A DNA stretch of 64,000 nt from Leptospiraceae bacterium. GTDB lineage: Bacteria; Spirochaetota; Leptospiria; Leptospirales; Leptonemataceae. The DNA lies in the NCBI GenBank assembly GCA_025059995.1, contig JANXCF010000001.1, positions 310,001-374,000 of the forward strand, written 5' to 3'. Position 1 is the first letter of the stretch; each line of letters starts with the position of its first letter. The position numbers and the translations under genes are program-made. Below, piece by piece: positions 1 to 64,000 of this stretch. The notes under the pieces are model-generated. The model saw only the letters and a list, made by a program, of their open reading frames with translations, was not told the DNA's origin and did no database searches.

Positions 1-26
1 GAGAAAAATTTTTTCATATAAAAGAT

Positions 27-1610
27 GTGAAATTACCGAGAATGAGATATCTTTTCTTCTTAGAAATTTTCATTTATTTTCATTTTTTTGTTGGTTTGGT
101 TCTTGGATTCCTCTATACTTTTCATATTTACTATTTATTAAGAGAAAATGAAAATGAAGAACAAAAACTAATCAAGATCATTCAAAATGATAAAAATATT
201 TTATTCACATTATATTTTGATGATATACTTCAGCTTAGAGGAAAATATATTTTTATGAATCAAAATCAAGAAATCCTTTTCTCGAATCTCAAATGGAATT
301 GGGAAGAAATAAAACAATCAACCTTATCAAGTTCTGAGGAATATGATGTATTAAAAATTCATAGTGATTTTTTTGTCATGAGAAAATGGGAATCCAAAGA
401 ATTAAAAATTGTAATTCTAACACCTTTGAAAAATATTTTTGACAATATAAATTTCTTTTTTTCTTTTTTCTTGTATTTTCTGGCTTTACCTTTGGCAATT
501 ATTTTTTCTGGAACAATTTCTTACTCATTTGGCACTTTTATTTCTCATATCTATCAGCTTAATCAAATCATTAACGAATTGTATCAGGGAAATTTTCCTT
601 TTCCCTACAAAAAAGAAATTCCTTCGAATCCGATTGGGATTTCGATTATACAGATAGAGTCGTATGGAATGTTTTTATTCGAATTTGTTTCTGATCTGAA
701 AATCCTCATTTCGAATTTAGAGGATATATATAATACTAATCTAAATTTAGTGTATGAAACAACAAAATTGACAAAGTCTAGTAATCAAAACTTTAATACG
801 TTAAGATTATCATTAGAAGATGAAAATCTAAAGCAACAAAATTTACTTGTTAGCATAAAAAAAGAAGAAGAAGATGTAGAAGGCTATATCATTTCAGTAA
901 GAGAATTGAATCGTCAAATCGATGTAATGAATTCTACTATTAGTAACTTGGTGAGTTTTTATAATGCAACAAAAAGTGAAGCATATATTGGAAAATCAAG
1001 CTTAAAAAAATTAGAAAGCATATTAAGAGAATTGGAAGAAAACTCGAATAAAATTCAAAAGATCATTAAGTTTATTCAGGATATTTCTAAACAAGTAGAT
1101 ATCTTAGCTCTGAATGCCTCTATAGAAGCAGCAAGAGCTGGGGATGCGGGGAAAGGTTTTGCCGTGGTTGCTGATGAGATTTCCAAGTTATCAAGCAAAA
1201 TTCAAGAGAATGTCAAGACTATAAATCAATACATAAAAGAAAATAAAGACAAAACCGAAGAAGCTAATACCACAGCAAGAGAAACTTTACATATGTTTAA
1301 TCGAGTGATAGTTGATTTATCAACTATCCAAACCACCATAGATGAAATCATCGATGTAAAAAATAACTTAGAATCACAAAATCAAAAAATCAAATCTATC
1401 ATTGATAAGCTAAGCGAGTTTCTAAATAAAATGGAAAATATCTTAATGTACAATGCAGATTTTCAAAACAAAGCATTAAGTAACATGACTAATTTTTATC
1501 AAGAATACCAAAAAGTTTACGAATTATTTTCAATCCTTCCTGTTTATTTAACAAACATGAGGGAAATTTTAGAAAATGTGAAAAATAAGATATTGTATTT
1601 CAAATTTTGA
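27..1610 (+). CDS. Methyl-accepting chemotaxis protein
   Basis: Membrane chemoreceptor that would pass a ligand signal to CheA/CheW. Two hydrophobic segments, about residues 8-38 and 141-165, flank a short (about 100 residue) extracytoplasmic domain with no recognisable ligand fold. The C-terminal half is long coiled coil with the conserved receptor hairpin tip at about residues 360-395 ([21 protein letters not shown], slightly shortened motif [13 protein letters not shown] visible). The annotated start is GTG at 27; an ATG at 42 is an alternative, and only 26 bases precede the gene, so the true N-terminus could lie further upstream only if those codons were in frame. cheB and cheD at 44.8-46.4 kb could adapt it. 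The family call is firm; the ligand is unknown. Confidence 0.9.
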
Positions 1611-1611
1611 G

Positions 1612-3444
1612 TTATCGTTTTTCTTCGTTGGTTTTCAATAAAGCTAAGAAAGCCTCTTGTGGGATTTCCACGGATCCAATCATCTTCATTCTTCGTTTCC
1701 CTTCTTTTTGTTTTTCTAATAGCTTTTTCTTTCTTGTGATGTCTCCACCGTAGCATTTTGCTAATACATTTTTTCGCAGGGCGGAAATGTTTTCTCTTGC
1801 AATCACTTTTGAACCTATGGCTGCTTGGAGGGGTATTTGAAATTGATGGCGTGGTATTAACTCTTTGAGTTTTTCGATGATGGTTCTTGCTCTTTCATAA
1901 GCCTTCGAGCGATGGGTGATCATTGCTAAAGCATCGACAGGATCACCGTTCACCAAAATATCTACCTTCACTAAGTCTGATTCTCTATAACCTACAAACT
2001 CATAATCCATAGAAGCATATCCTTTTGAGTAGCTCTTTAGTTTATCGTAGAATTCGAAAATTAACTCTGATAGGGGCATTAAGTAGATCATCTGAACTTT
2101 ACTTTCATCGATATATAAAATGTTTTCTTGGATGCCACGTTTTTCTTGAAATAAATTCATGATATTTCCTATGAACTCTTGTGGAGTTATAACATTCACT
2201 TTTGCATAAGGTTCTTCTTTTTTTGTGATTTTCGTTGGGTCTGGCCACTCGGATGGATTTGAAATTTCTACGGTTTTCCCATCTGTGAGGGTTATTCTAT
2301 ATTTTACTGATGGAGCTGTGTGAATCAAGGCTAATCCAAATTCTCTTTCCAAACGCTCTTGGATAATTTCCATGTGTAAAAGTCCCAAATACCCAATCCG
2401 AAATCCATTCCCTAAAGCTACTGAATTTTCGGGTTCAAAAATCAATGACGCATCATTGAGCTTTAACTTCAAGAGAGCATCTTTTAGGTCCTCGTAATCT
2501 TCGTTATTTATCGGGAACAAACCAGCAAACACCATGGGTTTGATTTCCTTATATCCCGGTAGTGGTTCTTTTGCCGGGTTTTTAGCTAAGGTGATTGTGT
2601 CTCCTACCCTTGTGTCTTCCACTGATTTTATTCCAGCGATGATGTAGCCAACTTCACCAGCTTGTAATTCATTTCTTGGTATCATTTTTAATTGCTGGAT
2701 TCCTAATTCAGAGACCACATAGGTTTTTTGGTTACTCATGAGGAGTATCTCATCTCCTTTTCTAATGCTTCCATCGAAAATTCGCACCTTCATCACAGCT
2801 CCGAAGTAGGAATTATAAAAAGAATCATAGATCAAAGCCTTTAATGGTGCATGAAGGTTCCCTTTAGGTGGGGGTATATAAATTCGAATGGCTTCTAAAA
2901 TTTTCTCGACGTTTTGTCCCGTTTTCGCAGATATGGGGATGGCTCTATTTGGGTCTAACCCTAATGTGGTTTCAATTTGTTCCAAACAACGTTCAATATT
3001 TGCCGCTGGTAAGTCAATCTTATTGATTACAGGAATGATTTCTAATTCATTTTCTAAAGCTAAATAAAAATTAGCTAAGGTTTGAGCTTCTATTCCTTGA
3101 GTAGCATCAATAACCAAAAGGACTCCCTCACAAGCTGCTAAAGAACGAGAAACCTCATACGTAAAATCCACGTGCCCCGGGGTATCAATTAAATTGTAGA
3201 TGTAAGTTTTACCATCCAGAGATGTATATTCAAAAGTAGCAGAGTTTAACTTGATGGTGATTCCTCTTTCTCTTTCAATATCCATTGTGTCTAATATTTG
3301 ATCTTTTTTGTTTCTTTCATCGACGATTTTTGCTAACTCCAATAAACGGTCTGCAAGAGTGGATTTTCCGTGATCAATATGCGCAATGATGCTGAAATTA
3401 CGAATTAAAGATAAGTCTTTCATATTTTCTAATTTTGTTATCAT
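1612..3444 (-). CDS. lepA: Elongation factor 4 (LepA), back-translocating ribosomal GTPase
   Basis: GTPase that acts on stalled or mis-translocated ribosomes. The G motifs are plain: AHIDHGKST (residues 21-29), the RERGITI switch, DTPGHVDF and NKIDLP, followed by the EF-G-like domains and the LepA-specific C-terminal domain. At 610 residues it is full length for the family (about 600). The first ATG gives a seven-residue extension over typical LepA; the ATG at 3423 ([13 protein letters not shown]) is an equally good start and neither has a clear Shine-Dalgarno. It is convergent with the chemoreceptor, with only one base between the two stop codons, so each transcript must read into the other gene. 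Confidence 0.97.
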
Positions 3445-3507
3445 TTCGTAGAATACTTATAAAAGTCAAGCTAACTATATGTGATATAGTCAAACTCAAA
3501 GAAACAA

Positions 3508-3536
3508 TTGACAAGCCTAAAAGTAAAAAAAACATA
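3508..3536 (+). promoter_or_regulatory. Candidate promoter of the hpf-hprK-ptsH-ntrYX operon
   Basis: A perfect TTGACA (-35) lies at 3508-3513 in the 125-base divergent gap between lepA and hpf. The hexamer 17 bases downstream is AACATA, a weak match to a -10 element in an A-rich stretch. The -35 is clear; the whole promoter is a guess. A GGAG Shine-Dalgarno follows just before hpf. Confidence 0.3.
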
Positions 3537-3569
3537 AAAAATTACAAATCAATAAAATAAGGAGAATTT

Positions 3570-3857
3570 ATGGATATTCAATTCCACTTCACAAATGTAG
3601 ATTCTTCTGATGCTCTTAAAGATCATACCAAAAGAATCATCGACAAGCTGACAAACTATTTCAACCGATTGGTTTCTGTAACAGTTCGATTCAAAGTTGA
3701 AAGAAGTGAACATATCGTAGAAATCACAATAAATGGAGATGGGGGAGTTTTTGTCGCAGAAGGAAAATCCAACAATATGTATACTTCATTAGATGTTGTA
3801 GAAAAAAAATTACAAAAACAAATCAAAAAACACAAAGAAAAATTTATAAGCCACTAA
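3570..3857 (+). CDS. hpf: Ribosome hibernation promoting factor, short form (HPF/YfiA family)
   Basis: Binds the decoding centre of the 30S subunit in slow growth and promotes inactive ribosome formation. The 95-residue protein matches the short HPF/YfiA fold: an N-terminal strand with the NVDSSDALKDHTKR helix, a central VRFKVERSEHIVEI strand pair, and a lysine-rich C-terminus (KKLQKQIKKHKEKF) that contacts rRNA. It lacks the C-terminal dimerisation domain of long HPF. AAGGAG lies just before the ATG. It heads a tight operon with hprK and ptsH; in many bacteria hpf sits between rpoN and PTS-regulatory genes, but here no rpoN is present upstream. Confidence 0.9.
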   Translation: MDIQFHFTNVDSSDALKDHTKRIIDKLTNYFNRLVSVTVRFKVERSEHIVEITINGDGGVFVAEGKSNNMYTSLDVVEKKLQKQIKKHKEKFISH

Positions 3858-3858
3858 A

Positions 3859-4809
3859 ATGGCAAAAGTTTCAATTAAAGAATTACTTGAAATTCAAGAA
3901 CTTCAGCTTGAGGTTTTGGCAGGTCATGATGGTCTTAATAATCAAATCAGTGTAGTGGATATTAACCGACCTGGACTTGCTCTTGTAGGATTTTATGAAA
4001 ATTTTGCCTATAATCGCTTACAAGTTATAGGAAAAGGAGAGTATTCCTATATCAATAAATGTAGTCTAAGTGAACAGATTAATATTATCAGAACTTTTTT
4101 GAGTTATCCTATTCCAGCTGTATTATTTACCCATAATCATATACCACCTTCATGTGTGATTGATGAAGCCAATCAACGAAATGTTCCCATCTTAAAAACT
4201 ATTCTTAGTACTCATGAATTTCAGATGAAGTATTTCTCTTTGATGTCGGAACTGCTTGCGGAGGAGGTAATAGTTCATGGTGTGCTTTTGGACGTTTTTG
4301 GAGTAGGATTGTTAATTCAAGGTGAAAGCGGCATTGGAAAATCAGAAACTGCTATTGAACTTATTGAGAGAGGACATAGATTAATAGCTGACGATGTAGT
4401 GAAAATCAAGGCTGTTTCAGAAAACACACTTTATGGATACACGATCCAAGATATCGAATATCACATGGAACTTCGAGGTATTGGAATCATTAATATCAAA
4501 GACATATACGGAATCAGAGCTACAAGAAAAAAAATCCAAATAGATTTAGCAGTTTATCTGGAGGAATGGAAAGATGAAAAAGAATATGACCGCTTAGGAT
4601 TAGACGAAAACTTTATTGAAATTTTGAAAGTCAAAATTCCTTGTGTATCAATTCCCATCCGCCCTGGAAGAAACATTCCCATCCTGATTGAAACTGCTGC
4701 GATGAACTTTCGTTTGAAAACTATGGGTTATAATTTAGCAGAAAATTTCTTGAACAAAATGCAAAATAAAATATTGTCAAAAAAAGATTTAAGTAATAAA
4801 TTAGAATAG
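3859..4809 (+). CDS. hprK: HPr(Ser) kinase/phosphorylase
   Basis: Bifunctional enzyme that phosphorylates and dephosphorylates HPr on Ser46, linking metabolic state to regulation. The P-loop GESGIGKS is at residues 155-162, followed by RLIADDVV, and the HprK signature ELRGIGIINIKDIYG is at about 204-218. Length (316) is normal. It starts one base after the hpf stop, implying translational coupling, and its substrate HPr is encoded next. No sugar-transporting EII component or enzyme I is in the window, so a regulatory rather than transport role is likely, as in many spirochaetes and proteobacteria. Confidence 0.97.
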   Translation: MAKVSIKELLEIQELQLEVLAGHDGLNNQISVVDINRPGLALVGFYENFAYNRLQVIGKGEYSYINKCSLSEQINIIRTFLSYPIPAVLFTHNHIPPSCVIDEANQRNVPILKTILSTHEFQMKYFSLMSELLAEEVIVHGVLLDVFGVGLLIQGESGIGKSETAIELIERGHRLIADDVVKIKAVSENTLYGYTIQDIEYHMELRGIGIINIKDIYGIRATRKKIQIDLAVYLEEWKDEKEYDRLGLDENFIEILKVKIPCVSIPIRPGRNIPILIETAAMNFRLKTMGYNLAENFLNKMQNKILSKKDLSNKLE

Positions 4810-4815
4810 AAATGT

Positions 4816-5070
4816 ATGATTGTGAAAACCTTGAAGGTGAATTTGGAAAGTGGATTGCATGCAAGACCAGCGGCGGAGTTCGTTCGGGTAGCAAGTAAGT
4901 TTCGTTCTTCTGTTATTGTTGAATATGAAGGCATAAGTGTAAATGGAAAAAGCATTATGGGGCTCCTGATGTTAGGACTGCATCCGGGAGCTGAGATCAA
5001 AGTAATCATCAATGGCGATGATGAAAAAGAAGCTTTTCAAAGTATACAGAAACTATTAAAAAGTGGTTAA
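4816..5070 (+). CDS. ptsH: Phosphocarrier protein HPr
   Basis: Small phosphocarrier of the PTS. Both regulatory residues are visible: His15 in GLHARPA (residues 13-19) and Ser46 in NGKSIMGLL, the site for the neighbouring HprK. Length (84) is typical. ATG at 4816 follows the hprK stop by six bases, and the next gene (ntrY) starts two bases after its stop, so the four genes form one transcription unit. Possession of both His15 and Ser46 suggests that some enzyme I exists elsewhere in the genome. Confidence 0.97.
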   Translation: MIVKTLKVNLESGLHARPAAEFVRVASKFRSSVIVEYEGISVNGKSIMGLLMLGLHPGAEIKVIINGDDEKEAFQSIQKLLKSG

Positions 5071-5072
5071 TT

Positions 5073-6950
5073 ATGTTAACTAAAACAGAGGAAGTAATAT
5101 TTCAACAAGAAAACAATCCAAAAGAACCAAAGGAAAAAAATTTTCCAGAAGAAATAGAAAAAGATGAGAAGTGGAAACAAGAAGAAGATCGTATTCTCTT
5201 ACGAGACATTTTCTATGTTTTTATTGTTTTATGGTTGAGTATTTTTATTGCAGAATACTTTTTTTTGGATAAAAACGCAACTCCCTTTGATCGTATTTTC
5301 GGTTATATCATGGTGTTTTTGCCTCTTGGGACGTTGAACTTTTTTCTTCATTATCTCTATCGAAACCGAAAAATCCGAATAACAGGAAAACTTCGCTCAA
5401 GTTTGCGATATAGATTGATTTTGGCATTTTTGTTAGTTTCGATTATCCCTGCCATGCCTATATTTTTGTTAACATCGGGATACATGGAGTCAATCGTTGC
5501 TATTTTCTTCAAGCTTGATCTTAAAGGTGCCATGGACTCAGCTGAAAGGATGTTGGAATTTCATGAAAAAAAGTATGCTGATGAATTCTACCAAGAAATC
5601 CAAAAGAATAAGAATAACTTTATTTTCTACATCAAAAACATTAACGACGAAATTCACAAAAAGAAGTTTAAAGAATTGATTAATACACTTTTCAATGAAA
5701 ACCATGATGCCATATATTTGTATGATCAAGATAATTTGATTAAAATATATGGAGCTAATTTATTTCTACAAAAGGAAATAAATAAATTTCCCGAAAGTTA
5801 TACGACAATCTTGATAGATCAAAAAAAATATGTTTTAGTTCCTTTGATTATTGATAATTATTTTAAAATCATTTTTTTAAAATCAATCTATCAAAATTTT
5901 CCAAAAGAAGAAGCTTTATATAGGAATGTAAGTTTATTGCTTTCTCAGAAGGATCGGCGTTTCGAAGAAGTTATACCTTATAACCTTAGGCTCAGTTTGG
6001 CAATACTATACCTTGCAATGATTTTGATTTCAATCATAGTTGCGATCTTTTTAGCAAGGCAGATTTCTTATCCAATTGTGTCTCTTGCAGCTGCGACTCG
6101 TCAAGTGACGCAAGGAAACTTAGATACTCGCTTGGAGATAAAGTCGGAAGGTGAAATAGATATATTGATTCAAAGTTTCAATAGCATGACGGAAGAGCTC
6201 CAGACCCTTCGAAGCCGTTTGCTGCATAGTTTGAGGGTTGCAGCATGGCAGGAAGTAGCAAGACGATTAGCACATGAAATCAAAAATCCATTAACCCCTA
6301 TTCAACTCTCTGCAGAACGAATGCTACGAAAAATTGAACAAAAAAACTTCAACGAAATCGAAAAAGTTGTAAGCTCCTGCTCATCCACCATCATTCAACA
6401 AGTGAATGTTTTAAAGCACCTACTTGAGGAATTCTCGAACTTTACAAGGTTACCCAAAGCAAAATTAGAACCTCATGATATTGTTTCACTTATAAAAGAA
6501 TCGACAGATTTATTTCGAAATGTCCCTGGAGTTCAAATTGAAGTTCGTGCCCATCCAAATCTACCCAAATTGTTATTAGACAAGATCGTATTCATTGGAA
6601 TGATGAATAATCTCATCAAAAATGCAATCGAAGCCATCCAGGAAAAAGAAAAAACCCAAGAACATTCAAACTACAAAGGGATTATCCTTGTATCAGTTAC
6701 TTTAAACAGAAAATTGGGAAGACCTTACGTAATTCTTCGAATAGAAGATAATGGAATAGGTATTCCTGATGAGATGAAAGACAAGATTTTCGAGCCTTAC
6801 TTTTCCACTAAAGAAAACTACGGAAGTGGTTTGGGGCTTGCTTTTGTCGAAAGAGCTGTGATGGAACATAATGCACGCATACAAGTTTTGAATTCAAGTT
6901 TAGGGGGAGCAGAGTTTAAAATCATATTCCCAGTTCCGGTCCAAATATGA
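5073..6950 (+). CDS. ntrY: NtrY-like sensor histidine kinase
   Basis: Membrane sensor kinase, partner of the response regulator encoded next. Hydrophobic segments lie near residues 45-65, 73-93, 112-135 and 307-329, with an extracytoplasmic loop of about 170 residues between the third and fourth, the NtrY layout. A HAMP domain follows (about 330-380), then the HisKA helix with phospho-acceptor His401 (RRLAHEIKNPLTP), and a complete ATPase domain: MNNLIKNAIEAI (N box), EDNGIGIP (G1), FEPYFSTK (F) and GSGLGLAFV (G2). The stop overlaps the ntrX start by four bases. The link to the HprK/HPr genes suggests integration of PTS-type metabolic signals, which is inference. The signal sensed is unknown. 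Confidence 0.9.
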   Translation: MLTKTEEVIFQQENNPKEPKEKNFPEEIEKDEKWKQEEDRILLRDIFYVFIVLWLSIFIAEYFFLDKNATPFDRIFGYIMVFLPLGTLNFFLHYLYRNRKIRITGKLRSSLRYRLILAFLLVSIIPAMPIFLLTSGYMESIVAIFFKLDLKGAMDSAERMLEFHEKKYADEFYQEIQKNKNNFIFYIKNINDEIHKKKFKELINTLFNENHDAIYLYDQDNLIKIYGANLFLQKEINKFPESYTTILIDQKKYVLVPLIIDNYFKIIFLKSIYQNFPKEEALYRNVSLLLSQKDRRFEEVIPYNLRLSLAILYLAMILISIIVAIFLARQISYPIVSLAAATRQVTQGNLDTRLEIKSEGEIDILIQSFNSMTEELQTLRSRLLHSLRVAAWQEVARRLAHEIKNPLTPIQLSAERMLRKIEQKNFNEIEKVVSSCSSTIIQQVNVLKHLLEEFSNFTRLPKAKLEPHDIVSLIKESTDLFRNVPGVQIEVRAHPNLPKLLLDKIVFIGMMNNLIKNAIEAIQEKEKTQEHSNYKGIILVSVTLNRKLGRPYVILRIEDNGIGIPDEMKDKIFEPYFSTKENYGSGLGLAFVERAVMEHNARIQVLNSSLGGAEFKIIFPVPVQI

Positions 6951-8290
6951 AACATAAAATCTATTTAGTTGATGATGATAAAAATATTCGTTTATCCATA
7001 AAAGAAATCTTAGAAGAAGAAGGATATGAAGTTCAAGTCTTTTCGTCGGGGAAGGCGTGTTTAAAACAATTGGAAAAAGAACGTCCTTCGGTTGTGTTTT
7101 TAGATGTTTGGCTAAATAAAGAAGATGGGATTGAAGTTCTAAAAGAAATCCGAAAGCTTTATTCTTCACTTCCCGTAATCATGATCTCTGGTCATGCAAC
7201 GATTGAATTGGCGGTTCAAGCAACGAAGATTGGAGCTGTGGATTTTTTAGAAAAACCCCTTTCGATTGGAGCAATCTTAGAGAAGCTTGATCAAGTCTTA
7301 CAAGTCAAGACTACGCCTTTAAAAGAAATCAAGCTTGAGCATGATGAAATCATTGGAACCTCAGAGCAAATCCTAAAAGTTAAACAAGCCATAGCTCAAG
7401 CTGCAAAAACAAACGCACGCGTGTTCATATATGGAGAAAATGGAACAGGAAAAGAATTAGTCGCAAAAATGATTTATAAGAATTCTGATCGTAAAGATAA
7501 ACCTTTTGTAGATATCAACTGTGCTGCAATTCCTGAGGAACTCATAGAAAGTGAACTTTTTGGACACGAAAAAGGAGCATTTACTGGAGCTTTTGAAAGA
7601 CGTATAGGAAAATTTGAACAAGCTAATGGAGGAACGTTATTTTTGGATGAAATCTGTGATATGTCTTTGGCTATGCAAGCAAAAGTGCTTCGCGTGATCG
7701 AAGAACAGCAGTTAACACGCATTGGTGGAACAGAAAAGATTTCGATTGATGTTCGAATCATCGCAGCTACAAACATCGATCCATTGCAGGCTATTAAAGA
7801 AGGCAAATTCCGGGAAGATCTTTATTATCGTTTAAATGTCATACCAATAGTTTTACCACCCCTTAGAGATAGAGTGTCCGATATTCCTTTATTATTAGAC
7901 TTTTTCTTGAAAAAAACAATAGAAGCACATAAATTACCGCCCAAAGTATTTACAAACTCCGCTATTGAACTACTTACTCAATATAGCTGGCCTGGGAATG
8001 TGAGGGAACTAAAAAACATAGTGGAAAGACTCGCTATTTTATCAGAAGAAAATGAAATCGATATCGATGATGTTCAAAATAGCCTTTTTAATTTCATTCA
8101 AGATAAAGATGAGGATTTTCCTGGTTTGGATTTAAAAAGTGCCCGTAGAGAATTCGAAAGAAATTACATCATCAAAGCCCTCAAGCAGTTTGAAAAAAAC
8201 ATTAGCAAAACTGCAAAATTTTTAGGAATGGAAAGAACCCATCTTCATAAAAAAATTAAAAGCTTAAATATCAAAATCGAAGATATATGA
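6947..8290 (+). CDS. ntrX: NtrX-like sigma-54-dependent response regulator
   Basis: Response regulator and enhancer-binding activator. Receiver domain residues 1-120 with acid pocket DDD (9-11), phospho-acceptor Asp53 and the KP at the end of the domain; AAA+ domain with Walker A GENGTGKE (163-170), sigma-54-contact loop GAFTGA (210-215), and GGTLFLDE Walker B; a C-terminal Fis-type helix-turn-helix (about 400-447). Many alphaproteobacterial NtrX proteins lack the GAFTGA loop; this one keeps it intact, so activation of RpoN promoters is expected. Four-base overlaps on both sides couple it to ntrY and to the unknown gene downstream. Confidence 0.92.
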   Translation: MKHKIYLVDDDKNIRLSIKEILEEEGYEVQVFSSGKACLKQLEKERPSVVFLDVWLNKEDGIEVLKEIRKLYSSLPVIMISGHATIELAVQATKIGAVDFLEKPLSIGAILEKLDQVLQVKTTPLKEIKLEHDEIIGTSEQILKVKQAIAQAAKTNARVFIYGENGTGKELVAKMIYKNSDRKDKPFVDINCAAIPEELIESELFGHEKGAFTGAFERRIGKFEQANGGTLFLDEICDMSLAMQAKVLRVIEEQQLTRIGGTEKISIDVRIIAATNIDPLQAIKEGKFREDLYYRLNVIPIVLPPLRDRVSDIPLLLDFFLKKTIEAHKLPPKVFTNSAIELLTQYSWPGNVRELKNIVERLAILSEENEIDIDDVQNSLFNFIQDKDEDFPGLDLKSARREFERNYIIKALKQFEKNISKTAKFLGMERTHLHKKIKSLNIKIEDI

Positions 8291-9336
8291 AAATAGATAT
8301 TCATCAAGTGAGGGATAGTTATGCGAAAGTATTAAAAGAATTCTCAAAATACTTAGAAGATATACGATATATTGAGCCTTTTCCTTTTTTAGTGGGGAAT
8401 CCACCGAGGGTTTATTTACCATTATCAAACAAGAGGGTTGAGCCACAAATGCAGAGAAAGGAAAGAATTGAATCATCTCACAGTGAGGTAAAAATCACTC
8501 TCAATGAAAACCAGATTTGTCAGCTCTGTTCAAACAAGGCTTATGCGGTTCGAAAATACTTCAAAAAACCCACTAAAGAAGAATTAAAGATTATGATACT
8601 TCACTACAATGGTAGCATAGATAACAATCAAATCCCCAAAGATGTGAGTGAAAAATTCTACTTCTCCTCAAAAGAAGAAGATGAGGTATTCAATCGAATG
8701 TTGTCGTCCTTTCATTATACTTTGGAAAATTTTTATTTTCAAGAGTTTGTTGCTTGTCATTTTTCTTTTCAGAGTTCTCATGAAGAATGGAATACCCGAG
8801 TTCAGAATTGCCTTCCTTTTTTAGAAAAAAACGTAAAAGATCATCAGATTCAAAAGCTGATGATTGTAGGGAGTGCCGCCATCCTTCTATTTGGAAATGA
8901 AGCAAAAGAAATTGTTAAAAAACCTCATTTACTTCCTTTTCACATACATGATTTGGAGTTAAAGGCAATTATATTAAGAAGTCCTCAAGCAATCCTGAAA
9001 TTAGAGCAAAAAAGAAAGGAGCTACAATCACTTTTGCAGAAATATCCAAAAGAATGGGAAGTGTATAACAAAACCAAAGAAATCGATCAAGCGTTAAAAG
9101 AAATCGTTGAAAGCTTACAAAGAAAAGAACAAACAAAAAGAGTCGAGATTGCAAACGTCAAGCTTACACCAGCATCTCAAATCAAAAATGAAAAAACAAT
9201 CGAAAATGAAATCAAAAAACAACTCGGAGAAAGCAAGCTTTTATTATATAAAACCTTTAAAGCCAAAAAAGAAGAAATCGAGGTCAAACAACAAATCGTG
9301 AAATCCCTTGAGGTTTTTTTCCAATCTCAATCGTAA
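8287..9336 (+). CDS. Conserved-looking protein of unknown function between ntrX and priA
   Basis: I do not recognise this 349-residue protein. It has no signal peptide or membrane segment. A CQLCSNKAYAVRKYFKKPT stretch near residues 78-96 carries a CxxC that could bind metal. The middle is globular, and the C-terminal 120 residues are charged and strongly helical (KLEQKRKELQSLLQK and KEEIEVKQQIVKS), probably coiled coil. It overlaps ntrX by four bases (ATGA) and ends three bases before priA, so it belongs to the operon. A role coupled to NtrYX or to replication restart is possible but unsupported by sequence. Confidence 0.75.
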   Translation: MKIDIHQVRDSYAKVLKEFSKYLEDIRYIEPFPFLVGNPPRVYLPLSNKRVEPQMQRKERIESSHSEVKITLNENQICQLCSNKAYAVRKYFKKPTKEELKIMILHYNGSIDNNQIPKDVSEKFYFSSKEEDEVFNRMLSSFHYTLENFYFQEFVACHFSFQSSHEEWNTRVQNCLPFLEKNVKDHQIQKLMIVGSAAILLFGNEAKEIVKKPHLLPFHIHDLELKAIILRSPQAILKLEQKRKELQSLLQKYPKEWEVYNKTKEIDQALKEIVESLQRKEQTKRVEIANVKLTPASQIKNEKTIENEIKKQLGESKLLLYKTFKAKKEEIEVKQQIVKSLEVFFQSQS

Positions 9337-9339
9337 AAA

Positions 9340-11367
9340 ATGTTTAAGATTGCGAAAGTGGTTTTTCCTTACCCCATTGAAGAAGAATATGATTACATCA
9401 TTCCCACTTCTTTACAGGAACAGACCGAAGTAGGAAAAAGAGTCGAAGTAGAACTAAAAACTCGAATAGAAGAAGGAATGGTGATTTCTACTTACGAAAT
9501 AAGTTTTTTAGACCCAACCACCAAGTATAAAGAAATCCAAAAGGTTTTGGATTCATTTCCCATTATCAATCAAGAACAGATTCAGCTTTCCTATTGGATG
9601 GCTGATTATTACTTGTGTGAGGTAGGCGAAGCTCTTGATAAAATGTATCCTAAACCGTGTAAACTCACCCAAAAAGATTTAAAAGAAATACAAAAACAAA
9701 CAGTTGAAACAATACACACAGAAAATCTTGTCTCTTTGTCAGAGGAACAAAAAACGGTTTTTGAAGACATCCAAAAAACCCTCGATATTCAAAAACCATC
9801 ACTACATCTGATTCATGGTATTACGGGTTCAGGGAAAACGGAAATCTATCTTTACCTGATTGTAGAAGTATTAAAACGAAATAAAGGAGTCCTTTTTTTG
9901 GTTCCCGAAATCAGCATCACAGTCCAAATGATCCAAAGAGTTCGAAAGATTGTTGGTAATCATCTATCAATCCTACATTCAAACTTAACTGATAAAGAAC
10001 GCTTCAAAGAGTACGTGAAAATTCTTAATCAAAAAGCTCCAGTTGTTTTAGGAACGAGATCAGCGGTTTTTGCTCCAATATCAAACTTAGGACTAATTAT
10101 CATCGATGAAGAACATGACTCATCTTATCGAGAACATAGTCATCCACGATACGACGCAAAAGAAGTAGCAAGAAAGAGAAGCGAATTGAATCGCATTCCT
10201 CTTGTTTTGGGTTCTGCAACACCAAGAATAGAAATACGATATGAAACCCAAAAATACAATCATCAAGAGATAAATGAAACTACTTATCGTCTTCATTTTT
10301 TGAAAAAAAGAATCTTGGGGAGACTACCAGAAGTTTACCTCATTGAGCGAGAGAACTCCGATCAGCCAATCAGTAATCAACTTCTGAATGAAATAGAAAT
10401 CAATGCGAAGAATAAAAAACAAACTTTAATTTTATTGAATCGAAGAGGCTATCATCCTTATCTTTATTGTAAGAATTGTAAAAAGAATATATCTTGTCCC
10501 AACTGTTCGATTTCTTTAAGTTTACATAAAGAACACGATGGGTTTAGTCTAAAGTGTCATTATTGCAACCACCAACAACTTGCTATACAAAGATGTCCTG
10601 ATTGTGGAGGTAAACTTATCAAGTTAGGAACTGGAATTCAGAAAGTAGAAGAGTTTCTTTTGCGTGTTTTCCCGAATTTGAGGATTGAAAGATTAGATAC
10701 CGATGTCATCCATCGAGAGAAAGTGTTGAATCAGGTCATTCAAGAATTTATTGATGGAAAGATTGATATTTTAACTGGAACTCAAATGATATCCAAAGGA
10801 ATCGATGCTCCAAATCTGAGTTTAGTGGGAGTTCTCCAAGCCGATGCAGGTTTGTACTTGTCAGATTATCGTTCTTCAGAAAGAACGTTTTCTCTTCTGG
10901 TTCAAGTAGCAGGAAGATCAGGAAGACGAGATAACTCAGGGAGAGTCTTTTTAGAAGTGATGGATAAAGATAACTTTTACATCCAGTGGGCATTAAAACA
11001 GGACTATGAATCTTTTTACAAATGGGAGTTGAGTTTACGAAAAGAATTTCATTACCCTCCTTTCGTTCGTTTGATTCGACTTCTGGTTCGTTCTTCTTCG
11101 AAGGAAAGAAGCCTAAAGTTCATACGACTTCTTTCTGAACACATAGAATCAATTAAAAGAAAAAATGGAAATCTCTATGAAATCGTTGGTCCTTCGCCAG
11201 CTCCTATTTTTAGATTACATGACAAGTATAGATATCACGTTTTGATAAAGACACAAGAATTCCATCAGACAATAAACCAACTAAAGGATACCATCAAAAA
11301 TTTTAAAAAAAAGTTATCAGGTGAAAGTTACTTAGAGATAGAAATCGATCCCATTGATATTTTTTGA
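9340..11367 (+). CDS. priA: Primosomal replication restart helicase PriA
   Basis: 3'-5' superfamily 2 helicase that reloads the replisome at repaired forks. N-terminal 3'-DNA-binding domain (residues 1-105), helicase Walker A GITGSGKTEIYL (about 162), DEEH motif II, and a zinc-binding insertion of paired cysteines between about residues 377 and 430 (CKNCKKNISCPNC and CHYC, CPDCGG). The helicase C-terminal motifs GTQMISKGIDAPNL and QVAGRSGR follow. At 675 residues it is somewhat shorter than E. coli PriA, as is common outside gammaproteobacteria. Last gene of the hpf-priA operon, convergent with the cyclic-nucleotide-binding gene. Confidence 0.96.
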   Translation: MFKIAKVVFPYPIEEEYDYIIPTSLQEQTEVGKRVEVELKTRIEEGMVISTYEISFLDPTTKYKEIQKVLDSFPIINQEQIQLSYWMADYYLCEVGEALDKMYPKPCKLTQKDLKEIQKQTVETIHTENLVSLSEEQKTVFEDIQKTLDIQKPSLHLIHGITGSGKTEIYLYLIVEVLKRNKGVLFLVPEISITVQMIQRVRKIVGNHLSILHSNLTDKERFKEYVKILNQKAPVVLGTRSAVFAPISNLGLIIIDEEHDSSYREHSHPRYDAKEVARKRSELNRIPLVLGSATPRIEIRYETQKYNHQEINETTYRLHFLKKRILGRLPEVYLIERENSDQPISNQLLNEIEINAKNKKQTLILLNRRGYHPYLYCKNCKKNISCPNCSISLSLHKEHDGFSLKCHYCNHQQLAIQRCPDCGGKLIKLGTGIQKVEEFLLRVFPNLRIERLDTDVIHREKVLNQVIQEFIDGKIDILTGTQMISKGIDAPNLSLVGVLQADAGLYLSDYRSSERTFSLLVQVAGRSGRRDNSGRVFLEVMDKDNFYIQWALKQDYESFYKWELSLRKEFHYPPFVRLIRLLVRSSSKERSLKFIRLLSEHIESIKRKNGNLYEIVGPSPAPIFRLHDKYRYHVLIKTQEFHQTINQLKDTIKNFKKKLSGESYLEIEIDPIDIF

Positions 11368-11467
11368 TGAAATGTTCAATTTATATAAAATGAATTCTAA
11401 TGCTATTTTTACAAAATATTTCGTGAAGAAATGATTTATATATAAAGGGTGTTTTAACCTTGAAGGA

Positions 11468-12115
11468 TTATTTCTTTCGAAAAGATTTGACTTTGGTTTG
11501 AACAAAACGTTGTAGTTCTCTTAAATTGGGTATCACAATCTTATCAGCGTAGAGCTCAATCTTTCCTTGTTTTACTAAGGACATTACAATAGAATTAACT
11601 TCTGACATTGGTAAACCGCTCCAGTTTGCTACATCATCTATTGTGACATGTAAAGATATAGAGTTTTTTTGTAGTGCAATAGGTTCATTCTCTGTTAGCA
11701 TTAAAAAAACATCAATTACTCTCACGGTAGGATCTTCAATAAGTAGATTCTTTAGTCTTCTTTTGGCATCATAAATTCTTTTTGCAAAGAGCACAAGCAA
11801 ATTGAAAACTAATTGTGGTTGTTTCTGAATTAAAACTTCGAAACTTTCTTTGTCAAATTCTAAGGCTTTCACTTCTGTAATGGCGATTGCAGAAGCACTC
11901 CTTGGTTCTTCTTCTAATAGTGCCATTTCTCCAAAGATGCTACCTTCTTCTACAACATCTAAGGTTTTCTGAGTTTTTCCAAAAATTTTGATGATTTTGA
12001 CTTTTCCTTTTAGAATGATAAAAAGACTTCTACCTGGTTCCCATTCGCTAAAGATCATCTCACCAGGTTTAAAGGTTCTTCCGTATTTTTGAAATAGAAT
12101 TTCATTAACTTCCAT
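11468..12115 (-). CDS. Crp/Fnr-family cyclic-nucleotide-binding regulator
   Basis: 215 residues: an N-terminal cyclic-nucleotide-binding beta roll (about 10-120) with the phosphate-binding cassette FGEMALLEEEPRSASAIA, in which the Glu, Arg and Ser/Ala positions match cAMP-type pockets, followed by the connecting helix and a C-terminal winged-helix region (about 145-205, VTIDDVANWSGLPMSEVNSIV) that aligns with the Crp recognition helix. It is therefore probably a DNA-binding regulator, although the HTH is degenerate relative to Crp. The start lies one base after the stop of the upstream CNB/TPR gene, so the two are co-transcribed. The class III cyclase at 42.4-44.0 kb could provide its ligand (inference). 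Confidence 0.85.
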   Translation of the reverse strand: MEVNEILFQKYGRTFKPGEMIFSEWEPGRSLFIILKGKVKIIKIFGKTQKTLDVVEEGSIFGEMALLEEEPRSASAIAITEVKALEFDKESFEVLIQKQPQLVFNLLVLFAKRIYDAKRRLKNLLIEDPTVRVIDVFLMLTENEPIALQKNSISLHVTIDDVANWSGLPMSEVNSIVMSLVKQGKIELYADKIVIPNLRELQRFVQTKVKSFRKK

Positions 12116-12116
12116 T

Positions 12117-13193
12117 CTACTGACTCTCTAAATATTCTAACCTTCTTTTTGCTTGTTTTGTTATGTCGTCTAATGGTTTAAACATTAAAACTTTTTTATA
12201 AAACATTTTAGCTTTTTGTAAATCCTTTAGGATTTCGAATATAATTCCAATCTGAAATAATACATTTTTTACATGTTTTCCATCTGGATAGTCTTTTATA
12301 TATTGTAGTAGAAACTCTAAACCTGATTTGTAATTTTTCATTAAAGTCAATAACCTACCTTTTTGATATAAGAGTTCTTCATTTGCGTTTTCTTGGGCTT
12401 TGATGCTTGGAAGGTCTTCATTTTCTAATAAGAAATCATAGGCTTCCTTGATTTGATTATTAGATATGAAATGTTCAATTTTATTTATTATGTCTTCTAA
12501 GGATACTTTTGTTTCTTCTTTTTTGGGAGTGGTATCAATATCAGGAATTTGGAATAGATCATCTTCAATGGTTCTTAAATTATCCTCGTTGGTACTTTCA
12601 GCCTGTTCATATTCTTTGTTGATCAAATAATCTTCTAAACTTGGGATATTTGATGGGTAGGACTCACCTTTTCTTGCTTTTGTAAGTAAAAACTCAGCAC
12701 GTTCTCTGAATTTCCCTTTGGGATTGTAATATAAATATTTTTCATATACATATTCAGCTCTATCAATATTCCCAGCTCTATGGAAGGACTCCCCTACATT
12801 CATTAACTCATATTCAGGATTTTTTACGCTATCTGCCTTCAAGATTTCACGTATTTTTGCATGGATTTGGCGTAACTCCCTCGAGAAAACTTTCGACATT
12901 TGAAGAACAAGACGAGTATTGCTTAGTGCTAATTTTTGAAATTCTTCCAAGCTTAAAATCACAACACGAGCACTCCCAACGACTTGGGCTGTTTCTTCTC
13001 TTGGATACTTTCCTAATGCGGATTTTACACCAAAAAACTCACCAACTTTGACTATATACTTTTCTTCTTTACTTCCATCTAATGAATTATAAATCAAAAT
13101 AACTTGTCCTGATTGTAATAAATATATCTTATCACTTTTATCACCTTCAAAGTAGATGACAGCTCCTCTCGAATATTCTTTTATAGTTGGCAT
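12117..13193 (-). CDS. Cyclic-nucleotide-binding domain protein with TPR repeats
   Basis: 358 residues. Residues 1-115 form a cyclic-nucleotide-binding beta roll (FFGVKSALGKYPREETAQVVG as phosphate cassette, without the usual GE-A/L pattern but with a conserved Arg). The rest is helical: a TPR-like repeat near 135-170 (AEYVYEKYLYYNPKGKFRERAEF), an acidic linker around 180-225, and further TPR-like helices to the end (KSGLEFLLQYIKDYPDGKHV and KAKMFYKKVLMFKP). There is no DNA-binding domain, so it probably works by protein contact. It is one base upstream of the Crp-like gene and likely acts with it. I know no characterised protein of this layout. Confidence 0.8.
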   Translation of the reverse strand: MPTIKEYSRGAVIYFEGDKSDKIYLLQSGQVILIYNSLDGSKEEKYIVKVGEFFGVKSALGKYPREETAQVVGSARVVILSLEEFQKLALSNTRLVLQMSKVFSRELRQIHAKIREILKADSVKNPEYELMNVGESFHRAGNIDRAEYVYEKYLYYNPKGKFRERAEFLLTKARKGESYPSNIPSLEDYLINKEYEQAESTNEDNLRTIEDDLFQIPDIDTTPKKEETKVSLEDIINKIEHFISNNQIKEAYDFLLENEDLPSIKAQENANEELLYQKGRLLTLMKNYKSGLEFLLQYIKDYPDGKHVKNVLFQIGIIFEILKDLQKAKMFYKKVLMFKPLDDITKQAKRRLEYLESQ

Positions 13194-13207
13194 ATTTTAT
13201 ATTTCTT

Positions 13208-13477
13208 TTATATTTCTATAGGTAAAAAATGAAAATTGACTTTTTTGTTTAGCTTATAAAAAATTTCTTGCATTTTTTTTGTAAAACCTTTTTTGATGAT
13301 ACGAACACTTTGTTTTACCTTGACTTCTTCATAGGGAACATTCAGAAATTGGAAGAGCTTCTCAAAATCTTTTATCCCATATAAAGGGTTTCCATTCTTT
13401 ACAATTAGGATTATATCTCCTTCATCGAGTTTCCAAATGAAATCGTGATCTTTTGGCGAGATTACATTCAAGATCAT
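13208..13477 (-). CDS. C-terminal part of the split amidohydrolase-fold gene (out of frame)
   Basis: As an isolated reading frame this gives 89 residues from ATG 13477, with no Shine-Dalgarno. It reads better as the end of the gene starting at 14406. If one extra A is allowed in the A10 run at 13506-13515 (minus strand), translation continues without a stop as KKKKFLETAEATFMILNVIS and joins this frame. ETAEATFMIL matches the GKxADLxxL strand that closes amidohydrolase proteins, and DIILIVKNGNPLYG matches their usual C-terminal VxVNGxPLYG-type strand. So this is probably not a separate gene. Whether the break is programmed slippage, a real mutation or a sequencing error cannot be decided here. 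Confidence 0.6.
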   Translation of the reverse strand: MILNVISPKDHDFIWKLDEGDIILIVKNGNPLYGIKDFEKLFQFLNVPYEEVKVKQSVRIIKKGFTKKMQEIFYKLNKKVNFHFLPIEI

Positions 13478-13497
13478 GAAGGTTGCTTCTGCGGTTT

Positions 13498-14406
13498 CTA
13501 AAAACTTTTTTTTTTATCCAAAAAAAACATCTTGATTGGATTTTCTAATAACATCTGAAAAATCATCTTGGAGTCTGGTATATACTTTTTAGCAACTCGA
13601 ATGGTGGAGAACAAATTTGTATTTCCATGCATGGCGCTTCCTGTTCCCAGCCCAACTAAAATGTTATGTTGCAGAATTTTCTGGATTGGAGCTGTTTGAT
13701 GGAAGATGTATTCGTTTACTTCAGGACACCAAACAAAACTGCAATTATAATGAGCAATTATTTCTATATCTTCATCAGTAAGGGATATTCCATGTATCAA
13801 AACTGTGTGTTCATCCAAAACTCCCATTTGTTCCAAAATTTTTATAGAATCTTTACTTTCTCGATCGAAACCTTCGCTTACTTTAATAAGAAAAGGAACA
13901 TTATTTCGTTGTGCATACTCGAATTCTTCTTTTATTCCTTTTCCCCAGTTTAATGAATAACTTACAGGTGAATGAGATATTCCAAAATCAGGAAGCAAAT
14001 CAATGTCTAGTTCATCCAGCAGATCTTCGAAAACAAATTTGGGGATAGGATCCACAACAAAAGTTACACCACTGAAGATGTTTTTATAACTTCCCAAGAA
14101 ATACAAATCTTCTTTCTCCAATAACATTCTTTCTTCAAAGAGCTTCGATGATTTTACTTCATTATCCCACATATACCAATTGTGGTAAGGAGATTTTTTA
14201 CTTTCGTATTTTACATAAGTTGCCAATAAATTATCAAAACTATTGATAAAAGTTGGCATGATCACTCTTCCATGTAAGTTGATACTTACTTCAGGATGAT
14301 TGTGAAGACCAAAGAGAATTTCATCCGACACAATTGTAAATTCGACATCTTTTAAGATACTATTGCCATCCACATATGTGCCATTGTAAATTCTCCATGC
14401 TCGCAT
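13498..14406 (-). CDS. Amidohydrolase-fold protein, catalytic ligands missing, broken at an A10 run
   Basis: 302 residues with the order of TRZ/ATZ-type amidohydrolases: an N-terminal beta sandwich (RAWRIYNGTYVDGNSILKDVEF), the GRVIMPTFIN turn, a TIM barrel and the LIHGISLTDEDI and GLGTGSAMHGN strands. The metal centre looks lost: the usual HxH after the PGFVN-like turn is replaced by FINSFDN, the barrel His near VSEGFDRES is Lys, and the GTD of the last strand is GTG. One His (LIHG) remains. The frame ends at 13498 just after ten consecutive A, and the expected C-terminal strands occur immediately downstream in the -1 frame. It may be a non-catalytic homologue, expressed by slippage, or a decaying gene. 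Confidence 0.65.
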   Translation of the reverse strand: MRAWRIYNGTYVDGNSILKDVEFTIVSDEILFGLHNHPEVSINLHGRVIMPTFINSFDNLLATYVKYESKKSPYHNWYMWDNEVKSSKLFEERMLLEKEDLYFLGSYKNIFSGVTFVVDPIPKFVFEDLLDELDIDLLPDFGISHSPVSYSLNWGKGIKEEFEYAQRNNVPFLIKVSEGFDRESKDSIKILEQMGVLDEHTVLIHGISLTDEDIEIIAHYNCSFVWCPEVNEYIFHQTAPIQKILQHNILVGLGTGSAMHGNTNLFSTIRVAKKYIPDSKMIFQMLLENPIKMFFLDKKKSF

Positions 14407-14749
14407 TTTAAATAATTTTCGGTTTTAAAAATACTGAGATGGAATAATTATATTTAGAATTTTATTACGTAAAATAAATTTTTTATCAAAGAACAAATCC
14501 TATTTGCTTACTAATTGCAATTATGCTTTGTGAGATTTTTGATTTTGTAAATTAACTTATGTAGACTTCGAGGAAAACAGATTTCGTTTTACCTGTGATT
14601 TAGGTATATCTAGATTTTTCTTTTTATTCTGGACATATTCTTTGCTATGTTTGAGCAGGATTTATCGATGCTTTTGAAGTTTTCATTGAGATTTTCGTCT
14701 GAAATCGGCTTGACTATGAAACAAGGAGAACATCAAAATAAACAATATT
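14407..14749. other. 343-base divergent intergenic region before hemW
   Basis: Contains the upstream regions of the amidohydrolase-like gene (leftward) and hemW (rightward). A TTGACT hexamer at 14710-14715 could be a -35 element for hemW but has no good -10 at the right distance. A 43-codon frame starting at ATG 14648 lacks any support. I see no RNA gene, repeat or terminator. Confidence 0.4.
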
Positions 14750-15937
14750 ATGCCTGCAATCGAAAGGCAACCTGATCTCTTAGGGGTTTACATCCATTTT
14801 CCTTTTTGTATCCAAAAATGTCATTATTGTGATTTCTATTCTCTGAGTATAAGAGAAGTCAACTGTTCAATAGATGAGATAGAAAAACTTTTTGTCAAAA
14901 GGATCATAGAAGAATTGAAATTTCGTCTTTCTTATTTTGAACACTACAAACAAGTAAACACAATTTATTTCGGAGGTGGCACATCATCGTTTCTATCTCC
15001 GAATTCTATTGAAATGATATTAAATGAAATTTCAAAATATTATTCTTTTGTATCTTCTTGTGAAATTACTGTAGAGGGAAATCCTGAGCATTTCCATCAA
15101 AAGGAATATCTTCAATCATTAAAAAAAATTAGTATAACTCGCATCAATGTGGGTATCCAAACGAAAAATCAATCTTTTTTAAAAGAAATGAATCGCTATT
15201 TTGATTATAAACATTATGAGGTGGTTTTAGAAAGAGTGGCAAATCAATTTGATAACTGGGGAATTGATCTTATATATGGTTATCCCAATCAGAACTTCGA
15301 GGAATTTATCGAAGATTTAAACTGGGTTCTTTCATATCCCGTCAAACACTTATCTTTGTATGCTTTGACATTAGAAAAGGGTACTCCTTACGAAAATTTG
15401 GTAAGGCAAAAAAAACTTCTCCCACCAAATGAACTCTTGCAAGAAGAAATTTTTCTCAAACTACCAGAACTTTTGAAGTCAAGAAAGTTTTATCCTTACG
15501 AAATTTCGAACTATTCTTTGAAAGGTTATGAATGTCGTCATAATTTACGCTATTGGTTATATGAACCTTATTTGGGGTTAGGACCCTCAGCTCATGGTTT
15601 TAATGGCACTTATCGTTATAACAATTTTCGGAATTGGGATAGGTGGTTGACTTCTTTTTCTGAGCAGTATATCAAGCATGAGCCTGAAAAAGAAATAGCC
15701 ATCACAATATTTCGACTCCTCATTCCGATTTCTATGAAGTGGATAGCTCAAATCACAAACAAATTTGATTTATTTTATCAATTTTTTCAACAATTAGAAC
15801 TCCAAAGAAAAGGATATTTCCTCAAAAATGGAGAAGAATTGTATTTTCAATGGAACTACCAAGAAACCATCATGCTTAATGACATCCTAATAGAATTCTT
15901 TGATCTTATAGAAAAAGAAGCTACAACTAAAAGTTAA
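14750..15937 (+). CDS. hemW: HemW-like radical SAM heme chaperone
   Basis: Radical SAM protein of the coproporphyrinogen III oxidase-like group; E. coli and human members act in heme trafficking. The 4Fe-4S motif is CIQKCHYC (Cys20, Cys24, Cys27) followed by DF, then YFGGGTSS, GNPE and NVGIQ strands typical of the family. CRHNLRYWLYEPYLGLGPSAHGF matches the HemW HNxxYW signature, which separates it from HemN. Length (395) is typical. The ATG at 14750 gives the standard short N-terminus. The end overlaps the convergent MBOAT gene by 11 bases. hemJ at 26.1 kb shows that this organism makes heme by the protoporphyrin route. Confidence 0.88.
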   Translation: MPAIERQPDLLGVYIHFPFCIQKCHYCDFYSLSIREVNCSIDEIEKLFVKRIIEELKFRLSYFEHYKQVNTIYFGGGTSSFLSPNSIEMILNEISKYYSFVSSCEITVEGNPEHFHQKEYLQSLKKISITRINVGIQTKNQSFLKEMNRYFDYKHYEVVLERVANQFDNWGIDLIYGYPNQNFEEFIEDLNWVLSYPVKHLSLYALTLEKGTPYENLVRQKKLLPPNELLQEEIFLKLPELLKSRKFYPYEISNYSLKGYECRHNLRYWLYEPYLGLGPSAHGFNGTYRYNNFRNWDRWLTSFSEQYIKHEPEKEIAITIFRLLIPISMKWIAQITNKFDLFYQFFQQLELQRKGYFLKNGEELYFQWNYQETIMLNDILIEFFDLIEKEATTKS

Positions 15938-17339
15938 AGTAAATAAACACACCACCTACATCAGAATAAAAATACAAAAGATAAGAAATAACAAAGCTTC
16001 CCAATAAAATCAGAAGTATTTGTAGTGATGTATTTTGATAGATTTTATCTTTGATTCTTCTATCATATTGCAAGTAGTTCAAAAGTAAGCCAATCAGTAT
16101 CAATACGCTGATGGTTTCAAAAGAAACCATAGGATTACCTTCAGGTAATAAAAACATGCCTTTGAGAATTAACAAAGCCTTGTCAAGAGTTGGTGTCGCA
16201 AAGAAAACCCCAATTACGATGAACATAGTCAACGTCAAAATTCGCTTCAAAAGACTAAAAAAGAAATTTTTAGGGAGTTCAATGGGAACGTGAAGTTGTA
16301 CCCAACGTTCAATAGAGAGATATACTCCCATGAGGGTTCCCCAAATCAGCATATTCCATGTAGCTCCATGCCATAAACCTGCTAAACTCATGGTGATGAT
16401 CAAATTCACGTAAGTTCGCAACTCACCCCCTTTAGAACCACCTAAGGGTATAAAAACATAATCCCGTAGCCAACTCGACAGAGTGATGTGCCACCGATTC
16501 CACAACTCAGAAATAGAACTTGCAATTAGAGGTCCTTGAAAGTTCTCTGGTAATTCATATCCTAAAAGTTTTGACATTCCTCTCGCCATATCTGTATAGC
16601 CTGAGAAATCCGCATAAACTTGTATCGCAAATCCAAACATCACAATCCAGTAATTTATTCCGTCATAGTATTCTGGTCTATACCAAACATCTGCTGAATG
16701 ATAACCAATCACATCCGCTATAAGAACTTTTTTCAAAACACCTTGTAAGATCAAAAGTATGCCAATATAGATGTTTGTTGTAGAAAATTTAGGTTGATCA
16801 ATCTGAGGGATAAAGTCCTTTGCTCTAAGTATGGGACCTGCAACAAACTGAGGGAAAAACATGATAAAAATTATAAATTTTCTAAATGAAATCTTTTCTG
16901 TGATGGTATTTCGATAACAATCAACAACAAAAGCAATGATCTGAAATGTATAAAAACTAATAGCTATGGGTAAAACAATTTCAATCTGAAAGTCCCTAAT
17001 CAAATTTTCCTTGATGTTGATCCAGTATTCGTTTTGAAGAATATAGCCCACTCCACTTGCGAATAGATAAAAATACTTAAAAAACGCTAAAACTGAAATA
17101 TCCAAGACAAGAATCAACCAAAGGACTTTTTTGTTTTTGTGGTTCAGAAGATAAATAGCAAAAAAATAGTTAATGACACTCAATCCCAGAAACATCAAAA
17201 AGAATGGGATAGAATACCAAAGATAGAAAAGAAAACTCGTTAATAAAATCAAGTAGTGTTTACCTTTTGTTGGGACGATCCAATAGAAAATATAGAATAA
17301 AATAAAAAGTAAAAGAAAAATCGTAGAGTGGAAGAGCAT
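15927..17339 (-). CDS. MBOAT-family O-acyltransferase (AlgI-like)
   Basis: 470-residue polytopic membrane protein with about ten hydrophobic segments. It carries the MBOAT core: ELWNRWHITLSSWLRDYVFIPLGGSKGG and the NLIITMSLAGLWHGATWN block with the catalytic His (WHG). It resembles AlgI/DltB-type transferases that export acyl groups onto surface polysaccharide. No AlgJ/AlgX-type SGNH partner lies next to it, so the acceptor is unknown. The polysaccharide deacetylase at 37.9 kb is too distant to be a sure partner. Start ATG at 17339; the gene is convergent with hemW. Confidence 0.88.
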   Translation of the reverse strand: MLFHSTIFLLLFILFYIFYWIVPTKGKHYLILLTSFLFYLWYSIPFFLMFLGLSVINYFFAIYLLNHKNKKVLWLILVLDISVLAFFKYFYLFASGVGYILQNEYWINIKENLIRDFQIEIVLPIAISFYTFQIIAFVVDCYRNTITEKISFRKFIIFIMFFPQFVAGPILRAKDFIPQIDQPKFSTTNIYIGILLILQGVLKKVLIADVIGYHSADVWYRPEYYDGINYWIVMFGFAIQVYADFSGYTDMARGMSKLLGYELPENFQGPLIASSISELWNRWHITLSSWLRDYVFIPLGGSKGGELRTYVNLIITMSLAGLWHGATWNMLIWGTLMGVYLSIERWVQLHVPIELPKNFFFSLLKRILTLTMFIVIGVFFATPTLDKALLILKGMFLLPEGNPMVSFETISVLILIGLLLNYLQYDRRIKDKIYQNTSLQILLILLGSFVISYLLYFYSDVGGVFIYFNF

Positions 17340-17405
17340 TCATGGATAAAACTTGGCTTTTCAATTACAAGTCAAATGATAAATTCTATGATTGAAGAAA
17401 TCTAA

Positions 17406-18512
17406 TTACAAGGCAATACGAATTCCTGCACTAGCGCTATAATTGTCTTTAGTTCCTTTTGCATCAATGAAAATCTTTAGAAGAGGAATATTTAGCTCAA
17501 ACCCTGCCGATAAGTAAGTAAGCTGATTTCGCTTTGTTTTTCCTTCTCCATTAATCACTAACCCTAAATTTGCATTAGGTGGTTCAATCCCAAAAAGCTT
17601 TAACAGATCACTTTCAACAACTACGGGTCCAAATCGTTGAAAGATGATATCCGAAGAACCTTTTACCCATGCATGACCGACTCCAACTGAAAATCGAAAT
17701 AGATATAAAAGTTGTATCCCCGTTCGGATATCTATTGTATAGACATTTATTTTGCTACTGTAAGCCGCTTCGTTATCAGCTCTCCAAATCACATCCACTT
17801 TATCAGTTGCATTAAATACGAAACGATGATTTTTGCGAACATATTCTATGCTTTGATTTACGTTATGATAACCAATGCCTAATGATATTCCAGAGAATCC
17901 CAACAACCAATTGGTATCCGTATTTCCTTCAATGAGATGATACCTCAAGTCAGCTCCCCAAGTTTTACTTTTGACTTCCCATGCTTCGTTCTTTCTTGTC
18001 GCATTTGCTTTTTCATCATCAAAAACAGCATTTAGATAACTTACAAAAATATCAAATCGATGGGGAGAATACCATTTTAGATTAATTGGTTTCGGATCAC
18101 CACTGAATAAATAGCCAACGTTAAAACCAATAAAAGCATTCGGCACTAATCCAACTCCTTTTGAAGGAACATCTTCTATTACTCCATAGTTTGGGACTCG
18201 AATATCAATTTTTCTTAACTTTGTTTCTGATAAAATAACATTAATTCCAATCGTAAATTCTTGTAAGTTTACAATTCCACTCGGTATTGTATTAACCATT
18301 GTATAGATATTTGCAGTAGACATATCTGATAAAAATTCATTTATGTATTGGGTTCTCAGGGATTGAAATGCATTGGTTAATTCTACTGAGTCTAATGGTA
18401 ATAACGAACAGCCATTTCCAACGCAATAAAACTGCCCTTTGATTTCCTGTATGGGAAGAAACAAAAAGGCTATTATCAAACTAACCATAAGCTTTAATTT
18501 TATTTTTTTCAT
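17406..18512 (-). CDS. Secreted protein, probable outer-membrane beta-barrel
   Basis: I place the start at ATG 18512 because AAGGAG stands just upstream and it opens a clean signal peptide (MKKIKLKLMVSLIIAFLFLP, cleavage near IKGQ). An in-frame ATG 48 bases upstream only adds a charged stretch. The mature 345 residues are rich in alternating hydrophobic strands (FIGFNVGYLF, LSAGFELNIPLLKIFIDAKG, SAGIRIAL) with many Tyr/Phe/Gly, as in a beta-barrel, plus a Cys pair (YCVGNGC) at the mature N-terminus. The last residue is Leu rather than the usual Phe. Family not recognised. It follows prmA on the same strand by about 30 bases. Confidence 0.6.
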   Translation of the reverse strand: MKKIKLKLMVSLIIAFLFLPIQEIKGQFYCVGNGCSLLPLDSVELTNAFQSLRTQYINEFLSDMSTANIYTMVNTIPSGIVNLQEFTIGINVILSETKLRKIDIRVPNYGVIEDVPSKGVGLVPNAFIGFNVGYLFSGDPKPINLKWYSPHRFDIFVSYLNAVFDDEKANATRKNEAWEVKSKTWGADLRYHLIEGNTDTNWLLGFSGISLGIGYHNVNQSIEYVRKNHRFVFNATDKVDVIWRADNEAAYSSKINVYTIDIRTGIQLLYLFRFSVGVGHAWVKGSSDIIFQRFGPVVVESDLLKLFGIEPPNANLGLVINGEGKTKRNQLTYLSAGFELNIPLLKIFIDAKGTKDNYSASAGIRIAL

Positions 18513-18544
18513 GGTCTGCTCCTTAATTTTTATGACAATTTGCA

Positions 18545-19444
18545 TCATATTTTTTGCCATTTTTTTAATTCAATCAAAACCCATTCTTCTCTGAATTGGA
18601 TTTGCGTAGGCATATAAACATTAGAAAACAAATCTATGATTTCTTGGGTTTGATTTTCATGAATTCCAGATATTACGAGACAATTAGTCTGGTATCTCTT
18701 GATATAGCTTTCATACCTAAAAAATACAGGTAGAGATAGGTTTGCTAATATCACGTCGTATTTTTTATCCAATAGTTCATCATTGTCCCAACTACTAGTA
18801 AATAAAAAAGTTCTATTTCGAAGTTCGGAAGAAGGATCATTGTGCTTTATATTCATGAAGGTAGCATCTATAGCATTCATGTCTATATCAAAAGCATAAA
18901 CGGTTTTTGCGTTTTTTTTGAGGGATGCTATGCTCAGAATTCCCGAACCACAACCAGCATCTAAGACAACGATACCTTCCTGTAGATTTTTATCAATCCA
19001 TTCTAACATCAGTTGAGTTGTTGGATGCAATCCCGTTCCAAAAGCCAATCCCGGTTCGATAAAAATGGGGATAGCGTTTTCTGGAATGGAGATACTATCT
19101 TTGTGCCATATTGGAACAAGGAAAAAATTTTGAGAAACAAAAAAAGGCTGAAAAGATTGGATATAATCTTCCCAGTAATTTTCTTCTTCGATAGGATTTT
19201 CACTGATTTTATAGTTTTCTATTTTGAGCTTTGAAAATAACGTTCGTAATTCTTTCTGGGGATTTTCGTGATGGATAGGATAATAAACCGTAAAGGCAGG
19301 ATCTTCTGAGTTATCTTCCTCGAAAGTAGTAAGGTAATATCCCAAGGCACCGTCGAGATCGAATGTTTCCATGTAATCGTTGAGTTTTTCTAAATCTTTT
19401 TTGCTTAGTTGAATTTTTAGTTCCCAATATTTGTATTTAACCAT
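18545..19444 (-). CDS. prmA: Ribosomal protein L11 methyltransferase (PrmA-like)
   Basis: SAM-dependent methyltransferase; PrmA trimethylates ribosomal protein L11. An N-terminal substrate-recognition domain (residues 1-90) precedes FIEPGLAFGTGLHPTTQLML, the PrmA hallmark, and the SAM motif VLDAGCGSGILSIAS. YDVILANLSLPVF stands where the family usually has a NIxxxPL motif. I choose ATG 19444, which overlaps the upstream stop as TGATG; the TTG three bases earlier is also open. 299 residues is normal. It is translationally coupled to the large unknown gene before it. Confidence 0.88.
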   Translation of the reverse strand: MVKYKYWELKIQLSKKDLEKLNDYMETFDLDGALGYYLTTFEEDNSEDPAFTVYYPIHHENPQKELRTLFSKLKIENYKISENPIEEENYWEDYIQSFQPFFVSQNFFLVPIWHKDSISIPENAIPIFIEPGLAFGTGLHPTTQLMLEWIDKNLQEGIVVLDAGCGSGILSIASLKKNAKTVYAFDIDMNAIDATFMNIKHNDPSSELRNRTFLFTSSWDNDELLDKKYDVILANLSLPVFFRYESYIKRYQTNCLVISGIHENQTQEIIDLFSNVYMPTQIQFREEWVLIELKKWQKI

Positions 19445-21285
19445 CAAATCATTCTTTTGTAGTGGATTTGAAATTCTTCGGGTGGTAATTCTACCTCGCC
19501 GACGTAGAGTTCTCCTTGTTCCATTTTGTAGGTCAAGGTGTATGCGGTAGCGTACGCATCTCGTATGACATCTCGAACCTTTTTGTTGTTCATCAATTTT
19601 TCTTTCTTATCGGTATGCTCCAATTGAAGAACATCATCTGGGTTAGTAATCACTTGTTGTTTTTCTTTTGTATCTTTGTATAGAGTTAATAGAATTTGAG
19701 TGCTTTTTTTTATGTAGTTTGACATTACTTTGTGGGTTTCAATAGCTGACTGGATTCTTTTTTTAGTATGAAAATCCAAACGTTTTCGATAGTCTATAGT
19801 GTTCTTATTGACATAAGGATCATTTTTTACTTCCAGATATGCTATGAAATCATTAAAATATTTTCTGAAAGAACGTTCTATAATTCGATAGCTTTCATAG
19901 AGGTTCGACATTTCTTCTTTTAGATTGATTTTTACCCCCTCTTTCCAATAAGGTTGGATTTGAATTTTATTCGTTAACAAAACGAAACCAAATTCTTCAT
20001 CAAAAAAATTCAAAAATAAAAAAGAAAGAAATATTTTGTCATTTATGGGAATTAGCTTGAATTCATCTTTAGGATCGTATTTCTTTCTTAATACATCTAC
20101 AGGATAGTATAATAAAAACCTTAATCCGTATTGATAAACTTTTTGATGAGCTTGATCTTTTTTATCGTCTTTGCTATCTACTTCAATATTTTGGTTTATT
20201 GTTGTTTCTTGTAAATCCTGCGGGATTTGAGCTGTATTTTCTTTTTGTTCCTCGGTTTGATACTGAGAAATTTCACTTTGAGTTGTTGGGATTTCGGTAT
20301 TAGTTTCTGCTGTTTGATTTGATTTTTTTTGATCTAAATTTACGTGTTCAAAAACGACATCTTTGAAGTCCCTAATTTTTCTTGGATCCAAGAGCTCAGT
20401 TGGTGATAAATCAATTATTTCTTGAAGCAAAGGGGAATTTGATGGAACTCTTTTTTTCTCTATAAATTGTGCTAAGAGAATGAAATCCGGTAGAGCTTTA
20501 TTCATTAGGATTGCCCAAGCTTCTTCTATTTTTCTTCGTTTGTTTCGATATAATTCAATTTGTTTTTGCTGGATGGATTGTTGTAAATCAATACAGCTCA
20601 AAAGAAGTTTCAAAGTTAACTCTCGAAAAAAACTCAAAACATATAATTTCCTCAAAAAATGAAACAAAGGAGTACGAATAAGATCCACAGAAACACTGCC
20701 TCCACTTTCTGAATATACAGAAGTTAGGTCTGATAATTGCTTGCGATCATATAGTAAGTTTACTCTTTTTAATAATTCCAACGAAAATGGCTGAAATTTT
20801 TTTTTGAATTCTTCAATGAACTTTGGATCCGTTAGTAGTTCGGAGGTCAAGATGTTGCTTTCTAATATGGATTTTTTGAATTCTAAGTTCAAGAAGGACA
20901 TATAACTTGGTTTGATTTCATTTTTGCCAAAGTATATTATGCCCTTCAACCAGAGCTCAAGCTTTAGTAAAAAAATCGATAAGGGTGAGGATGCTTTCTT
21001 GAGGATTTCATCTCGTTCGATTTTTTCTCTTGCGATTTTCTCTGATTCTTTTTGTAAAGAATCTTGCTCATATCGTTCATAAATGGATTTCACTTCTCTT
21101 CTGTCTGATTTGTCGGTTTGGGTTCTTGTGTGGAGCAGGGTTGATTGCTCTTTTTTTACCATTTTTTCTTTTAAAACTTTCCCCCCTTTTTCTTGAAACA
21201 TCTTTAGTAATTTCTTTTTTTCCTCTTCTTGAAGTTTATTCACACCAATTGCTTTTCGGGTTCGATCAAACTCAAATTCATCCAT
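19444..21285 (-). CDS. Large cytoplasmic protein of unknown function
   Basis: 613 residues, not recognised. No signal peptide or transmembrane segment. The first 110 residues are highly charged and helical (KLQEEEKKKLLKMFQEKGG). The middle (about 110-270) is hydrophobic-helical, then comes a low-complexity Gln/Glu/Thr linker at about 320-365 (ETNTEIPTTQSEISQYQTEEQ). The C-terminal 230 residues are globular. Layout and composition resemble conserved spirochaete proteins of unknown role, but this is impression only. It is coupled to prmA by a TGATG stop-start overlap and is divergent from the nucleotidyltransferase at 21349. Confidence 0.75.
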   Translation of the reverse strand: MDEFEFDRTRKAIGVNKLQEEEKKKLLKMFQEKGGKVLKEKMVKKEQSTLLHTRTQTDKSDRREVKSIYERYEQDSLQKESEKIAREKIERDEILKKASSPLSIFLLKLELWLKGIIYFGKNEIKPSYMSFLNLEFKKSILESNILTSELLTDPKFIEEFKKKFQPFSLELLKRVNLLYDRKQLSDLTSVYSESGGSVSVDLIRTPLFHFLRKLYVLSFFRELTLKLLLSCIDLQQSIQQKQIELYRNKRRKIEEAWAILMNKALPDFILLAQFIEKKRVPSNSPLLQEIIDLSPTELLDPRKIRDFKDVVFEHVNLDQKKSNQTAETNTEIPTTQSEISQYQTEEQKENTAQIPQDLQETTINQNIEVDSKDDKKDQAHQKVYQYGLRFLLYYPVDVLRKKYDPKDEFKLIPINDKIFLSFLFLNFFDEEFGFVLLTNKIQIQPYWKEGVKINLKEEMSNLYESYRIIERSFRKYFNDFIAYLEVKNDPYVNKNTIDYRKRLDFHTKKRIQSAIETHKVMSNYIKKSTQILLTLYKDTKEKQQVITNPDDVLQLEHTDKKEKLMNNKKVRDVIRDAYATAYTLTYKMEQGELYVGEVELPPEEFQIHYKRMI

Positions 21286-21348
21286 AAAAAATCCCAGTAG
21301 CTATTTTTAGAGTTTGTAAAATTCTTATCAATAAAAAAAATATCAAGC

Positions 21349-21702
21349 ATGACAGAAAATCAAATCAAAAATCACATACGTAAATCCTTTAAAAATTTAA
21401 CCAACACAGAACTCTTAGGGATTCTTTATTTTGGTTCACGAGTAAGACAAGAGGTTTCCGAAGACTCCGACTACGACATTGGCATCATTTATCGTGGCAA
21501 AACTCCTCATTTTGAGGTTCCAGAAAATTGGGATTTATTTTTATGGTCGGAAAAAAAATGGTTAAAGGGTTTTGCTCTACAAGTTGAGATTGCAAGGTAT
21601 GCCAAAATTCTCTACGATCCAAAACGTATTATAAGAAAACAGTTCAAAATGATTCACGAAAAAATCTTGCCCCACTGGTTAACGTATATTAAAAAGTTTT
21701 GA
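21349..21702 (+). CDS. MNT-type nucleotidyltransferase domain protein
   Basis: 117 residues of the small polymerase-beta-like nucleotidyltransferase fold. Motif GS (29-30) in LYFGSRVRQEVSEDSDYDIGI is followed at the right distance by the DxD pair (Asp41, Asp43). Such domains occur as MNT partners of HEPN toxins and in other DNA/RNA-modifying roles. No HEPN gene is adjacent. Its stop overlaps the region upstream of the MrfB-like gene, so it is probably co-transcribed with the two repair genes. Residues after 60 are basic, which may favour nucleic-acid contact. Function unknown. Confidence 0.8.
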   Translation: MTENQIKNHIRKSFKNLTNTELLGILYFGSRVRQEVSEDSDYDIGIIYRGKTPHFEVPENWDLFLWSEKKWLKGFALQVEIARYAKILYDPKRIIRKQFKMIHEKILPHWLTYIKKF

Positions 21703-21707
21703 GTTCT

Positions 21708-22853
21708 ATGGATATCTCTTCGCTTTTTCAGTTTTATCAAACTCCAGAAAAGCAACCTCAAAATCCCTACGAAGAGCTCATTAGAGATTTGGAACTACAA
21801 GTTTTGGATAGTCACTTTTTTCTAAAAGAAAAAGCATTCCCGATGGAAAATCCTGAAAGGCTAAAAGAATTATTCCCCTTCAGTGGGCTTTTGGACATCA
21901 AGGGCAGATTGTTAGATATTTATCCTGAACAAATTCTATTTTTGGATTTTGAAACCTTGGGATTGAAAAGTACTTCCATGAACTTCCCAATTGTGACGGG
22001 ATTAGGCTTTTATAAAGAAGGAAATTTTCATTTACGACAGTACCTTCTTTTCAACATGAGTTCAGAAGAAGAACTTTTGGAAATTCTTTTGGATTATTTT
22101 TCTCGTTTTCCGTTTTTGGCTACTTATAATGGCAAGAAGTTTGATATGCCTTTTTTGGAATCACGCTTTAGGTTTTATCAAAAAGAGTTTTCTAAAGACT
22201 TACATCACTTTGATGTTTATCATCTATGGAAAAGACTTCTTCCCAAGAACTTTCCAGATGGATTCAGTCAAAAGAACTTAGAAAGAAAGATACTGAATTA
22301 TCATCGTAAAGATGACATAGAAAGCAAAAGAATCCCTGAGATTTTTTATGATTTTCTGAAATACCAACATCATGAGGAATTCCCGAAAGTCCTACAACAC
22401 AACGAATGGGATGTTGTGAATTTGTTTTTTCTCTTTGTTGAAGCCTTAGACCTCATGAAGAACAAAGATCAGAATCTCAATCTACCAATTGCAAAACTCT
22501 TATTTAGAAATCAACTTTATGAGGAAGTAATTTCTTTTTTAAAAAACTATCAACCTCATGACTCCGAAGAAGAAAAACTATATCATCGTTTGTTATTTAA
22601 TTCTTTTTACAAAATCAGAAATTACGAACAAGCCGCTGAATCTCTAAAAAACCTCATCACAATTGATCCCAAACCAAAAGAGATAATGATTATGATCAGA
22701 ATCTTAGAAAAGAAACTTTTTCGAAACCAAGAAGCGGCAAAATATATAGAGCTCTTACTTCAATATCAACAAGCCAATCCCAACGAAAAATTCATTATCA
22801 ATAGAGAAAAATTAGAAAAAAGAAAAGAAAAAAATAAGACTTATTTATTGTAG
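21708..22853 (+). CDS. mrfB: MrfB/YprB-like exonuclease with TPR tail
   Basis: Ribonuclease-H-fold exonuclease of the YprB family; in Bacillus subtilis MrfB (YprB) works with helicase MrfA (YprA) in repair of mitomycin C damage. Motif I is LFLDFETLGL, motif II FLATYNGKKFDMPFL, motif III HNEWDVVNL, giving the DEDD acidic set. The C-terminal 100 residues form TPR-like helices. I start at ATG 21708; a TTG at 21699 overlaps the previous stop and is the other option. The MrfA-like gene follows after six bases, supporting the assignment through gene order. Confidence 0.82.
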   Translation: MDISSLFQFYQTPEKQPQNPYEELIRDLELQVLDSHFFLKEKAFPMENPERLKELFPFSGLLDIKGRLLDIYPEQILFLDFETLGLKSTSMNFPIVTGLGFYKEGNFHLRQYLLFNMSSEEELLEILLDYFSRFPFLATYNGKKFDMPFLESRFRFYQKEFSKDLHHFDVYHLWKRLLPKNFPDGFSQKNLERKILNYHRKDDIESKRIPEIFYDFLKYQHHEEFPKVLQHNEWDVVNLFFLFVEALDLMKNKDQNLNLPIAKLLFRNQLYEEVISFLKNYQPHDSEEEKLYHRLLFNSFYKIRNYEQAAESLKNLITIDPKPKEIMIMIRILEKKLFRNQEAAKYIELLLQYQQANPNEKFIINREKLEKRKEKNKTYLL

Positions 22854-22859
22854 TCACAT

Positions 22860-25181
22860 ATGAAACTGCAGCAAATTCTCACGTATTTTAAAAATGATCC
22901 CTATTTTTCAAAACGCATTAAGCATATTATTGAAGTTCCACCAAAAGAGCCTGTTTTTGTTGATTTTCCCGAGGACCTAGATGAAAGTATACAGAATGCT
23001 CTAAGAAAGAGAAATATTCATAAACTTTATTACCATCAGTTTCTTTCGTATCAGTATGCCAAAGAGAATAAAAATGTTTTGATTACAACATCGACAGCAT
23101 CTGGAAAAACGTTGGGATATTTTCTTCCCATCTTACAGCATAAGCTCAGGAATCCCGCTTCTCGTGTGATTTTTATGTATCCCACCAAAGCTCTCTCAAG
23201 AGATCAAGAACAATGGATGAAGTCGTTATGTGGTGATTTGGAGTTCAGGATTGGAATATATACTTACGACGGAGATACAGAAGATAACCTTAGGAAGAGG
23301 ATTCGATATTCAGGAGATTTTATCATCACAAATCCCGACATGGTTCACGTGAGTATGTTGCCAAATCACAATAACCTTTGGCAGAATGTATTTGAAAACT
23401 TGGATTTTATTGTGATTGATGAAGCACATACTTATCGGGGGATTTTTGGAAGTCATTTTGCAAATCTTCTTCGAAGGTTGTTTCGGATTGCAAGTTTTTA
23501 TGGAAGAGAACCAAAAATCTTTGCTGCCTCGGCAACAATAGGGAATCCAAAAGAATTCATCGAAAAACTCACAGAAAAAGAATTCGAAGTTGTTTCGGAA
23601 GACTCCTCCGAGAAAGGAAGAAAATACTTTATATTTTATGATGTTCCAAGATATGTAATAGATGAGACATCAAGGAATTTGTTCCAATTTGATGAGGAAA
23701 AAAAAGAAATTTACTTTTATGCTTCTCCTCTGAAAGAAGCTGTTAAACTCGCAGAAATTTTTGTCAAATACGAAATTCCCACCATCATCTTTGGAAAGAC
23801 AAGAAAACACGTAGAACTACTGACCAATTACTTAAAGAAGCAATGCCCTGAACAAGAAGAAAAAATCCAAGCTTATCGAAGTGGGTATTTACCAGAAGAA
23901 AGAAGACAGATTGAAAGTGATCTACGTTCCAAAAAGATTGTTTGTGTCATTAGCACCAACGCTTTGGAGTTAGGCATTGATATTGGTTCATTGGAAGTTT
24001 CGATTTCTGTGGGATACCCGGGTTCTATCCATTCATTTCATCAACAAGCGGGTAGAGCTGGAAGAAAATCCGAGGTTTCTCTTTCGATTTTGATAGCATC
24101 AGAAAGTAGCATTGATCAATACATCATCAAGCATCCTGATTTTATCATGAAGAAAAATCCAGAAAGTGCACGTATCAACCCCAACAATTTATGGATAGTT
24201 TCTGAGCATATAAAATGCACTGTGGCAGAAAAGCCTTTTGTTGTGAATGAAAGTTTTGGGAAGTATCAATATGCAAAAGAAATTCTAAAACAATTAGAAA
24301 AAAATCAGCTTGTCATTCAAAAAAACGAAAGATTCTATTGGGGTACATCATTTCATCCAGCACATGCCTTTAGTTTACGAAGCGGACCCAAAAAGAACTT
24401 TACTATTATTGATACTACAACTCCAGAAAAAAAAGTCATTGGGGAAATGGATTATTACTCAGCTCCTTTGCTTTTGCATCCAGAAGCAATTTACATCCAC
24501 CAGACAAAAACCTATTTTGTAGAAGAACTTGATTGGGAAAAACAGATTGCCAATGTCAAACAAATTGATACTGATTATTACACCGAAGCAGAAGAAAAGG
24601 TTCTTATCAAGCCCCTCCAAAGCGAATTAGCCAAGAACCATCAAATGATTTCAGTTTACAAAGGAGAAATCAGTATCTCATCAACTCCAATCTTGTATAA
24701 AAAGATCAAGTTCTACACAAACGAGAATGTGGGTCATGGCGTAATCCACTTACCAGAAATTACAATGCACACCCAAAGTGTTTGGTTAGTATTTGCGAGA
24801 AACTTCTTCGAGCATGAACCTTTGAGTGTTTTACTTCAATCTCTGAGTCATGCTTTGGCTTTGACTTCCACCATCATTGCCATGTTTGAGAAAAACGATC
24901 TTCGTTTTGCTTGCGAAGTCATGGATACTTACTACAATCAGCCATGTATTTATTTTTTTGACAACTTTCCGGGGGGCTTGGAAATCAGCTACGTTGTTTT
25001 GAGTAATTTTTCTTTGATCCTTGAGGAAACCATCAGAAACATTCAAACCTGCGATTGCGAAAAAGGATGTCCTGCTTGTATTGGTTTAGCTCATCAAAAT
25101 TACGATGATCATAACATCAACTTCAAAACTTTAACCATTCATTACTTAGACAAAATCCTAACGCTCCTTAAAGACTTTTAG
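22860..25181 (+). CDS. mrfA: MrfA/YprA-like DEAD/DEAH helicase with DUF1998 zinc domain
   Basis: Superfamily 2 helicase. Motifs in order: Q-like LYYHQFLSYQYAKE, Walker A TSTASGKTLGYFLP, TYDGDTEDNLRKRIR, DEAH box VIDEAHTYRG, SATIGNP (motif III), STNALELGIDIG and HQQAGRAGR (V, VI). The C-terminus carries the DUF1998/MZB cysteines CDCEKGCPACIG (about residues 735-746). This domain order and the preceding YprB-like gene match MrfA of B. subtilis, a 3'-5' DNA helicase for mitomycin damage repair. 773 residues is normal. Its end overlaps the convergent NYN-domain gene by 24 bases. Confidence 0.87.
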   Translation: MKLQQILTYFKNDPYFSKRIKHIIEVPPKEPVFVDFPEDLDESIQNALRKRNIHKLYYHQFLSYQYAKENKNVLITTSTASGKTLGYFLPILQHKLRNPASRVIFMYPTKALSRDQEQWMKSLCGDLEFRIGIYTYDGDTEDNLRKRIRYSGDFIITNPDMVHVSMLPNHNNLWQNVFENLDFIVIDEAHTYRGIFGSHFANLLRRLFRIASFYGREPKIFAASATIGNPKEFIEKLTEKEFEVVSEDSSEKGRKYFIFYDVPRYVIDETSRNLFQFDEEKKEIYFYASPLKEAVKLAEIFVKYEIPTIIFGKTRKHVELLTNYLKKQCPEQEEKIQAYRSGYLPEERRQIESDLRSKKIVCVISTNALELGIDIGSLEVSISVGYPGSIHSFHQQAGRAGRKSEVSLSILIASESSIDQYIIKHPDFIMKKNPESARINPNNLWIVSEHIKCTVAEKPFVVNESFGKYQYAKEILKQLEKNQLVIQKNERFYWGTSFHPAHAFSLRSGPKKNFTIIDTTTPEKKVIGEMDYYSAPLLLHPEAIYIHQTKTYFVEELDWEKQIANVKQIDTDYYTEAEEKVLIKPLQSELAKNHQMISVYKGEISISSTPILYKKIKFYTNENVGHGVIHLPEITMHTQSVWLVFARNFFEHEPLSVLLQSLSHALALTSTIIAMFEKNDLRFACEVMDTYYNQPCIYFFDNFPGGLEISYVVLSNFSLILEETIRNIQTCDCEKGCPACIGLAHQNYDDHNINFKTLTIHYLDKILTLLKDF

Positions 25182-25649
25182 CCAATAATCAACTTCTTTT
25201 TTTGTGATCTTATCAGGCTTTTCGTTGGTTAGGGTTTTTTTGCTCGTTGTTTCTTTTAGCCAAATGTAAAATTCTTCTGAGCTCTGATAGTCATATCGAT
25301 GGCTTTTGGCAAATTGTTGAATCTTTTTGTCAGAACTGATTACTTTAATTCCCGAGACGTTATTTGCTTTTTTAGCTTTGAGGAATTCCATAATTAAACT
25401 ATCAGCGGAAATATCATGACCATAAAAACAATGTATCCCTTTGACGTTTTCTTGGTATGTATCATCACCTTTTTGTTTTTTCCCGTCAAAAAATACGTAG
25501 ATTACTGGTTTTTTCTTCAGTTGGTTAGCAAAATAGGATAGGTATTCGATTAATCCTGTGATTGCTTTTTCTAGCTCTCGATTGTGGATGTATTCTTCTA
25601 AGTCAGTGAATTTATAAATTAAGTTGAATCCATCTATGACTAAAATCAT
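25158..25649 (-). CDS. NYN-domain (YacP-like) predicted ribonuclease
   Basis: 163 residues of the YacP/Rae1-type PIN-like NYN fold. The entry strand MILVIDGFNLIYKF carries the catalytic Asp-Gly-x-Asn; YVFFDGKK, the DISADSLIMEFLKAKKA helix and IKVISSDKKIQQFAKSH supply the further acidic and Ser/Asp positions of the family. B. subtilis Rae1 is a ribosome-associated endonuclease; the role here is inferred by homology. The upstream gene (FMN-binding protein) overlaps its start by 38 bases, so the two are co-transcribed. Confidence 0.8.
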   Translation of the reverse strand: MILVIDGFNLIYKFTDLEEYIHNRELEKAITGLIEYLSYFANQLKKKPVIYVFFDGKKQKGDDTYQENVKGIHCFYGHDISADSLIMEFLKAKKANNVSGIKVISSDKKIQQFAKSHRYDYQSSEEFYIWLKETTSKKTLTNEKPDKITKKEVDYWLKVFKER

Positions 25650-26109
25650 TTTTCTGCCTCCATATTTTTTTGTATCCGAAGTAGTTTTGATTGTTTGTGA
25701 ACTTTATCCAAAAAGGAAAAATTCCCCATAGATACGAAGGGATATGATGAGCCTCTGGGAATTTTTCTAAATAAAATTTGTAAATTTCACTTACTATCCA
25801 TGATTTTTCTTCAAACTGAAAGATATCATTTTGTTGGATTTCTCGGGTGTTTTTGATGAGCTTGCAAACTCCAACGAGTTGAATCCCTTGAATGTTTTTT
25901 ACTTCTCTCGTGTATGTGTGAACTGAAGCTGAGACAATGGAATTTTTGATGACATCTTGTGCGTGCTTTGTAGTAACATCTGATAGAAAAAAAAGTCCTT
26001 CGTGAAACAAAACATAAAAAAGTGGAGTTGAGTAGGGAGTGCTACCATCAAAAGTGGATAAAGTTAGAATAAAATGAGACGCAAGAAACGATTCAATTTC
26101 ATCGTCCAT
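25612..26109 (-). CDS. Pyridoxamine 5'-phosphate oxidase-like FMN-binding split-barrel protein
   Basis: 165 residues from ATG 26109. An upstream in-frame start at 26169 would run into the divergent hemJ start and adds a hydrophobic, non-family N-terminus, so I reject it. The sequence follows the split-barrel fold: FILTLSTFDGSTPYSTPLFYVLFHEGLFFLSDVTTKHAQDVIKN and VSASVHTYTREVKNIQGIQLVGVCKLI, similar to the family of heme-utilising or general FMN-binding proteins. The substrate is unknown. Given divergent hemJ, a heme or porphyrin link is possible but not shown. The 3' end overlaps the NYN gene. Confidence 0.75.
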   Translation of the reverse strand: MDDEIESFLASHFILTLSTFDGSTPYSTPLFYVLFHEGLFFLSDVTTKHAQDVIKNSIVSASVHTYTREVKNIQGIQLVGVCKLIKNTREIQQNDIFQFEEKSWIVSEIYKFYLEKFPEAHHIPSYLWGIFPFWIKFTNNQNYFGYKKIWRQKNDFSHRWIQLNL

Positions 26110-26144
26110 TTGGATAAAATTAATTAGAAAAAGGAGTAGAGTCA

Positions 26145-26570
26145 ATGATTTATTTATGGATAAAAGCATTTCATATCATTTTCATGGTGGCGTGGTTTGC
26201 TGGGATGTTCTATATTTGGCGCTTGTTTGTTTATCATATGGAAAATCCTCATCAAGAAGTAAAAAACCAATTAGCTATCATGGAAAGACGACTCTATAAG
26301 ATCATCATGATGCCAGCTATGATACTTACAGTAACATTCGGGATTATCATGCTCATTATGAACTGGAATTATTTTCTTAATGTTGGGTGGATTTGGGTGA
26401 AGATTTTAGTTGTATTTGTCTTGCTTTACTGGCATTTCTTGGTGCCATATTACATGAAACAATTCGAGAAAGGAGTAGCTTATCCATCAAAGAAATTTCG
26501 AATCATGAATGAGGTTCCAACGTTGATTTTGATTATCACTGTGCTTTTGGCAATTTTAAAGCCGTTTTGA
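26145..26570 (+). CDS. hemJ: Protoporphyrinogen IX oxidase HemJ (UPF0093)
   Basis: 141-residue inner-membrane protein with four transmembrane segments that oxidises protoporphyrinogen IX in many bacteria without HemG or HemY. The opening helix IKAFHIIFMVAWFAGMFYIWRLFVYH has the conserved His, and WIWVKILVVFVLLYWHF carries the conserved Lys in the third segment. AAGGAG is placed eight bases before ATG 26145. Length is normal. It is divergent from the FMN-binding protein, and its stop abuts the stop of the convergent membrane protein gene. Confidence 0.92.
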   Translation: MIYLWIKAFHIIFMVAWFAGMFYIWRLFVYHMENPHQEVKNQLAIMERRLYKIIMMPAMILTVTFGIIMLIMNWNYFLNVGWIWVKILVVFVLLYWHFLVPYYMKQFEKGVAYPSKKFRIMNEVPTLILIITVLLAILKPF

Positions 26571-27161
26571 TTAATCTTCGATTTGAATGATCTCTGACTC
26601 GGCAAACAAAGTGGGATTGATTTTTTTGAGGGATTTTAATAATTCTAATGCTTCATCATGAGAATAAAAGCATCCGATTGCTAATTTTTGGTGTTCACCA
26701 TTTTTTACAGGAATACGAAAAATTGCACCCTGTTTGAACAAAGGGTAATTTTCTAATTTCGAACATGGCACTATATTGGCATTTGCTAAAACCTGTTTGT
26801 CTTGCAAATACCTGATGATTTCTGAAGATTGTTTTGCAGGATAAATCCCCAAAAAAACCATCACATCTGCATTTCTCTGAGGCACATTCGAGACCACTAC
26901 ATTTGATGATATTTTTTTCTTTGTTGTGATGTTTGTGGCACCGGGACCTTCTTCGAATCGATCTGGATTTATGATTAGGTTTTTTTCTATCTCTTTGAAT
27001 TTCATGATTTGGTAGGTAATCAGAGTTCCTAAAACAAATCCCAATAGAAAAAAAACAAAATGAAGCTTATATTTTTTTGCATATACATCTTTTTTTTGGA
27101 CAGGTTTTTGGGTAGTTTCAGTTTTAAATTTTTTTGCAAAGTCAATGTTTTGAATGGACAT
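26571..27161 (-). CDS. Single-pass membrane protein with SPOR-like C-terminal region
   Basis: 196 residues: a basic cytoplasmic N-terminus (1-30), one transmembrane helix at about 33-52 (LHFVFFLLGFVLGTLITYQI), and an extracytoplasmic part. The last 90 residues (VFLGIYPAKQSSEIIRYLQDK and KLAIGCFYSHDEALELLKSL) have the beta-alpha-beta rhythm of SPOR-type peptidoglycan-binding domains, including a GCFYSHDEA segment like the GxFxxxxxA repeat of SPOR. This is a weak resemblance. It sits downstream of argD on the same strand, separated by 29 bases. Confidence 0.6.
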   Translation of the reverse strand: MSIQNIDFAKKFKTETTQKPVQKKDVYAKKYKLHFVFFLLGFVLGTLITYQIMKFKEIEKNLIINPDRFEEGPGATNITTKKKISSNVVVSNVPQRNADVMVFLGIYPAKQSSEIIRYLQDKQVLANANIVPCSKLENYPLFKQGAIFRIPVKNGEHQKLAIGCFYSHDEALELLKSLKKINPTLFAESEIIQIED

Positions 27162-27190
27162 TTTTTCTATTATCGAACCATCAAGAAAAA

Positions 27191-28501
27191 TTAACGAAAA
27201 GATTCTAAAGACTTCTGCAAGAGATTCAAACCTTCATTGGCTAACTCAAGATCAATATTCAGAGGAGGAAGAATGCGAATGACGTTCTCGGCGGTGCAAT
27301 TCACGATAAGTCCATTCTCAAGACACTTCATTACTACGTCACGACATGGGCGATTCAATTCAATACCAAACATCAATCCCACACCCCGAATTTCTTTGAT
27401 AAAGTCAAACTGGCTTTTTAAGATATAAAGCCTTTTAAAGAAGTATTCAGAAAGTCCCCTCACATTGTCTAAAATATCCGTTGTGAGAAATATTTTTATC
27501 GTTTCGAAGGCTACTCGACAAGCTAAATGATTTCCACCAAATGTAGAACCATGAATACCCGGCACAAATACATCTGCAAATTCTTCTTTTACGATCATTG
27601 CACCAATTGGAAAGCCATTTCCTAATCCTTTCGCAAGGGTAATGACGTCTGGCTCAATATCATAATATTGAAATGCGAATAAATGCCCTGTTCTTCCTAT
27701 CCCACATTGGATTTCATCAAAAATTAGTAAAGATTTTGTTTCTTTTGTTAGTTCTCTTGCTCTTTGCAAAAAATTCTTTGATAATGGGTAGATACCAGCT
27801 TCCCCTTGGATGGGTTCAAGAAAAATTCCACAAATATCATCTTGATGTTCTTCGAAGACTCTTTCAAGTATTTCTATATTTGGTGGAATGATTTTGACAT
27901 TAGGAAGTAAACTTCCCAATCCTTTTCTTACTTTTTCATTTCCTGTGATGGATAGAGCTCCAAAGGTTCTACCATGAAAACTTCTTTCTAAAGAAACAAG
28001 AATTTCAGCTCCATTTTTTTGTTTTTGTCCGTAAAGCCTTGCAAACTTGATGGCTGCTTCATTTGCTTCAGTTCCTGAATTACAAAAAAAGACCTTTCCG
28101 GGAAAGCTATTTTCCACTAAAACTTCGGCAAGGAGGGCTTGTTCTTCTGAATAAAATAAGTTTGATGAATGGATAATACGGTTGCTTTGTTCTTCAATGG
28201 CTTGAAGGATGCTTGATTCTGCATGTCCCAAATTTGTTACTGAAATTCCACTAAGAAAGTCGATATATTGCTTGTTGTTTGAGTCGTATACGTAAGCACC
28301 TTGCCCATAGTAGAACGCTACTGGAAATCGCTGATATGTGTTTAAAATGTATTTTTCTGTTTTGGCTTTGATTTCTTCGAAGGAGAGAGGAAGTCGAAAA
28401 GTTTCTTGATATTCATGATCAGAAATATCCTCTGAAGTTGTTCTTTGAGAAGTATGTGTGAGAAATTCAAAATCTTCTTCATGCATAATTATGAATTTCA
28501 T
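27191..28501 (-). CDS. argD: Acetylornithine aminotransferase (class III PLP enzyme)
   Basis: PLP-dependent class III aminotransferase, most like acetylornithine/succinyldiaminopimelate aminotransferases. FFCNSGTEANEAAIKFAR binds PLP phosphate, LLIFDEIQCGIGRTG holds the Asp for the ring nitrogen, and the catalytic Lys is in ITLAKGLGNGFPIGAM (about residue 290); HGSTFGGNHLACR follows. The 436 residues include an unusual N-terminal extension of about 40 residues before the family's usual start; ATG 28486 would remove only five of these. ArgF at 61.2 kb supports arginine synthesis, but class III enzymes are hard to separate (ornithine, 4-aminobutyrate), so substrate is moderately sure. Confidence 0.82.
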   Translation of the reverse strand: MKFIIMHEEDFEFLTHTSQRTTSEDISDHEYQETFRLPLSFEEIKAKTEKYILNTYQRFPVAFYYGQGAYVYDSNNKQYIDFLSGISVTNLGHAESSILQAIEEQSNRIIHSSNLFYSEEQALLAEVLVENSFPGKVFFCNSGTEANEAAIKFARLYGQKQKNGAEILVSLERSFHGRTFGALSITGNEKVRKGLGSLLPNVKIIPPNIEILERVFEEHQDDICGIFLEPIQGEAGIYPLSKNFLQRARELTKETKSLLIFDEIQCGIGRTGHLFAFQYYDIEPDVITLAKGLGNGFPIGAMIVKEEFADVFVPGIHGSTFGGNHLACRVAFETIKIFLTTDILDNVRGLSEYFFKRLYILKSQFDFIKEIRGVGLMFGIELNRPCRDVVMKCLENGLIVNCTAENVIRILPPLNIDLELANEGLNLLQKSLESFR

Positions 28502-28584
28502 AATATTTTCGAATTCAATTGAAAATCAAGAATTTTAGCATAAAAAAAAATAGAAAAAAATAAAAAACCATATAAAGTGGTAGT

Positions 28585-30144
28585 ATGCCATATAGAATTC
28601 AGAAGTTCGTTTTTGAGAAATCTAATATAAGTTTGGATTGGGAAAATCAGGCGAAAGAGTGGGACTATTTCGTTGTGCCTGTTTTTGAAAAGCCGAAATC
28701 TGAGTCAAACGATAAAAGCGAAATTTTCTCATCTTCTTTTTTAGAAAAATTAAATGGAATTTACAAAATCTTTGAAGTATTTTCTAAAGAAGAGTTTCAA
28801 GGAAAATATGGAAGTAGCTTTTTGTTTCCTTCCGCCAAAGAAACTTCGATTTTGTTTGTAGGTCTTGGAACTATAAAAGAAATTTTATACAATCCTGAGC
28901 ACAAAATATCTCGTGCTATATTGAAAGCTCTACAAACCATCAAAAAAAAGAAAATTTCAAAAATGGGTTTTGATTTTGAATCAATAAAAGAATTTTATAA
29001 AACTTTTGAAATATCTTTTCATTTAAGATCACTATTGACAAACATTTTGATTGCTTTTGAAGAATACACTTATCACAGCTTAGAAGCAAAAGAAATTTCA
29101 AAAGAAATAGAGGAATTAAAAATTTTTCTGGATGAAGATATACCCGAAGAAATTCAAAGATTTAGCTTATCTGTTTTACGAGCGAGGGCAAATACGAAAG
29201 ATTTAGTGAATATGCCATCGAATACCAAAACTACCCTCACTTTAGTAGAAAAAGCGAAAAGTCTAAACAACCATCAACTCAAGATCGATATCATAGACGA
29301 CGTGGAATGGATCAAAACTAATATGCCATGTTTTTACATGGTGGCAAAAGGCTCTCTTGCTTCTGATCCTCCCAAATGGATTAGGGTGGAATATACTCCA
29401 AAAACAGAGATCAAACACAGGATTGCTCTTCTCGGTAAAAGCATCATTTTCGACACAGGAGGATACCAAGTCAAGCCTGATAATTACATGAACACAATGA
29501 AAGCGGATATGACGGGTGGAGCTTCTGTTTTATCTATCATCGAAGAGGTCGCAAATTTGCAGATACCTTACTTGAAAATCACGGCTTATTGTCCTGTGAC
29601 GGCTAATAAAATTGATTCAGATGCTATGCTTCCAGACTCAATTGTAACTTCCCATAGTGGAAAAAGAGTGGAAATCCGTCATACCGATGCCGAAGGAAGA
29701 TTAACGCTGATTGATGCCATAAGCATTGCTGAAAAAGAAGAAAATGATATTTTTATCATCATTGCTACTTTGACCGGATCTGCTGCAAGAGCTGTGGGAC
29801 CACGCATTGCTTTAATGTCCACTCGCAGAGATAAACGAAAGGATTTTGAACAAGCTCTCGAAGAGATTGGAGAACCCTATCAAAGTTTAGAAATTGAAGA
29901 TGATGATTATGAAGACATCAAAAGTAAATTGGATGGTGCAGATATCAATAACATCGGAAACGAAAAATATCGAGGAGCTCAAACTGCGGCATCTTTTATA
30001 TTTAGTGGATTATCATCACGAGAGAAAGTTTGTTTTCACTTAGACATAGCTGGTGGTGATGTGGACAAGGAAGAGAAAGCCACAGGAATAGCCATCAAAG
30101 GAGTTTTAAATTACTTATGGAACTTGGCACAATCATCACACTAA
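28585..30144 (+). CDS. pepA: Leucyl aminopeptidase (M17 family)
   Basis: Dizinc/dimanganese aminopeptidase. The C-terminal catalytic domain is intact: GKSIIFDTGGYQVKP (metal-ligand Lys and Asp), NTMKADMTGGAS (Asp ligand), and HTDAEGRL in place of the usual NTDAEGRL, which keeps the Asp, Glu and Arg. The N-terminal domain is divergent, and one position is Gly-Gly-Ala instead of the usual Gly-Ala-Ala. At 519 residues it is standard. It is divergent from argD with a short AT-rich gap and is followed by an alpha/beta hydrolase gene. Confidence 0.9.
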   Translation: MPYRIQKFVFEKSNISLDWENQAKEWDYFVVPVFEKPKSESNDKSEIFSSSFLEKLNGIYKIFEVFSKEEFQGKYGSSFLFPSAKETSILFVGLGTIKEILYNPEHKISRAILKALQTIKKKKISKMGFDFESIKEFYKTFEISFHLRSLLTNILIAFEEYTYHSLEAKEISKEIEELKIFLDEDIPEEIQRFSLSVLRARANTKDLVNMPSNTKTTLTLVEKAKSLNNHQLKIDIIDDVEWIKTNMPCFYMVAKGSLASDPPKWIRVEYTPKTEIKHRIALLGKSIIFDTGGYQVKPDNYMNTMKADMTGGASVLSIIEEVANLQIPYLKITAYCPVTANKIDSDAMLPDSIVTSHSGKRVEIRHTDAEGRLTLIDAISIAEKEENDIFIIIATLTGSAARAVGPRIALMSTRRDKRKDFEQALEEIGEPYQSLEIEDDDYEDIKSKLDGADINNIGNEKYRGAQTAASFIFSGLSSREKVCFHLDIAGGDVDKEEKATGIAIKGVLNYLWNLAQSSH

Positions 30145-30224
30145 AAAAGAAAAATACGAATTCTTTATGAGATTGTAAATCAAAAGATATTGAATAAGAT
30201 AGAAAAAGTATTCGTATAGGAACT

Positions 30225-31220
30225 ATGATTCGAACTCTTGAATATATAAACAAATCAATAAAACCCATTAGTAAATTCAAAATCCATAATTTCCAAAAGA
30301 TAACGATAAACGAAAAACCTTGCTATAAGTTTAGCCCTATCGAAAATCACAAAAAAGAAAAAATCTTGGTTGTTATTCCAGGGATGACTGTAAGAGGAAT
30401 TGATGATCCAAGACTACTTAAGCAATGTGAGATTTTTCGACAATTGGGGTTTATCACGTATCTTCCTTATTACCCTGAAATCCACAAACTCGAAATCCAA
30501 CCAGAAAGTATAGACAATATCGTAAAAGATTTGAAAACCATTATTCAAATCCATCATGAAGAAAAAATCTATCTTATGTCGGTATCATTTTCAGGGGCTT
30601 TGACTTTGATAGCTTCTTCCCATTCAGAAATACGAGACTATATTAACTCAATTTTTCTGATAGGTTCTTTTGCTCATTTTCGAACAACTGCCAGTTTTTT
30701 AATTTTAAATAAAGATGTTGATCCTTATGGATATTTCATCATACTGAAAAACCTTTTGCCCTACATAAAAGAATACAACTATCCCGAACTCGTAGAAGCA
30801 TTCTATATCGCAGCCATTGATGATGCTTTGAAGACCAAACCCCCAAAACTTGAAGAACACTTAGAGAAGTATCCTCATATCAGAGAAACTTTTGAGAAAT
30901 TAATGAATGATGATGAAGAAAGAAAAAAGATTTTTGATTCTGCCATGAATCACCCAGAAGTGAAAAACATTAACGTAAAGTTCGATGTTCTTCCTTATAT
31001 TCGATTTATCAAAGCAAAGATTTCTATTCTTCATGGCAAAAATGACTCTGTAATTCCTCCTGAAGAGTCTATTATGATTTATAAAGAATGTCAGAAATAC
31101 AATATTCCATCAAGAATTACTGTTACTTCTTTGTTGGATCACGGGAATGTGAGGCTAAATTTAAATGTAATAGCCGAATTTTTTTCATTAATACATACTT
31201 TGAATTTTTTTTTGGAATAG
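30225..31220 (+). CDS. Alpha/beta hydrolase with unusual nucleophile elbow
   Basis: 331 residues of the alpha/beta hydrolase fold, cytoplasmic. LVVIPGMTVRG gives the oxyanion strand; the elbow is IYLMSVSFSGAL, so the usual GxSxG reads S-x-S-x-S-G, with Ser as the nucleophile. The charge relay is plausible: Asp in ILHGKNDSVIPPEE and His in LLDHGNVRL near the C-terminus. Substrate unknown. It lies 80 bases after pepA on the same strand and may be co-transcribed, but also precedes the redox/peptide locus by 90 bases. Confidence 0.75.
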   Translation: MIRTLEYINKSIKPISKFKIHNFQKITINEKPCYKFSPIENHKKEKILVVIPGMTVRGIDDPRLLKQCEIFRQLGFITYLPYYPEIHKLEIQPESIDNIVKDLKTIIQIHHEEKIYLMSVSFSGALTLIASSHSEIRDYINSIFLIGSFAHFRTTASFLILNKDVDPYGYFIILKNLLPYIKEYNYPELVEAFYIAAIDDALKTKPPKLEEHLEKYPHIRETFEKLMNDDEERKKIFDSAMNHPEVKNINVKFDVLPYIRFIKAKISILHGKNDSVIPPEESIMIYKECQKYNIPSRITVTSLLDHGNVRLNLNVIAEFFSLIHTLNFFLE

Positions 31221-31293
31221 CAAGTGTTTTTTCAAAGCCTCCTGTGATCCTAACGATATATCAACGAAAAACAAAATTTAGATTAAAATAAAA

Positions 31294-31322
31294 TTGACAA
31301 AACAATCGTATTGTTTTTTAAA
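31294..31322 (+). promoter_or_regulatory. Promoter with palindromic operator before the DeoR-NosL regulator
   Basis: TTGACA (-35) at 31294-31299, 17 bases, then TTTAAA (-10-like) at 31317-31322. Between the two lies a perfect inverted repeat AAAACAAT-CGT-ATTGTTTT at 31299-31317. Its position over the spacer is that of a repressor operator, and the first gene downstream encodes an HTH protein, so autoregulation is the simplest reading. No second copy was seen by eye at the neighbouring promoters. Confidence 0.55.
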
Positions 31323-31331
31323 ATCAAAGAT

Positions 31332-31940
31332 ATGAACAAAGAAAAAGAAAATCGAAAGGCTTCTATTTTAGAAATCTTGAAGGAGAAAAAGGTCACAACA
31401 GCCAAAGACTTAAGCAAGATGTTGAATGTATCCGAAATGACCATCTATCGAGATATAAGGGAGCTTTCAAATGAAGGTTTCATTGATAAAAAACACGGAA
31501 GCATTAAGATACAAGAAAAAGAGAACAAACAAAAAATCGAAGATCAAAATCAAAATAAGCAATGTCCTATATGTTTCAAGAATATCAATCCTCAAACTTC
31601 ATACAAAATATTACTTGATACTTCTGAAATCGTTGAGGCTTGTTGTGAGCATTGCGGGTTAATCTTGCATCAAAAATATGAACAAAAAAATGTCGCAGCA
31701 ATTTGCTATGATTTCATTAAGCGACAACCCATCAATTCTTACGAGGCGAATTTTGTTGTGGATTCTCTTGCTGTGCCTTGTTGCAGTCCCAGTGTGATTG
31801 CTTTTAACAATAAAGAAGATGCAGAAAGATTTACGAAAGGTTTTGGAGGAAAAGTTTTAAATTTTGTCGATGCATATAATGAATTAAAAAATAGGTCATC
31901 GAAAAATCTACATTCTTGTTGTCATCCAGTCCGACATTAA
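31332..31940 (+). CDS. DeoR-type HTH regulator fused to a cysteine-rich NosL-like domain
   Basis: 202 residues from ATG 31332 (a TTG at 31311 lies inside the operator and is unlikely). Residues 8-58 are a DeoR-type winged HTH (ILEILKEKKVTTAKDLSKML, SEMTIYRDIRELSNEGFI). A charged linker leads to a NosL-like domain (about 75-190): CPICFKNI, ACCEHCGLIL, FVVDSLAVPCCSPSVIAF and the DAERFTKGFGGKVLNFVDAYNEL ending typical of NosL. Three vicinal Cys pairs (ACCEHC, PCCSP, SCCHP) suggest a thiol, copper or As/Hg-type ligand sensed directly. It opens the redox/peptide locus at 31.3-37 kb. The domain fusion is seen; the effector is inference. Confidence 0.75.
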   Translation: MNKEKENRKASILEILKEKKVTTAKDLSKMLNVSEMTIYRDIRELSNEGFIDKKHGSIKIQEKENKQKIEDQNQNKQCPICFKNINPQTSYKILLDTSEIVEACCEHCGLILHQKYEQKNVAAICYDFIKRQPINSYEANFVVDSLAVPCCSPSVIAFNNKEDAERFTKGFGGKVLNFVDAYNELKNRSSKNLHSCCHPVRH

Positions 31941-32056
31941 AGTAGAAATTAAAGTTTAACTCTTTGATAGGATAGGTTCTTTTAGGAATCTTAAACTTAA
32001 ACTAAATACATAAATTTTAACTTCACTTATTTTGTGTAAAACAATTCTTATGACTT

Positions 32057-32500
32057 TTATTTGGTTTGCATAAATTCTTTGGGATTAGGTTTTACTCCTG
32101 TTTTCTTGTATCGAATATAATCTGATATGATTCTTTTGTGATCGAAAACGAACTCTATGTTCAAAAGTTCATGGATAGGAACTAAGAAAGCTTTCTTTGC
32201 ATCATCGGCTCCCTTGGGTTCTCCTTCAGCTCTGGCTATAAAAACAGAACTGATCGTGTGAAATCTATGATCACGTTTGGGATCGGAATAAGTATATAAA
32301 AAATCATACAACTCAACATCCAACGAAGTTTCTTCTTTGGCTTCTCGTATGGCGGCTTCTTCGAGACTTTCCCACAAATCCACAAAACCACCAGGAAGAG
32401 CAATACCAACAGGAGGATATTTTCTTTCAATCAAGACAATCGAATCACCAATTTCAATAATAATGTCCACACTCGAGAAAGGCGTTTTGATTTCCATCAT
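32057..32500 (-). CDS. Nudix hydrolase
   Basis: 147 residues with the Nudix box [23 protein letters not shown], matching GX5EX7REUXEEXGU except for Ser at the last Gly. [21 protein letters not shown] and the [15 protein letters not shown] strand are similar to ADP-ribose or general NDP-X pyrophosphatases, but substrate cannot be told from sequence. Two tandem ATG codons open the gene, and either may serve. It stands between the regulator and the C_GCxxG_C_C gene but on the opposite strand to the regulator, so its link to that locus is only positional. Confidence 0.88.
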
Positions 32501-32642
32501 TAGAACATTTTATTGAAAAATATAACGTCAACTTAAAAGTAAAACTAATGTGAAATGTAGAATAAAAAACAAAAGATAGATAAAAAAATTAACGAAAAGA
32601 AAATAGTTTAATGATTTTATAAATTTATTTAATTAATTGAAT

Positions 32643-33146
32643 TTAATTTTTTTGATTTTCTTTTAGTTTTTTTGCGAATTCTAAGGCATATTTAGTTGAA
32701 AAGGCAATATATACACCACAAGTATGCAAGTCGAAGTCCTTATCGAATGGAACATCACAATCATGTCCACTTAAGTGCTTGCAGAGAGTTCCCTTGAAAG
32801 TTTGCTCGAAGTTGTCGTAGAATTTTTGGGCGAATTCTCGAATTTCTTTTTTGTTGTATCCTTTTTCGGCTGCGTATTTACTTATGAAGCTAATACCACT
32901 TAAAAGAGCTCCACAGGTTTCTCCTTTTCCAGCAATCCCTTTCCCAAAACCACTTACAAAGGCTTTGTATTGTAATGAAGGAACTTGATCGAATTCTGCA
33001 ATCGATGAGGCAATGGCTTCGGAACAATTATCTGAACCATAAACGAAATTATCAGAGGCTTTTTGAACAAAATCTTTTATGTCATCTTCAGAGGAATTAA
33101 CAATCTCTTCAATCATATCTTTGGGAGTTAATTTTGTTTTTTCCAT
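32643..33146 (-). CDS. C_GCxxG_C_C family probable redox protein
   Basis: 167 residues from ATG 33146 (a TTG at 33182 would extend it by 12 residues). The pattern that names the family is present: NCSEAIASSIAEF, then GFGKGIAGKGETCGALLSG, then GTLCKHLSGHDCDVPF and HTCGVYIAFS. Family members are small predicted redox or metal proteins often encoded near selenium, sulphur or methyltransferase genes. It is divergent from the thioredoxin-reductase fusion at 33316 and shares the 133-base control region with it, which supports a joint thiol-redox function. Confidence 0.82.
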   Translation of the reverse strand: MEKTKLTPKDMIEEIVNSSEDDIKDFVQKASDNFVYGSDNCSEAIASSIAEFDQVPSLQYKAFVSGFGKGIAGKGETCGALLSGISFISKYAAEKGYNKKEIREFAQKFYDNFEQTFKGTLCKHLSGHDCDVPFDKDFDLHTCGVYIAFSTKYALEFAKKLKENQKN

Positions 33147-33269
33147 AGTTGCCAAAAAATTAAGAAATGTTTTTTTCGTCAAATAGATTATACACGTATT
33201 ATGTATTTGTAGTCAGTGAATTAATTTTTTGTTGCCAAAGACAAACTTAAATATTTTATGGTAATTACA

Positions 33270-33290
33270 TTATACCTGTATGGGGTATAA
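33270..33290. promoter_or_regulatory. Inverted repeat upstream of the Trx-TrxR fusion, CsoR/CstR-like
   Basis: TTATACC, seven bases, GGTATAA: a perfect 7-bp inverted repeat 26 bases before the fusion gene. The inner part (ATACC...GGGGTAT) resembles operators of the CsoR family, whose members sense copper, nickel or persulfide. No CsoR-type gene is in the window. A divergent promoter for the C_GCxxG_C_C gene shares this gap. The repeat is certain; the regulator is a guess. Confidence 0.4.
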
Positions 33291-33315
33291 GCATCCTATC
33301 GATTAGGAGGAAGTT

Positions 33316-34659
33316 ATGGGTAAAAACGTGATTGAAATCCAAGCACAAGATTATGAAAAATACGTGCTACAATCAGACAAACCCGTGATTTTGGATTTTT
33401 ATTCCGATGAATGTGTTCCTTGCGAAGCGTTAGCACCGAAATATGAAGAACTATCAGAAATTTTTGGTGATAAGATTGTGTTTCTCAAGATGTGGAGGCA
33501 AAAAAATCGTGAACTTGCTTTGAGTTTAGGTGTAAGGTCAAGCCCAACTTTGATTTTTTATCAACCTCGCGGAAAGGAAGTAGGGAAAAGACTCACAGGC
33601 GGAATTAAGAAAAAAGAAATCATCGAACAAATCTCAAATCTGATTGGAGAAGAAGAAGTCAAAAAGAGACTTTCTCAAAAACCAAAGAAAAGGCGTGATG
33701 TAGATGTGATTGTCTTGGGTGGTGGTCCAACAGGATTAACAGCAGGTCTTTATCTGGCTCAGGCGAAATTGGATACGATTATAATAGATCAAGATTTGCC
33801 AGGTGGTCAAGTCAAAATTACTCACATGATCTCGAATTTCCCGGGGACAGGTGGTCCTATCTCTGGCTGGGAGTTGGGAGAAAGAATGCAAAAACAGGTT
33901 CGAGAAGCTGGTGCCGAAATCATTAGTGCCGTTGATGTGACAAAAGTAAAATTACAACCAAGAGATCACGTTGTTTGGATTGATGATGATTTAGAAATCC
34001 ACGGAAAAGCAATCATATTAGCGATGGGATCAGAACCCAGAAAACTAAAAGTTCCCGGCGAAGAAGAATACAAAGGACATGGAATCTCTTATTGTGCTAC
34101 TTGTGATGGTAAATATTACGAAGGAAAAGAAGTAGTGGTCGTTGGGGGTGGTAACTCAGCTGTAGAAGAGTCTCTGTTCTTGACGAAGTTTGTAAATAAA
34201 GTAACAATTGTTCATCAGTTTGATCATCTACAAGCCAATAAAACTGCTCAAGAACAAGCCTTTCAAAATCCCAAAATTCACTTTGTATGGAATAGCGAAC
34301 CGAGAGCCTTCGAGAAACTCCCTGATGGTCGGATGAAGGTGACTATTGAAAATGTAAAAACCAAAGAATACTCTGATATAATCACTGATGGAGTCTTCAT
34401 CTTCGTTGGGTATGTACCTAATTTGTCCATTATCGAAGAGGATTTGGCTAAAGACAAGTGGGGTTATCTAATCACAGATGAAGATATGAGAACAAGCATT
34501 GAAGGAGTGTTCGCAGCTGGGGATTTGCGTTCCAAAAAATATCGACAAGTAACAATCTCTGTTGGTGAAGGAACCATTGCAGCGATGAGTTGCGAAAGAT
34601 ACATTGCAGAATTAAATCATGAATTAAAGAAAGAAAAAGATTTAGTATTAACGAAATAA
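33316..34659 (+). CDS. Thioredoxin-thioredoxin reductase fusion with altered cofactor site
   Basis: 447 residues in one frame. Residues 1-110 are a thioredoxin domain with CVPC (Cys33, Cys36) in place of CGPC and a cis-Pro in SSPTLI. Residues 120-447 are a low-molecular-weight thioredoxin reductase: FAD motif VIVLGGGPTGLTAG, redox CATC (Cys260, Cys263), nucleotide motif VVGGGNSAVEE and the closing GVFAAGDLR. The NADPH-selective HRRxxxRA segment reads HQFDHLQA, so the three arginines that hold the 2'-phosphate are missing. NADH or another donor is thus likely. AGGAGG precedes the ATG. Known Trx-TrxR fusions such as that of Mycobacterium leprae have the opposite domain order. Confidence 0.9.
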   Translation: MGKNVIEIQAQDYEKYVLQSDKPVILDFYSDECVPCEALAPKYEELSEIFGDKIVFLKMWRQKNRELALSLGVRSSPTLIFYQPRGKEVGKRLTGGIKKKEIIEQISNLIGEEEVKKRLSQKPKKRRDVDVIVLGGGPTGLTAGLYLAQAKLDTIIIDQDLPGGQVKITHMISNFPGTGGPISGWELGERMQKQVREAGAEIISAVDVTKVKLQPRDHVVWIDDDLEIHGKAIILAMGSEPRKLKVPGEEEYKGHGISYCATCDGKYYEGKEVVVVGGGNSAVEESLFLTKFVNKVTIVHQFDHLQANKTAQEQAFQNPKIHFVWNSEPRAFEKLPDGRMKVTIENVKTKEYSDIITDGVFIFVGYVPNLSIIEEDLAKDKWGYLITDEDMRTSIEGVFAAGDLRSKKYRQVTISVGEGTIAAMSCERYIAELNHELKKEKDLVLTK

Positions 34660-34680
34660 AAAATTTTTGGTTCCCTGAAG

Positions 34681-35322
34681 ATGGAATTGTTGTTTTTAGA
34701 TTCCATAAAAGTTCGATATGCACAAGAGGCAGATGCTGCATGCTGCCTTTCTTGTGGCTCTCCCATTGAATATTCTTTTTTGAAGCCTGGAGAAGTCTTG
34801 GTTGATTTGGGTTCGGGCAGAGGAACAGACGTAATTAAAGCAACTAAATATATAGGTTCCTCTGGAAAAGCAATTGGGATTGATGCAACCCCAGAGATGA
34901 TATCAGTGGCAAAAAGAAATGCCGAAAAGCTACGCTTAAAAAATGTAGATTTCCTTCTAGGTGAGATTGAGAACATACCTCTCGGTGATGAAGTTGCAGA
35001 TGTGGTGATTTCTAATTGTGTTATTAATCACGCAAAGGACAAAGCGAAGGTTTATCAAGAAATTTATCGTATCCTCAAACCCAATGGTAGATTTGTGATT
35101 TCTGATATTATAGCCGAGAAGGAATTACCAGAGGAAGTCAAAAATGATCCAGAATCTTGGGCACAATGTTATGGTGGAGCCATCACAAAAGAAGAGTATT
35201 TTCTTGCTATAGCAAAGGCAAACTTCAAGGAAATTGAAATCTTAGAAGAAAGTGCACCATACGAGAAAGGGAAAGAACGAGTCCTCATAAGAAGTATCAC
35301 AATTCGGGGATACAAAAAATAG
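34681..35322 (+). CDS. ArsM-like SAM-dependent methyltransferase
   Basis: 213 residues of the arsenite/metalloid methyltransferase group. The SAM site VLVDLGSGRGTD, GIDATPEMISVAKRNA and the VISNCVINHAKDK segment match ArsM closely. Of the Cys used by ArsM, Cys163 (AQCYGGA) and the Cys113 region are kept; near the N-terminus is CCLSCG (Cys21, 22, 25). The N-terminal region before the core is shorter than in classical ArsM. The gene lies between the Trx fusion (reductant) and a peptide gene, so it may methylate a metalloid, or the peptide itself. There is no arsR, arsC or arsB pump nearby. Its stop lies inside the next gene's Shine-Dalgarno. Confidence 0.78.
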   Translation: MELLFLDSIKVRYAQEADAACCLSCGSPIEYSFLKPGEVLVDLGSGRGTDVIKATKYIGSSGKAIGIDATPEMISVAKRNAEKLRLKNVDFLLGEIENIPLGDEVADVVISNCVINHAKDKAKVYQEIYRILKPNGRFVISDIIAEKELPEEVKNDPESWAQCYGGAITKEEYFLAIAKANFKEIEILEESAPYEKGKERVLIRSITIRGYKK

Positions 35323-35332
35323 GAGGTAAAAA

Positions 35333-35449
35333 ATGACAAAAACAAAAGGAATTCGCCCAATTTCCAGACCAAAACCAGTAGAAAAGTTGGTAAAAGTAGC
35401 TCAGTGCTGCTCCAAACAATCTAAAATTATCTCTGGTTGTCACGATTAA
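35333..35449 (+). CDS. 38-residue Cys-containing peptide, candidate radical-SAM substrate
   Basis: A short gene not in standard-length ORF calls. AGGAGGT at 35321-35327, a perfect anti-16S match, stands five bases before ATG 35333, and an intrinsic terminator follows the stop directly, so the gene is well supported. The peptide has a basic, Pro-rich first half (KGIRPISRPKPVEKL), like a leader, and a second half with a vicinal Cys pair and a third Cys (AQCCSKQSKIISGCHD), like a core. There is no signal peptide. It lies between an ArsM-like methyltransferase and a radical SAM/SPASM enzyme. I know no family with this sequence; RiPP precursor or metalloid-binding peptide is inferred from context. 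Confidence 0.75.
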   Translation: MTKTKGIRPISRPKPVEKLVKVAQCCSKQSKIISGCHD

Positions 35450-35454
35450 TTACT

Positions 35455-35476
35455 GCCCCACCTGGGGCTTTTTTTT
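35455..35476 (+). terminator. Intrinsic terminator after the peptide gene
   Basis: GCCCC-ACCT-GGGGC (35455-35468), a five-pair GC stem with a four-base loop, then eight T. It starts six bases after the peptide stop and before the radical SAM gene, a position that would keep the peptide message abundant and let a little transcription reach the enzyme, as is common between RiPP precursors and maturases. Confidence 0.85.
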
Positions 35477-35502
35477 AGTTTCAAAAACAAAAGGTGGTGA
35501 GT

Positions 35503-36975
35503 ATGATAAAATCCCGCTATACTTTTACGTTTGAAACTCCCTCAAAGCGTTTTTTCATCATGAATTACCTGACAGGTGCTATTGATGAGGTCCTTCCAGA
35601 AGAAAGAGAAGAATTAGAAAAAAGACTCGAGAAAAATGAATGGTCAGATTATCATTTGAAAGATTACTTTTTAGAACGAGGTTATCTTTTTCCATCCGTA
35701 GAAGACGAACAAGAATACATTCACGAAAAATATATCGAATTTTTGGAAGAATACGAAAATACGCCAGTTCAAATCATCTTTTCTACTACTTATGCATGTA
35801 ATTTTTCTTGTGTTTATTGTTTTCAAGAGAGTTATAAAGAAAATTCGAAAATCATCACACCTGAAGTTACAAATGCGTTTTTCCAATACATTTCTATTCA
35901 ATTTGCCAATGAAAAAATCAAGCCATATATTACCTTATTTGGTGGTGAACCTTTACTCGGTGGTGAGCGATACAAAAAAAATCTTTTGTATTTCTTAGAA
36001 AAAGCCAAAGAATACGATTACGAAATCACGATTGTGACCAATGGCTATGAGCTTGTAAATTACGTTCTGGACTTCAAGAGAATTGGGGTTCGAATCAGAG
36101 AAATTCAAGTAAGTATTGATGGAAGTCCTGAACAGCACAACAAACGAAGACCCACAGCATCTGGTAAACCTACGTTTGAACGAGTAGCTCTCGGTGTTTC
36201 CGAAGCCCTAAAAAGTGGGTATCGAGTCAATCTAAGAATGATTGTTGATAAAGAAAATTTGCCCACACTCGTAAAATTAGCAGAATACGCAGAAGAAGCT
36301 GGTTGGTTGAATTATTCAGATTCGTTTTTTGAAACTACGATTGGAAGAAATTATGAACTACATACATGCCAACCCAAAGCAAGCCTGTATAACCGAGTTG
36401 AGCTCTGGAAGGATTTTATCGACTTAGCTGAGAAATATCCCATTATGAAGAAATTTCACAAACCCCATTTTCATGGTATACGATACTTGGCGGAAAACGG
36501 CACTTTGCCAATGCCGATTTTTGATGGTTGTCCTGCGGGGAAAAAAGAATGGGCATTTGACTTATACGGGAATATCTATGGTTGCACGGCATCTGTTGGA
36601 GTTGAGAAATACAAACTGGGAAACATATTCGAAAACACAAAATTAGTCAAAGATTCTGTCAGGCTACAGAGTTATAGTCCAGAGGCTATTGATGCAGAAG
36701 TAAAGTTTATAAACACATCACATAAACCTGAAATGTACCACCAAGCGGTTTTATTGAAGGACAGTCAAGAAGAACAGCGTTTGAAGTGGCAAACCAGAGA
36801 TGTTCTGTCTATTCCTGAATGTAGAACCTGTCCAGTTTCATTGTCATGTGGTGGAGGCTGTGGAGTATTAGCAGCAAATCGAACAGGAGAAATTTTATCT
36901 CCTGATTGTAGACCTGTGAAGGAAATTGTTTCTATGGCAATAGATTATTATCGAATAGGTCTCGAGGAAACCTAA
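35503..36975 (+). CDS. Radical SAM/SPASM peptide-maturase-like enzyme
   Basis: 490 residues from ATG 35503, where AAGGTGGTG serves as Shine-Dalgarno; two GTG codons upstream in frame are less likely. Residues 1-90 are a helical domain that could hold a peptide-recognition element. The radical SAM motif is CNFSCVYC (Cys99, 103, 106), then LFGGEPLL and IVTNGYEL. The C-terminal SPASM cysteines fit the full pattern: CPAG...GNIYGC (C-X12-G-X4-C), CRTCPVSLSCGGGC (C-X2-C-X5-C-X3-C) and a last SPDC, so two extra 4Fe-4S clusters are expected. Such enzymes install thioether or carbon crosslinks on small peptides, and the 38-residue peptide upstream is the obvious substrate. Ends four bases into folD (convergent). 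Confidence 0.88.
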   Translation: MIKSRYTFTFETPSKRFFIMNYLTGAIDEVLPEEREELEKRLEKNEWSDYHLKDYFLERGYLFPSVEDEQEYIHEKYIEFLEEYENTPVQIIFSTTYACNFSCVYCFQESYKENSKIITPEVTNAFFQYISIQFANEKIKPYITLFGGEPLLGGERYKKNLLYFLEKAKEYDYEITIVTNGYELVNYVLDFKRIGVRIREIQVSIDGSPEQHNKRRPTASGKPTFERVALGVSEALKSGYRVNLRMIVDKENLPTLVKLAEYAEEAGWLNYSDSFFETTIGRNYELHTCQPKASLYNRVELWKDFIDLAEKYPIMKKFHKPHFHGIRYLAENGTLPMPIFDGCPAGKKEWAFDLYGNIYGCTASVGVEKYKLGNIFENTKLVKDSVRLQSYSPEAIDAEVKFINTSHKPEMYHQAVLLKDSQEEQRLKWQTRDVLSIPECRTCPVSLSCGGGCGVLAANRTGEILSPDCRPVKEIVSMAIDYYRIGLEET

Positions 36976-37817
36976 GCTTTTTTGACTTTCTTTTCTGCGG
37001 CTAAGTAAGTATGATATAGTAGCATAGTGATAGTCATCGGTCCTACACCCCCTGGAACTGGTGTGATATACGAACACTTTGGATAACAGCTCTCAAAATC
37101 AGCATCACCGATGTTTCCGGGATTGTAGCCCGCATCCACCAAAACACATCCTTCCTTTAGCCAATCACCCTTGACAAACTTGGGAATGCCACATGCAGCA
37201 AAGACAAAATCAGCAGTTCGAACGATTTCTGGCAAATCCTTCGTTTTTGAATGGCATATTGTTACAGTCGAATTTCGCTGCAAAAGGAGCATCGAAAGTG
37301 GTTTTCCAAGTATGGGGGAACGACCAATCACCACGGAATGCTTCCCCTCTAAGTTTAGGTTGTATTCATCCAAAAGTCGTATGATGCCTGCAGGAGTACA
37401 AGACGGATACGTTGGAAGACCAAAACTAATTTTTCCAAAGCCTAATGTCGTTACTCCATCAACGTCTTTTTCAATATCGATTGCATCAAAACACAATCGT
37501 TCATCCACAAGTTTGGGGACTGGATGTTGTAGTAAAATTCCATCAACATTAGGATCTTGATTTAATTTTTGGATTTCATGAAGAACTTCTTCTGTTGTGG
37601 AAGTTTCTTTCATGTGAATTTTGAAAGAATTCATTCCTATCTTTTCGCATGCTTTGACTTTCATATTTACGTAGGTTTGTGATGCTGGATGATTACCAAC
37701 AAGAATAGTCGCTAAGGTTGGAGTTTTGTTGTACTTTTTCTTTAGTTCCTCAACTTGAATTTTCAAACTTTCACGGATTTTTTCGGAAAGGGCTTTTCCA
37801 TCTAAAATCACTGCCAT
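36972..37817 (-). CDS. folD: Bifunctional methylenetetrahydrofolate dehydrogenase/cyclohydrolase
   Basis: Interconverts methylene-, methenyl- and 10-formyl-tetrahydrofolate. The catalytic region TYVNMKVKACEKIG (Lys and Tyr), the VDGILLQHPVP motif, the NADP-binding VIGRSPILGKPLSMLLLQRNSTVT, and the closing PVPGGVGPMTITML are all present. 281 residues is normal. No operon partner is visible: it is convergent with the radical SAM gene on one side and 72 bases upstream lies the polysaccharide deacetylase gene end. Confidence 0.96.
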   Translation of the reverse strand: MAVILDGKALSEKIRESLKIQVEELKKKYNKTPTLATILVGNHPASQTYVNMKVKACEKIGMNSFKIHMKETSTTEEVLHEIQKLNQDPNVDGILLQHPVPKLVDERLCFDAIDIEKDVDGVTTLGFGKISFGLPTYPSCTPAGIIRLLDEYNLNLEGKHSVVIGRSPILGKPLSMLLLQRNSTVTICHSKTKDLPEIVRTADFVFAACGIPKFVKGDWLKEGCVLVDAGYNPGNIGDADFESCYPKCSYITPVPGGVGPMTITMLLYHTYLAAEKKVKKA

Positions 37818-37889
37818 ATACGAAATCCCAAGTTCTCAACCTAAGCTAAGGGAAACAAGCATTTTACAAAAATCAAAAAAGCAAAAGTT

Positions 37890-38759
37890 TCACTTCTTGT
37901 TTTGGGAGTGGGAGTCAGTGATTTTTATTTTTGAGAACGAGAGGAAGTATTTGTACTCGATAAAGTTATCTCGGTTTTCGAATTTGTGGATTGTGTATCG
38001 TCTCATGACGCCTTCGAATTTTTTTGTTAAATCCACGGGTTTTGCGTCTGTTGTAAGAACCAATTGATAGCCATTTTCAAAAGCATACTTATGAAGTTCT
38101 TCTGTGTATAGACCCATAGGGTAGGCAAATGCCCAAATTTTGTGATTTAGTTTTTCTTCGAAAATTTTTTTTGAATACACCATTTCTTGATATAGTTTAT
38201 TTCTGAAGTCGGCTTCGGACTGTCCCTCTTGTCGAATGTGAAAGATAGTGTGGGTGTGGGAGTGATTTTGAATATCAAACCCCTCTTGTAATAAACGCTT
38301 TAAATCCTCCCAACTACTTCCAAACATGGGGTGAGGATAAATCATGTTTGTGTAAAAAAAGAACGTAGCATGAAACCCATATTCCCTCAAAATTGGCGCT
38401 AGAACCCTAACGATGTTTGTATAATTGTCATCAATAGTAATGACAACTGAAGGCTTTTCTAAAAGAGTGTTTGTAATTGCATGTTCATACAATTCTCTAA
38501 GGGAGATTACTCGAATATTCTCGTTTTTGATAACATCCAGATATTTTCTGAATTCCTGCCTTGTGAGAGAGAAAGGTCCGAAGCCATCAACGTTATGAAA
38601 CAAAAGAATAGGAACTAAATAATACAACCTTTCTGTTTTTGGAGCTGTTGAGATTGTTTTTTGTGAGGAAAATGAGTAACTAATAAAAACACTAAATAGT
38701 AATATTGCAATGAACACAGGTAAAGAAATCATAATTCTTTTTTTGATGGAGCTCATCAA
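37890..38759 (-). CDS. Membrane-anchored polysaccharide deacetylase (NodB domain)
   Basis: 289 residues. A signal-anchor helix near residues 10-28 (MISLPVFIAILLFSVFISYSF) places the enzyme outside the membrane. The NodB domain begins at LVPILLFHNVDG; motif 1 is VITIDDNYTN (TFDDG in most members, but both Asp kept) and motif 2 NHSHTH (metal His). Members remove acetyl groups from N-acetylglucosamine in peptidoglycan or exopolysaccharide. The start at 38759 has alternatives among two adjacent ATG codons. It is divergent from the acyl-CoA dehydrogenase gene. Confidence 0.85.
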   Translation of the reverse strand: MMSSIKKRIMISLPVFIAILLFSVFISYSFSSQKTISTAPKTERLYYLVPILLFHNVDGFGPFSLTRQEFRKYLDVIKNENIRVISLRELYEHAITNTLLEKPSVVITIDDNYTNIVRVLAPILREYGFHATFFFYTNMIYPHPMFGSSWEDLKRLLQEGFDIQNHSHTHTIFHIRQEGQSEADFRNKLYQEMVYSKKIFEEKLNHKIWAFAYPMGLYTEELHKYAFENGYQLVLTTDAKPVDLTKKFEGVMRRYTIHKFENRDNFIEYKYFLSFSKIKITDSHSQNKK

Positions 38760-38857
38760 TACATAATTTCGAGAAAAGAAATGGTTTTCTCAAAAGAAAA
38801 AGACTTGGATTTTTGAAAAATTGTAGCCACTAAAAGAAAAATCAAAAAAATATTCTC

Positions 38858-40504
38858 ATGATAGATAATCGACTAATCCAAAAGGTTCAAAATTTATATC
38901 ACACCCAACTCAATAAAATCATCGAAAGGTTAGCTAACAAAGTAAAAGATCACAGCGGAATTTCTGTAGATAAAATGGATGAAAACCAATATGTCTTTTA
39001 CAATTTAGCATTTTGCGTTGCAGAGAAAGCTGTTTCTGATTATTTCCTCAAATACGCAGTAAAATACACTCCCTTAGAACAAACTATGGCGGCTATCTTT
39101 TTGGGGGAATCATTCCATCATTTGCGAAGTGAACTCTCATCACGTATGCAAGAATATGAAATCACAAATGATGAATTAAATGAACTGTTTTCGAGTGAGG
39201 TGAATCAAAGTGTTCAAGCCCTTTTAGATAAAAAGTTATATGATTACGTAGCAAACGAAGTTCTAAAGGGAAATTACGGAGCTCTTGATACAGATGACTA
39301 CACGGATATTCGAGATACTTACCGAAAGATTGCTGAGACGATTGTTTATCCTCATGCAGAAAGAGTTCATCGGCATGATGAGTTTGTTCCCGAAGAAATC
39401 ATTCAAACTTTGATTGAAAATGGAGCTTTTGGTCTATCAATCCCTGAAAAATATGGTGGGTATTTGGATTCCTTTGGAAACATTGGAATGATGATTGTCA
39501 CTGAAGAATTATCTCGAGGTAGTTTGGGGATTGCAGGTTCCCTCATCACAAGACCTGAGATTTTATCCAAGGCTCTTCTAAAAGGTGGAACGGAAGAACA
39601 AAAGCAAAAGTGGTTGCCTATGATTGCATCTGGTGAGAGGATGGTTGCTATTGCTGTGACTGAGCCGAATTTTGGTAGTGATGTTGCTGGTATGAAGGTG
39701 GCTGCTGACAAGGTTGACGGTGGCTGGGTGATTAATGGCGTGAAAACTTGGTGTACGTTTGCAGGTTATGCAGATACTCTCCTAGTTTTAGCAAGGACAG
39801 AAAAGGATCCCAACCTCAAACACAAGGGACTTTCGATTTTATTAGCTGAAAAACCACGTTCGAAGGAACATAAATTTTCTTTCACAAAAGAAGAAAACGG
39901 AATCAAAGGGCACATCACAGGCTCTGCGATTCCAACCATTGGTTATCGAGGAATGCATAGTTTTGAAGTAAGCTTTGAAAACTGGTTTGTTCCCGATGAA
40001 AACCTCATTGGAGGAGAAGGGGGAAGAGGAAAAGGTTTTTATTTACAGATGGCTGGTTTTGCAGGAGGAAGGGTTCAAACCGCTGCAAGAGCTACAGGAG
40101 TGATGCAAGCTGCATTAGAAGCAGCCAATCGATATTCAAAAGAAAGAAAAGTCTTTGGTAAAGAAATCAGTGAATATCAGCTAACAAAATGGAAATTAGC
40201 ACGAATGGCAATTATCACACAAGCATGTAGGCAGTATTCTTACGAAGTCGCAAGAATGATGGACGAAGATAAAGGCAACATGGAAGCCACCTTAGTGAAA
40301 TTCTATGCCTCCAAACTTGCTGAGTGGGTTACTCGTGAAGCTATGCAAATCCACGGAGGGATGGGCTATGCAGAAGAATACCCAGTTTCTCGTTATTTTG
40401 TTGATGCCCGTGTATTTTCGATTTTCGAAGGAGCCGAAGAAGTAATGGCTCTTCGTGTTTGTGCAAGGGATATTTTAAATCAAGCAATTACGGTCGGAGT
40501 GTAA
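38858..40504 (+). CDS. Acyl-CoA dehydrogenase, large form
   Basis: FAD-dependent acyl-CoA dehydrogenase, 548 residues. An N-terminal helical region of about 130 residues precedes the standard domains: AIAVTEPNFGSDVAGM (FAD), WVINGVKTWCTFAGYA, AGFAGGRVQTAARATGVMQAAL, QIHGGMGYAEEYPVSRYFVDARVFSIFEGAEE at the end. The added N-terminus resembles the longer clade (around 550-600 residues) that uses long or branched substrates. The catalytic base is not assigned with certainty, since IFEGAEEV replaces the usual YEGTxEI. No ETF or thiolase genes are adjacent. An intrinsic terminator follows. Confidence 0.88.
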   Translation: MIDNRLIQKVQNLYHTQLNKIIERLANKVKDHSGISVDKMDENQYVFYNLAFCVAEKAVSDYFLKYAVKYTPLEQTMAAIFLGESFHHLRSELSSRMQEYEITNDELNELFSSEVNQSVQALLDKKLYDYVANEVLKGNYGALDTDDYTDIRDTYRKIAETIVYPHAERVHRHDEFVPEEIIQTLIENGAFGLSIPEKYGGYLDSFGNIGMMIVTEELSRGSLGIAGSLITRPEILSKALLKGGTEEQKQKWLPMIASGERMVAIAVTEPNFGSDVAGMKVAADKVDGGWVINGVKTWCTFAGYADTLLVLARTEKDPNLKHKGLSILLAEKPRSKEHKFSFTKEENGIKGHITGSAIPTIGYRGMHSFEVSFENWFVPDENLIGGEGGRGKGFYLQMAGFAGGRVQTAARATGVMQAALEAANRYSKERKVFGKEISEYQLTKWKLARMAIITQACRQYSYEVARMMDEDKGNMEATLVKFYASKLAEWVTREAMQIHGGMGYAEEYPVSRYFVDARVFSIFEGAEEVMALRVCARDILNQAITVGV

Positions 40505-40506
40505 TC

Positions 40507-40532
40507 AAGTAGAACTCCGACTCTACTTTTTT
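40507..40532 (+). terminator. Intrinsic terminator after the acyl-CoA dehydrogenase gene
   Basis: AAGTAGA-loop of eight-TCTACTT (40507-40528) with a six-T run. It directly follows the stop of the dehydrogenase at 40504 and separates it from the convergent membrane-protein gene. Confidence 0.65.
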
Positions 40533-40543
40533 CTAAAATTAGA

Positions 40544-41068
40544 CTAAAAGCCAAAACGAAGTAAGGGGCGAAACCAAGGAATCCCTGCAAATAAAACCAG
40601 AATACTGATAAAACTGAAGATAAGAACTTTTCTCAAGTCTTTTGCCTTATCAATGTTTTCTAAACGACTATTCATCATATGAACCAATCCAACAAAAATG
40701 ATCATTAAAGTAGGATGTTCAATAGCGATCATTCGAAGTTCTCTTTGTTTGATCATCTCAGAAAAGTTATTCCATGAACCCAAAACAGAGGGATTAAAGA
40801 AATAAAGTGTGAATCCCAAAAACAATTGAATATTTACCAAAAGAGAATAGCGAAAGAGAAATTTCTTTAGCCATACAAGAGAAGTTGACAAATAGTTTGT
40901 GATTTCAGTTTCTTGCATTTTAGAGACCTTAATGTAGTTTTTTAGAAGCAAAGCAAAAATCAAGAGAATGCCGATCACTATTAACCAACGAAAAAAGTTG
41001 TGCAAAGAAATCATAAACGTAAGAAAAGCAGAATCAATCATAAATTCAAAATAAAAAATCCATATCAA
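40544..41068 (-). CDS. Four-helix membrane protein with conserved histidines
   Basis: 174 residues, four predicted membrane segments. His residues on or near helices (LHNFFRWL, IEHPTLM and LVHMMNSR) recall small cytochrome-b-like integral membrane proteins of unknown role, also seen in Bacteroidetes. The start is not firm; ATG at 41041 or 41014 would remove 9-18 residues of the N-terminus, and no Shine-Dalgarno decides. Whether heme binds is unknown. Confidence 0.7.
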   Translation of the reverse strand: MIWIFYFEFMIDSAFLTFMISLHNFFRWLIVIGILLIFALLLKNYIKVSKMQETEITNYLSTSLVWLKKFLFRYSLLVNIQLFLGFTLYFFNPSVLGSWNNFSEMIKQRELRMIAIEHPTLMIIFVGLVHMMNSRLENIDKAKDLRKVLIFSFISILVLFAGIPWFRPLLRFGF

Positions 41069-41605
41069 AAGAAAAGTTTTTTAATTAATAATCAGTTTAA
41101 ATCAATTAGGATTAGTTCTTTGGGATTTTTCTAATCAAATTCTCATAAGCGTGATTTATTCATTTCTAGGTTTCCATGTATTGACTTACTTAACCACTCC
41201 TTATGCTCATATGGCATCATGAATTCTCAAAATATTAAAAAAGCTCTCTCAAGAAGTCATTTGCAATCATAAATAAAAAAGTCTTATTGTATGTTAGAAA
41301 AAACTTAAGCCAAGATTTTTTTATACTTCATATTTGAGTTTTTATTTGATATAAAAGTTTTTACAAATAAACTGATTTTGGCTTTTAATATTTAATAGTA
41401 AATACCATACTATGGATAGAAAACTCTTTTGTTTTTTGAAGATAAGTTTTCGCGTTTTCGTATAAAATTGAATGAACTCATTTTAATTCAAAAGGGATTA
41501 TAAAAAAATTTCACAATTTTATGAAAATGATTTGTCTTTAGAATGATTTTACTTTTATTTTTATTATAAAATTAAAATCATTCTAATTAAAAAAGGAGAC
41601 AATGT
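41069..41605. other. 537-base AT-rich intergenic region before the peroxiredoxin
   Basis: Upstream region of the peroxiredoxin (rightward) and of the membrane protein (leftward). The only clear signals are the two PerR-type boxes and a TATAAA at 41565-41570 near its right end. I see no gene in the rest; several short A/T-runs look random for this base composition. Confidence 0.5.
41538..41586 (+). promoter_or_regulatory. Paired PerR-type boxes at the peroxiredoxin promoter
   Basis: TTAGAATGATTTTAC at 41538-41552 and TTAAAATCATTCTAA at 41572-41586 each fit the 7-1-7 PerR box (TTAGAATnATTCTAA) with one or two mismatches. Together they form a perfect 13-bp inverted repeat (41538-41550, 41574-41586) around a TATAAA at 41565-41570. 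The second box lies 19 bases before the gene, so a bound repressor would block transcription; loss of binding on peroxide would induce it. The site is seen; PerR itself is not in the window. Confidence 0.8.
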
Positions 41606-42208
41606 ATGGAAAAAAACCATTGTTTACAAGTTGGACAAAAAGCTCCAGACTTTACTGCTGAAGCGGTAGTAGGAAAACAATTTAAGACCATTTCCCTTTC
41701 TGACTACAAAGGGAAATACGTGGTTTTGTTTTTTTATCCTTTGGATTTTACGTTTGTCTGCCCCACTGAGATTACTGCTTTTGACGATATGTATGACGAG
41801 TTCAAAAAAGTTGGGGCTGAGATCATAGGTGTGAGTGTGGATAGTAAATATAGTCACTTGGCATGGATCAACACCCCTCGTAAAGATGGAGGATTAGGAA
41901 ATATCAGATACCCATTAGTATCTGACATTACAAAAGAAATCTCAAGAAAATACAATGTTCTAATTGAAGATGCTGGTGTTTCTTTAAGGGCTGTATTTAT
42001 TATTGATCCAAAGGGAATTTTGAAGATTTCAATTATCAATAACAACAACGTAGGAAGAAATGTTCGGGAAGTCTTGCGACTATTAAAAGCTGATATTTAC
42101 GTCGAAAGCCATCCTGGTGAAGTTTGTCCTGCGAACTGGGAAGAAGGTATGGATACAATGAAAGCAGATATAGAAGGTGCAAAAGAATACTTCCGAAAAT
42201 ACGCCTAA
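41606..42208 (+). CDS. 2-Cys peroxiredoxin (AhpC/Prx1 type)
   Basis: 200 residues. Reduces hydrogen peroxide and organic peroxides. The peroxidatic Cys sits in [12 protein letters not shown] and the resolving Cys in [17 protein letters not shown], the typical 2-Cys layout, and the reductant is probably thioredoxin (compare the Trx-TrxR fusion at 33.3 kb; no ahpF is adjacent). AGGAG precedes ATG 41606. Regulation by two PerR-like boxes is described separately. It is monocistronic, ending in a strong terminator. Confidence 0.95.
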
Positions 42209-42220
42209 TTCCTAAAAACA

Positions 42221-42252
42221 GATGGGCTCATAAAAATGAGCCCATCCCTTTT
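42221..42252 (+). terminator. Strong intrinsic terminator after the peroxiredoxin gene
   Basis: Perfect 11-bp stem GATGGGCTCAT/ATGAGCCCATC (42221-42231 and 42236-42246) with an AAAA loop, then a T-rich tail (CCTTTT). It begins 12 bases past the peroxiredoxin stop. Confidence 0.9.
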
Positions 42253-42356
42253 CGTTTATCTCGCAAATATCTCGCAAATTCGAAGATAACCTCATTTGCT
42301 TTTTTCTCATAATAAAATCTTTGTCTACTTGTAAAATTGATTGACGACTTTGAAAT

Positions 42357-42372
42357 CGATATTTAAATATCG
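42357..42372. promoter_or_regulatory. 16-bp perfect palindrome at the cyclase promoter
   Basis: CGATATTTAAATATCG is fully self-complementary and sits eight bases before the chosen start of the PAS-GAF-cyclase gene. TTGACG at 42341-42346 could be a -35 element; the -10 position then falls inside the palindrome. A repressor or the cyclase regulator could bind here. The palindrome is certain; its function is not. A tandem 11-bp repeat (ATCTCGCAAAT) lies upstream at 42258-42279. Confidence 0.45.
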
Positions 42373-42379
42373 TAAATCT

Positions 42380-43957
42380 ATGGTTGAATTTGTTAAACAC
42401 ATTTTTTTTTACCAAATCTTAGATGGTATTGAAAAAGAATTTATTATTTCTAAGACCAATCCCAAAGGTATCATCACTTTTGTTAATGACCTTTTTTGCG
42501 AAATTTCTGGTTATTCTCGCGAAGAACTGATTGGAAAACCCCATAATATTGTTCGTCATCCTGATATGCCTAAGAAAGTCTTTCAAGAGCTCTGGGATAC
42601 GATTAAAAACAAAAAGAAACCTTGGACCGGACTCATCAAGAACCGTCGAAAAGATGGAAGTCATTATTGGGTAATTTCTACAATCTATCCTCTATTTGAT
42701 CCCATTAATCCAAATGAAATTTCTGAGTTCGTTTCAGTTCGAAAAGAAGTTACAGCTTTGATGGATAGTTATGAAAAAGATCAATTTTTTTCTAATTTTT
42801 ATGAAATCCTTAATCTTTTTTACACGAATGATGATTTACATACTATATTAGATAAATCTTTGGAAATTATTCTCACCTTTCCGTGGTTAGAAGTAGAATC
42901 AAGAGGAGGGATCATGCTATGGAACAAAGAAAAAAAGCAATTAGAAATGTTTGTTCGCAAAGGTGTGGGTGAAAGTCTAATACGAACGTGTAGTATTGTC
43001 CCAGAGGGAAGGTGTTTATGTGGTATAGCAGCACAGAAAAAGAGCTTGGTATTTAAATCTCACGTTGACGAGGAACATCACAATCATCCAGAGGGAATGC
43101 AACCTCATGGTCATTACAACGTTCCCCTAATGCATGGTAAGGACCTGATGGGAGTTTTATTTTTGTATGTAGAAAATGGTTATAAGCAAAGAAAGATCGA
43201 AACAGAATTCTTAGAATTATTAGGGCAAGTCTTAGGAAATATAATCTATCAGTTTCAATTACAAAAACAATTAGAAGAGCAAAATATCAAAAACTATTTA
43301 ATCTTGCAATATTTGAAGCAATACTCATCAAGAGATACGCATTTAATAGCAAAAGAAAGAATTGAAAATATAAAAGATATTAATTACCAGTATACGAAGA
43401 ATCGCTATCTTCATTTGATGTTTTTGGATATTTTTAACTTTACGGGATTTTCTGAGAAAAGGACACCAGAAGAAATAGTAAAACATCTAAATGAATTTTT
43501 CGAACCAATTATACAAATCATTTATCAACATCATGGGGATATTGACAAATTTATGGGAGATGCTATTTTTTCATATTTTGAACAAGCTAATGATTGCTTA
43601 GAGGCGGCAGTCAAGATACTTAAATACACAGAAACAGCGAATTTTAAATTAAAAATTGGTATCCATTCAGGATTTGTTGTTCATGCTGATATAGGAACTG
43701 ATTTCAGAAAGGATTTTACTTTGATTGGAGACACTGTCAACACAACACAACGAATTCAGGCTGCTTGTCAACCTAACCAGATTTTAGTTAGTGAAACCTT
43801 CTATCATCATGTGACTGATTATCTAAAAGAAATTAGCGAAAACGGAATCAAAATTTCAAATCGAATTTTTTTACGTGCCAAAAACAAAACCTTATTGATC
43901 CCAGTTTACCAGTTAAAACTAAAAGATATCAAGACAGAAAAAGTTGAAACATTATAA
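42380..43957 (+). CDS. PAS-GAF-class III adenylate/guanylate cyclase
   Basis: 525 residues from ATG 42380; the earlier TTG at 42341 lies within the promoter and is not used here. PAS domain (about 5-125) with the aerotaxis-type signature GYSREELIGKPHNIVRHPDMP; GAF domain (about 150-300, LPEGRCLCGIAAQ region near 210); cyclase domain (about 345-510). The cyclase has the metal-binding Asp pair (FLDIFNFTGF and GDIDKFMGDAIF) and LIGDTVNTTQRIQAA, with the transition-state Asn and Arg. It is probably soluble and redox- or ligand-controlled. ATP or GTP preference is not settled. Two cyclic-nucleotide-binding proteins at 11.5-13.2 kb could be its effectors. Confidence 0.88.
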   Translation: MVEFVKHIFFYQILDGIEKEFIISKTNPKGIITFVNDLFCEISGYSREELIGKPHNIVRHPDMPKKVFQELWDTIKNKKKPWTGLIKNRRKDGSHYWVISTIYPLFDPINPNEISEFVSVRKEVTALMDSYEKDQFFSNFYEILNLFYTNDDLHTILDKSLEIILTFPWLEVESRGGIMLWNKEKKQLEMFVRKGVGESLIRTCSIVPEGRCLCGIAAQKKSLVFKSHVDEEHHNHPEGMQPHGHYNVPLMHGKDLMGVLFLYVENGYKQRKIETEFLELLGQVLGNIIYQFQLQKQLEEQNIKNYLILQYLKQYSSRDTHLIAKERIENIKDINYQYTKNRYLHLMFLDIFNFTGFSEKRTPEEIVKHLNEFFEPIIQIIYQHHGDIDKFMGDAIFSYFEQANDCLEAAVKILKYTETANFKLKIGIHSGFVVHADIGTDFRKDFTLIGDTVNTTQRIQAACQPNQILVSETFYHHVTDYLKEISENGIKISNRIFLRAKNKTLLIPVYQLKLKDIKTEKVETL

Positions 43958-44449
43958 ATGACCAAATTTTTTTAAAAGAGCTTCATTTACCTCTGATGGA
44001 GCATAAGTATCTATTGTTTTTCCGTATCTTGCTGCTTCTTTGATGATGCTACTTGAGATATAAGAATATTCACGGCTCGCTAAAAGAAAGACTGTATCAA
44101 TATCTGATGCTAATTCTCGGTTGATTTGGAAAATCGCATATTCATAATCAAAATCGGTAACAGCTCTTAGTCCTCTGACGATGGCTGTTGCTTTGATTTC
44201 TTTTGCAAAAGATGTCAAAAGACCTTTGAAAATCACAACCTCAACTTTATTATTGAAGATGTCACTTCTTTTTTGTAAAACTTTTTCAATAAGTTCTTTT
44301 CGTTCTTCCAATGTAAAAAGGGTTTGTTTTGAGGAGTTAACCGCTATTGCTATGTAAAGCTTGTCAAAAAGATGAATAGCACGATATATGATGTCTAAAT
44401 GTCCATTGGTAATAGGATCAAAGGAACCCGGATATACTCCTATTTTCAT
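43952..44449 (-). CDS. coaD: Phosphopantetheine adenylyltransferase
   Basis: Fourth step of coenzyme A synthesis. 165 residues with the nucleotidyltransferase motif GSFDPITNGHLDI (residues 8-20), LTSFAKEIKATAIVRGLRAVTDFDYE and YSYISSSIIKEAARYG, all typical of CoaD. It overlaps the cyclase end by six bases. The ketopantoate reductase-like gene at 46.7 kb is another CoA pathway candidate on the same strand. Confidence 0.96.
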   Translation of the reverse strand: MKIGVYPGSFDPITNGHLDIIYRAIHLFDKLYIAIAVNSSKQTLFTLEERKELIEKVLQKRSDIFNNKVEVVIFKGLLTSFAKEIKATAIVRGLRAVTDFDYEYAIFQINRELASDIDTVFLLASREYSYISSSIIKEAARYGKTIDTYAPSEVNEALLKKFGHL

Positions 44450-44553
44450 TCCAACATACGATTTGACTCATCATTAGATGTAAAGAAAAATTCGCAAAAT
44501 TTTCAATTAATTTCAAAAAGTTATCATCTTACTGATTCTTAATTAAAACGAAG

Positions 44554-44625
44554 CACCCCGTAGGGGATTTGAACCCCTGTTACCGCCGTGAAAGGGCGAT
44601 GTCCTAACCACTAGACGAACGGGGC
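44554..44625 (-). tRNA. tRNA-Glu (anticodon TTC)
   Basis: Cloverleaf on the minus strand: acceptor GCCCCGT with ACGGGGT, D arm around GTGGTTAGG, anticodon stem CGCC/GGCG with the loop CTTTCAC (anticodon TTC), T loop GTTCAAATC. One G-T pair closes the acceptor end. Discriminator is G; no CCA is encoded. It lies three bases downstream of tRNA-Lys and is probably co-transcribed. Confidence 0.95.
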
Positions 44626-44628
44626 ATT

Positions 44629-44701
44629 TGAGACCGCCGGGAATCGAACCCGGGACACCCTCCTTAAAAGGGAGGTGCTCTACCGACTGAGCTACGGTCT
44701 C
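44629..44701 (-). tRNA. tRNA-Lys (anticodon TTT)
   Basis: 73-base cloverleaf on the minus strand: acceptor GAGACCG/CGGTCTC fully paired, D arm AGCTCAGTCGGTAGAGC, anticodon stem CCTCC/GGAGG with the loop CTTTTAA (anticodon TTT), T arm CCGGGTTCGATTCCCGG. Discriminator A; no encoded CCA. First of a two-tRNA unit, three bases before tRNA-Glu. Confidence 0.96.
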
Positions 44702-44843
44702 ATAGCTTCTTGTATACTTTTTTTTTATATTTAACGTAGTCAAAACAAAAATTTCGATTTTACAATTTTTTCATTCACTTGATAAATAAAACTTGATTAA
44801 GTTATGCCAAAAATAAGTTATAAATTTAATAAGGTTTCTTTAG

Positions 44844-45335
44844 ATGAAAACAGAAAAATTAGTTTTTTTGCAGCCGGGTGAGCTTTACCTTACTTCAGAA
44901 GACATAGAAGTAAAAACTATCTTAGGATCTTGTGTTAGTGTAACTGTTTACAATAAAAGCTTGAACTTTGGGGGTATTTGCCATTATATTTTACCATCAG
45001 CACGAAGAGAAGAAGCAAGCACCAAATTTGGCAATATTGCAATCAAAATTTTGATCCATCAGCTTCTAAGAGCTGGTTCTCATATAAGTGATTTAGAAGC
45101 AAAGATCTTTGGTGGTGCAAGTGTTATTTATGATGAAAGTGAATATTTTTTCATTGGGGAAAAGAATATTCAAATAGCGAAAGAGATTCTCAATCAGTAT
45201 TCCATCAGCATCGTCGAAGAAGAAGTCGGAGGGAATGAAGGAAGGAAATTGTTTTTCTACCCTAAATCAGGTAAAACAAAAATTGAATTTATCAAAAAAT
45301 TACGTATCGAGGATTTGTATAATTCCAATCTTTGA
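44844..45335 (+). CDS. cheD: Chemoreceptor glutamine deamidase CheD
   Basis: Deamidates Gln in chemoreceptors and, in some bacteria, binds CheC. 163 residues with the catalytic Cys in TILGSCVSVTVYN and His in GGICHYILP, and AKIFGGASV after them. Members are usually about 160 residues. It is 11 bases before cheB (ATG 45347), so the two are likely one operon. No cheR or cheA is in the window. A candidate target receptor is at 27-1610. Confidence 0.93.
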   Translation: MKTEKLVFLQPGELYLTSEDIEVKTILGSCVSVTVYNKSLNFGGICHYILPSARREEASTKFGNIAIKILIHQLLRAGSHISDLEAKIFGGASVIYDESEYFFIGEKNIQIAKEILNQYSISIVEEEVGGNEGRKLFFYPKSGKTKIEFIKKLRIEDLYNSNL

Positions 45336-45346
45336 TCTTTGCTTTA

Positions 45347-46417
45347 ATGAGAGAAAAAATCAAGGTCCTTATTGTAGATGACTCTGCCATCGTAAGGGAT
45401 ACCCTGACGCGACATCTGAACTCTCACGATGACATCGAGGTGGTTGGAACAGCTCCTGATCCATACATTGCCAGAGATAAAATAGTCAAGCTCAAACCCG
45501 ACGTCCTTTTACTTGATATTGAAATGCCCAAAATGGATGGACTTTCTTTCTTGGAGAAGCTGATGGTATATCATCCTTTACCTGTTATTATTGTGAGTTC
45601 CATCACAACAAAAGACACATCAGCCATTTTTCGTGCTTTTGAGTTAGGAGCTTTTGATGTGGTTAATAAATCCTCTATGTATAGTGTTCAGGAAGTTTTA
45701 AATGAAATCGTTTATAAAGTACGCCAAGCTTTTGAAAACCGAGAAGTATTTTTAAAAAAATTTAAATCTGCAATACCTACAAATAAAAAAGAAACTAAAA
45801 TCACAAAAAAGCAACATTTAGCAGAAATTTCAACAACAGACATGGTAATTGGGATTGGAGCTTCTACAGGGGGGACAACGGCTATTGAGTTTTTATTATC
45901 AAATCTTCCTAAGAATTTACCACCGATTTTGATTGTTCAACACATGCCGCCAGGTTTTACTAATCAATTTGCCCATCGTTTGAACGAAATCTCACAATTA
46001 CAGGTAAAAGAAGCAGAGGAAAATGATATTTTAGAATTAGGGAAAGTACTGATAGCACCAGGTGGATTTCACTTAAAAGTTTTAAGAATGGGAAACATCG
46101 CAAAAGTTCATTTGGATGACAGCGAAAAAGTGAATTTTCAAAAACCCTCGGTTGATGTTTTATTCGAGTCTTTAGCAGAAACTTTCGGAAAAAATACCCT
46201 TGCCATCCTCCTTACAGGAATGGGGAAAGATGGTGCGGCAGGATTATGGAAAATCAAGCAAAAAGGTGGTTATACGATTGTTCAGGATGAAGAAACTTCG
46301 ATAGTATGGGGAATGCCCAAGGCAGCAATCGACCTCAATGCCCATACAGAAATCCTTCCTTTATCGAAAATTCCGGAGAAAATCATCCAATACTTAAAGA
46401 CTTTATCTTCACTTTAG
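45347..46417 (+). CDS. cheB: Chemotaxis response regulator protein-glutamate methylesterase CheB
   Basis: Removes methyl groups from receptors after phosphorylation by CheA. 356 residues from ATG 45347 (an upstream TTG at 45332 overlaps cheD's stop). Receiver domain 1-125 with DDSAIVRD and phospho-Asp in LLLDIEMPKMDG; linker about 125-160; esterase domain with Ser in GIGASTGGT, His in IVQHMPPGFT, and Asp in LLTGMGKDGAAG, the full triad. The 3' end overlaps the convergent periplasmic-protein gene by nine bases. Confidence 0.96.
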   Translation: MREKIKVLIVDDSAIVRDTLTRHLNSHDDIEVVGTAPDPYIARDKIVKLKPDVLLLDIEMPKMDGLSFLEKLMVYHPLPVIIVSSITTKDTSAIFRAFELGAFDVVNKSSMYSVQEVLNEIVYKVRQAFENREVFLKKFKSAIPTNKKETKITKKQHLAEISTTDMVIGIGASTGGTTAIEFLLSNLPKNLPPILIVQHMPPGFTNQFAHRLNEISQLQVKEAEENDILELGKVLIAPGGFHLKVLRMGNIAKVHLDDSEKVNFQKPSVDVLFESLAETFGKNTLAILLTGMGKDGAAGLWKIKQKGGYTIVQDEETSIVWGMPKAAIDLNAHTEILPLSKIPEKIIQYLKTLSSL

Positions 46418-46711
46418 GATGACTTCTTTGATATCAATCTTTCCGTTGAGCTTAGTTTCTTTTTGGTTTTTGGGATCAAACTTTGTGATGTTTCCCAAAA
46501 CTCGTATCTTCTGGTTGATATAAAAAGAATTGATTACGGAAACCAGTTTCCCTGAGATCTCATATTTTTCGTTGTTTTCAGTGATGAATACGAGGATTTC
46601 TTGATTGTCTATCTTTTCTCGATTGACTAAACCTGTGATTTCAACATCCTTTGCCCAAAGGGAAGCTGTCAGAGCTATCCCTAAAACGAAGCTTAAAATT
46701 GTCTTCTTCAT
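46409..46711 (-). CDS. Small secreted protein with OB-fold-like repeat of strands
   Basis: 100 residues with a signal peptide (MKKTILSFVLGIALTASLWA, cleaved before KDVEI). The mature 80 residues are nearly all beta strand (ITGLVNREKIDNQEILVFITE, IRVLGNITKFD and KLNGKIDIKEVIL), reminiscent of bacterial OB-fold (BOF) or DUF proteins, but no family is certain. It lies six bases downstream of the panE-like gene on the same strand. Confidence 0.65.
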   Translation of the reverse strand: MKKTILSFVLGIALTASLWAKDVEITGLVNREKIDNQEILVFITENNEKYEISGKLVSVINSFYINQKIRVLGNITKFDPKNQKETKLNGKIDIKEVILK

Positions 46712-46717
46712 ACTAAA

Positions 46718-47668
46718 TTAGACATTATTTTTTCGGTTTTGTTCATCAAGAAATTTCAGTAAGTGATAAGTAAAAGTTAAATAAGGAACTAAGATTTTGT
46801 ATTTCTTTGCAAGTTGCAAGGGTTCACCAACGATTGCTTCAATTTCCATAGGACGTTGAAGTTCGTAATCAATTAGCATGGATGTTTTGTAAGGATTCAT
46901 TTTTTTGGTTCTTTCTATCATTTCTTTGACCATTTTTTTGCCAGGTGATTTTTTTTCGTATTCGGCGATCTTTATGATTTCGTTCATCAAAAAGGTTGAT
47001 AATTTTTCCCCATGTTGTGAATTCACGATTAGCTCGGTCGTTGCTGAGTTTCCCATAACAGAGAGAGTATTGAAGGCAATATTCCATAAGAGCTTTTCCC
47101 AACGGGATTTTCGTAAATCAGATGTGAATTCTGTTTCAATCCCAGAAGAAAGAAAAATCTCAGTTATTTCTTTTGCATACTTTTGATCTTCTTTTTTTAG
47201 AGAACCAATCTTGATTTTCCCGTAATCTAAGTGGTGAACTTCATTTTGCGAAATTCTGTTTATGCACGTAAAAGCCAAACCACCCAAAATTATGGGTTGT
47301 TTTTTTCGAAAGTATTTGTTTTTTTTTATAAAATCATCAAACTTTTCTTCTTGATTGATTCCATTTTGTAGAAATAAAATTCTTGATTTGTCTTTTATGA
47401 TGGGAGTTACTAACTCAGCAATTGTTTCAGTAGGAAGCACTTTTGTAGAAATGATGATGAGATCGGCTGGTTTCATGTCTTTCGTTGAAGCATAAGCTCG
47501 AATAGGGATGGTAAAATCACCCCAGATGCTTTTTACGTATAGGGTCTTTGTGTTTTCTAAATACTTTGACTGAAACTCAACGGAGTAGCCCTTTTTTGCG
47601 AGTTTTGCTCCGTAAAAGCTACCAACAGCACCTGCTCCAATGACAGCAACGTGTTGTAAGTCCTTCAT
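46718..47668 (-). CDS. panE: Ketopantoate reductase-like protein (PanE/ApbA)
   Basis: NADPH-dependent reductase of the ApbA/PanE family: Rossmann motif VAVIGAGAVGSFYGAKLA (residues 7-24), LIIISTKVLPT, the LFLQNGINQEE motif, and a catalytic Lys region RKSRWEKLLWNIAFNT with the FNTLSVM helix. 316 residues fits. It could give pantoate for CoA (coaD at 44 kb), but the family also includes enzymes with other 2-oxoacid substrates. It is followed by a secreted protein gene. Confidence 0.82.
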   Translation of the reverse strand: MKDLQHVAVIGAGAVGSFYGAKLAKKGYSVEFQSKYLENTKTLYVKSIWGDFTIPIRAYASTKDMKPADLIIISTKVLPTETIAELVTPIIKDKSRILFLQNGINQEEKFDDFIKKNKYFRKKQPIILGGLAFTCINRISQNEVHHLDYGKIKIGSLKKEDQKYAKEITEIFLSSGIETEFTSDLRKSRWEKLLWNIAFNTLSVMGNSATTELIVNSQHGEKLSTFLMNEIIKIAEYEKKSPGKKMVKEMIERTKKMNPYKTSMLIDYELQRPMEIEAIVGEPLQLAKKYKILVPYLTFTYHLLKFLDEQNRKNNV

Positions 47669-47689
47669 GAGCTAAGAGGAGAATGACTT

Positions 47690-49579
47690 TTACCAGATGT
47701 ATTTGTCTGCGTCTTTTCGCTTACTGTGATCACTCAAGACGTGAAATCTACGAATACGAGAAATCTTCTCTTGGTTTAACGTCGAAATCGGGATATACGC
47801 AATCTTTTGTCCGAAACGGGAAGCAAAATAGTTCATTTTTTGGCTATGGGGTTTATCAGCCACGTATATCACAACACTTTTTGTGTTGTAAAGAATCGCA
47901 GCTGCAAGAAGTTTTTCATTTGGTTTTCGAAAATTCCTCAATTCATAATCATCCCAGATGTAGGATAATCGTCCTGGCGGATAAGACAACATAAACCCAC
48001 CATAGAAACATCGAGCAATGCCGGGTCCTACTATCATTTCATTTGGATCGGTTGCATAAAAAGCCATATCTCCTTCTTCGGAATGCTCACCCCACCACAC
48101 GCTTTTCCAATGATACTTTTCTTCATCCAAGCTAAAAATGATTACTATGTTTCCTGCATCCCAATTTCGTTTTACTGCTTCTTTTACGTAAATAGTATTT
48201 TTGTAGTAATTTCTGATGGTTTCTCGATAATCAATGCCGTCATAAAGATTAGCAGTAAAAGGAAGAGTTCTTGTATCTTGGGATTTGACGATGGATAAGG
48301 CTCTTTTTCTTAGGTAATTTCCGAATTCTTCGATAACCACATCTTCCGGTGGATAAGAACAAAGACCAGAGTGATTCCAGAGCTCTTTCCACTGTCCTTG
48401 ATATTCTTCTTTATGAATTTTGGATTTCATTTCTTTGACCATTTTGTTGTGATGAGTGAACAACAATAAACGAAATCGTATGATTTCCTTATCCAAACCT
48501 AATTCATCAAGGCTAAGTTTTAACTCAGGAAAAGGGGATGAGCTCTTTTCTATGCTTGTGATTTTTTCGTAGAAAATCTTTGCAAAGTTATCGTTCACAA
48601 AACCCTTCGCCGCTGAAATCAAAATCAAAGGATTTGGAATGAGTTTTTTGTAAATCAAGCTAAGATTTCTTGCAAACTGAAAAAAGAGCTTTTCTTTTTG
48701 AGGAGGGACAAAGTCTCCTGATTGGATTTCGTATTCATTTTTTGTCGCTTTGTAAAGGTTTCTGTTTAATAGAACTCGGTCAAAGTATTTCCATGCTTGA
48801 GGTTCATTTCGAAACTTATTCCATAGATTATTGTAATATCCGGGTTGCATCAAAACTTCTGGGCTCTGATCGGATAAGGAAAAAATTTCAATCTTGTATG
48901 TTTGATTTTCTTGGTAAAGGCTTTGATTTGCCAGTTGAATCTGAAGTGAGTCAAGGAGATCCTGGAGTTTTTCTTCCGGGTAATCTAAAAACTTCACAAT
49001 ATTATGGTAATGTTCAATCCCACATATTAGTAAGATTTCCTCCTCAGAATGAATCGATAAAAGCTTTTTTGTTTGTAGCGCCATGAAGGTTTCTCTGTAA
49101 AGGTCGTATAGATTTTTTTTGACGTTTCGTTTCTTTCTGTATAGCTCCACTAATTCTTCGAGGCTTAAGTAATGAAGCACGTATGTATCTGGAAAAGAAG
49201 TTTGAATTCTGTATAATGAGGCAACATGGAAATTCGGTGTTATGTTATCGATTAGATGATAAGGAATGTCAAGTTCATAGCAATTTCTTATGGCTTCTAC
49301 AATCGGTTCTAACGGCTCTAAAATAAAGTAGCTTGGGATTTCTGTTTCTATCTTTATGACAGGATAAGAAGATACAAAAGGAATTGCACGATGGATTTCA
49401 TTCGAAAGATAATATGGTGCTTCAATCAAAACCCTTTGAGGAGGATTATCAAAAAAGTGTTTTTTCACAAGAATAGTAAATTCTAAAGAGCCATGAACTA
49501 TGGGTAATATGTTCAAATTTTCTTTTACTAGAATGGATTGATCAACTAATGTGAGGAGTTTACTTTCATTTACTTTCAT
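47690..49579 (-). CDS. Large protein of unknown function coupled to a MoxR ATPase, DUF5682-like
   Basis: 629 residues. The start (NILPIVHGSLEFTILVKKHF, then RVLIEAPYYLSNEI) and ICGIEHYHNIVKFL have the G-x-x-H plus ExP pattern of TraB/ChaN-fold proteins and of DUF5682, proteins that occur with MoxR ATPases and VWA-domain partners. The last 150 residues hold aromatic-rich segments (YHWKSVWWGEHSEEGDMAFYA) without a known motif. No membrane segment or signal peptide. The ATG overlaps the stop of the AAA gene by four bases, giving strong coupling. The identity is a low-confidence resemblance. Confidence 0.65.
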   Translation of the reverse strand: MKVNESKLLTLVDQSILVKENLNILPIVHGSLEFTILVKKHFFDNPPQRVLIEAPYYLSNEIHRAIPFVSSYPVIKIETEIPSYFILEPLEPIVEAIRNCYELDIPYHLIDNITPNFHVASLYRIQTSFPDTYVLHYLSLEELVELYRKKRNVKKNLYDLYRETFMALQTKKLLSIHSEEEILLICGIEHYHNIVKFLDYPEEKLQDLLDSLQIQLANQSLYQENQTYKIEIFSLSDQSPEVLMQPGYYNNLWNKFRNEPQAWKYFDRVLLNRNLYKATKNEYEIQSGDFVPPQKEKLFFQFARNLSLIYKKLIPNPLILISAAKGFVNDNFAKIFYEKITSIEKSSSPFPELKLSLDELGLDKEIIRFRLLLFTHHNKMVKEMKSKIHKEEYQGQWKELWNHSGLCSYPPEDVVIEEFGNYLRKRALSIVKSQDTRTLPFTANLYDGIDYRETIRNYYKNTIYVKEAVKRNWDAGNIVIIFSLDEEKYHWKSVWWGEHSEEGDMAFYATDPNEMIVGPGIARCFYGGFMLSYPPGRLSYIWDDYELRNFRKPNEKLLAAAILYNTKSVVIYVADKPHSQKMNYFASRFGQKIAYIPISTLNQEKISRIRRFHVLSDHSKRKDADKYIW

Positions 49580-50436
49580 ATCTCAATATACCTTAAAGCT
49601 TCATCACCTAAGATATTCTGCACTGCTATGTGAAGGATTTCTTTGATCTGTTTATCTGTTAGTTTTTGTTTTCTATTTTCGGGTTCCCAGTATCGCTTTT
49701 GAACGGCTAATTTTAGTGCCATCCGAGTGATGTTGATACCATCACGTATGGAGTAGGGTTCATCTTCGAAATGAGCTCTTTGTAAGAAATTCACCACGTA
49801 TGTAATGATCTCAGGTGGAGCAAACGGAATATTGGCTCGAAGGATTTCTTTTTCTTCATCAGCATCAGCAAAATCAATATAAATCGAAGGTTGAAGTCTA
49901 CTTTGGATGTACTCAGGAATCTCAAATGTGGATGCATCTTCGTTCATGGTTGTTACAAAACGAAACTCATCATGAGCTTTGATTTTGATTCCCACTATGA
50001 TGGACTCAACATACCTTCTATGATCCAACAAAGGAGCAAGGGATGCCCATGATTTTTCTCCCATTCGGTTTCCTTCATCCAAAATGGCAATACCCCCTTT
50101 AATCATGGCTGATACAATTCCTGAGGCTACGTATTTGATTTTTCCTTCAGCTGAAATCACAGGAGTAATGATTAAATCCTCAGGACGAGTATCCATAGTT
50201 GCTTGGAATATCCAAAAGGGCTTTTTGAGTTCTATGGCAACAGCACAAGCTAATGTGGTTTTTCCCACACCAGGTTTTCCGATAAGCCGGGGGTTTAACG
50301 GCATATCTTCTGGGTGAACCTTCATCCACGCCGCTTTTAGTTGTTCTTTTACGAAAGTATTTCCTACCCACTTAACGTCGAGTTGTTCGGGAGGAGTTAG
50401 TTCAATTTCAACTCCTTGTAGAATAACCTTTTCCAT
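49576..50436 (-). CDS. MoxR-type AAA+ ATPase
   Basis: 286 residues. Walker A GKPGVGKTTLACAVA (about residues 53-67), Walker B in AILDEGNRM, sensor 1 in FVTTMNEDASTF, and an arginine finger region IQSRLQPSIYIDF. MoxR ATPases act as chaperones with VWA-domain and other partners for protein maturation. Here the partner is the 629-residue protein encoded next, overlapping by four bases. No VWA protein is in view. Start ATG 50436; the N-terminal extension (residues 1-50) before the AAA core is short. Confidence 0.88.
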   Translation of the reverse strand: MEKVILQGVEIELTPPEQLDVKWVGNTFVKEQLKAAWMKVHPEDMPLNPRLIGKPGVGKTTLACAVAIELKKPFWIFQATMDTRPEDLIITPVISAEGKIKYVASGIVSAMIKGGIAILDEGNRMGEKSWASLAPLLDHRRYVESIIVGIKIKAHDEFRFVTTMNEDASTFEIPEYIQSRLQPSIYIDFADADEEKEILRANIPFAPPEIITYVVNFLQRAHFEDEPYSIRDGINITRMALKLAVQKRYWEPENRKQKLTDKQIKEILHIAVQNILGDEALRYIEI

Positions 50437-50555
50437 AATTTTCTATCTACTAAATATTTAGCTTTTAAAAAAATATCAAACAAATTTCGTTAATTTCGTT
50501 TGACTAATAGTCGAATAAGAAGCAAGGTATTTATTGGAATCCAGAGGAGAAAGCA

Positions 50556-51494
50556 ATGAAATTTTTTTATTTTTTATCTTTTGTTATCATAGAAATGGTT
50601 TTAGCAATGGGTAATTTAAGGGCTCAGAATGTTGCGAATCAAAACATAGCGTCGCAAGGTCATGAGTCGAAAGATATTATTAAAATCGAAAATTATTTTC
50701 CCGTTAGCATCGAAGATCCAAGAATTGAAGTCAGAGAAATCTCTTTAGATCGAAGATTCTCTCCAGATGGTAAGGGAGAATTCTTAGATATTATGTTCAA
50801 TATCGAGAATATGACAAATCAAAAAATTGATCTTTATGTTTGGGTGATTGCTTATTACGAAACCGATGCTGTTGATAAAGAAGAAAGATTGATTGTTCCA
50901 CATCCGACATGGAGGGTTTACGATCCAGATAAGAGATTTTTTTTGACAAGATACATCAAAATCACACCCCGAGACATACCAACAGACAAAATTTGGAGTC
51001 CTGCTGATCCTGATCATAAAACCTATTTTGATGTGATCAAGAGAATGCGAAATGCCGTAGGACACATGAAGTTAATAGAAGACATTTATCCACCAGTTTG
51101 GAAATATGTAAGCTACATCATGAGGTATCCTACTCAAGGACTGCCTGTAATCTTATATGGAGATTTAGGACCAACACCTGATAAATTGATGTTCACAAAT
51201 TATATCCCACCTACACCCGAAGAAAAAAGAACGAAAATTTTCAAAAATTTCGTAGAACATACCTATACAGTTGAATATGCAAGGCGAAGAACCATCTTTC
51301 GAAGTCATCATTACTCACCTTACAGACCTAATTTTTACTTTTTTAACATGTTTCGAATCTTGATTTTCGATGCAAATCAAGCTCAGGTTTTCGAAGAACA
51401 AGCTCAAAGACCATTACGTGAAGGAGAGAGCCCCGCTAATCCTGTTATGTATCACAGAATATTTTCTATCAGCAAAGAAATAAAAATTCGTTAA
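50556..51494 (+). CDS. Secreted protein of unknown function
   Basis: 312 residues with an apparent signal peptide (MKFFYFLSFVIIEMVLAMGNLRAQ, cleavage near RAQN). GAGGAG precedes the ATG. The mature protein has strands rich in Arg and Tyr (EVREISLDRRFSPDGKGEFLDIMFNIENMTNQKIDLYVWVIAYY), suggesting a beta-sandwich, a His/Tyr/Arg-rich region at about 235-270 (RRRTIFRSHHYSPYRPNFYFF) and no membrane anchor. Not recognised. Isolated on its strand, divergent from the MoxR unit. Confidence 0.7.
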   Translation: MKFFYFLSFVIIEMVLAMGNLRAQNVANQNIASQGHESKDIIKIENYFPVSIEDPRIEVREISLDRRFSPDGKGEFLDIMFNIENMTNQKIDLYVWVIAYYETDAVDKEERLIVPHPTWRVYDPDKRFFLTRYIKITPRDIPTDKIWSPADPDHKTYFDVIKRMRNAVGHMKLIEDIYPPVWKYVSYIMRYPTQGLPVILYGDLGPTPDKLMFTNYIPPTPEEKRTKIFKNFVEHTYTVEYARRRTIFRSHHYSPYRPNFYFFNMFRILIFDANQAQVFEEQAQRPLREGESPANPVMYHRIFSISKEIKIR

Positions 51495-51574
51495 TAATTT
51501 TGCTTTTTGAATTGCCAAGTGTAAATATTTTTTAGTTATGTATGAAAAAACGATAAAACTGGATAGTTTTTCTT

Positions 51575-53047
51575 GTGGAAGATATAAAAATACAGGAGTT
51601 TTTTAATTTTTTTTGGGAAAAGAAAAAAATTCGCTATTATTTTAAATCCAATCATGACAATATAATCCATTATTTGCATGCAATTTTCCATCGCATATTG
51701 GCAGAGTTGGATTTATCGTTTCTTACTGAAACAATTTATGTTATAGCTGTTGAATTAATATCGAATTTTCAAAAAGCAGTAGCGAAAAGAATTTTTTTTG
51801 CCGAACAGCAATTGGACATCAACAATTACCATGATTATGTTTCGAACATAGGTAAATTTAAATCTTTAGTTTTAGATCAATGGGATAAATATCCTATCGA
51901 TTTAGAAAAATCAGCATATCGAATTTACTTTGATCTTATACTATCGAATGAATACTTTATCTTTTATATCGAAAACAATGTAAAGGTAACAATCTTCGAG
52001 AAAGAGAGAATAGAAAAACGTTTATTAGTTGATGAAACACAATATATTGATTTTTATAATGACTTAGACTTCAGTGAGGGAGGAGGATTGGGATTATTCC
52101 TCATAAAATCATTGATAGTAAATTCTGGAATTGGACTCAAAAACTTTAAGATCGAATTTCGTCAAGATTCAACAATAGGTATTTTGAGGGTTCCTTTAAA
52201 ATTAAATAAACCATCAATTGAAACTTATTTAAGAAAGCTAATTCTAAATAAAGTAGATACATTACCTTCATATCCAGATCATCTACAAGAACTGATTAAA
52301 AAGTGTGATGATGGAGAAGTAGCTTTTGATTACATCGTGAATAAGATCATTCGAGATCCGGGATTAACTTCACAAATCATCCGATTAGCTTCCTCAGCGG
52401 GTTATATCACAAGAAACAAAAATCCTGATTTAAAGTTATCAATCAGTTTAATTGGACTAAGACAATTAAAACATCTATTGATGATTTACGCAACAAAGAA
52501 TGTTTTTAGTAAGATTATAGAAAAAAAGCAATTAGAAGAAATCTGGTTTGAAAGTAATCGCATTGCTTATTTTTCTCAAAGGCTTCAAAAACTTCCAGAA
52601 CTCAAAGAAATCAATTTCATTATAGGAATACTGAACCTAATCGGGAAATTGGTAATTTACAGTTTAGACAATAAAGAAATCCAAAGGATCCGTGTTTTGT
52701 CAAAGAACAGAGCTACATATTCTGATTTGATGTTGGAAGAATTAGAAATTGGAATCACCTATCCAGAGGTAGGAGCTGTTTTGGCAGAATTATGGAAGTT
52801 CCCAGATAACGTAATCTATGGTATACGATACCAAATGAAGCCATTACAAATCAGCGAAGACAAAATACCTATTGTGTATCCAGTCTACTTGGCAAAATGT
52901 ATGAATGAAATATTATGCAATCGATTATCTTATGATTTTATAGAATATCGTGTGTTGAAATATTTTGATTTGTGGGATCGTAAAGATGAATTCCTTAAAC
53001 TATGTGAAACTTATGATCAGGAATTTCGTTCAATATATGTTTTGTGA
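51575..53047 (+). CDS. GHKL-like ATPase and HDOD domain protein
   Basis: 490 residues from GTG 51575. The N-terminal 210 residues resemble a degenerate GHKL histidine-kinase-like ATPase: NFQKAV helix, FIFYIENNVK and EGGGLGLFLIKSLI (G2-like box), but the N-box Asn is not clear. The HDOD domain runs from about 215 to 430 (TLPSYPDHLQELIKKCDDG, IIRDPGLTSQIIRLASSAGY, SLIGLRQLKHLLMIYA), followed by a helical tail. HDOD proteins act in signalling without known hydrolysis. A fusion of the two is not one I recognise. No closely spaced partner genes. Confidence 0.72.
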   Translation: MEDIKIQEFFNFFWEKKKIRYYFKSNHDNIIHYLHAIFHRILAELDLSFLTETIYVIAVELISNFQKAVAKRIFFAEQQLDINNYHDYVSNIGKFKSLVLDQWDKYPIDLEKSAYRIYFDLILSNEYFIFYIENNVKVTIFEKERIEKRLLVDETQYIDFYNDLDFSEGGGLGLFLIKSLIVNSGIGLKNFKIEFRQDSTIGILRVPLKLNKPSIETYLRKLILNKVDTLPSYPDHLQELIKKCDDGEVAFDYIVNKIIRDPGLTSQIIRLASSAGYITRNKNPDLKLSISLIGLRQLKHLLMIYATKNVFSKIIEKKQLEEIWFESNRIAYFSQRLQKLPELKEINFIIGILNLIGKLVIYSLDNKEIQRIRVLSKNRATYSDLMLEELEIGITYPEVGAVLAELWKFPDNVIYGIRYQMKPLQISEDKIPIVYPVYLAKCMNEILCNRLSYDFIEYRVLKYFDLWDRKDEFLKLCETYDQEFRSIYVL

Positions 53048-53099
53048 TATATAAATTAAAATCATTTGACTAACCAAATATCAATAGAAAACAAAATCA

Positions 53100-53492
53100 A
53101 TGCAAATATCAAAAGAAAAACTCGTTCATATTTTTCGTGATGGGATTTTTTATTTTTCTTTGTCTCCACTGATTTTTAGTTGGGTTTTGGGATTGGGCTT
53201 TAATGGAAGAAAATTCCAATTTGTTCTTCGAAGCATGTTTCTTTCTTTGAGTTTTCTTTTTTTTGGTTCTTTGATGTATTTTATTTACAATGGCTTTTTG
53301 TATTTTAGTGTAGCATCAAAAAAATCTATACTTTTTTTTCTAAATTGGATTTTTTTTCTGCTTCATTCTATGGCTATTTTGTTTTATTTCGTTCTTAGTT
53401 TTGTTTTGATATATTCTTTTGTAAAACAAAAAGAATTTTCCATTTATACGTATATGGATAGACTTATTGAGAAAATATTAAATGTCTTGTAA
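53100..53492 (+). CDS. Small integral membrane protein, unknown
   Basis: 130 residues with three likely membrane segments at about 18-38, 48-68 and 80-106, and a basic, cytoplasmic N-terminus (MQISKEKLVHIFRDG). Rich in Phe. No motif recognised. It stands between the HDOD gene and the secreted unknown; no clear operon. Confidence 0.6.
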   Translation: MQISKEKLVHIFRDGIFYFSLSPLIFSWVLGLGFNGRKFQFVLRSMFLSLSFLFFGSLMYFIYNGFLYFSVASKKSILFFLNWIFFLLHSMAILFYFVLSFVLIYSFVKQKEFSIYTYMDRLIEKILNVL

Positions 53493-53544
53493 AGCTTTAT
53501 GAAAAATAATTGACTTTAGGTTTGCTTGAGTAATACCCCCTAAA

Positions 53545-54426
53545 ATGAGGAAAATATTTTTGTATTTTTTTACAATAGTTGCTTATAGCCTTACTGTTTG
53601 CGCAAATGATGGTGATTCAAGTATAAGTTCATTAGGTGGTGTATCGAATTTCCTTGATATTGGGGTCCAACTTATTCAAAGAACTAATAGAAAAGATCCT
53701 GAAGATTTAGGTAGTGTAGTCAATAGCATACGTTTAGCCAATCAGTTTTTAGATAATCAAAATCAGTTTTCAATCATGGAAAGAGAAGTTAAGACGAAAC
53801 CCAAAAGAACAATTCTCTATAATAGAAGATTAGAGTATGATGGTTTTATTGGCGTCAACTATAAGTTTTATGATAACCAAGTGGAATATCGAAAATATTA
53901 TGATACAAATGATAATTTTACATTAGATACTTTTTTTAATGATTTTTCAGAGTTAATGATCAAATTTGGTTTTGGACCACTAGATTATTTTACTGACTCA
54001 GACGAAATTAGTTTATACTATAAAAAAATAAAATCCACAGGTGTGTATAGGATAGAAACGAGAACAGTTCTACCGGCAGAAGTAGATTTTGTAAAAAAAT
54101 CAATAGAGAATTATCATTTATACAACATACTAAAGCCAGGAAATTTTTCTTATACCCAAGGGACCCTAAAAACATTAAGTGAAGGTGTTGGAATGATTCT
54201 AGGAACAAACGTGCCTTTTCTCTATATTCTTAGTTATTACTTAATTCTTGATTTTACGATGTTTAGAACTATTGCTCATATTTCTACGTTTTCTCCAAAT
54301 ACGTTATTTTATAATGATAAGACCAAGAAGTATGAAACTATAACTCAGATACTATACATAAAGAAGAATCTTGATATGAATATGAATTTTTATTATGAGA
54401 TCATGATTTTGACGCTTCTGGTATAA
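53545..54426 (+). CDS. Secreted protein of unknown function, possible frameshifted end
   Basis: 293 residues with a signal peptide (MRKIFLYFFTIVAYSLTVCA); the LTVC at 15-18 loosely fits a lipobox. The rest is strand-rich with YEYRKYYDTND-type segments and no known motif. The annotated end (MILTLLV) looks out of place. In the -1 frame from 54405 a further 31 residues follow without a stop (DFDASGIKIFYKGGFDLS, GKTNFGIFELLE) to 54500, with sequence like the rest of the protein. The reading frame may have been broken by an indel near 54400. Base composition is unremarkable. Confidence 0.6.
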   Translation: MRKIFLYFFTIVAYSLTVCANDGDSSISSLGGVSNFLDIGVQLIQRTNRKDPEDLGSVVNSIRLANQFLDNQNQFSIMEREVKTKPKRTILYNRRLEYDGFIGVNYKFYDNQVEYRKYYDTNDNFTLDTFFNDFSELMIKFGFGPLDYFTDSDEISLYYKKIKSTGVYRIETRTVLPAEVDFVKKSIENYHLYNILKPGNFSYTQGTLKTLSEGVGMILGTNVPFLYILSYYLILDFTMFRTIAHISTFSPNTLFYNDKTKKYETITQILYIKKNLDMNMNFYYEIMILTLLV

Positions 54427-54557
54427 AAATTTTCTATAAGGGTGGATTTGATTTGTCTAATGGAAAGACGAATTTTGGAATATTTGAACTTTTGGAGTGA
54501 TAAGTAGATTTTAAAAACTTGTTGATCTTTTCATAAACTAAAATTACTTTATGTCTA

Positions 54558-55181
54558 ATGAAAGAAATTGATGGTTGGGAAGAATTGGAATTAGAATTAG
54601 AAGAAGAATTATCCTACTTTTTGAGTAATTTGCCATATTCTGAATGGGTGCAAGAAACATTCAAATTTTCTTCCTATAAGATTTCGTTTTCTTTATTTTA
54701 TCCTAAAAATTTTCTGAAAATTCCATCTCCATACCTTTTTTCTGCAAATCAAATAGCACATCATTTATCAAAAAATAAAAATATTGAAAGTTTAAAATTC
54801 GTTAAAAACATTATCTTATTGCCAAAATTTGTCCAAACCAAAGATTACTTTTTGACAAATATTTATTTTGTTGAAAGACAATCATTGTTCTTTTATTTAA
54901 CTCCTACGAGACTATATTTTTCAGGAAGGGATGCCTATTTAAAAGAAAAAGATATGATGTTTAGTAGAGATCTAAGTAAAGAAAGAATAACGTGGAATGA
55001 AATGTTTTTCACAAAATTCGAAAATTTGTTCTTTTTGTTGGGATATATCTTACATGATAAAAAGAAGTATCCAAAAAACTTAATAAAATTTTTAGAGAAA
55101 AAAGAGCGATTAACAGCCAATGAAATATCCGAAATGCAGTTAATTCATGAACTCTTTGTTTATCATTATTTAGTTGAATGA
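54558..55181 (+). CDS. Unknown cytoplasmic protein next to pgeF
   Basis: 207 residues, acidic N-terminus (WEELELELEEEL), then mixed strands and helices; aromatic-rich (FSSYKISFSLFYPKNFLKIPSP). No signal peptide, membrane segment or motif. Its TGA directly abuts ATG 55182 of the pgeF gene, so it is co-translated with it. I do not recognise the family. Confidence 0.65.
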   Translation: MKEIDGWEELELELEEELSYFLSNLPYSEWVQETFKFSSYKISFSLFYPKNFLKIPSPYLFSANQIAHHLSKNKNIESLKFVKNIILLPKFVQTKDYFLTNIYFVERQSLFFYLTPTRLYFSGRDAYLKEKDMMFSRDLSKERITWNEMFFTKFENLFFLLGYILHDKKKYPKNLIKFLEKKERLTANEISEMQLIHELFVYHYLVE

Positions 55182-55964
55182 ATGATTCCTGAACTACATT
55201 ATAAAAATCATAAAGTTGAAGCGTTTGTTTTTGGAAAGTCCCTGCAAAACTACATCACCGAAAAAGATCCAAGAAAACAAGTTTACCAACAAAAAGAGTT
55301 TCTATCAGAATATTTTCAGCTACCTAAAGAAAGGATTTTTATTTTAGAGCAGGTCCATGGTTTCGATTGTATTCATATAACTGAGTATGATTTGATACAA
55401 AACAAAAACACATATTATCAAAAAGCCGATGGGATGATTACATCCCTGGAAAACACACTACTTTGTATTCGAACGGCTGATTGCATGCCAGTGATGTTTC
55501 ATTCTCATCCGAAAAAAGAAATATGCTTTGTAGGGATTTTGCATATTGGTTGGAGAGGTATTGTCCGAGGTCTCCTGCTAAATGGAATAAAAATGATGCA
55601 TCATTATATTGAAAAAATAAAGTATGAGTATAAAGTAATAAAGAAACAAAGCTATGATTCCATCATAGGCAATCCGATAACTATCTTCCCTGGTCCATAC
55701 ATTCCAGGAAGCATTTATGAAGTCGATGAAGATGTAGCATATCAATTTCCCATACGTAGAAAAAAAAATGATCATAAATACTTATTGGATCTATGGGAGA
55801 ATAGTGTTTTTGTGTTGAAAAATCTCAAAGAAAGTAGGAACATTGAAATAATAGATCCATTTGACTATATAAATAGCAATCAAGAAGAAATATTCGAAAA
55901 GTTCTATTCACATCGTAGAGGGGATACTTTTAGAAATTTAAATGTAATTTACATAAAGGAATAA
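55182..55964 (+). CDS. pgeF: PgeF/YfiH-family polyphenol oxidase (DUF152)
   Basis: Family of multicopper-type proteins formerly called laccase domain proteins; reported activities include purine nucleoside phosphorylase-like and peptidoglycan-editing roles (E. coli PgeF). 260 residues with the hallmark blocks LEQVHGF, RTADCMPVMF, LHIGWRGIVRG and GPYIPGSIYEV, giving the conserved Cys and His ligands. It starts at the stop of the previous gene. The role here follows from family only. Confidence 0.87.
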   Translation: MIPELHYKNHKVEAFVFGKSLQNYITEKDPRKQVYQQKEFLSEYFQLPKERIFILEQVHGFDCIHITEYDLIQNKNTYYQKADGMITSLENTLLCIRTADCMPVMFHSHPKKEICFVGILHIGWRGIVRGLLLNGIKMMHHYIEKIKYEYKVIKKQSYDSIIGNPITIFPGPYIPGSIYEVDEDVAYQFPIRRKKNDHKYLLDLWENSVFVLKNLKESRNIEIIDPFDYINSNQEEIFEKFYSHRRGDTFRNLNVIYIKE

Positions 55965-55982
55965 AGAAATAAGTAGTTAAAT

Positions 55983-56423
55983 ATGGATAGGACTTTTACT
56001 GAAGAAGATTTACAATATAATCGTAGTTTGAAAAAAGCAATCTTCGAAGTATTATTAGAAAAAACAGAAACTTTCTACTTACATTGTATGATGCATTCAC
56101 GCTTAAGCACAGGCGATAGAAAATTCACAGAAAAAGAAATCAAAGAGGGCATCATCTTTGTTTTAGGACCTTATAGTTATAGAAAATTATCATGGGATGA
56201 AAAAGGAATTTCTTGTGAAATGAATTTCGGTAAGTGGGAAACTGTGTATATACCTTATGAATGTATTTTTCGGATTTTCGATAAAGGAGGTCATTTCCTC
56301 ATGCAATTTGTAACTATGGATATCGATGATGATGTTTTTAACGATGAAGAAAAAGAATCAACGAACGTAATCCCCTTAGATTTTTCGAAAAATAAGAAAA
56401 AAGAAAAAAAAGAAGAGTCATAA
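55983..56423 (+). CDS. SspB-like ClpXP adaptor candidate
   Basis: 146 residues. The core (LKKAIFEVLLEKTETFYLHCMMHSRLST... GISCEMNFGKWETVYIPYECIFRIFDKGGHFLMQF) follows the SspB beta fold with the xxIPYxAIxxxxD segment, and the acidic stretch then NVIPLDFSKNKKK tail matches the position of the SspB peptide that docks on ClpX. The C-terminal Lys-rich tail is longer than usual. I place this at moderate confidence: an adaptor that brings tagged proteins to ClpXP. It is downstream of pgeF by 18 bases and convergent with the desaturase, overlapping by six bases. Confidence 0.6.
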   Translation: MDRTFTEEDLQYNRSLKKAIFEVLLEKTETFYLHCMMHSRLSTGDRKFTEKEIKEGIIFVLGPYSYRKLSWDEKGISCEMNFGKWETVYIPYECIFRIFDKGGHFLMQFVTMDIDDDVFNDEEKESTNVIPLDFSKNKKKEKKEES

Positions 56424-57323
56424 ATTTGGTGTAGGGATTGGTCCTTTTAATTGAGAAAAGTATTGTTTCGCAAAATTTCCATGATAATTAGAATTTGTTT
56501 TTAGCCATTCCGTTTTCAAAAGATACCAAGGGATTTTTGGCTTCAAATGATGAAAACCATGATAGTTTGCATTCAAAAGATAGATTTCTAGCAAACGTAA
56601 AGTCTTCAAATTGTAGCCGAATGAAATTTGATTGGGTTCTGTTCCATAGTGAAAAACATTATCCATCATTGAAATCATAAAGCCTCGAACAAGAAGAAAA
56701 CCAACAAAAACATACCAAAATTCACCATAGAGATAAAAAATGATACTATAGAAAAGAATGTTGATTATGCCATCCATTTTAGTTTCTTTCCAGTTCAACA
56801 ATATGAATGATGCATAGTTGTATTTGTGGATGGAACGGTTTTTCATGTAGATTTTTAGTTTCTCGAACACAGATTTAGGAAGAAGCGCAATAAAGTTAAC
56901 TAACAGTTCAGTAATATATAGTCCACCTAAAAGCCAGTAATAGTATCTTATGATCGCTACTGCTTTTGATGTTTCCTTGGGATTGTAGATATCTGTTACT
57001 TCAGCTTTCGTTCGATTGTATGCATGATGTAACAAATGCCCGCCTTGTAAGATACGAAACGGACTACCGAAATAGATACTTAATACTCTACCCCAGAAAT
57101 CGTTCAATGATTTATTCTTAAAAAGAACTCCGTGAATGGCTTCATGAATAAGAACCCAGTGGGGATTAGAAAAAATCCCTAATAAGGGTATCCAAAGAAA
57201 AATTTCTGTATGTTTTAGAAAAATGGGGCTGATGAAGTAAACAAAGTTCAAACCAATAATATAAACTAAAATGAGCAAATGGTTTATGTAAAAAAATTTG
57301 TTATTTAAGGTATCTTTGCCCAT
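56418..57323 (-). CDS. Membrane fatty acid desaturase-like protein
   Basis: 301 residues, several membrane segments. The three His boxes are in place: HEAIHG (HX3H), HLLHH (HX2HH) and YHGFHHLKP (HX2HH), the di-iron site of acyl desaturases and hydroxylases. No electron donor domain is fused. Its ATG overlaps the end of the OlsB-like acyltransferase by 23 bases, so the two are translated together, suggesting that it modifies the acyl chain of the amino lipid or of a related lipid (inference). Confidence 0.82.
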   Translation of the reverse strand: MGKDTLNNKFFYINHLLILVYIIGLNFVYFISPIFLKHTEIFLWIPLLGIFSNPHWVLIHEAIHGVLFKNKSLNDFWGRVLSIYFGSPFRILQGGHLLHHAYNRTKAEVTDIYNPKETSKAVAIIRYYYWLLGGLYITELLVNFIALLPKSVFEKLKIYMKNRSIHKYNYASFILLNWKETKMDGIINILFYSIIFYLYGEFWYVFVGFLLVRGFMISMMDNVFHYGTEPNQISFGYNLKTLRLLEIYLLNANYHGFHHLKPKIPWYLLKTEWLKTNSNYHGNFAKQYFSQLKGPIPTPNL

Positions 57324-58065
57324 ATCGCTCTGTTATTCTCTTTACATCAAAGAAAATAAAAAAGTCAGTGGTTCGAAATACTTCATCATAAGCTGGACCA
57401 CCGCCAATCATAGCACCAGCTCTTAGGTATCCTAATATCAAAGGTGGAACTGCACGCATTCCTTCTCTAAGATCACCAAGTTGATAGTTGGGATCAAATC
57501 CTTTGAGTTCTCTTCCTTTTAAAATAGGGACTCTTAATTCTTCCTCTACAAAATGATTTTTCGCTTTAAAATAAGCATAAGCTTTGGAAATTTCTATTGG
57601 ATCATGTGTATGAAATGAACCCATACCCATTAAATAGCGAATGTTATATTCTTTCACATACCAAGCCAATCCAGACCATAGAAGGGAAATCACGCTCCCA
57701 TCTCGATAATCTTTATGAACACAACTTCTTCCGATTTCTGCTGCTTCGTCTTTGAGTTCGTAAATTTTAGTCAAATCAAATTCTGTTTCGGAATAGAAGC
57801 CAATATTTTGTTTTGCGATTGAGCTTCTTAAAATTCGATAGGTTCCTACGATTTTGTTATTGTTTGCTTTATCAATCACAACCAGGTGATCGCAAAAGTA
57901 ATCATATTCATCTCGATCTTTTTTCGTTTCTTTTGATTCAGGCAAACCTTCCCCTAACTCTTCATTGAAAATTTCATATCGAAGAGCAAGAGTTTGCTCT
58001 AATTCATATTGGTTTTCTACTAACCTAACAATGAGTTCTCTCTCTTTAGTAACTAAGTTAGACAT
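57301..58065 (-). CDS. OlsB-like N-acyltransferase (ornithine lipid type, GNAT fold)
   Basis: 254 residues resembling the GNAT/hemolysin-type acyltransferases that add a hydroxyacyl group from acyl-ACP to ornithine. RLVENQYELEQTLALRYEIFNEELG, the EYDYFCDHLVVID strand and EIGRSCVHKDYRDGSVISLLWSGLAWYV, then YLMGMGSFHTHDP are typical of OlsB. AAGGAG precedes ATG 58065. No olsA-type O-acyltransferase is in view, but ArgD and ArgF in the window show ornithine metabolism. The overlapping desaturase gene lies downstream. Confidence 0.78.
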   Translation of the reverse strand: MSNLVTKERELIVRLVENQYELEQTLALRYEIFNEELGEGLPESKETKKDRDEYDYFCDHLVVIDKANNNKIVGTYRILRSSIAKQNIGFYSETEFDLTKIYELKDEAAEIGRSCVHKDYRDGSVISLLWSGLAWYVKEYNIRYLMGMGSFHTHDPIEISKAYAYFKAKNHFVEEELRVPILKGRELKGFDPNYQLGDLREGMRAVPPLILGYLRAGAMIGGGPAYDEVFRTTDFFIFFDVKRITERYGQRYLK

Positions 58066-58389
58066 AAGATGTCTCCTTTTTATTTTTTATTATAACTTTT
58101 TTGATTTTGATTTCTAAGATTATAGAGAATTTTTAAAATTTTATTACATTTTATTAAAAACTTAGGATTCAAAAGCAATATTTTTTAAAGGTTTTTCATA
58201 AAAATTAAAAATATTTGTAATTTAATTGTAATAATTAGTTTATACAATGGAAATTTGTTAAAAATAAAAAAATGTAAATTACCTTGAAGTTTTAATTATA
58301 AGCAGGTTCATATTTTTAGGTTTTATTTTGATTGTCTAATGCGTTTTTTATTTAAAACACTCATCTTCGTTTCTTAATGAAACTTGTTT
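58066..58389. other. 324-base AT-rich divergent region between olsB-like gene and sirtuin gene
   Basis: Holds the promoter candidate for the leftward OlsB-like gene (58089-58117) and the start region of the rightward sirtuin gene. The rest is A/T-rich with no ORF, hairpin terminator or RNA gene that I can support. Confidence 0.45.
58089..58117 (-). promoter_or_regulatory. Candidate promoter of the OlsB-desaturase unit
   Basis: On the minus strand TTAGAA (58117-58112), 17 bases, then a perfect TATAAT (58094-58089), 23 bases before the ATG's coding start region. The -10 is consensus; the -35 matches at three of six positions. Confidence 0.4.
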
Positions 58390-59157
58390 ATGAATGATTT
58401 CGATTATTTAAAAGCAATTGAAATCATGAAAAAATCTCAGTCAGTCTTGGTGATCACGGGAGCTGGGATTTCTGCTGATTCTGGACTTCCTACGTATAGG
58501 GGGGTGGGGGGACTTTACGAGGATCAACTCACGGATGAAGGTATTGAAATTGAAGAAGCTCTAAGTATCCATATGTTTCATCAAAATCCAAGTTTAGTAT
58601 GGAAATACCTCAAACAAATCATATCTGCGGTTGAAGATAAAACCTACAACATTAGCCACAAGGTTTTAGCAGAGTGGGAAAAAGAAAAACCTCATTTCTG
58701 GATATTAACCCAAAATGTCGATGGTTTCCATAAACAAGCGGGTTCCAAGAATGTATTAGAAATTCACGGAAATTTGAAGAACTTGGTTTGCTTGAATTGT
58801 GGTTTCAGAAAAGATATAGAAAGTTATAAAACCATATCCATTCCTCCTTATTGTGAACGGTGTGGTAGTGTTTTAAAGCCTGATGTGGTTCTTTTTGGGG
58901 AATACCTGCCTTGGGAAAAGGTTTTTCTTTATGAAACAATATTGTCATATCAGTATGATCTTATTTTGATTATTGGGACTTCGGGGGTATTCCCATATAT
59001 TTATGAACCCGTATTTGCTGCTTTTCGAAAAGGTATCTTTACTATAGAAATCAATCCAAACAAGACTATTTTCAGTGATAATGTAAAATTGTTCTTCCCT
59101 GAAAGGGCTTCAGTGGTTTTAGAAAAACTTTGGGAGTTATACAAAAATCAAGCATAG
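58390..59157 (+). CDS. cobB: Sir2-family NAD-dependent protein deacylase
   Basis: 255 residues from ATG 58390 (the TTG at 58384 is an alternative). ITGAGISADSGLPTYRG (NAD site), LTQNVDGFHKQAG with catalytic His in VLEIHGNL, the zinc pairs CLNCGFRK and CERCGS, and VLFGE, all typical of class III sirtuins. Removes acetyl or other acyl groups from lysine, using NAD. Whether it prefers acetyl or negatively charged acyl groups cannot be told. No operon partner is evident; lpxI follows after 67 bases. Confidence 0.92.
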   Translation: MNDFDYLKAIEIMKKSQSVLVITGAGISADSGLPTYRGVGGLYEDQLTDEGIEIEEALSIHMFHQNPSLVWKYLKQIISAVEDKTYNISHKVLAEWEKEKPHFWILTQNVDGFHKQAGSKNVLEIHGNLKNLVCLNCGFRKDIESYKTISIPPYCERCGSVLKPDVVLFGEYLPWEKVFLYETILSYQYDLILIIGTSGVFPYIYEPVFAAFRKGIFTIEINPNKTIFSDNVKLFFPERASVVLEKLWELYKNQA

Positions 59158-59224
59158 ACATTAGATCAATCAAAAATTTCATTTTAATTTGAAATATTTT
59201 AAAAGAAATGGATAAGCATAAAAT

Positions 59225-60085
59225 ATGGCTAATGGCAAGTTGGGGATATTCGCTGGCAAAGGGGAACTCCCGTGGATAGCTGTTAGAAATGCCATCAAGA
59301 TGGGAGAGCACCCGATTGTGTTTTTACTCACAGATGAAGCTCCGCCAGCGGAATTCGAATCCATCAGTTATCGTGTAAATTTGACAAAGTTTTATTCTTC
59401 TGTGTTAAAAAGTTTAAAGCGCTTTCAAGTTAAGCGTCTTGTCTCGTTGGGAAAAATCCCAAAAACCATCATCTACGAAAGTAAGGATTTTGATCTTCGG
59501 ACCTTGATCTTGCTTGCTAAAATGCGAAATAAAAATGACTACACCATCTTTCAGTATTTAAACCGTGAATTAGAAAAACACGGGATTGAAGTTCTGCCTC
59601 AAACTTTATATCTAAAAGATTGCTTTTTAGAAGAGGGAAGGTACGGAAAGAAACTTTCCCGAAAGCAAGTCGAAGATGTAGTCTTTGGAATGTATTATGC
59701 CATTGAAATCAATCGATTGGACATAGGACAATGTGTTGTTGTGGGGGATAAAGTGGTTTGGGCGGTTGAAGGTCCAGAAGGAACCGATGAATGCATACGA
59801 AGAGCTGGCAGTTTATACAAAAAAGGCGCAGTAGTATGTAAAGTGGGGAAGCGTAATCACGACCCACGCTTTGACATTCCTGTGATTGGAACATCAACAC
59901 TACAAGTAATGAAGGAAACCAATAGTAAAGTTTTAGCTATTGAGACCAATGGAACCATTGTAGTTCGTCGAGAAGAGTTTCTCAAAAAAGCAAAAGAGTT
60001 TGGAATCACTATTTTGAGTCTGAAAGGAAATTTGATGGATGCAAATTATGTAAGATCCATCAATCGTAGAGCAGTTTCTTTATGA
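59225..60085 (+). CDS. lpxI: UDP-2,3-diacylglucosamine pyrophosphatase LpxI
   Basis: Converts UDP-2,3-diacylglucosamine to lipid X in lipid A synthesis, by attack on the alpha phosphorus, unlike the LpxH route. The 286-residue protein has the family's GIFAGKGELPWIAVRNA start, LGKIPKT and VGKRNHDPRFDIPVIGTSTL, followed by VLAIETNGTIVVRRE. It overlaps lpxB by four bases, so the two consecutive pathway steps are coupled. Signals a diderm lipid A producer. Confidence 0.92.
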   Translation: MANGKLGIFAGKGELPWIAVRNAIKMGEHPIVFLLTDEAPPAEFESISYRVNLTKFYSSVLKSLKRFQVKRLVSLGKIPKTIIYESKDFDLRTLILLAKMRNKNDYTIFQYLNRELEKHGIEVLPQTLYLKDCFLEEGRYGKKLSRKQVEDVVFGMYYAIEINRLDIGQCVVVGDKVVWAVEGPEGTDECIRRAGSLYKKGAVVCKVGKRNHDPRFDIPVIGTSTLQVMKETNSKVLAIETNGTIVVRREEFLKKAKEFGITILSLKGNLMDANYVRSINRRAVSL

Positions 60086-61236
60086 AAAAAAGCACTAAAA
60101 TAAAAGACAAAAAAATCTTAATCATAACAGGGGAACACTCTGGAGAATTATTAGCATTGGACATCGTAAAAGAGCTCAAACAAGTAGGAGATTTTCAGTT
60201 TTGGGGAACAGGTGGAGATTTGCTCCAAAAAGAAGGGGTTAGATTGATAGAACACATCAAAAACATGGCTGTAATTGGCATCATCGAAGCTATAAAAGCC
60301 TATCGATTTTTAAAAAACCTATTGAGTCGTATTCTTGATATTATACGAGAGCAACAAATTCAATATGTGATCTTGGTTGATTACCCTGGCTTTAATCTTC
60401 GCTTAGCCAAAGCAATCAAGAAAACCCTACCTGAGGTATTCATCTTTTATTTCGTTAGCCCTCAAATTTGGGCTTGGAATTACAAACGAATCAAAATCAT
60501 CAAAGAGACCATTCAAAAAATATATGTTTTATTTTCGTTCGAAGAAGAGATATATAAGAGAGAAGGTATCAACGTCCTTTGGGTAGGACATCCTTTGAAG
60601 TTCCGAATCCCACAAGCATTGAGAAAACAAAAACCAATAAAAATCATAGATAAACCAGTGATTGGCTTTTTACCCGGCAGTCGCTTGTCAGAAGTCAGGG
60701 GCTTACTTATTCCGATGTTGAAAAGTGCGCTTTTACTGAAGGAACGATATCCCCAGGCTACTTTTTTGTTGTCTTCTGTTGAAAGTAAAGGCTTGATTTA
60801 TGATTATATCCAAGAACAATTAAAGGACTTCAAAGAACTCAAGATTTTAGTAGTTCCCGAAGCTTCACTACGAATCATGAAAGAATCTGATGTTCTTGTG
60901 ATAGCTTCTGGCACAGCCACCTTAGAAGCAGCTTATTTTCATAAACCAATGGTGATTTGTTATAAAATACACTGGTTGAATTACTTGATCTTTTCGTTTT
61001 TAGTAAAAACAAAATACATTGGACTACCTAATCTTTTAGCAAAAGAAGAAGTCGCATTGGAGTTATTACAAAATGAAGCTTCGCCAGAAAACATTTATAG
61101 TGAAGTGGTGAAAATTTTAGAAAATGAAAGTTATAGAAAAAAAATTGTAAATTTACTAAAACAAATCCAATTTGTTCCCAAGAATCAACAACCTGCAAAA
61201 ATATTCTCGGAAGACATACTTCAATTCCTTCAATAA
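60082..61236 (+). CDS. lpxB: Lipid A disaccharide synthase LpxB
   Basis: Glycosyltransferase that joins lipid X to UDP-diacylglucosamine. 384 residues; TGEHSGELLALDIV and GGDLLQKEGVRL near the start, VDYPGFNLRLAK, FYFVSPQIWAWNYKRIKII and GHPLKFRIP, then GFLPGSRLSEVRGLLIPML and ASGTATLEAAYFHKPMVI, all matching LpxB. Four-base overlap with lpxI, and argF follows after 11 bases, perhaps on the same transcript. Confidence 0.96.
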   Translation: MKKSTKIKDKKILIITGEHSGELLALDIVKELKQVGDFQFWGTGGDLLQKEGVRLIEHIKNMAVIGIIEAIKAYRFLKNLLSRILDIIREQQIQYVILVDYPGFNLRLAKAIKKTLPEVFIFYFVSPQIWAWNYKRIKIIKETIQKIYVLFSFEEEIYKREGINVLWVGHPLKFRIPQALRKQKPIKIIDKPVIGFLPGSRLSEVRGLLIPMLKSALLLKERYPQATFLLSSVESKGLIYDYIQEQLKDFKELKILVVPEASLRIMKESDVLVIASGTATLEAAYFHKPMVICYKIHWLNYLIFSFLVKTKYIGLPNLLAKEEVALELLQNEASPENIYSEVVKILENESYRKKIVNLLKQIQFVPKNQQPAKIFSEDILQFLQ

Positions 61237-61247
61237 AAGGAGATTAT

Positions 61248-62153
61248 ATGAGGCATTTATTGAACCTAATGGATTTAGATAGAGACTCTTTTTTTAAGAT
61301 TTTGCACAGAGGGATAGAACACAAAAAAAATCGCTTTTTGAACCCTCATGCATTGAAAGGTAAATCCATTGGGCTTTTGTTCGAAAAAGTATCTACGAGG
61401 ACGAGAATTTCGTTCAGTGTAGCAATCCACGAGTTGGGGGGGCACTACATGGTGTTTTCTTCAAATGAATTACAATTGGGACGAGGAGAAACGATCGAAG
61501 ACACAGCTCATGTTATGAGTCGCTATATTCACGGACTCATCGTTAGAACCGATAGACATGAAAAATTAGAAAGAATGGCGAAATTAAATATCCTACCAAT
61601 CATCAATGCTCTTTCGGATTTGTTTCATCCATGCCAGGGCTTAGCAGATTATATGACCATGCAGGAGCTGGGGTTTGATGTATCAAAAATCAAAATTGCT
61701 TTCATTGGTGAACCCAATAATGTTTTTAATTCTCTTGTTTTGGGAAGTATCCATACGAATACACAGATAGCGATTGCGACCCCCTCAGGTTTTTCACTAA
61801 TACCAGAAGTGAAAAATATCATAACTAAACACAACAAAAACATAGAAATCAAAAATGATCCAAAAGAAGTGGTTAAAGATGCAAACGTGATTTACACCGA
61901 TGTCTGGGTATCGATGGGACAAGAAAAAGAAGCCGAAACTCGTAAAATCATCTTTCGCCCATATTCAGTGAATTCAGAGCTCTTGAGATACGCCCCAAAG
62001 GACGTGATTGTGATGCATTGCTTACCTGCTCACCGAGGAGAAGAAATTACGAATGAAATAATGGATAAATTTTACCATATAATCATGAATCAAGCCGAAA
62101 ACCGCCTCCATGTCCAAAAGGCTCTACTGGAGTGGATTTTTGGAATTATATAG
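61248..62153 (+). CDS. argF: Ornithine carbamoyltransferase
   Basis: Makes citrulline from ornithine and carbamoyl phosphate. 301 residues: STRTR in KVSTRTRISFSV (carbamoyl phosphate), FHPCQGLADYMT, ADVW-like YTDVWVSMGQE (ornithine side) and MHCLPAHRGEEI (the HCLP signature). AGGAG precedes ATG 61248. Together with argD it indicates an arginine pathway. Confidence 0.95.
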   Translation: MRHLLNLMDLDRDSFFKILHRGIEHKKNRFLNPHALKGKSIGLLFEKVSTRTRISFSVAIHELGGHYMVFSSNELQLGRGETIEDTAHVMSRYIHGLIVRTDRHEKLERMAKLNILPIINALSDLFHPCQGLADYMTMQELGFDVSKIKIAFIGEPNNVFNSLVLGSIHTNTQIAIATPSGFSLIPEVKNIITKHNKNIEIKNDPKEVVKDANVIYTDVWVSMGQEKEAETRKIIFRPYSVNSELLRYAPKDVIVMHCLPAHRGEEITNEIMDKFYHIIMNQAENRLHVQKALLEWIFGII

Positions 62154-62469
62154 AAAAACGATATGGCTTTGAAAATAATCAAAAACAGAGATTGGGTAGT
62201 TTTTCATAATTATAACATCATCATGTAGGTTGTGAAAGATTTTGTTAATAGCTAATCTTGGTTTCGTTGATGATGTTTGAAAGTTGTTTTAGTGTTGGTA
62301 ATCATGACGAGTTAATACTGCAATGATGATTTTTCTTCATGTAGGCTGAACACTAATTCAAACCAATGAGTGTATTATCACAATTCGAATTGAATGAAGT
62401 TAATGATTTGTAATACAAAACTTGACAAAAAAGAATTGAAAGTTAAGAAAAATCTCTAATTCTGATTAT
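62154..62469. other. 316-base intergenic region between argF and fba
   Basis: The fba upstream region. TTGACA at 62422-62427 is a perfect -35 hexamer, with TAAGAA 16 bases downstream as a poor -10. TCATGTAGGTTG and TCATGTAGGCTG appear about 120 bases apart; the meaning is unclear. No gene, hairpin terminator or RNA is recognised. Confidence 0.4.
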
Positions 62470-63513
62470 ATGTCACTAGTTCCAATGAGGTTATTGTTAG
62501 ATCATGCAGCAGAGCATGATTATGGGATTCCAGCTTTCAATGTCAACAATTTAGAGCAAGTTTTGGCTATCATGGAAGCTGCCTCCGAAACAAATAGCCC
62601 TGTGATTTTACAAGTATCACGAGGTGCTCGAAAATATGCAGGAGAAAACTTCATTCGACATCTAATACTCGCAGCTACGGAGACATGGCCTGAGATTCCA
62701 GTAGCACTGCATCAAGATCATGGTAATAGTCCTGCTACTTGCTACTCCGCAATTCGGTTGGGCTTCACAAGCGTGATGATGGATGGGTCTTTGTTAGAAG
62801 ATGGAAAAACACCGGCAGAGTTCGAATACAACGTTGCAGTAACACGAGAAGTCGTTAATGTTGCTCATAAGTTAGGGGTCAGTGTAGAAGGAGAATTGGG
62901 GGTTTTAGGTTCTTTGGAGACGATGAAGGCAGACAAAGAAGATGGTCAAGGAGCTGAGGGAACTCTCACCCGCGAACAACTTTTGACTGATCCCAATGAA
63001 GCAAAAAAATTCGTGGAACTTACAAATGTTGATGCTCTGGCTGTTGCTATAGGAACAAGTCATGGAGCATATAAATTCAAGCAAAAACCAACCGGCGAAG
63101 TTTTAGTTATATCTCGTATCAAAGAAATCCATGAAAAAATCCCCAACACCCATTTGGTAATGCACGGTTCTTCTTCTGTTCCAAAGGAACTAATTGATAA
63201 GATTAATGAGTTTGGAGGTAGCATTCCCGAAACATATGGTGTTCCTGTTGAAGAAATCCAAAAAGCCATTAAGTCAGGAGTCCGAAAAATCAACATCGAT
63301 ACTGACCTGCGATTAGCCTGGACGGCAACGGTAAGAGAAATCATGCATAAAAAACCTTCAGAATTTGACCCAAGAGAATTTCTTAAACCGGCTACGAAGG
63401 CAATGAAAGAAATTTGCAAACAAAAATTTGAAGCTTTTGGAACATCAGGGCATGCTAACAAAATCAAACCTATCCCCGTAGAGAAATTTGCTAGTTACTA
63501 TACGAAATCTTAG
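62470..63513 (+). CDS. fba: Class II fructose-bisphosphate aldolase
   Basis: 347 residues. Zinc-dependent aldolase of glycolysis and gluconeogenesis. [12 protein letters not shown] (zinc His and Asp), [20 protein letters not shown] (zinc His), [10 protein letters not shown] and [13 protein letters not shown] all match the class IIB type. Usual length and normal start. A likely core metabolic gene. Confidence 0.96.
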
Positions 63514-63530
63514 TTTTTTTCTCTTCCTTG

Positions 63531-64000
63531 ATGGAAGAAAATTTTTTAAAAGAAATTATAATTGCTCTATCAAGTCAAAAAGTGCGCTATATTATCTTTG
63601 GGGGTGTAGCAGTAGTGCTACATGGTGTGGAAAGAATGACACTTGATCTGGATGTTTCAATCGACATGAGGGAAGAAAACCTAAAAAATTTTCTAAAAGT
63701 TATGAGGGATTTTGATTTAACCCCCAGAGCTCCCATTTCTGATGAAGTTTTGTTGGATCCTGATACAGTAGATTACATTATAAGAGAAAAAAATGCCATT
63801 GCTTTTACTTTTATTGATAAGCAAAAACCCTACAAACAAGTAGATCTTTTGATACACCCAGACCTTTCTTATGATAAATGGTTGCCTTATACCATCAATG
63901 TTGATCTATTTGGGCACAAAGTTTGCATACTAAGTAGAGAGGCAATCATTGAAATGAAAAAGAAATTAGAAAATCCGAGGGATAAGGATCTGATCGATAT
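63531..64000 (+). CDS. Nucleotidyltransferase (AbiEii/MNT-like), truncated by window end
   Basis: Open frame from ATG 63531 through the end of the window (at least 156 residues). IIFGGVAVVLHGVERMTLDLDVSI has the GG turn then DxD of a minimal nucleotidyltransferase, VDLLIHP gives the third acidic strand, and NPRDKDLID at the end matches the KDxxD signature of this group, similar to AbiEii-type or DUF6036-like proteins. It starts 18 bases after the fba stop with no clear Shine-Dalgarno. Could be a toxin-antitoxin or defence element; the partner is beyond the window. Confidence 0.7.
   Translation, partial: MEENFLKEIIIALSSQKVRYIIFGGVAVVLHGVERMTLDLDVSIDMREENLKNFLKVMRDFDLTPRAPISDEVLLDPDTVDYIIREKNAIAFTFIDKQKPYKQVDLLIHPDLSYDKWLPYTINVDLFGHKVCILSREAIIEMKKKLENPRDKDLID

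Follow-up and report, generated by a model that had tools for sequence, protein, structure and literature searches.

Described systems related to the locus

Peptide maturases of the SCIFF/ranthipeptide group (CteB, PapB, CefB NF038107, TIGR04463) combine an RRE-like domain with radical SAM and SPASM domains and have a short Cys-rich substrate encoded next door. A similar layout, with an RRE-like domain predicted from a model, is seen in the locus described here, which lies in a window of 64,000 nucleotides from a Leptospiraceae bacterium (GCA_025059995.1, JANXCF010000001.1:310001-374000; positions are counted from the first letter of this stretch), and these enzymes are the nearest to its maturase by fold and profile. 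However, that maturase falls far under the family cut-offs (CefB, 130 vs 600 bits), its substrate has a different invariant core, and the unit adds an ArsM-type methyltransferase and a thioredoxin-thioredoxin reductase (Trx-TrxR) fusion as partners. Cofactor RiPPs of the mycofactocin/PQQ type, meanwhile, have a highly conserved core, no exporter and an RRE with a radical SAM enzyme; the unit resembles them in having a conserved core, no recurring exporter and a radical SAM enzyme with a predicted RRE-like domain, but differs in the core itself and in the enzymes.

Regarding the methyltransferase, it has the fold and the three arsenite-binding cysteines of ArsM (PRK11873; CmArsM, 4kw7), differing in its length of about 210 aa, in the signature SNCxxNH in place of SNCxxNL, in a score under the PRK11873 cut-off and in its separate position in an unrooted tree. 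A radical SAM enzyme paired with ArsM, as in the unit, is described for arsinothricin (ArsL and ArsM) and for arsenosugars (ArsS and ArsM) (PMC8552651); ArsL, however, works on arsenite itself, is described with a single cluster and not as a SPASM protein, and has no precursor peptide. ArsM-like or vicinal-Cys proteins with redox partners also occur in the arsenite methyltransferase selenoprotein fusions and the TrsS/Sao selenoprotein families of NCBIfam (PMC13188914), for which no description was found of a precursor peptide accompanied by a SPASM maturase like this one, and the enzymes of the unit have no in-frame stop codon suggesting selenocysteine. The open-access literature yielded no description of the gene set, of the core motif or of an arsenic RiPP, and the pathway apparently represents a new RiPP class, undescribed in NCBIfam and in that literature. 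A preliminary description of this DNA had proposed an undescribed peptide-modification locus, which is borne out by its recurrence in other genomes, with no curated family or open-access paper found for it.

Gene organization and extent of the unit

The host is a spirochaete with a genome of 2.4 Mb, whose closest public relatives are Leptospiraceae MAGs. All the genes named in the preliminary description exist where it placed them, including a DeoR/NosL regulator (HTH_DeoR 7e-12 and NosL 8e-7 by profile search), likely starting at ATG 31332, and a C_GCAxxG_C_C protein (3e-17) on the minus strand at 32643-33182. The regulator (31332-31940, plus strand) is unusual in itself, as it joins a DeoR-type HTH to a NosL-like metal-binding domain that contains several vicinal Cys pairs. 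The extent initially given to the cluster, 31294-36975, was too wide, since the sole block that recurs when loci are compared across spirochaete genomes is 33316-36975. The unit is composed of four genes, encoding the Trx-TrxR fusion, the ArsM-type methyltransferase, the peptide and the radical SAM/SPASM enzyme, with the following features:

33270..33290, strand not assigned (.): candidate operator dyad TTATACC-TGTATGG-GGTATAA, about 25 bp 5' of the first gene
33316..34659, plus strand: Trx-TrxR fusion (Pfam/NCBIfam), thioredoxin CVPC and thioredoxin reductase CATC, predicted supplier of reducing thiols
34681..35322, plus strand: short ArsM-type SAM methyltransferase, signature SNCxxNH (family match, alignment, AF2 model)
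35333..35449, plus strand: RiPP precursor peptide, 38 aa, MTKTKGIRPISRPKPVEKLVKV-AQCCSKQSKIISGCHD (recurrence and alignment)
35333..35398, plus strand: peptide leader region, variable among genomes (alignment)
35399..35446, plus strand: peptide core AQCC-x-K-x-[ST]-x4-GCHD-COOH, invariant positions in 35/35 loci (alignment)
35455..35476, plus strand: terminator-like hairpin GCCCC-ACCT-GGGGC then T8, between peptide and maturase (sequence)
35503..36975, plus strand: radical SAM/SPASM peptide maturase with predicted N-terminal RRE-like domain (profile, alignment, fold match)

The alignment of the SPASM protein with its homologues begins at MIKS, which makes ATG 35503 a more likely start of the gene than GTG 35494. 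Hairpins similar to the one preceding this gene occur in 9/35 loci, among them the window, G008 and the three congeners of the window, and the hairpin would favour a high expression of the peptide relative to the enzyme.

Distribution and gene neighbourhood

Using the radical SAM protein as anchor, the unit was found in about 37 of 393 Spirochaetota genomes drawn evenly, roughly 1 in 10, and all distribution figures refer to this phylum, throughout which homologues of the maturase occur in around 20 families with 35-81% identity. A total of 35 loci are readable (the window, L038-L052 and L072-L090), and all of them hold the peptide, which is directly beside the maturase in 34 and between methyltransferase and maturase in 34; the exception is L050, where it lies about 1.6 kb off on the opposite strand. 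Homologues of the SPASM enzyme are thus not found to lack a Cys peptide consistently, and the pairing of both that the preliminary description had put at the core of the locus holds in 35/35 cases. It had also joined an ArsM-like methyltransferase to a thioredoxin partner, and indeed the methyltransferase accompanies the maturase in 35/35 loci. The Trx-TrxR fusion adjoins the unit in 30, lies 3.6 kb off in one and is non-adjacent in another (L043), the contig ending before its position in the remaining three. The gene order is TrxR-MT-peptide-rSAM in the class of the window and MT-peptide-rSAM-TrxR elsewhere. A weak homologue of the maturase (L091, 24% identity), with no such peptide at its locus, probably belongs to another family.

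The DeoR/NosL regulator, the C_GCAxxG protein and a Nudix protein encoded between these two were rejected as parts of the unit because no homologue of them occurs near it at any other locus examined, being local neighbours in the window only; two of these, the regulator and the C_GCAxxG protein, had been counted as cluster members. Other accessory genes recur in subgroups, namely a MarR regulator (6 loci), DUF5714 (4), DUF1847 (3) and chemotaxis receptors. The most distant subgroup (L051, L086, L089, L090) has the DUF5714 protein next to the unit, and the chemotaxis receptor gene is found on the same strand in two separate lineages, upstream in L049, L079 and L080 and downstream in L086, L089 and L090. 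Among the neighbouring genes, none for a protease, an exporter or immunity is recurrent. The plasmid search returned only one Rhodococcus radical SAM protein of 27% identity with different neighbours, and no copy of the unit was found in viral contigs.

The precursor peptide

When the 35 peptides are aligned, AQCC at positions -16 to -13, K at -11, S/T at -9, G at -4 and the C-terminal CHD are present with no exceptions, the remaining core positions varying within small classes. This fixed 16-residue C-terminus, the core, follows a leader of 14-36 residues that varies in length and sequence, usually begins with MK-x-[LIV] and has a good ribosome-binding site. Relative to its three congeners, the window shows 5-8 codon differences in the core, all of them synonymous, so that no residue is changed. 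The 38-residue peptide is a real gene and no chance ORF, because 34 further loci have it, with the C-terminus unchanged, with good ribosome-binding sites and, within the genus, with synonymous core codon changes only. No Pfam or NCBIfam family matches it, apart from a weak NCBIfam hit (E 0.2) to an ArsD-related vicinal-Cys family. In L076 the peptide (8381-8476, minus strand) has a partly duplicated core (AAQCCATAQCCAKISSIVAGCHD), and an extra CC is present in several other leaders, for example in L051, L073, L078 and L084.

A variable leader is thus joined to a fixed core in the 35 loci, and a short precursor gene is conserved directly beside its modifying enzyme in 34/35. On the basis of this gene anatomy, it is highly probable that the four genes constitute a RiPP pathway.

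The radical SAM/SPASM maturase

The maturase matches Radical_SAM of Pfam (8e-17), with C99, C103 and C106 as the CX3CX2C motif and C343, C361, C440, C443, C449, C453 and C469 in the SPASM region (C-x2-C-x5-C-x3-C plus flanking cysteines). These three cluster and seven SPASM-region cysteines are invariant in 34 full sequences. The closest solved structures are CteB, a thioether SCIFF maturase, anSME, SuiB, TigE and ChlB, with CteB being the nearest both by profile (5wgg, 1.6e-26) and by fold (5why, 1.6e-17); by analogy, a thioether-type chemistry is likely for this enzyme. Its NCBIfam relatives are the RiPP maturases CefB, TIGR04463, PapB and SCIFF, CefB being the best match, and it is below all curated cut-offs. 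In the AlphaFold2 model (pLDDT 84 overall, above 90 for the N-terminal domain), the N-terminal 85 residues or so are folded as bbb-aaa, and the maturase has long matches to CteB, SuiB and TigE. This is the topology of PqqD-like recognition domains, and the N-terminal domain is predicted from the model to be an RRE-like leader recognition element. Extra CC/CCC tails (ACCCKG, VLCC, EVCCC) were observed at the C-termini of the methyltransferase in L050 and of the maturase in L045 and L046; they resemble those on some metal-handling proteins and were counted in favour of the pathway proposed below.

The ArsM-type methyltransferase

The methyltransferase scores 238 bits against arsenite methyltransferase PRK11873, under the cut-off of 263, and its best solved match by profile is CmArsM (6e-39), the AF2 model having a pLDDT of 92. 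The residues C25, C113 and C163 of the window protein align with Cys72, Cys174 and Cys224 of CmArsM, which are its arsenite ligands (PMC3877260). Among the cluster copies, C25 is present in 31/32 (with one gap) and C113 and C163 in 32/32. The motif SNCxxNH occurs in all 27 cluster copies where it could be located, compared to SNCxxNL in nine non-cluster ArsM of the same genomes, from which the cluster copies stand apart in the tree (unrooted, with one bad row, L118).

Many genomes with the unit hold a separate ArsM, and in several of them a canonical arsM is distinct from the cluster copy, which for this reason is a specialised one; the cluster copies form a specialised short subgroup of ArsM (about 210 aa). 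As the tree is unrooted, it does not prove a single origin of the subgroup.

The upstream dyad and regulation

The candidate dyad 5' of the Trx-TrxR gene exists as a single copy in the window, with 0.1 expected by chance, and dyads occur at the same position in four other Leptospirales-type operons (L041, L038, L040, L052). In L041 of G008 it reads ATACCCCATAGGGGTAT, with the pattern ATACCCC-N-GGGGTAT. The G008 dyad, and partly that of the window, resembles CsoR/CstR operators. Across the Leptospirales-type operons, the element is closer in appearance to a CsoR/CstR operator than to that of ArsR. Counted genome-wide, the loose pattern shows no clear excess over the reversed control, and the dyad is for that reason a lead only. 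In G008, a rhodanese gene (L144:1854) and a small lipoprotein-like gene (L145:2108) are preceded by similar sites. These genomes have a single CsoR-family protein, in which the His expected of a copper-type CsoR is missing.

Proposed pathway and the element involved

According to the pathway proposed here, the radical SAM/SPASM enzyme would bind the peptide leader through its RRE-like domain and then modify the invariant core AQCC..K.S....GCHD; the most likely outcome is a thioether from one or more Cys sulfurs to residues nearby, as in CteB. The mature peptide, small and handling soft metalloids or thiols, would remain intracellular. Whatever its remaining thiols carry, most probably arsenic(III), may be the substrate of the ArsM-type methyltransferase, and the Trx-TrxR fusion would keep the cysteines of peptide and enzymes reduced, the order of these steps being presumptive. 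Taken as a whole, namely an apparently undescribed RiPP class with a modified Cys-core peptide, an intracellular soft-metalloid/thiol role and an ArsM-type step most likely on arsenic(III), this reading is given slightly less than an even chance. The metalloid or thiol flavour ascribed to the locus in the preliminary description is supported.

Regarding the element, arsenic is plausible. In G057 the unit is found within an ars island with Acr3 (437 bits), ArsC, two ArsR-type regulators, an ArsM paralogue and a SaoE/ArsP-like permease, and in G027 it is closely preceded by an ArsP_1 permease gene. Against arsenic, no ars genes are near most loci, no Acr3 over the cut-off was found in the genus of the window, and no ArsP_1 in G000, G002 and G003. 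The CsoR/CstR-like dyad and the separate canonical arsM of several of these genomes also weigh against it. Acr3 is present in 27/38 genomes with the unit and in 104/355 without it (Fisher p 7e-7), but its co-occurrence was rejected as proof of arsenic, since a MerA-like control is equally enriched (20/38 vs 47/355); genome-wide co-occurrence thus does not discriminate and may reflect lifestyle or genome size. Cu-ATPases are near-universal, their co-occurrence being uninformative, and selenium has no direct support. Whether arsenic(III) is the species methylated is about an even call, with sulfane sulfur as its main rival.

Alternative functions

Sulfur is central to a possible, although rather unlikely, alternative in which the matured peptide is a dithiol or persulfide carrier recycled by Trx-TrxR, a redox cofactor whose thiol or persulfide, and not arsenic, is methylated by the ArsM-like enzyme. 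The Trx-TrxR partner of 30/35 loci is consistent with it, as are the CsoR/CstR-like dyad, the similar site just 5' of the rhodanese gene in G008, the single CsoR-family protein without the copper-type His and the DsrE-like and DUF5714 neighbours in the distant subgroup. However, a plain thiol methyltransferase would not need the three arsenite cysteines that are kept here, the dyad counts are not clearly above the reversed control genome-wide, and there are one ars island and one ArsP neighbour to account for.

A stronger form of the arsenic reading, doubtful at present, is an arsenic-containing RiPP, where the SPASM enzyme and the ArsM-type methyltransferase would jointly produce an organoarsenic group, either attached to the CC...GCHD core or bound by it, yielding a peptide-borne organoarsenical natural product or cofactor. 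It is unlikely that the peptide is instead a chelator of copper or another soft metal, its CC..GCH core binding Cu(I) or Hg(II) and the methyltransferase capping the peptide. NosL is a Cu(I) binder, and its domain in the upstream regulator of the window agrees with this, together with the Cys/His core and the CsoR-like dyad; nevertheless, that regulator adjoins the unit in the window only, the neighbourhood has no recurrent copper gene and no Cu-ATPase family match was obtained in the window genome at the threshold used.

It is quite improbable that the peptide is an unmodified small metallochaperone presenting an arsenite-thiolate substrate to the methyltransferase with the radical SAM enzyme at work elsewhere. 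An As(III)-S3 site could arise from the three invariant cysteines, and the vicinal CC resembles ArsD-type sites, as the weak match above suggests, but a variable leader, a fixed core and a SPASM enzyme with a predicted RRE-like domain directly downstream are a RiPP layout, and maturase and peptide are together in all readable loci. An antimicrobial or signalling RiPP is hardly credible: radical SAM/SPASM RiPPs include bacteriocins, but a core almost invariant across some 20 families, fixed over phylum-wide divergence, with no recurring exporter, protease or immunity gene is unlike a diversifying antibiotic.

Significance of the proposed pathway

Under the proposed pathway, Spirochaetota would possess a phylum-wide peptide pathway in which RiPP chemistry goes together with an ArsM-type methyltransferase and a dedicated thioredoxin system. 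A peptide carrying arsenic would link RiPP biology to the metabolism of arsenic, and one carrying sulfane sulfur would represent a new peptide thiol cofactor.

Follow-up and report, generated by a model that had tools for sequence, protein, structure and literature searches.

The open reading frame of 38 codons at positions 35333 to 35449 (+ strand) of the window, by which we mean the whole stretch of 64,000 nucleotides that was analyzed, is a real gene whose conservation goes far beyond chance. It is conserved and selected as a protein, it is inseparable from one radical SAM/SPASM maturase, and a hairpin lies between the two genes. The best explanation, which we hold to be probable rather than established, is that it encodes the precursor in an undescribed RiPP-type family, carried in a four-gene cassette, and that its product serves as an intracellular thiol ligand or carrier for a metalloid; the chemistry, the product and the function are inferred. 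The cassette is compact and consists of an ArsM-like methyltransferase, the peptide, the radical SAM/SPASM enzyme and a thioredoxin reductase fused to thioredoxin, that is, a RiPP-type precursor and a SPASM maturase with an unprecedented set of partners. RiPP precursors are often overlooked as too short for gene callers, and no Pfam, NCBIfam or Rfam family covers this peptide, the family scans giving only matches at chance level. A search of the open-access literature found no description of the peptide or of the combination of ArsM, RiPP, SPASM and DUF5714; subscription papers and preprints were outside that search, and prior description of the family cannot be excluded.

The gene starts with ATG at 35333 and ends with TAA, its translation is MTKTKGIRPISRPKPVEKLVKVAQCCSKQSKIISGCHD, and it sits between the genes of the methyltransferase (34681–35322) and of the radical SAM/SPASM enzyme (35503–36975). 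An earlier note on this DNA had described AGGAGGT five bases ahead of the start codon, with the methyltransferase stop inside this Shine-Dalgarno sequence. The former agrees base for base (35321–35327, + strand, as read from the sequence), and in the window the stop codon TAG (35320–35322) indeed overlaps it. The translational coupling that the note derived from the overlap remains plausible for the window without being conserved, since most relatives have a gap between both genes. Comparison with relatives divides the peptide into a variable, basic, leader-like part (residues 1–22, 35333–35398), in which RPIS corresponds to the MKSLI/MKPIS motif of the relatives, and the core AQCCSKQSKIISGCHD (residues 23–38, 35399–35446), in which A, Q, C, C, K, G, C, H and D are invariant in the first 21 loci. 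The proposal of a leader and core peptide beside a SPASM enzyme is supported, the leader being variable and basic and the core nearly invariant across relatives.

The same leader/core architecture with a conserved core is seen throughout the peptide family. Open reading frames in relatives measure 30–52 codons and have good Shine-Dalgarno sites; their leaders are variable and basic and start in the manner of MKSL, MKPI or MRPL (an N-terminal MKSLIKK-like motif). The C-terminal 16 residues read AQCC[A/S]KxSxxxxGCHD in Spirochaetota, Bacteroidota, Ignavibacteriota, Myxococcota, Bacillota and others, the core in the relatives' loci is AQCC[AST]KxSxxxxGCHD, and in two Bacteroidota loci ALCC replaces AQCC (Q to L). 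Entropy over 109 distinct core sequences is 0.46, 0.39 and 1.46 bits at codon positions 1, 2 and 3, respectively, and the core of the window differs from those of three genus mates by 5–8 synonymous and no non-synonymous codons. The earlier note had named two outcomes that would refute the gene, namely homologous loci without a conserved short open reading frame and substitutions that are random with respect to codon position. Neither occurred: the reading frame is present beside 78 of 78 assessable maturase orthologues, and the substitutions are strongly biased to synonymous positions. The reading frame is under strong purifying selection, and we regard it as nearly certain that the peptide is translated and selected.

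At a loose cut-off, a protein search of 100 relatives matched the peptide in 41, reaching from the genus to the edges of the phylum, with clear matches within the genus (down to E 1e-11). By profile search the peptide rises above background in about 36 of the 393 genomes of the phylum, and an exact DNA pattern scan that took one genome for each species matched at least 119 stretches. The pattern-scan matches listed include Spirochaetota, Bacteroidota, Ignavibacteriota, Myxococcota, Bacillota, Marinamargulisbacteria and bins labeled Hydrogenedentota; cultured carriers among the matches listed are Desulfosporosinus metallidurans, Desulfosporosinus sp. I2, Paradesulfitobacterium ferrireducens and Anaeromyxobacter soli. 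No match was found in the plasmid collection searched. Motif invariance among the 80 pattern-scan loci is by construction and carried no weight as evidence; sets free of this bias are the search of 100 relatives, the profile search of the phylum and the searches with the maturase alone. Going by its sequences, the peptide has hardly changed across six or more bacterial phyla. The tree of the maturase groups broadly by phylum with some mixing, which leaves both descent and transfer possible.

Because the pattern scan forces the motif, linkage was assessed with searches that used only the maturase, and in these the peptide turned up at every one of the 78 loci that could be assessed, which come from three phyla (35 Spirochaetota, 29 Bacteroidota and 14 Bacillota). 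The maturase occurs in 36 of 393 Spirochaetota genomes, 35 of them with the peptide; the thirty-sixth (G102) was rejected as a genome lacking it, as its contig ends where the peptide would lie. Another Spirochaetota genome (G057) is not an exception either: its peptide lies close by on the other strand, near the ArsM-like gene. All 29 fetched Bacteroidota loci have the peptide (27 AQCC and 2 ALCC), as do all 14 Bacillota loci with a complete upstream part. Six Bacillota loci that appeared to lack the peptide contain it in a reading frame without ATG.

The first 20 loci all contain ArsM-like, peptide and radical SAM genes, and the thioredoxin reductase wherever the contig is long enough; among 27 loci that are not identical and extend more than 3 kb to either side, 27 have the methyltransferase, 27 the radical SAM enzyme and 26 the thioredoxin reductase, which in the window is the fusion with thioredoxin encoded upstream at 33316–34659 (+ strand) and assigned by family matches. 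In Myxococcota the gene order is permuted and thioredoxin is separate from its reductase while most parts are retained, so that the association does not depend on operon order alone. An optional fifth part, DUF5714, is fused to the C-terminus of the maturase in clostridia (for example, L138 1262–3400 and L078 3214–5394) and has its own gene at the cassette in several spirochaetes and in other Bacillota. As a Rosetta-stone link, the fusion could place DUF5714 in a functional context for the first time. In one genome (G077, L238 1154–2082) an ArsM gene of the NH type, described below, is followed by what we read as a C-terminal remnant of the thioredoxin reductase, and the peptide and the maturase are gone; this locus looks as if it were a decayed cassette whose parts were lost together. 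Clustering of the neighborhoods revealed no exporter, peptidase or immunity gene that recurs with the cassette, so release of the core is not indicated.

The maturase gene starts with ATG at 35503 (+ strand), a GTG at 35494 being a longer alternative start. The CxxxCxxC motif and the cysteines of the C-terminal SPASM auxiliary clusters are invariant in the maturases; the Pfam SPASM model is matched weakly (E 0.06). An AlphaFold2 model of the enzyme (pLDDT 87) has an N-terminal beta3-alpha3 module of RRE type, where pLDDT exceeds 90; that this module is RRE-like is a prediction that rests on the topology of the model and on alignment over the whole of CteB, without comparison to an RRE profile. 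The closest solved proteins are CteB (5why and 5wgg by fold, 5wgg by sequence), followed by anSME and SuiB. CteB, the thioether-forming maturase of SCIFF peptides in Clostridia (TIGR03974), is hence the nearest solved relative by both sequence and fold, and its system resembles ours in that a short, highly conserved cysteine-containing peptide gene adjoins a SPASM enzyme without an exporter, the RRE being in our case predicted from the model. The differences are that our maturase scores 94.5 bits against the TIGR03974 cut-off of 425, that the core has three cysteines whereas SCIFF has six in about 45 residues, and that the cassette has methyltransferase and thioredoxin–thioredoxin reductase partners; by score and by cysteine number it falls outside SCIFF. 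No NCBIfam model is passed, and the maturase falls far under the cut-off of every maturase family. Its best NCBIfam scores, 129.8 bits for CefB (NF038107) and 114.1 bits for TIGR04463, are far from the respective cut-offs of 600 and 525, and the precursor differs in having no cysteine at every fifth position. It is very likely that the peptide is the substrate of the adjacent radical SAM enzyme; the modification itself is inferred.

Between the two genes lies the GC hairpin GCCCC-ACCT-GGGGC (35455–35468, + strand) with its eight T (35469–35476), exactly as the earlier note had it, after the stop of the peptide. It is the only terminator-like site found on the + strand in 33.1–37.1 kb. In the window itself the hairpin has a short stem (5 bp) and a z of -1.4 over 75 nt. 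In relatives, the 75 nt past the peptide stop give a mean z of -3.0 against dinucleotide shuffles, with 67% below -2, compared to means of -0.3 and -0.2 in flanking coding sequences used as controls (10% and 3% below -2). The stem sequences are unrelated between lineages, the hairpin being strongly conserved as a structure at this intergenic position. We propose that it acts as a partial terminator or mRNA stabilizer between precursor and maturase; there are no expression data. By analogy only, an internal hairpin in an arsenic operon of Bacillus sp. CDB3 has been reported to lower downstream expression (PMC4562236).

The methyltransferase (34681–35322, + strand) has the same fold family as the arsenite methyltransferase ArsM (NF008823; CmArsM, 4fr0/4kw7) and keeps its arsenic-binding cysteine triad: C25, C113 and C163 align with C72, C174 and C224 of CmArsM and are kept in 98% of 78 cassette members. 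The two enzymes differ in other respects. The window protein reaches 238 bits against the model cut-off of 263, the cassette enzyme is about 55 N-terminal residues shorter than ArsM, in some genomes it is co-resident with a true ArsM, and its motif NCxxNH, with a histidine (H117) that is fully conserved in the cassette, stands in place of the NCxxNL of true ArsM proteins of the same phylum. The score below the cut-off, the missing N-terminus and NH for NL leave room for a different substrate of the enzyme, possibly the peptide itself. Cassette methyltransferases are likely annotated today as arsenite methyltransferases, and we offer NCxxNH to annotators as a diagnostic motif.

These parts can be assembled into a mechanism, every step of which is inferred. 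With good support, the hairpin would raise the output of precursor above that of enzyme, the maturase would hold the basic MKSLIKK-like leader with its RRE-like N-terminus, and the radical chemistry of the maturase would act on the AQCC..GCHD core, most likely forming a thioether or similar cross-link as in CteB. With moderate support, the dedicated thioredoxin and thioredoxin reductase would maintain the reduced state of the cysteines and of the methyltransferase, the ArsM-like enzyme would methylate a thiol-bound metalloid, arsenic being the first candidate, and the mature peptide would be an intracellular thiol ligand or carrier for the metalloid and not a secreted antibiotic.

A metalloid-related function of the cassette is the leading reading, unproven in the absence of metal-binding data, and we consider the case for it evenly balanced. 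The lines in its favor are the thiol triad of ArsM, the genomic context in one spirochaete and the enrichment of arsenic genes in carriers; the resemblance of the DUF5714 tail to the MbdU family was also counted for it. In the spirochaete (G057), a canonical ArsM, ACR3 (437 bits), ArsC and a regulator of the ArsR family are encoded within kilobases of the cassette. ACR3 is found in 24 of 38 carriers versus 102 of 355 non-carriers (p 4e-5), and canonical ArsM in 8 of 22 versus 7 of 78 (p 0.004), both without correction for phylogeny. MbdU (NF045648, a metal-binding double selenoprotein) is the nearest NCBIfam model to the clostridial DUF5714 tail, which scores 113.8 bits against a cut-off of 600 and whose role is unknown. 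As a side observation, the arsenic island of G057 (L195 51–7870) surrounds the methyltransferase and radical SAM genes of the cassette; its ArsC is of the thioredoxin type, and it also includes a CcdA/DsbD-like protein.

A narrower version, in which the peptide itself bears arsenic, the ArsM-like enzyme methylating As(III) presented by the thiols of AQCC..GCHD and the radical SAM enzyme fixing the arsenical or its thiol ligand set covalently, we regard as doubtful. If true, it would amount to a ribosomal organoarsenical, or a dedicated arsenic-carrier RiPP, distributed among mostly anaerobic bacteria of six or more phyla.

The main rival to the metalloid reading is that the peptide is a RiPP precursor unrelated to metalloids, the ArsM-like enzyme acting as methylase on the peptide itself or on a small molecule, and the product being a conserved thiol or redox cofactor or a signal (compare the SCIFF-type peptides). 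It is less probable but a serious possibility. Arsenic genes were found close by, using tblastn, at only one of about 118 cassette loci examined, and frequent neighbors are thioredoxins, DUF1847, DUF302 or DUF6132 rather than ars genes. ACR3 has no match in the genome of the window, and no member of its genus exceeds the ACR3 cut-off. The distinctness of the methyltransferase family (NH motif, missing N-terminus) and a core conservation too high for an antibiotic also fit. Against it, a plain peptide methyltransferase would not need the three arsenic-binding cysteines of ArsM that are kept at 98%, and the one locus in an ars island and the ACR3 enrichment also speak against it.

A small unmodified chaperone of metals or metalloids, similar to ArsD or metallothionein, with the radical SAM enzyme acting elsewhere, is suggested by the vicinal CC together with GC-H-D and by weak similarity to the ArsD-related protein VcpD (4 of 21 members, best E 0.097) and to a metallothionein family. 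Both similarities are at chance level, the peptide staying below the profile cut-off for the ArsD-related vicinal cysteine protein (NF047871), and the linkage is tightest with precisely the radical SAM enzyme (78 of 78), which has the RRE-like domain; we consider this explanation unlikely. An antimicrobial or competition peptide, such as a bacteriocin-like ranthipeptide or sactipeptide, would suit a maturase related to those of ranthipeptides, but the core is invariant across phyla and not diversified, and there is no recurring exporter, peptidase or immunity gene; the conservation pattern leads us to reject this very unlikely reading and suggests that it serves housekeeping and not warfare. 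A non-protein element between the ArsM-like and radical SAM genes, either a regulatory RNA or an attenuator leader, to which the conserved hairpin after the reading frame might be ascribed, is hardly credible, being contradicted by the codon-position statistics, with third-position variation and invariant amino acids, and matching no Rfam family except rli47 by chance (E 0.57).

The preferred reading, a RiPP-type precursor whose product handles a metalloid through its thiols, would link ribosomal peptides with metalloid methylation, a link for which we found no precedent in the literature, and the partner enzymes suggest metalloid or thiol chemistry. Radical SAM enzymes are paired with an ArsM-type methyltransferase in the arsenosugar (ArsM/ArsS) and arsinothricin pathways. 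To our knowledge neither involves a ribosomal peptide, and the cassette differs from both in using a SPASM peptide maturase. For annotators, the analysis provides a new precursor family and a new maturase family. The cassette is directly testable, as it comprises four small genes and has cultured hosts such as Desulfosporosinus metallidurans and Anaeromyxobacter soli.

Some further observations concern the leaders and the surroundings of the cassette. The window peptide has 3 cysteines and relatives commonly have 3 or 5. Extra leader cysteines, mostly two, occur in 33 of the 80 pattern-scan peptides and are unexplained; a second CC pair is present in the leader in L033, L035, L037, L038, L040 and most Bacillota and Myxococcota peptides (for example, SCCGTANNTVAQCCSK). 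In the window, the gene at 31332–31940 (+ strand) encodes a DeoR/HTH_11 DNA-binding domain with a cysteine-rich, NosL-like C-terminal part ending in SCCHPVRH, possibly a metal-sensing regulator close to the cassette, and has no homologue in the first 20 related loci. Divergent from the cassette, at 32643–33182 (- strand), is a member of the C_GCAxxG_C_C family of redox proteins that was not found in other cassette loci. DUF5714, which is part of several cassettes, has a CG..G motif that resembles the one in this protein.
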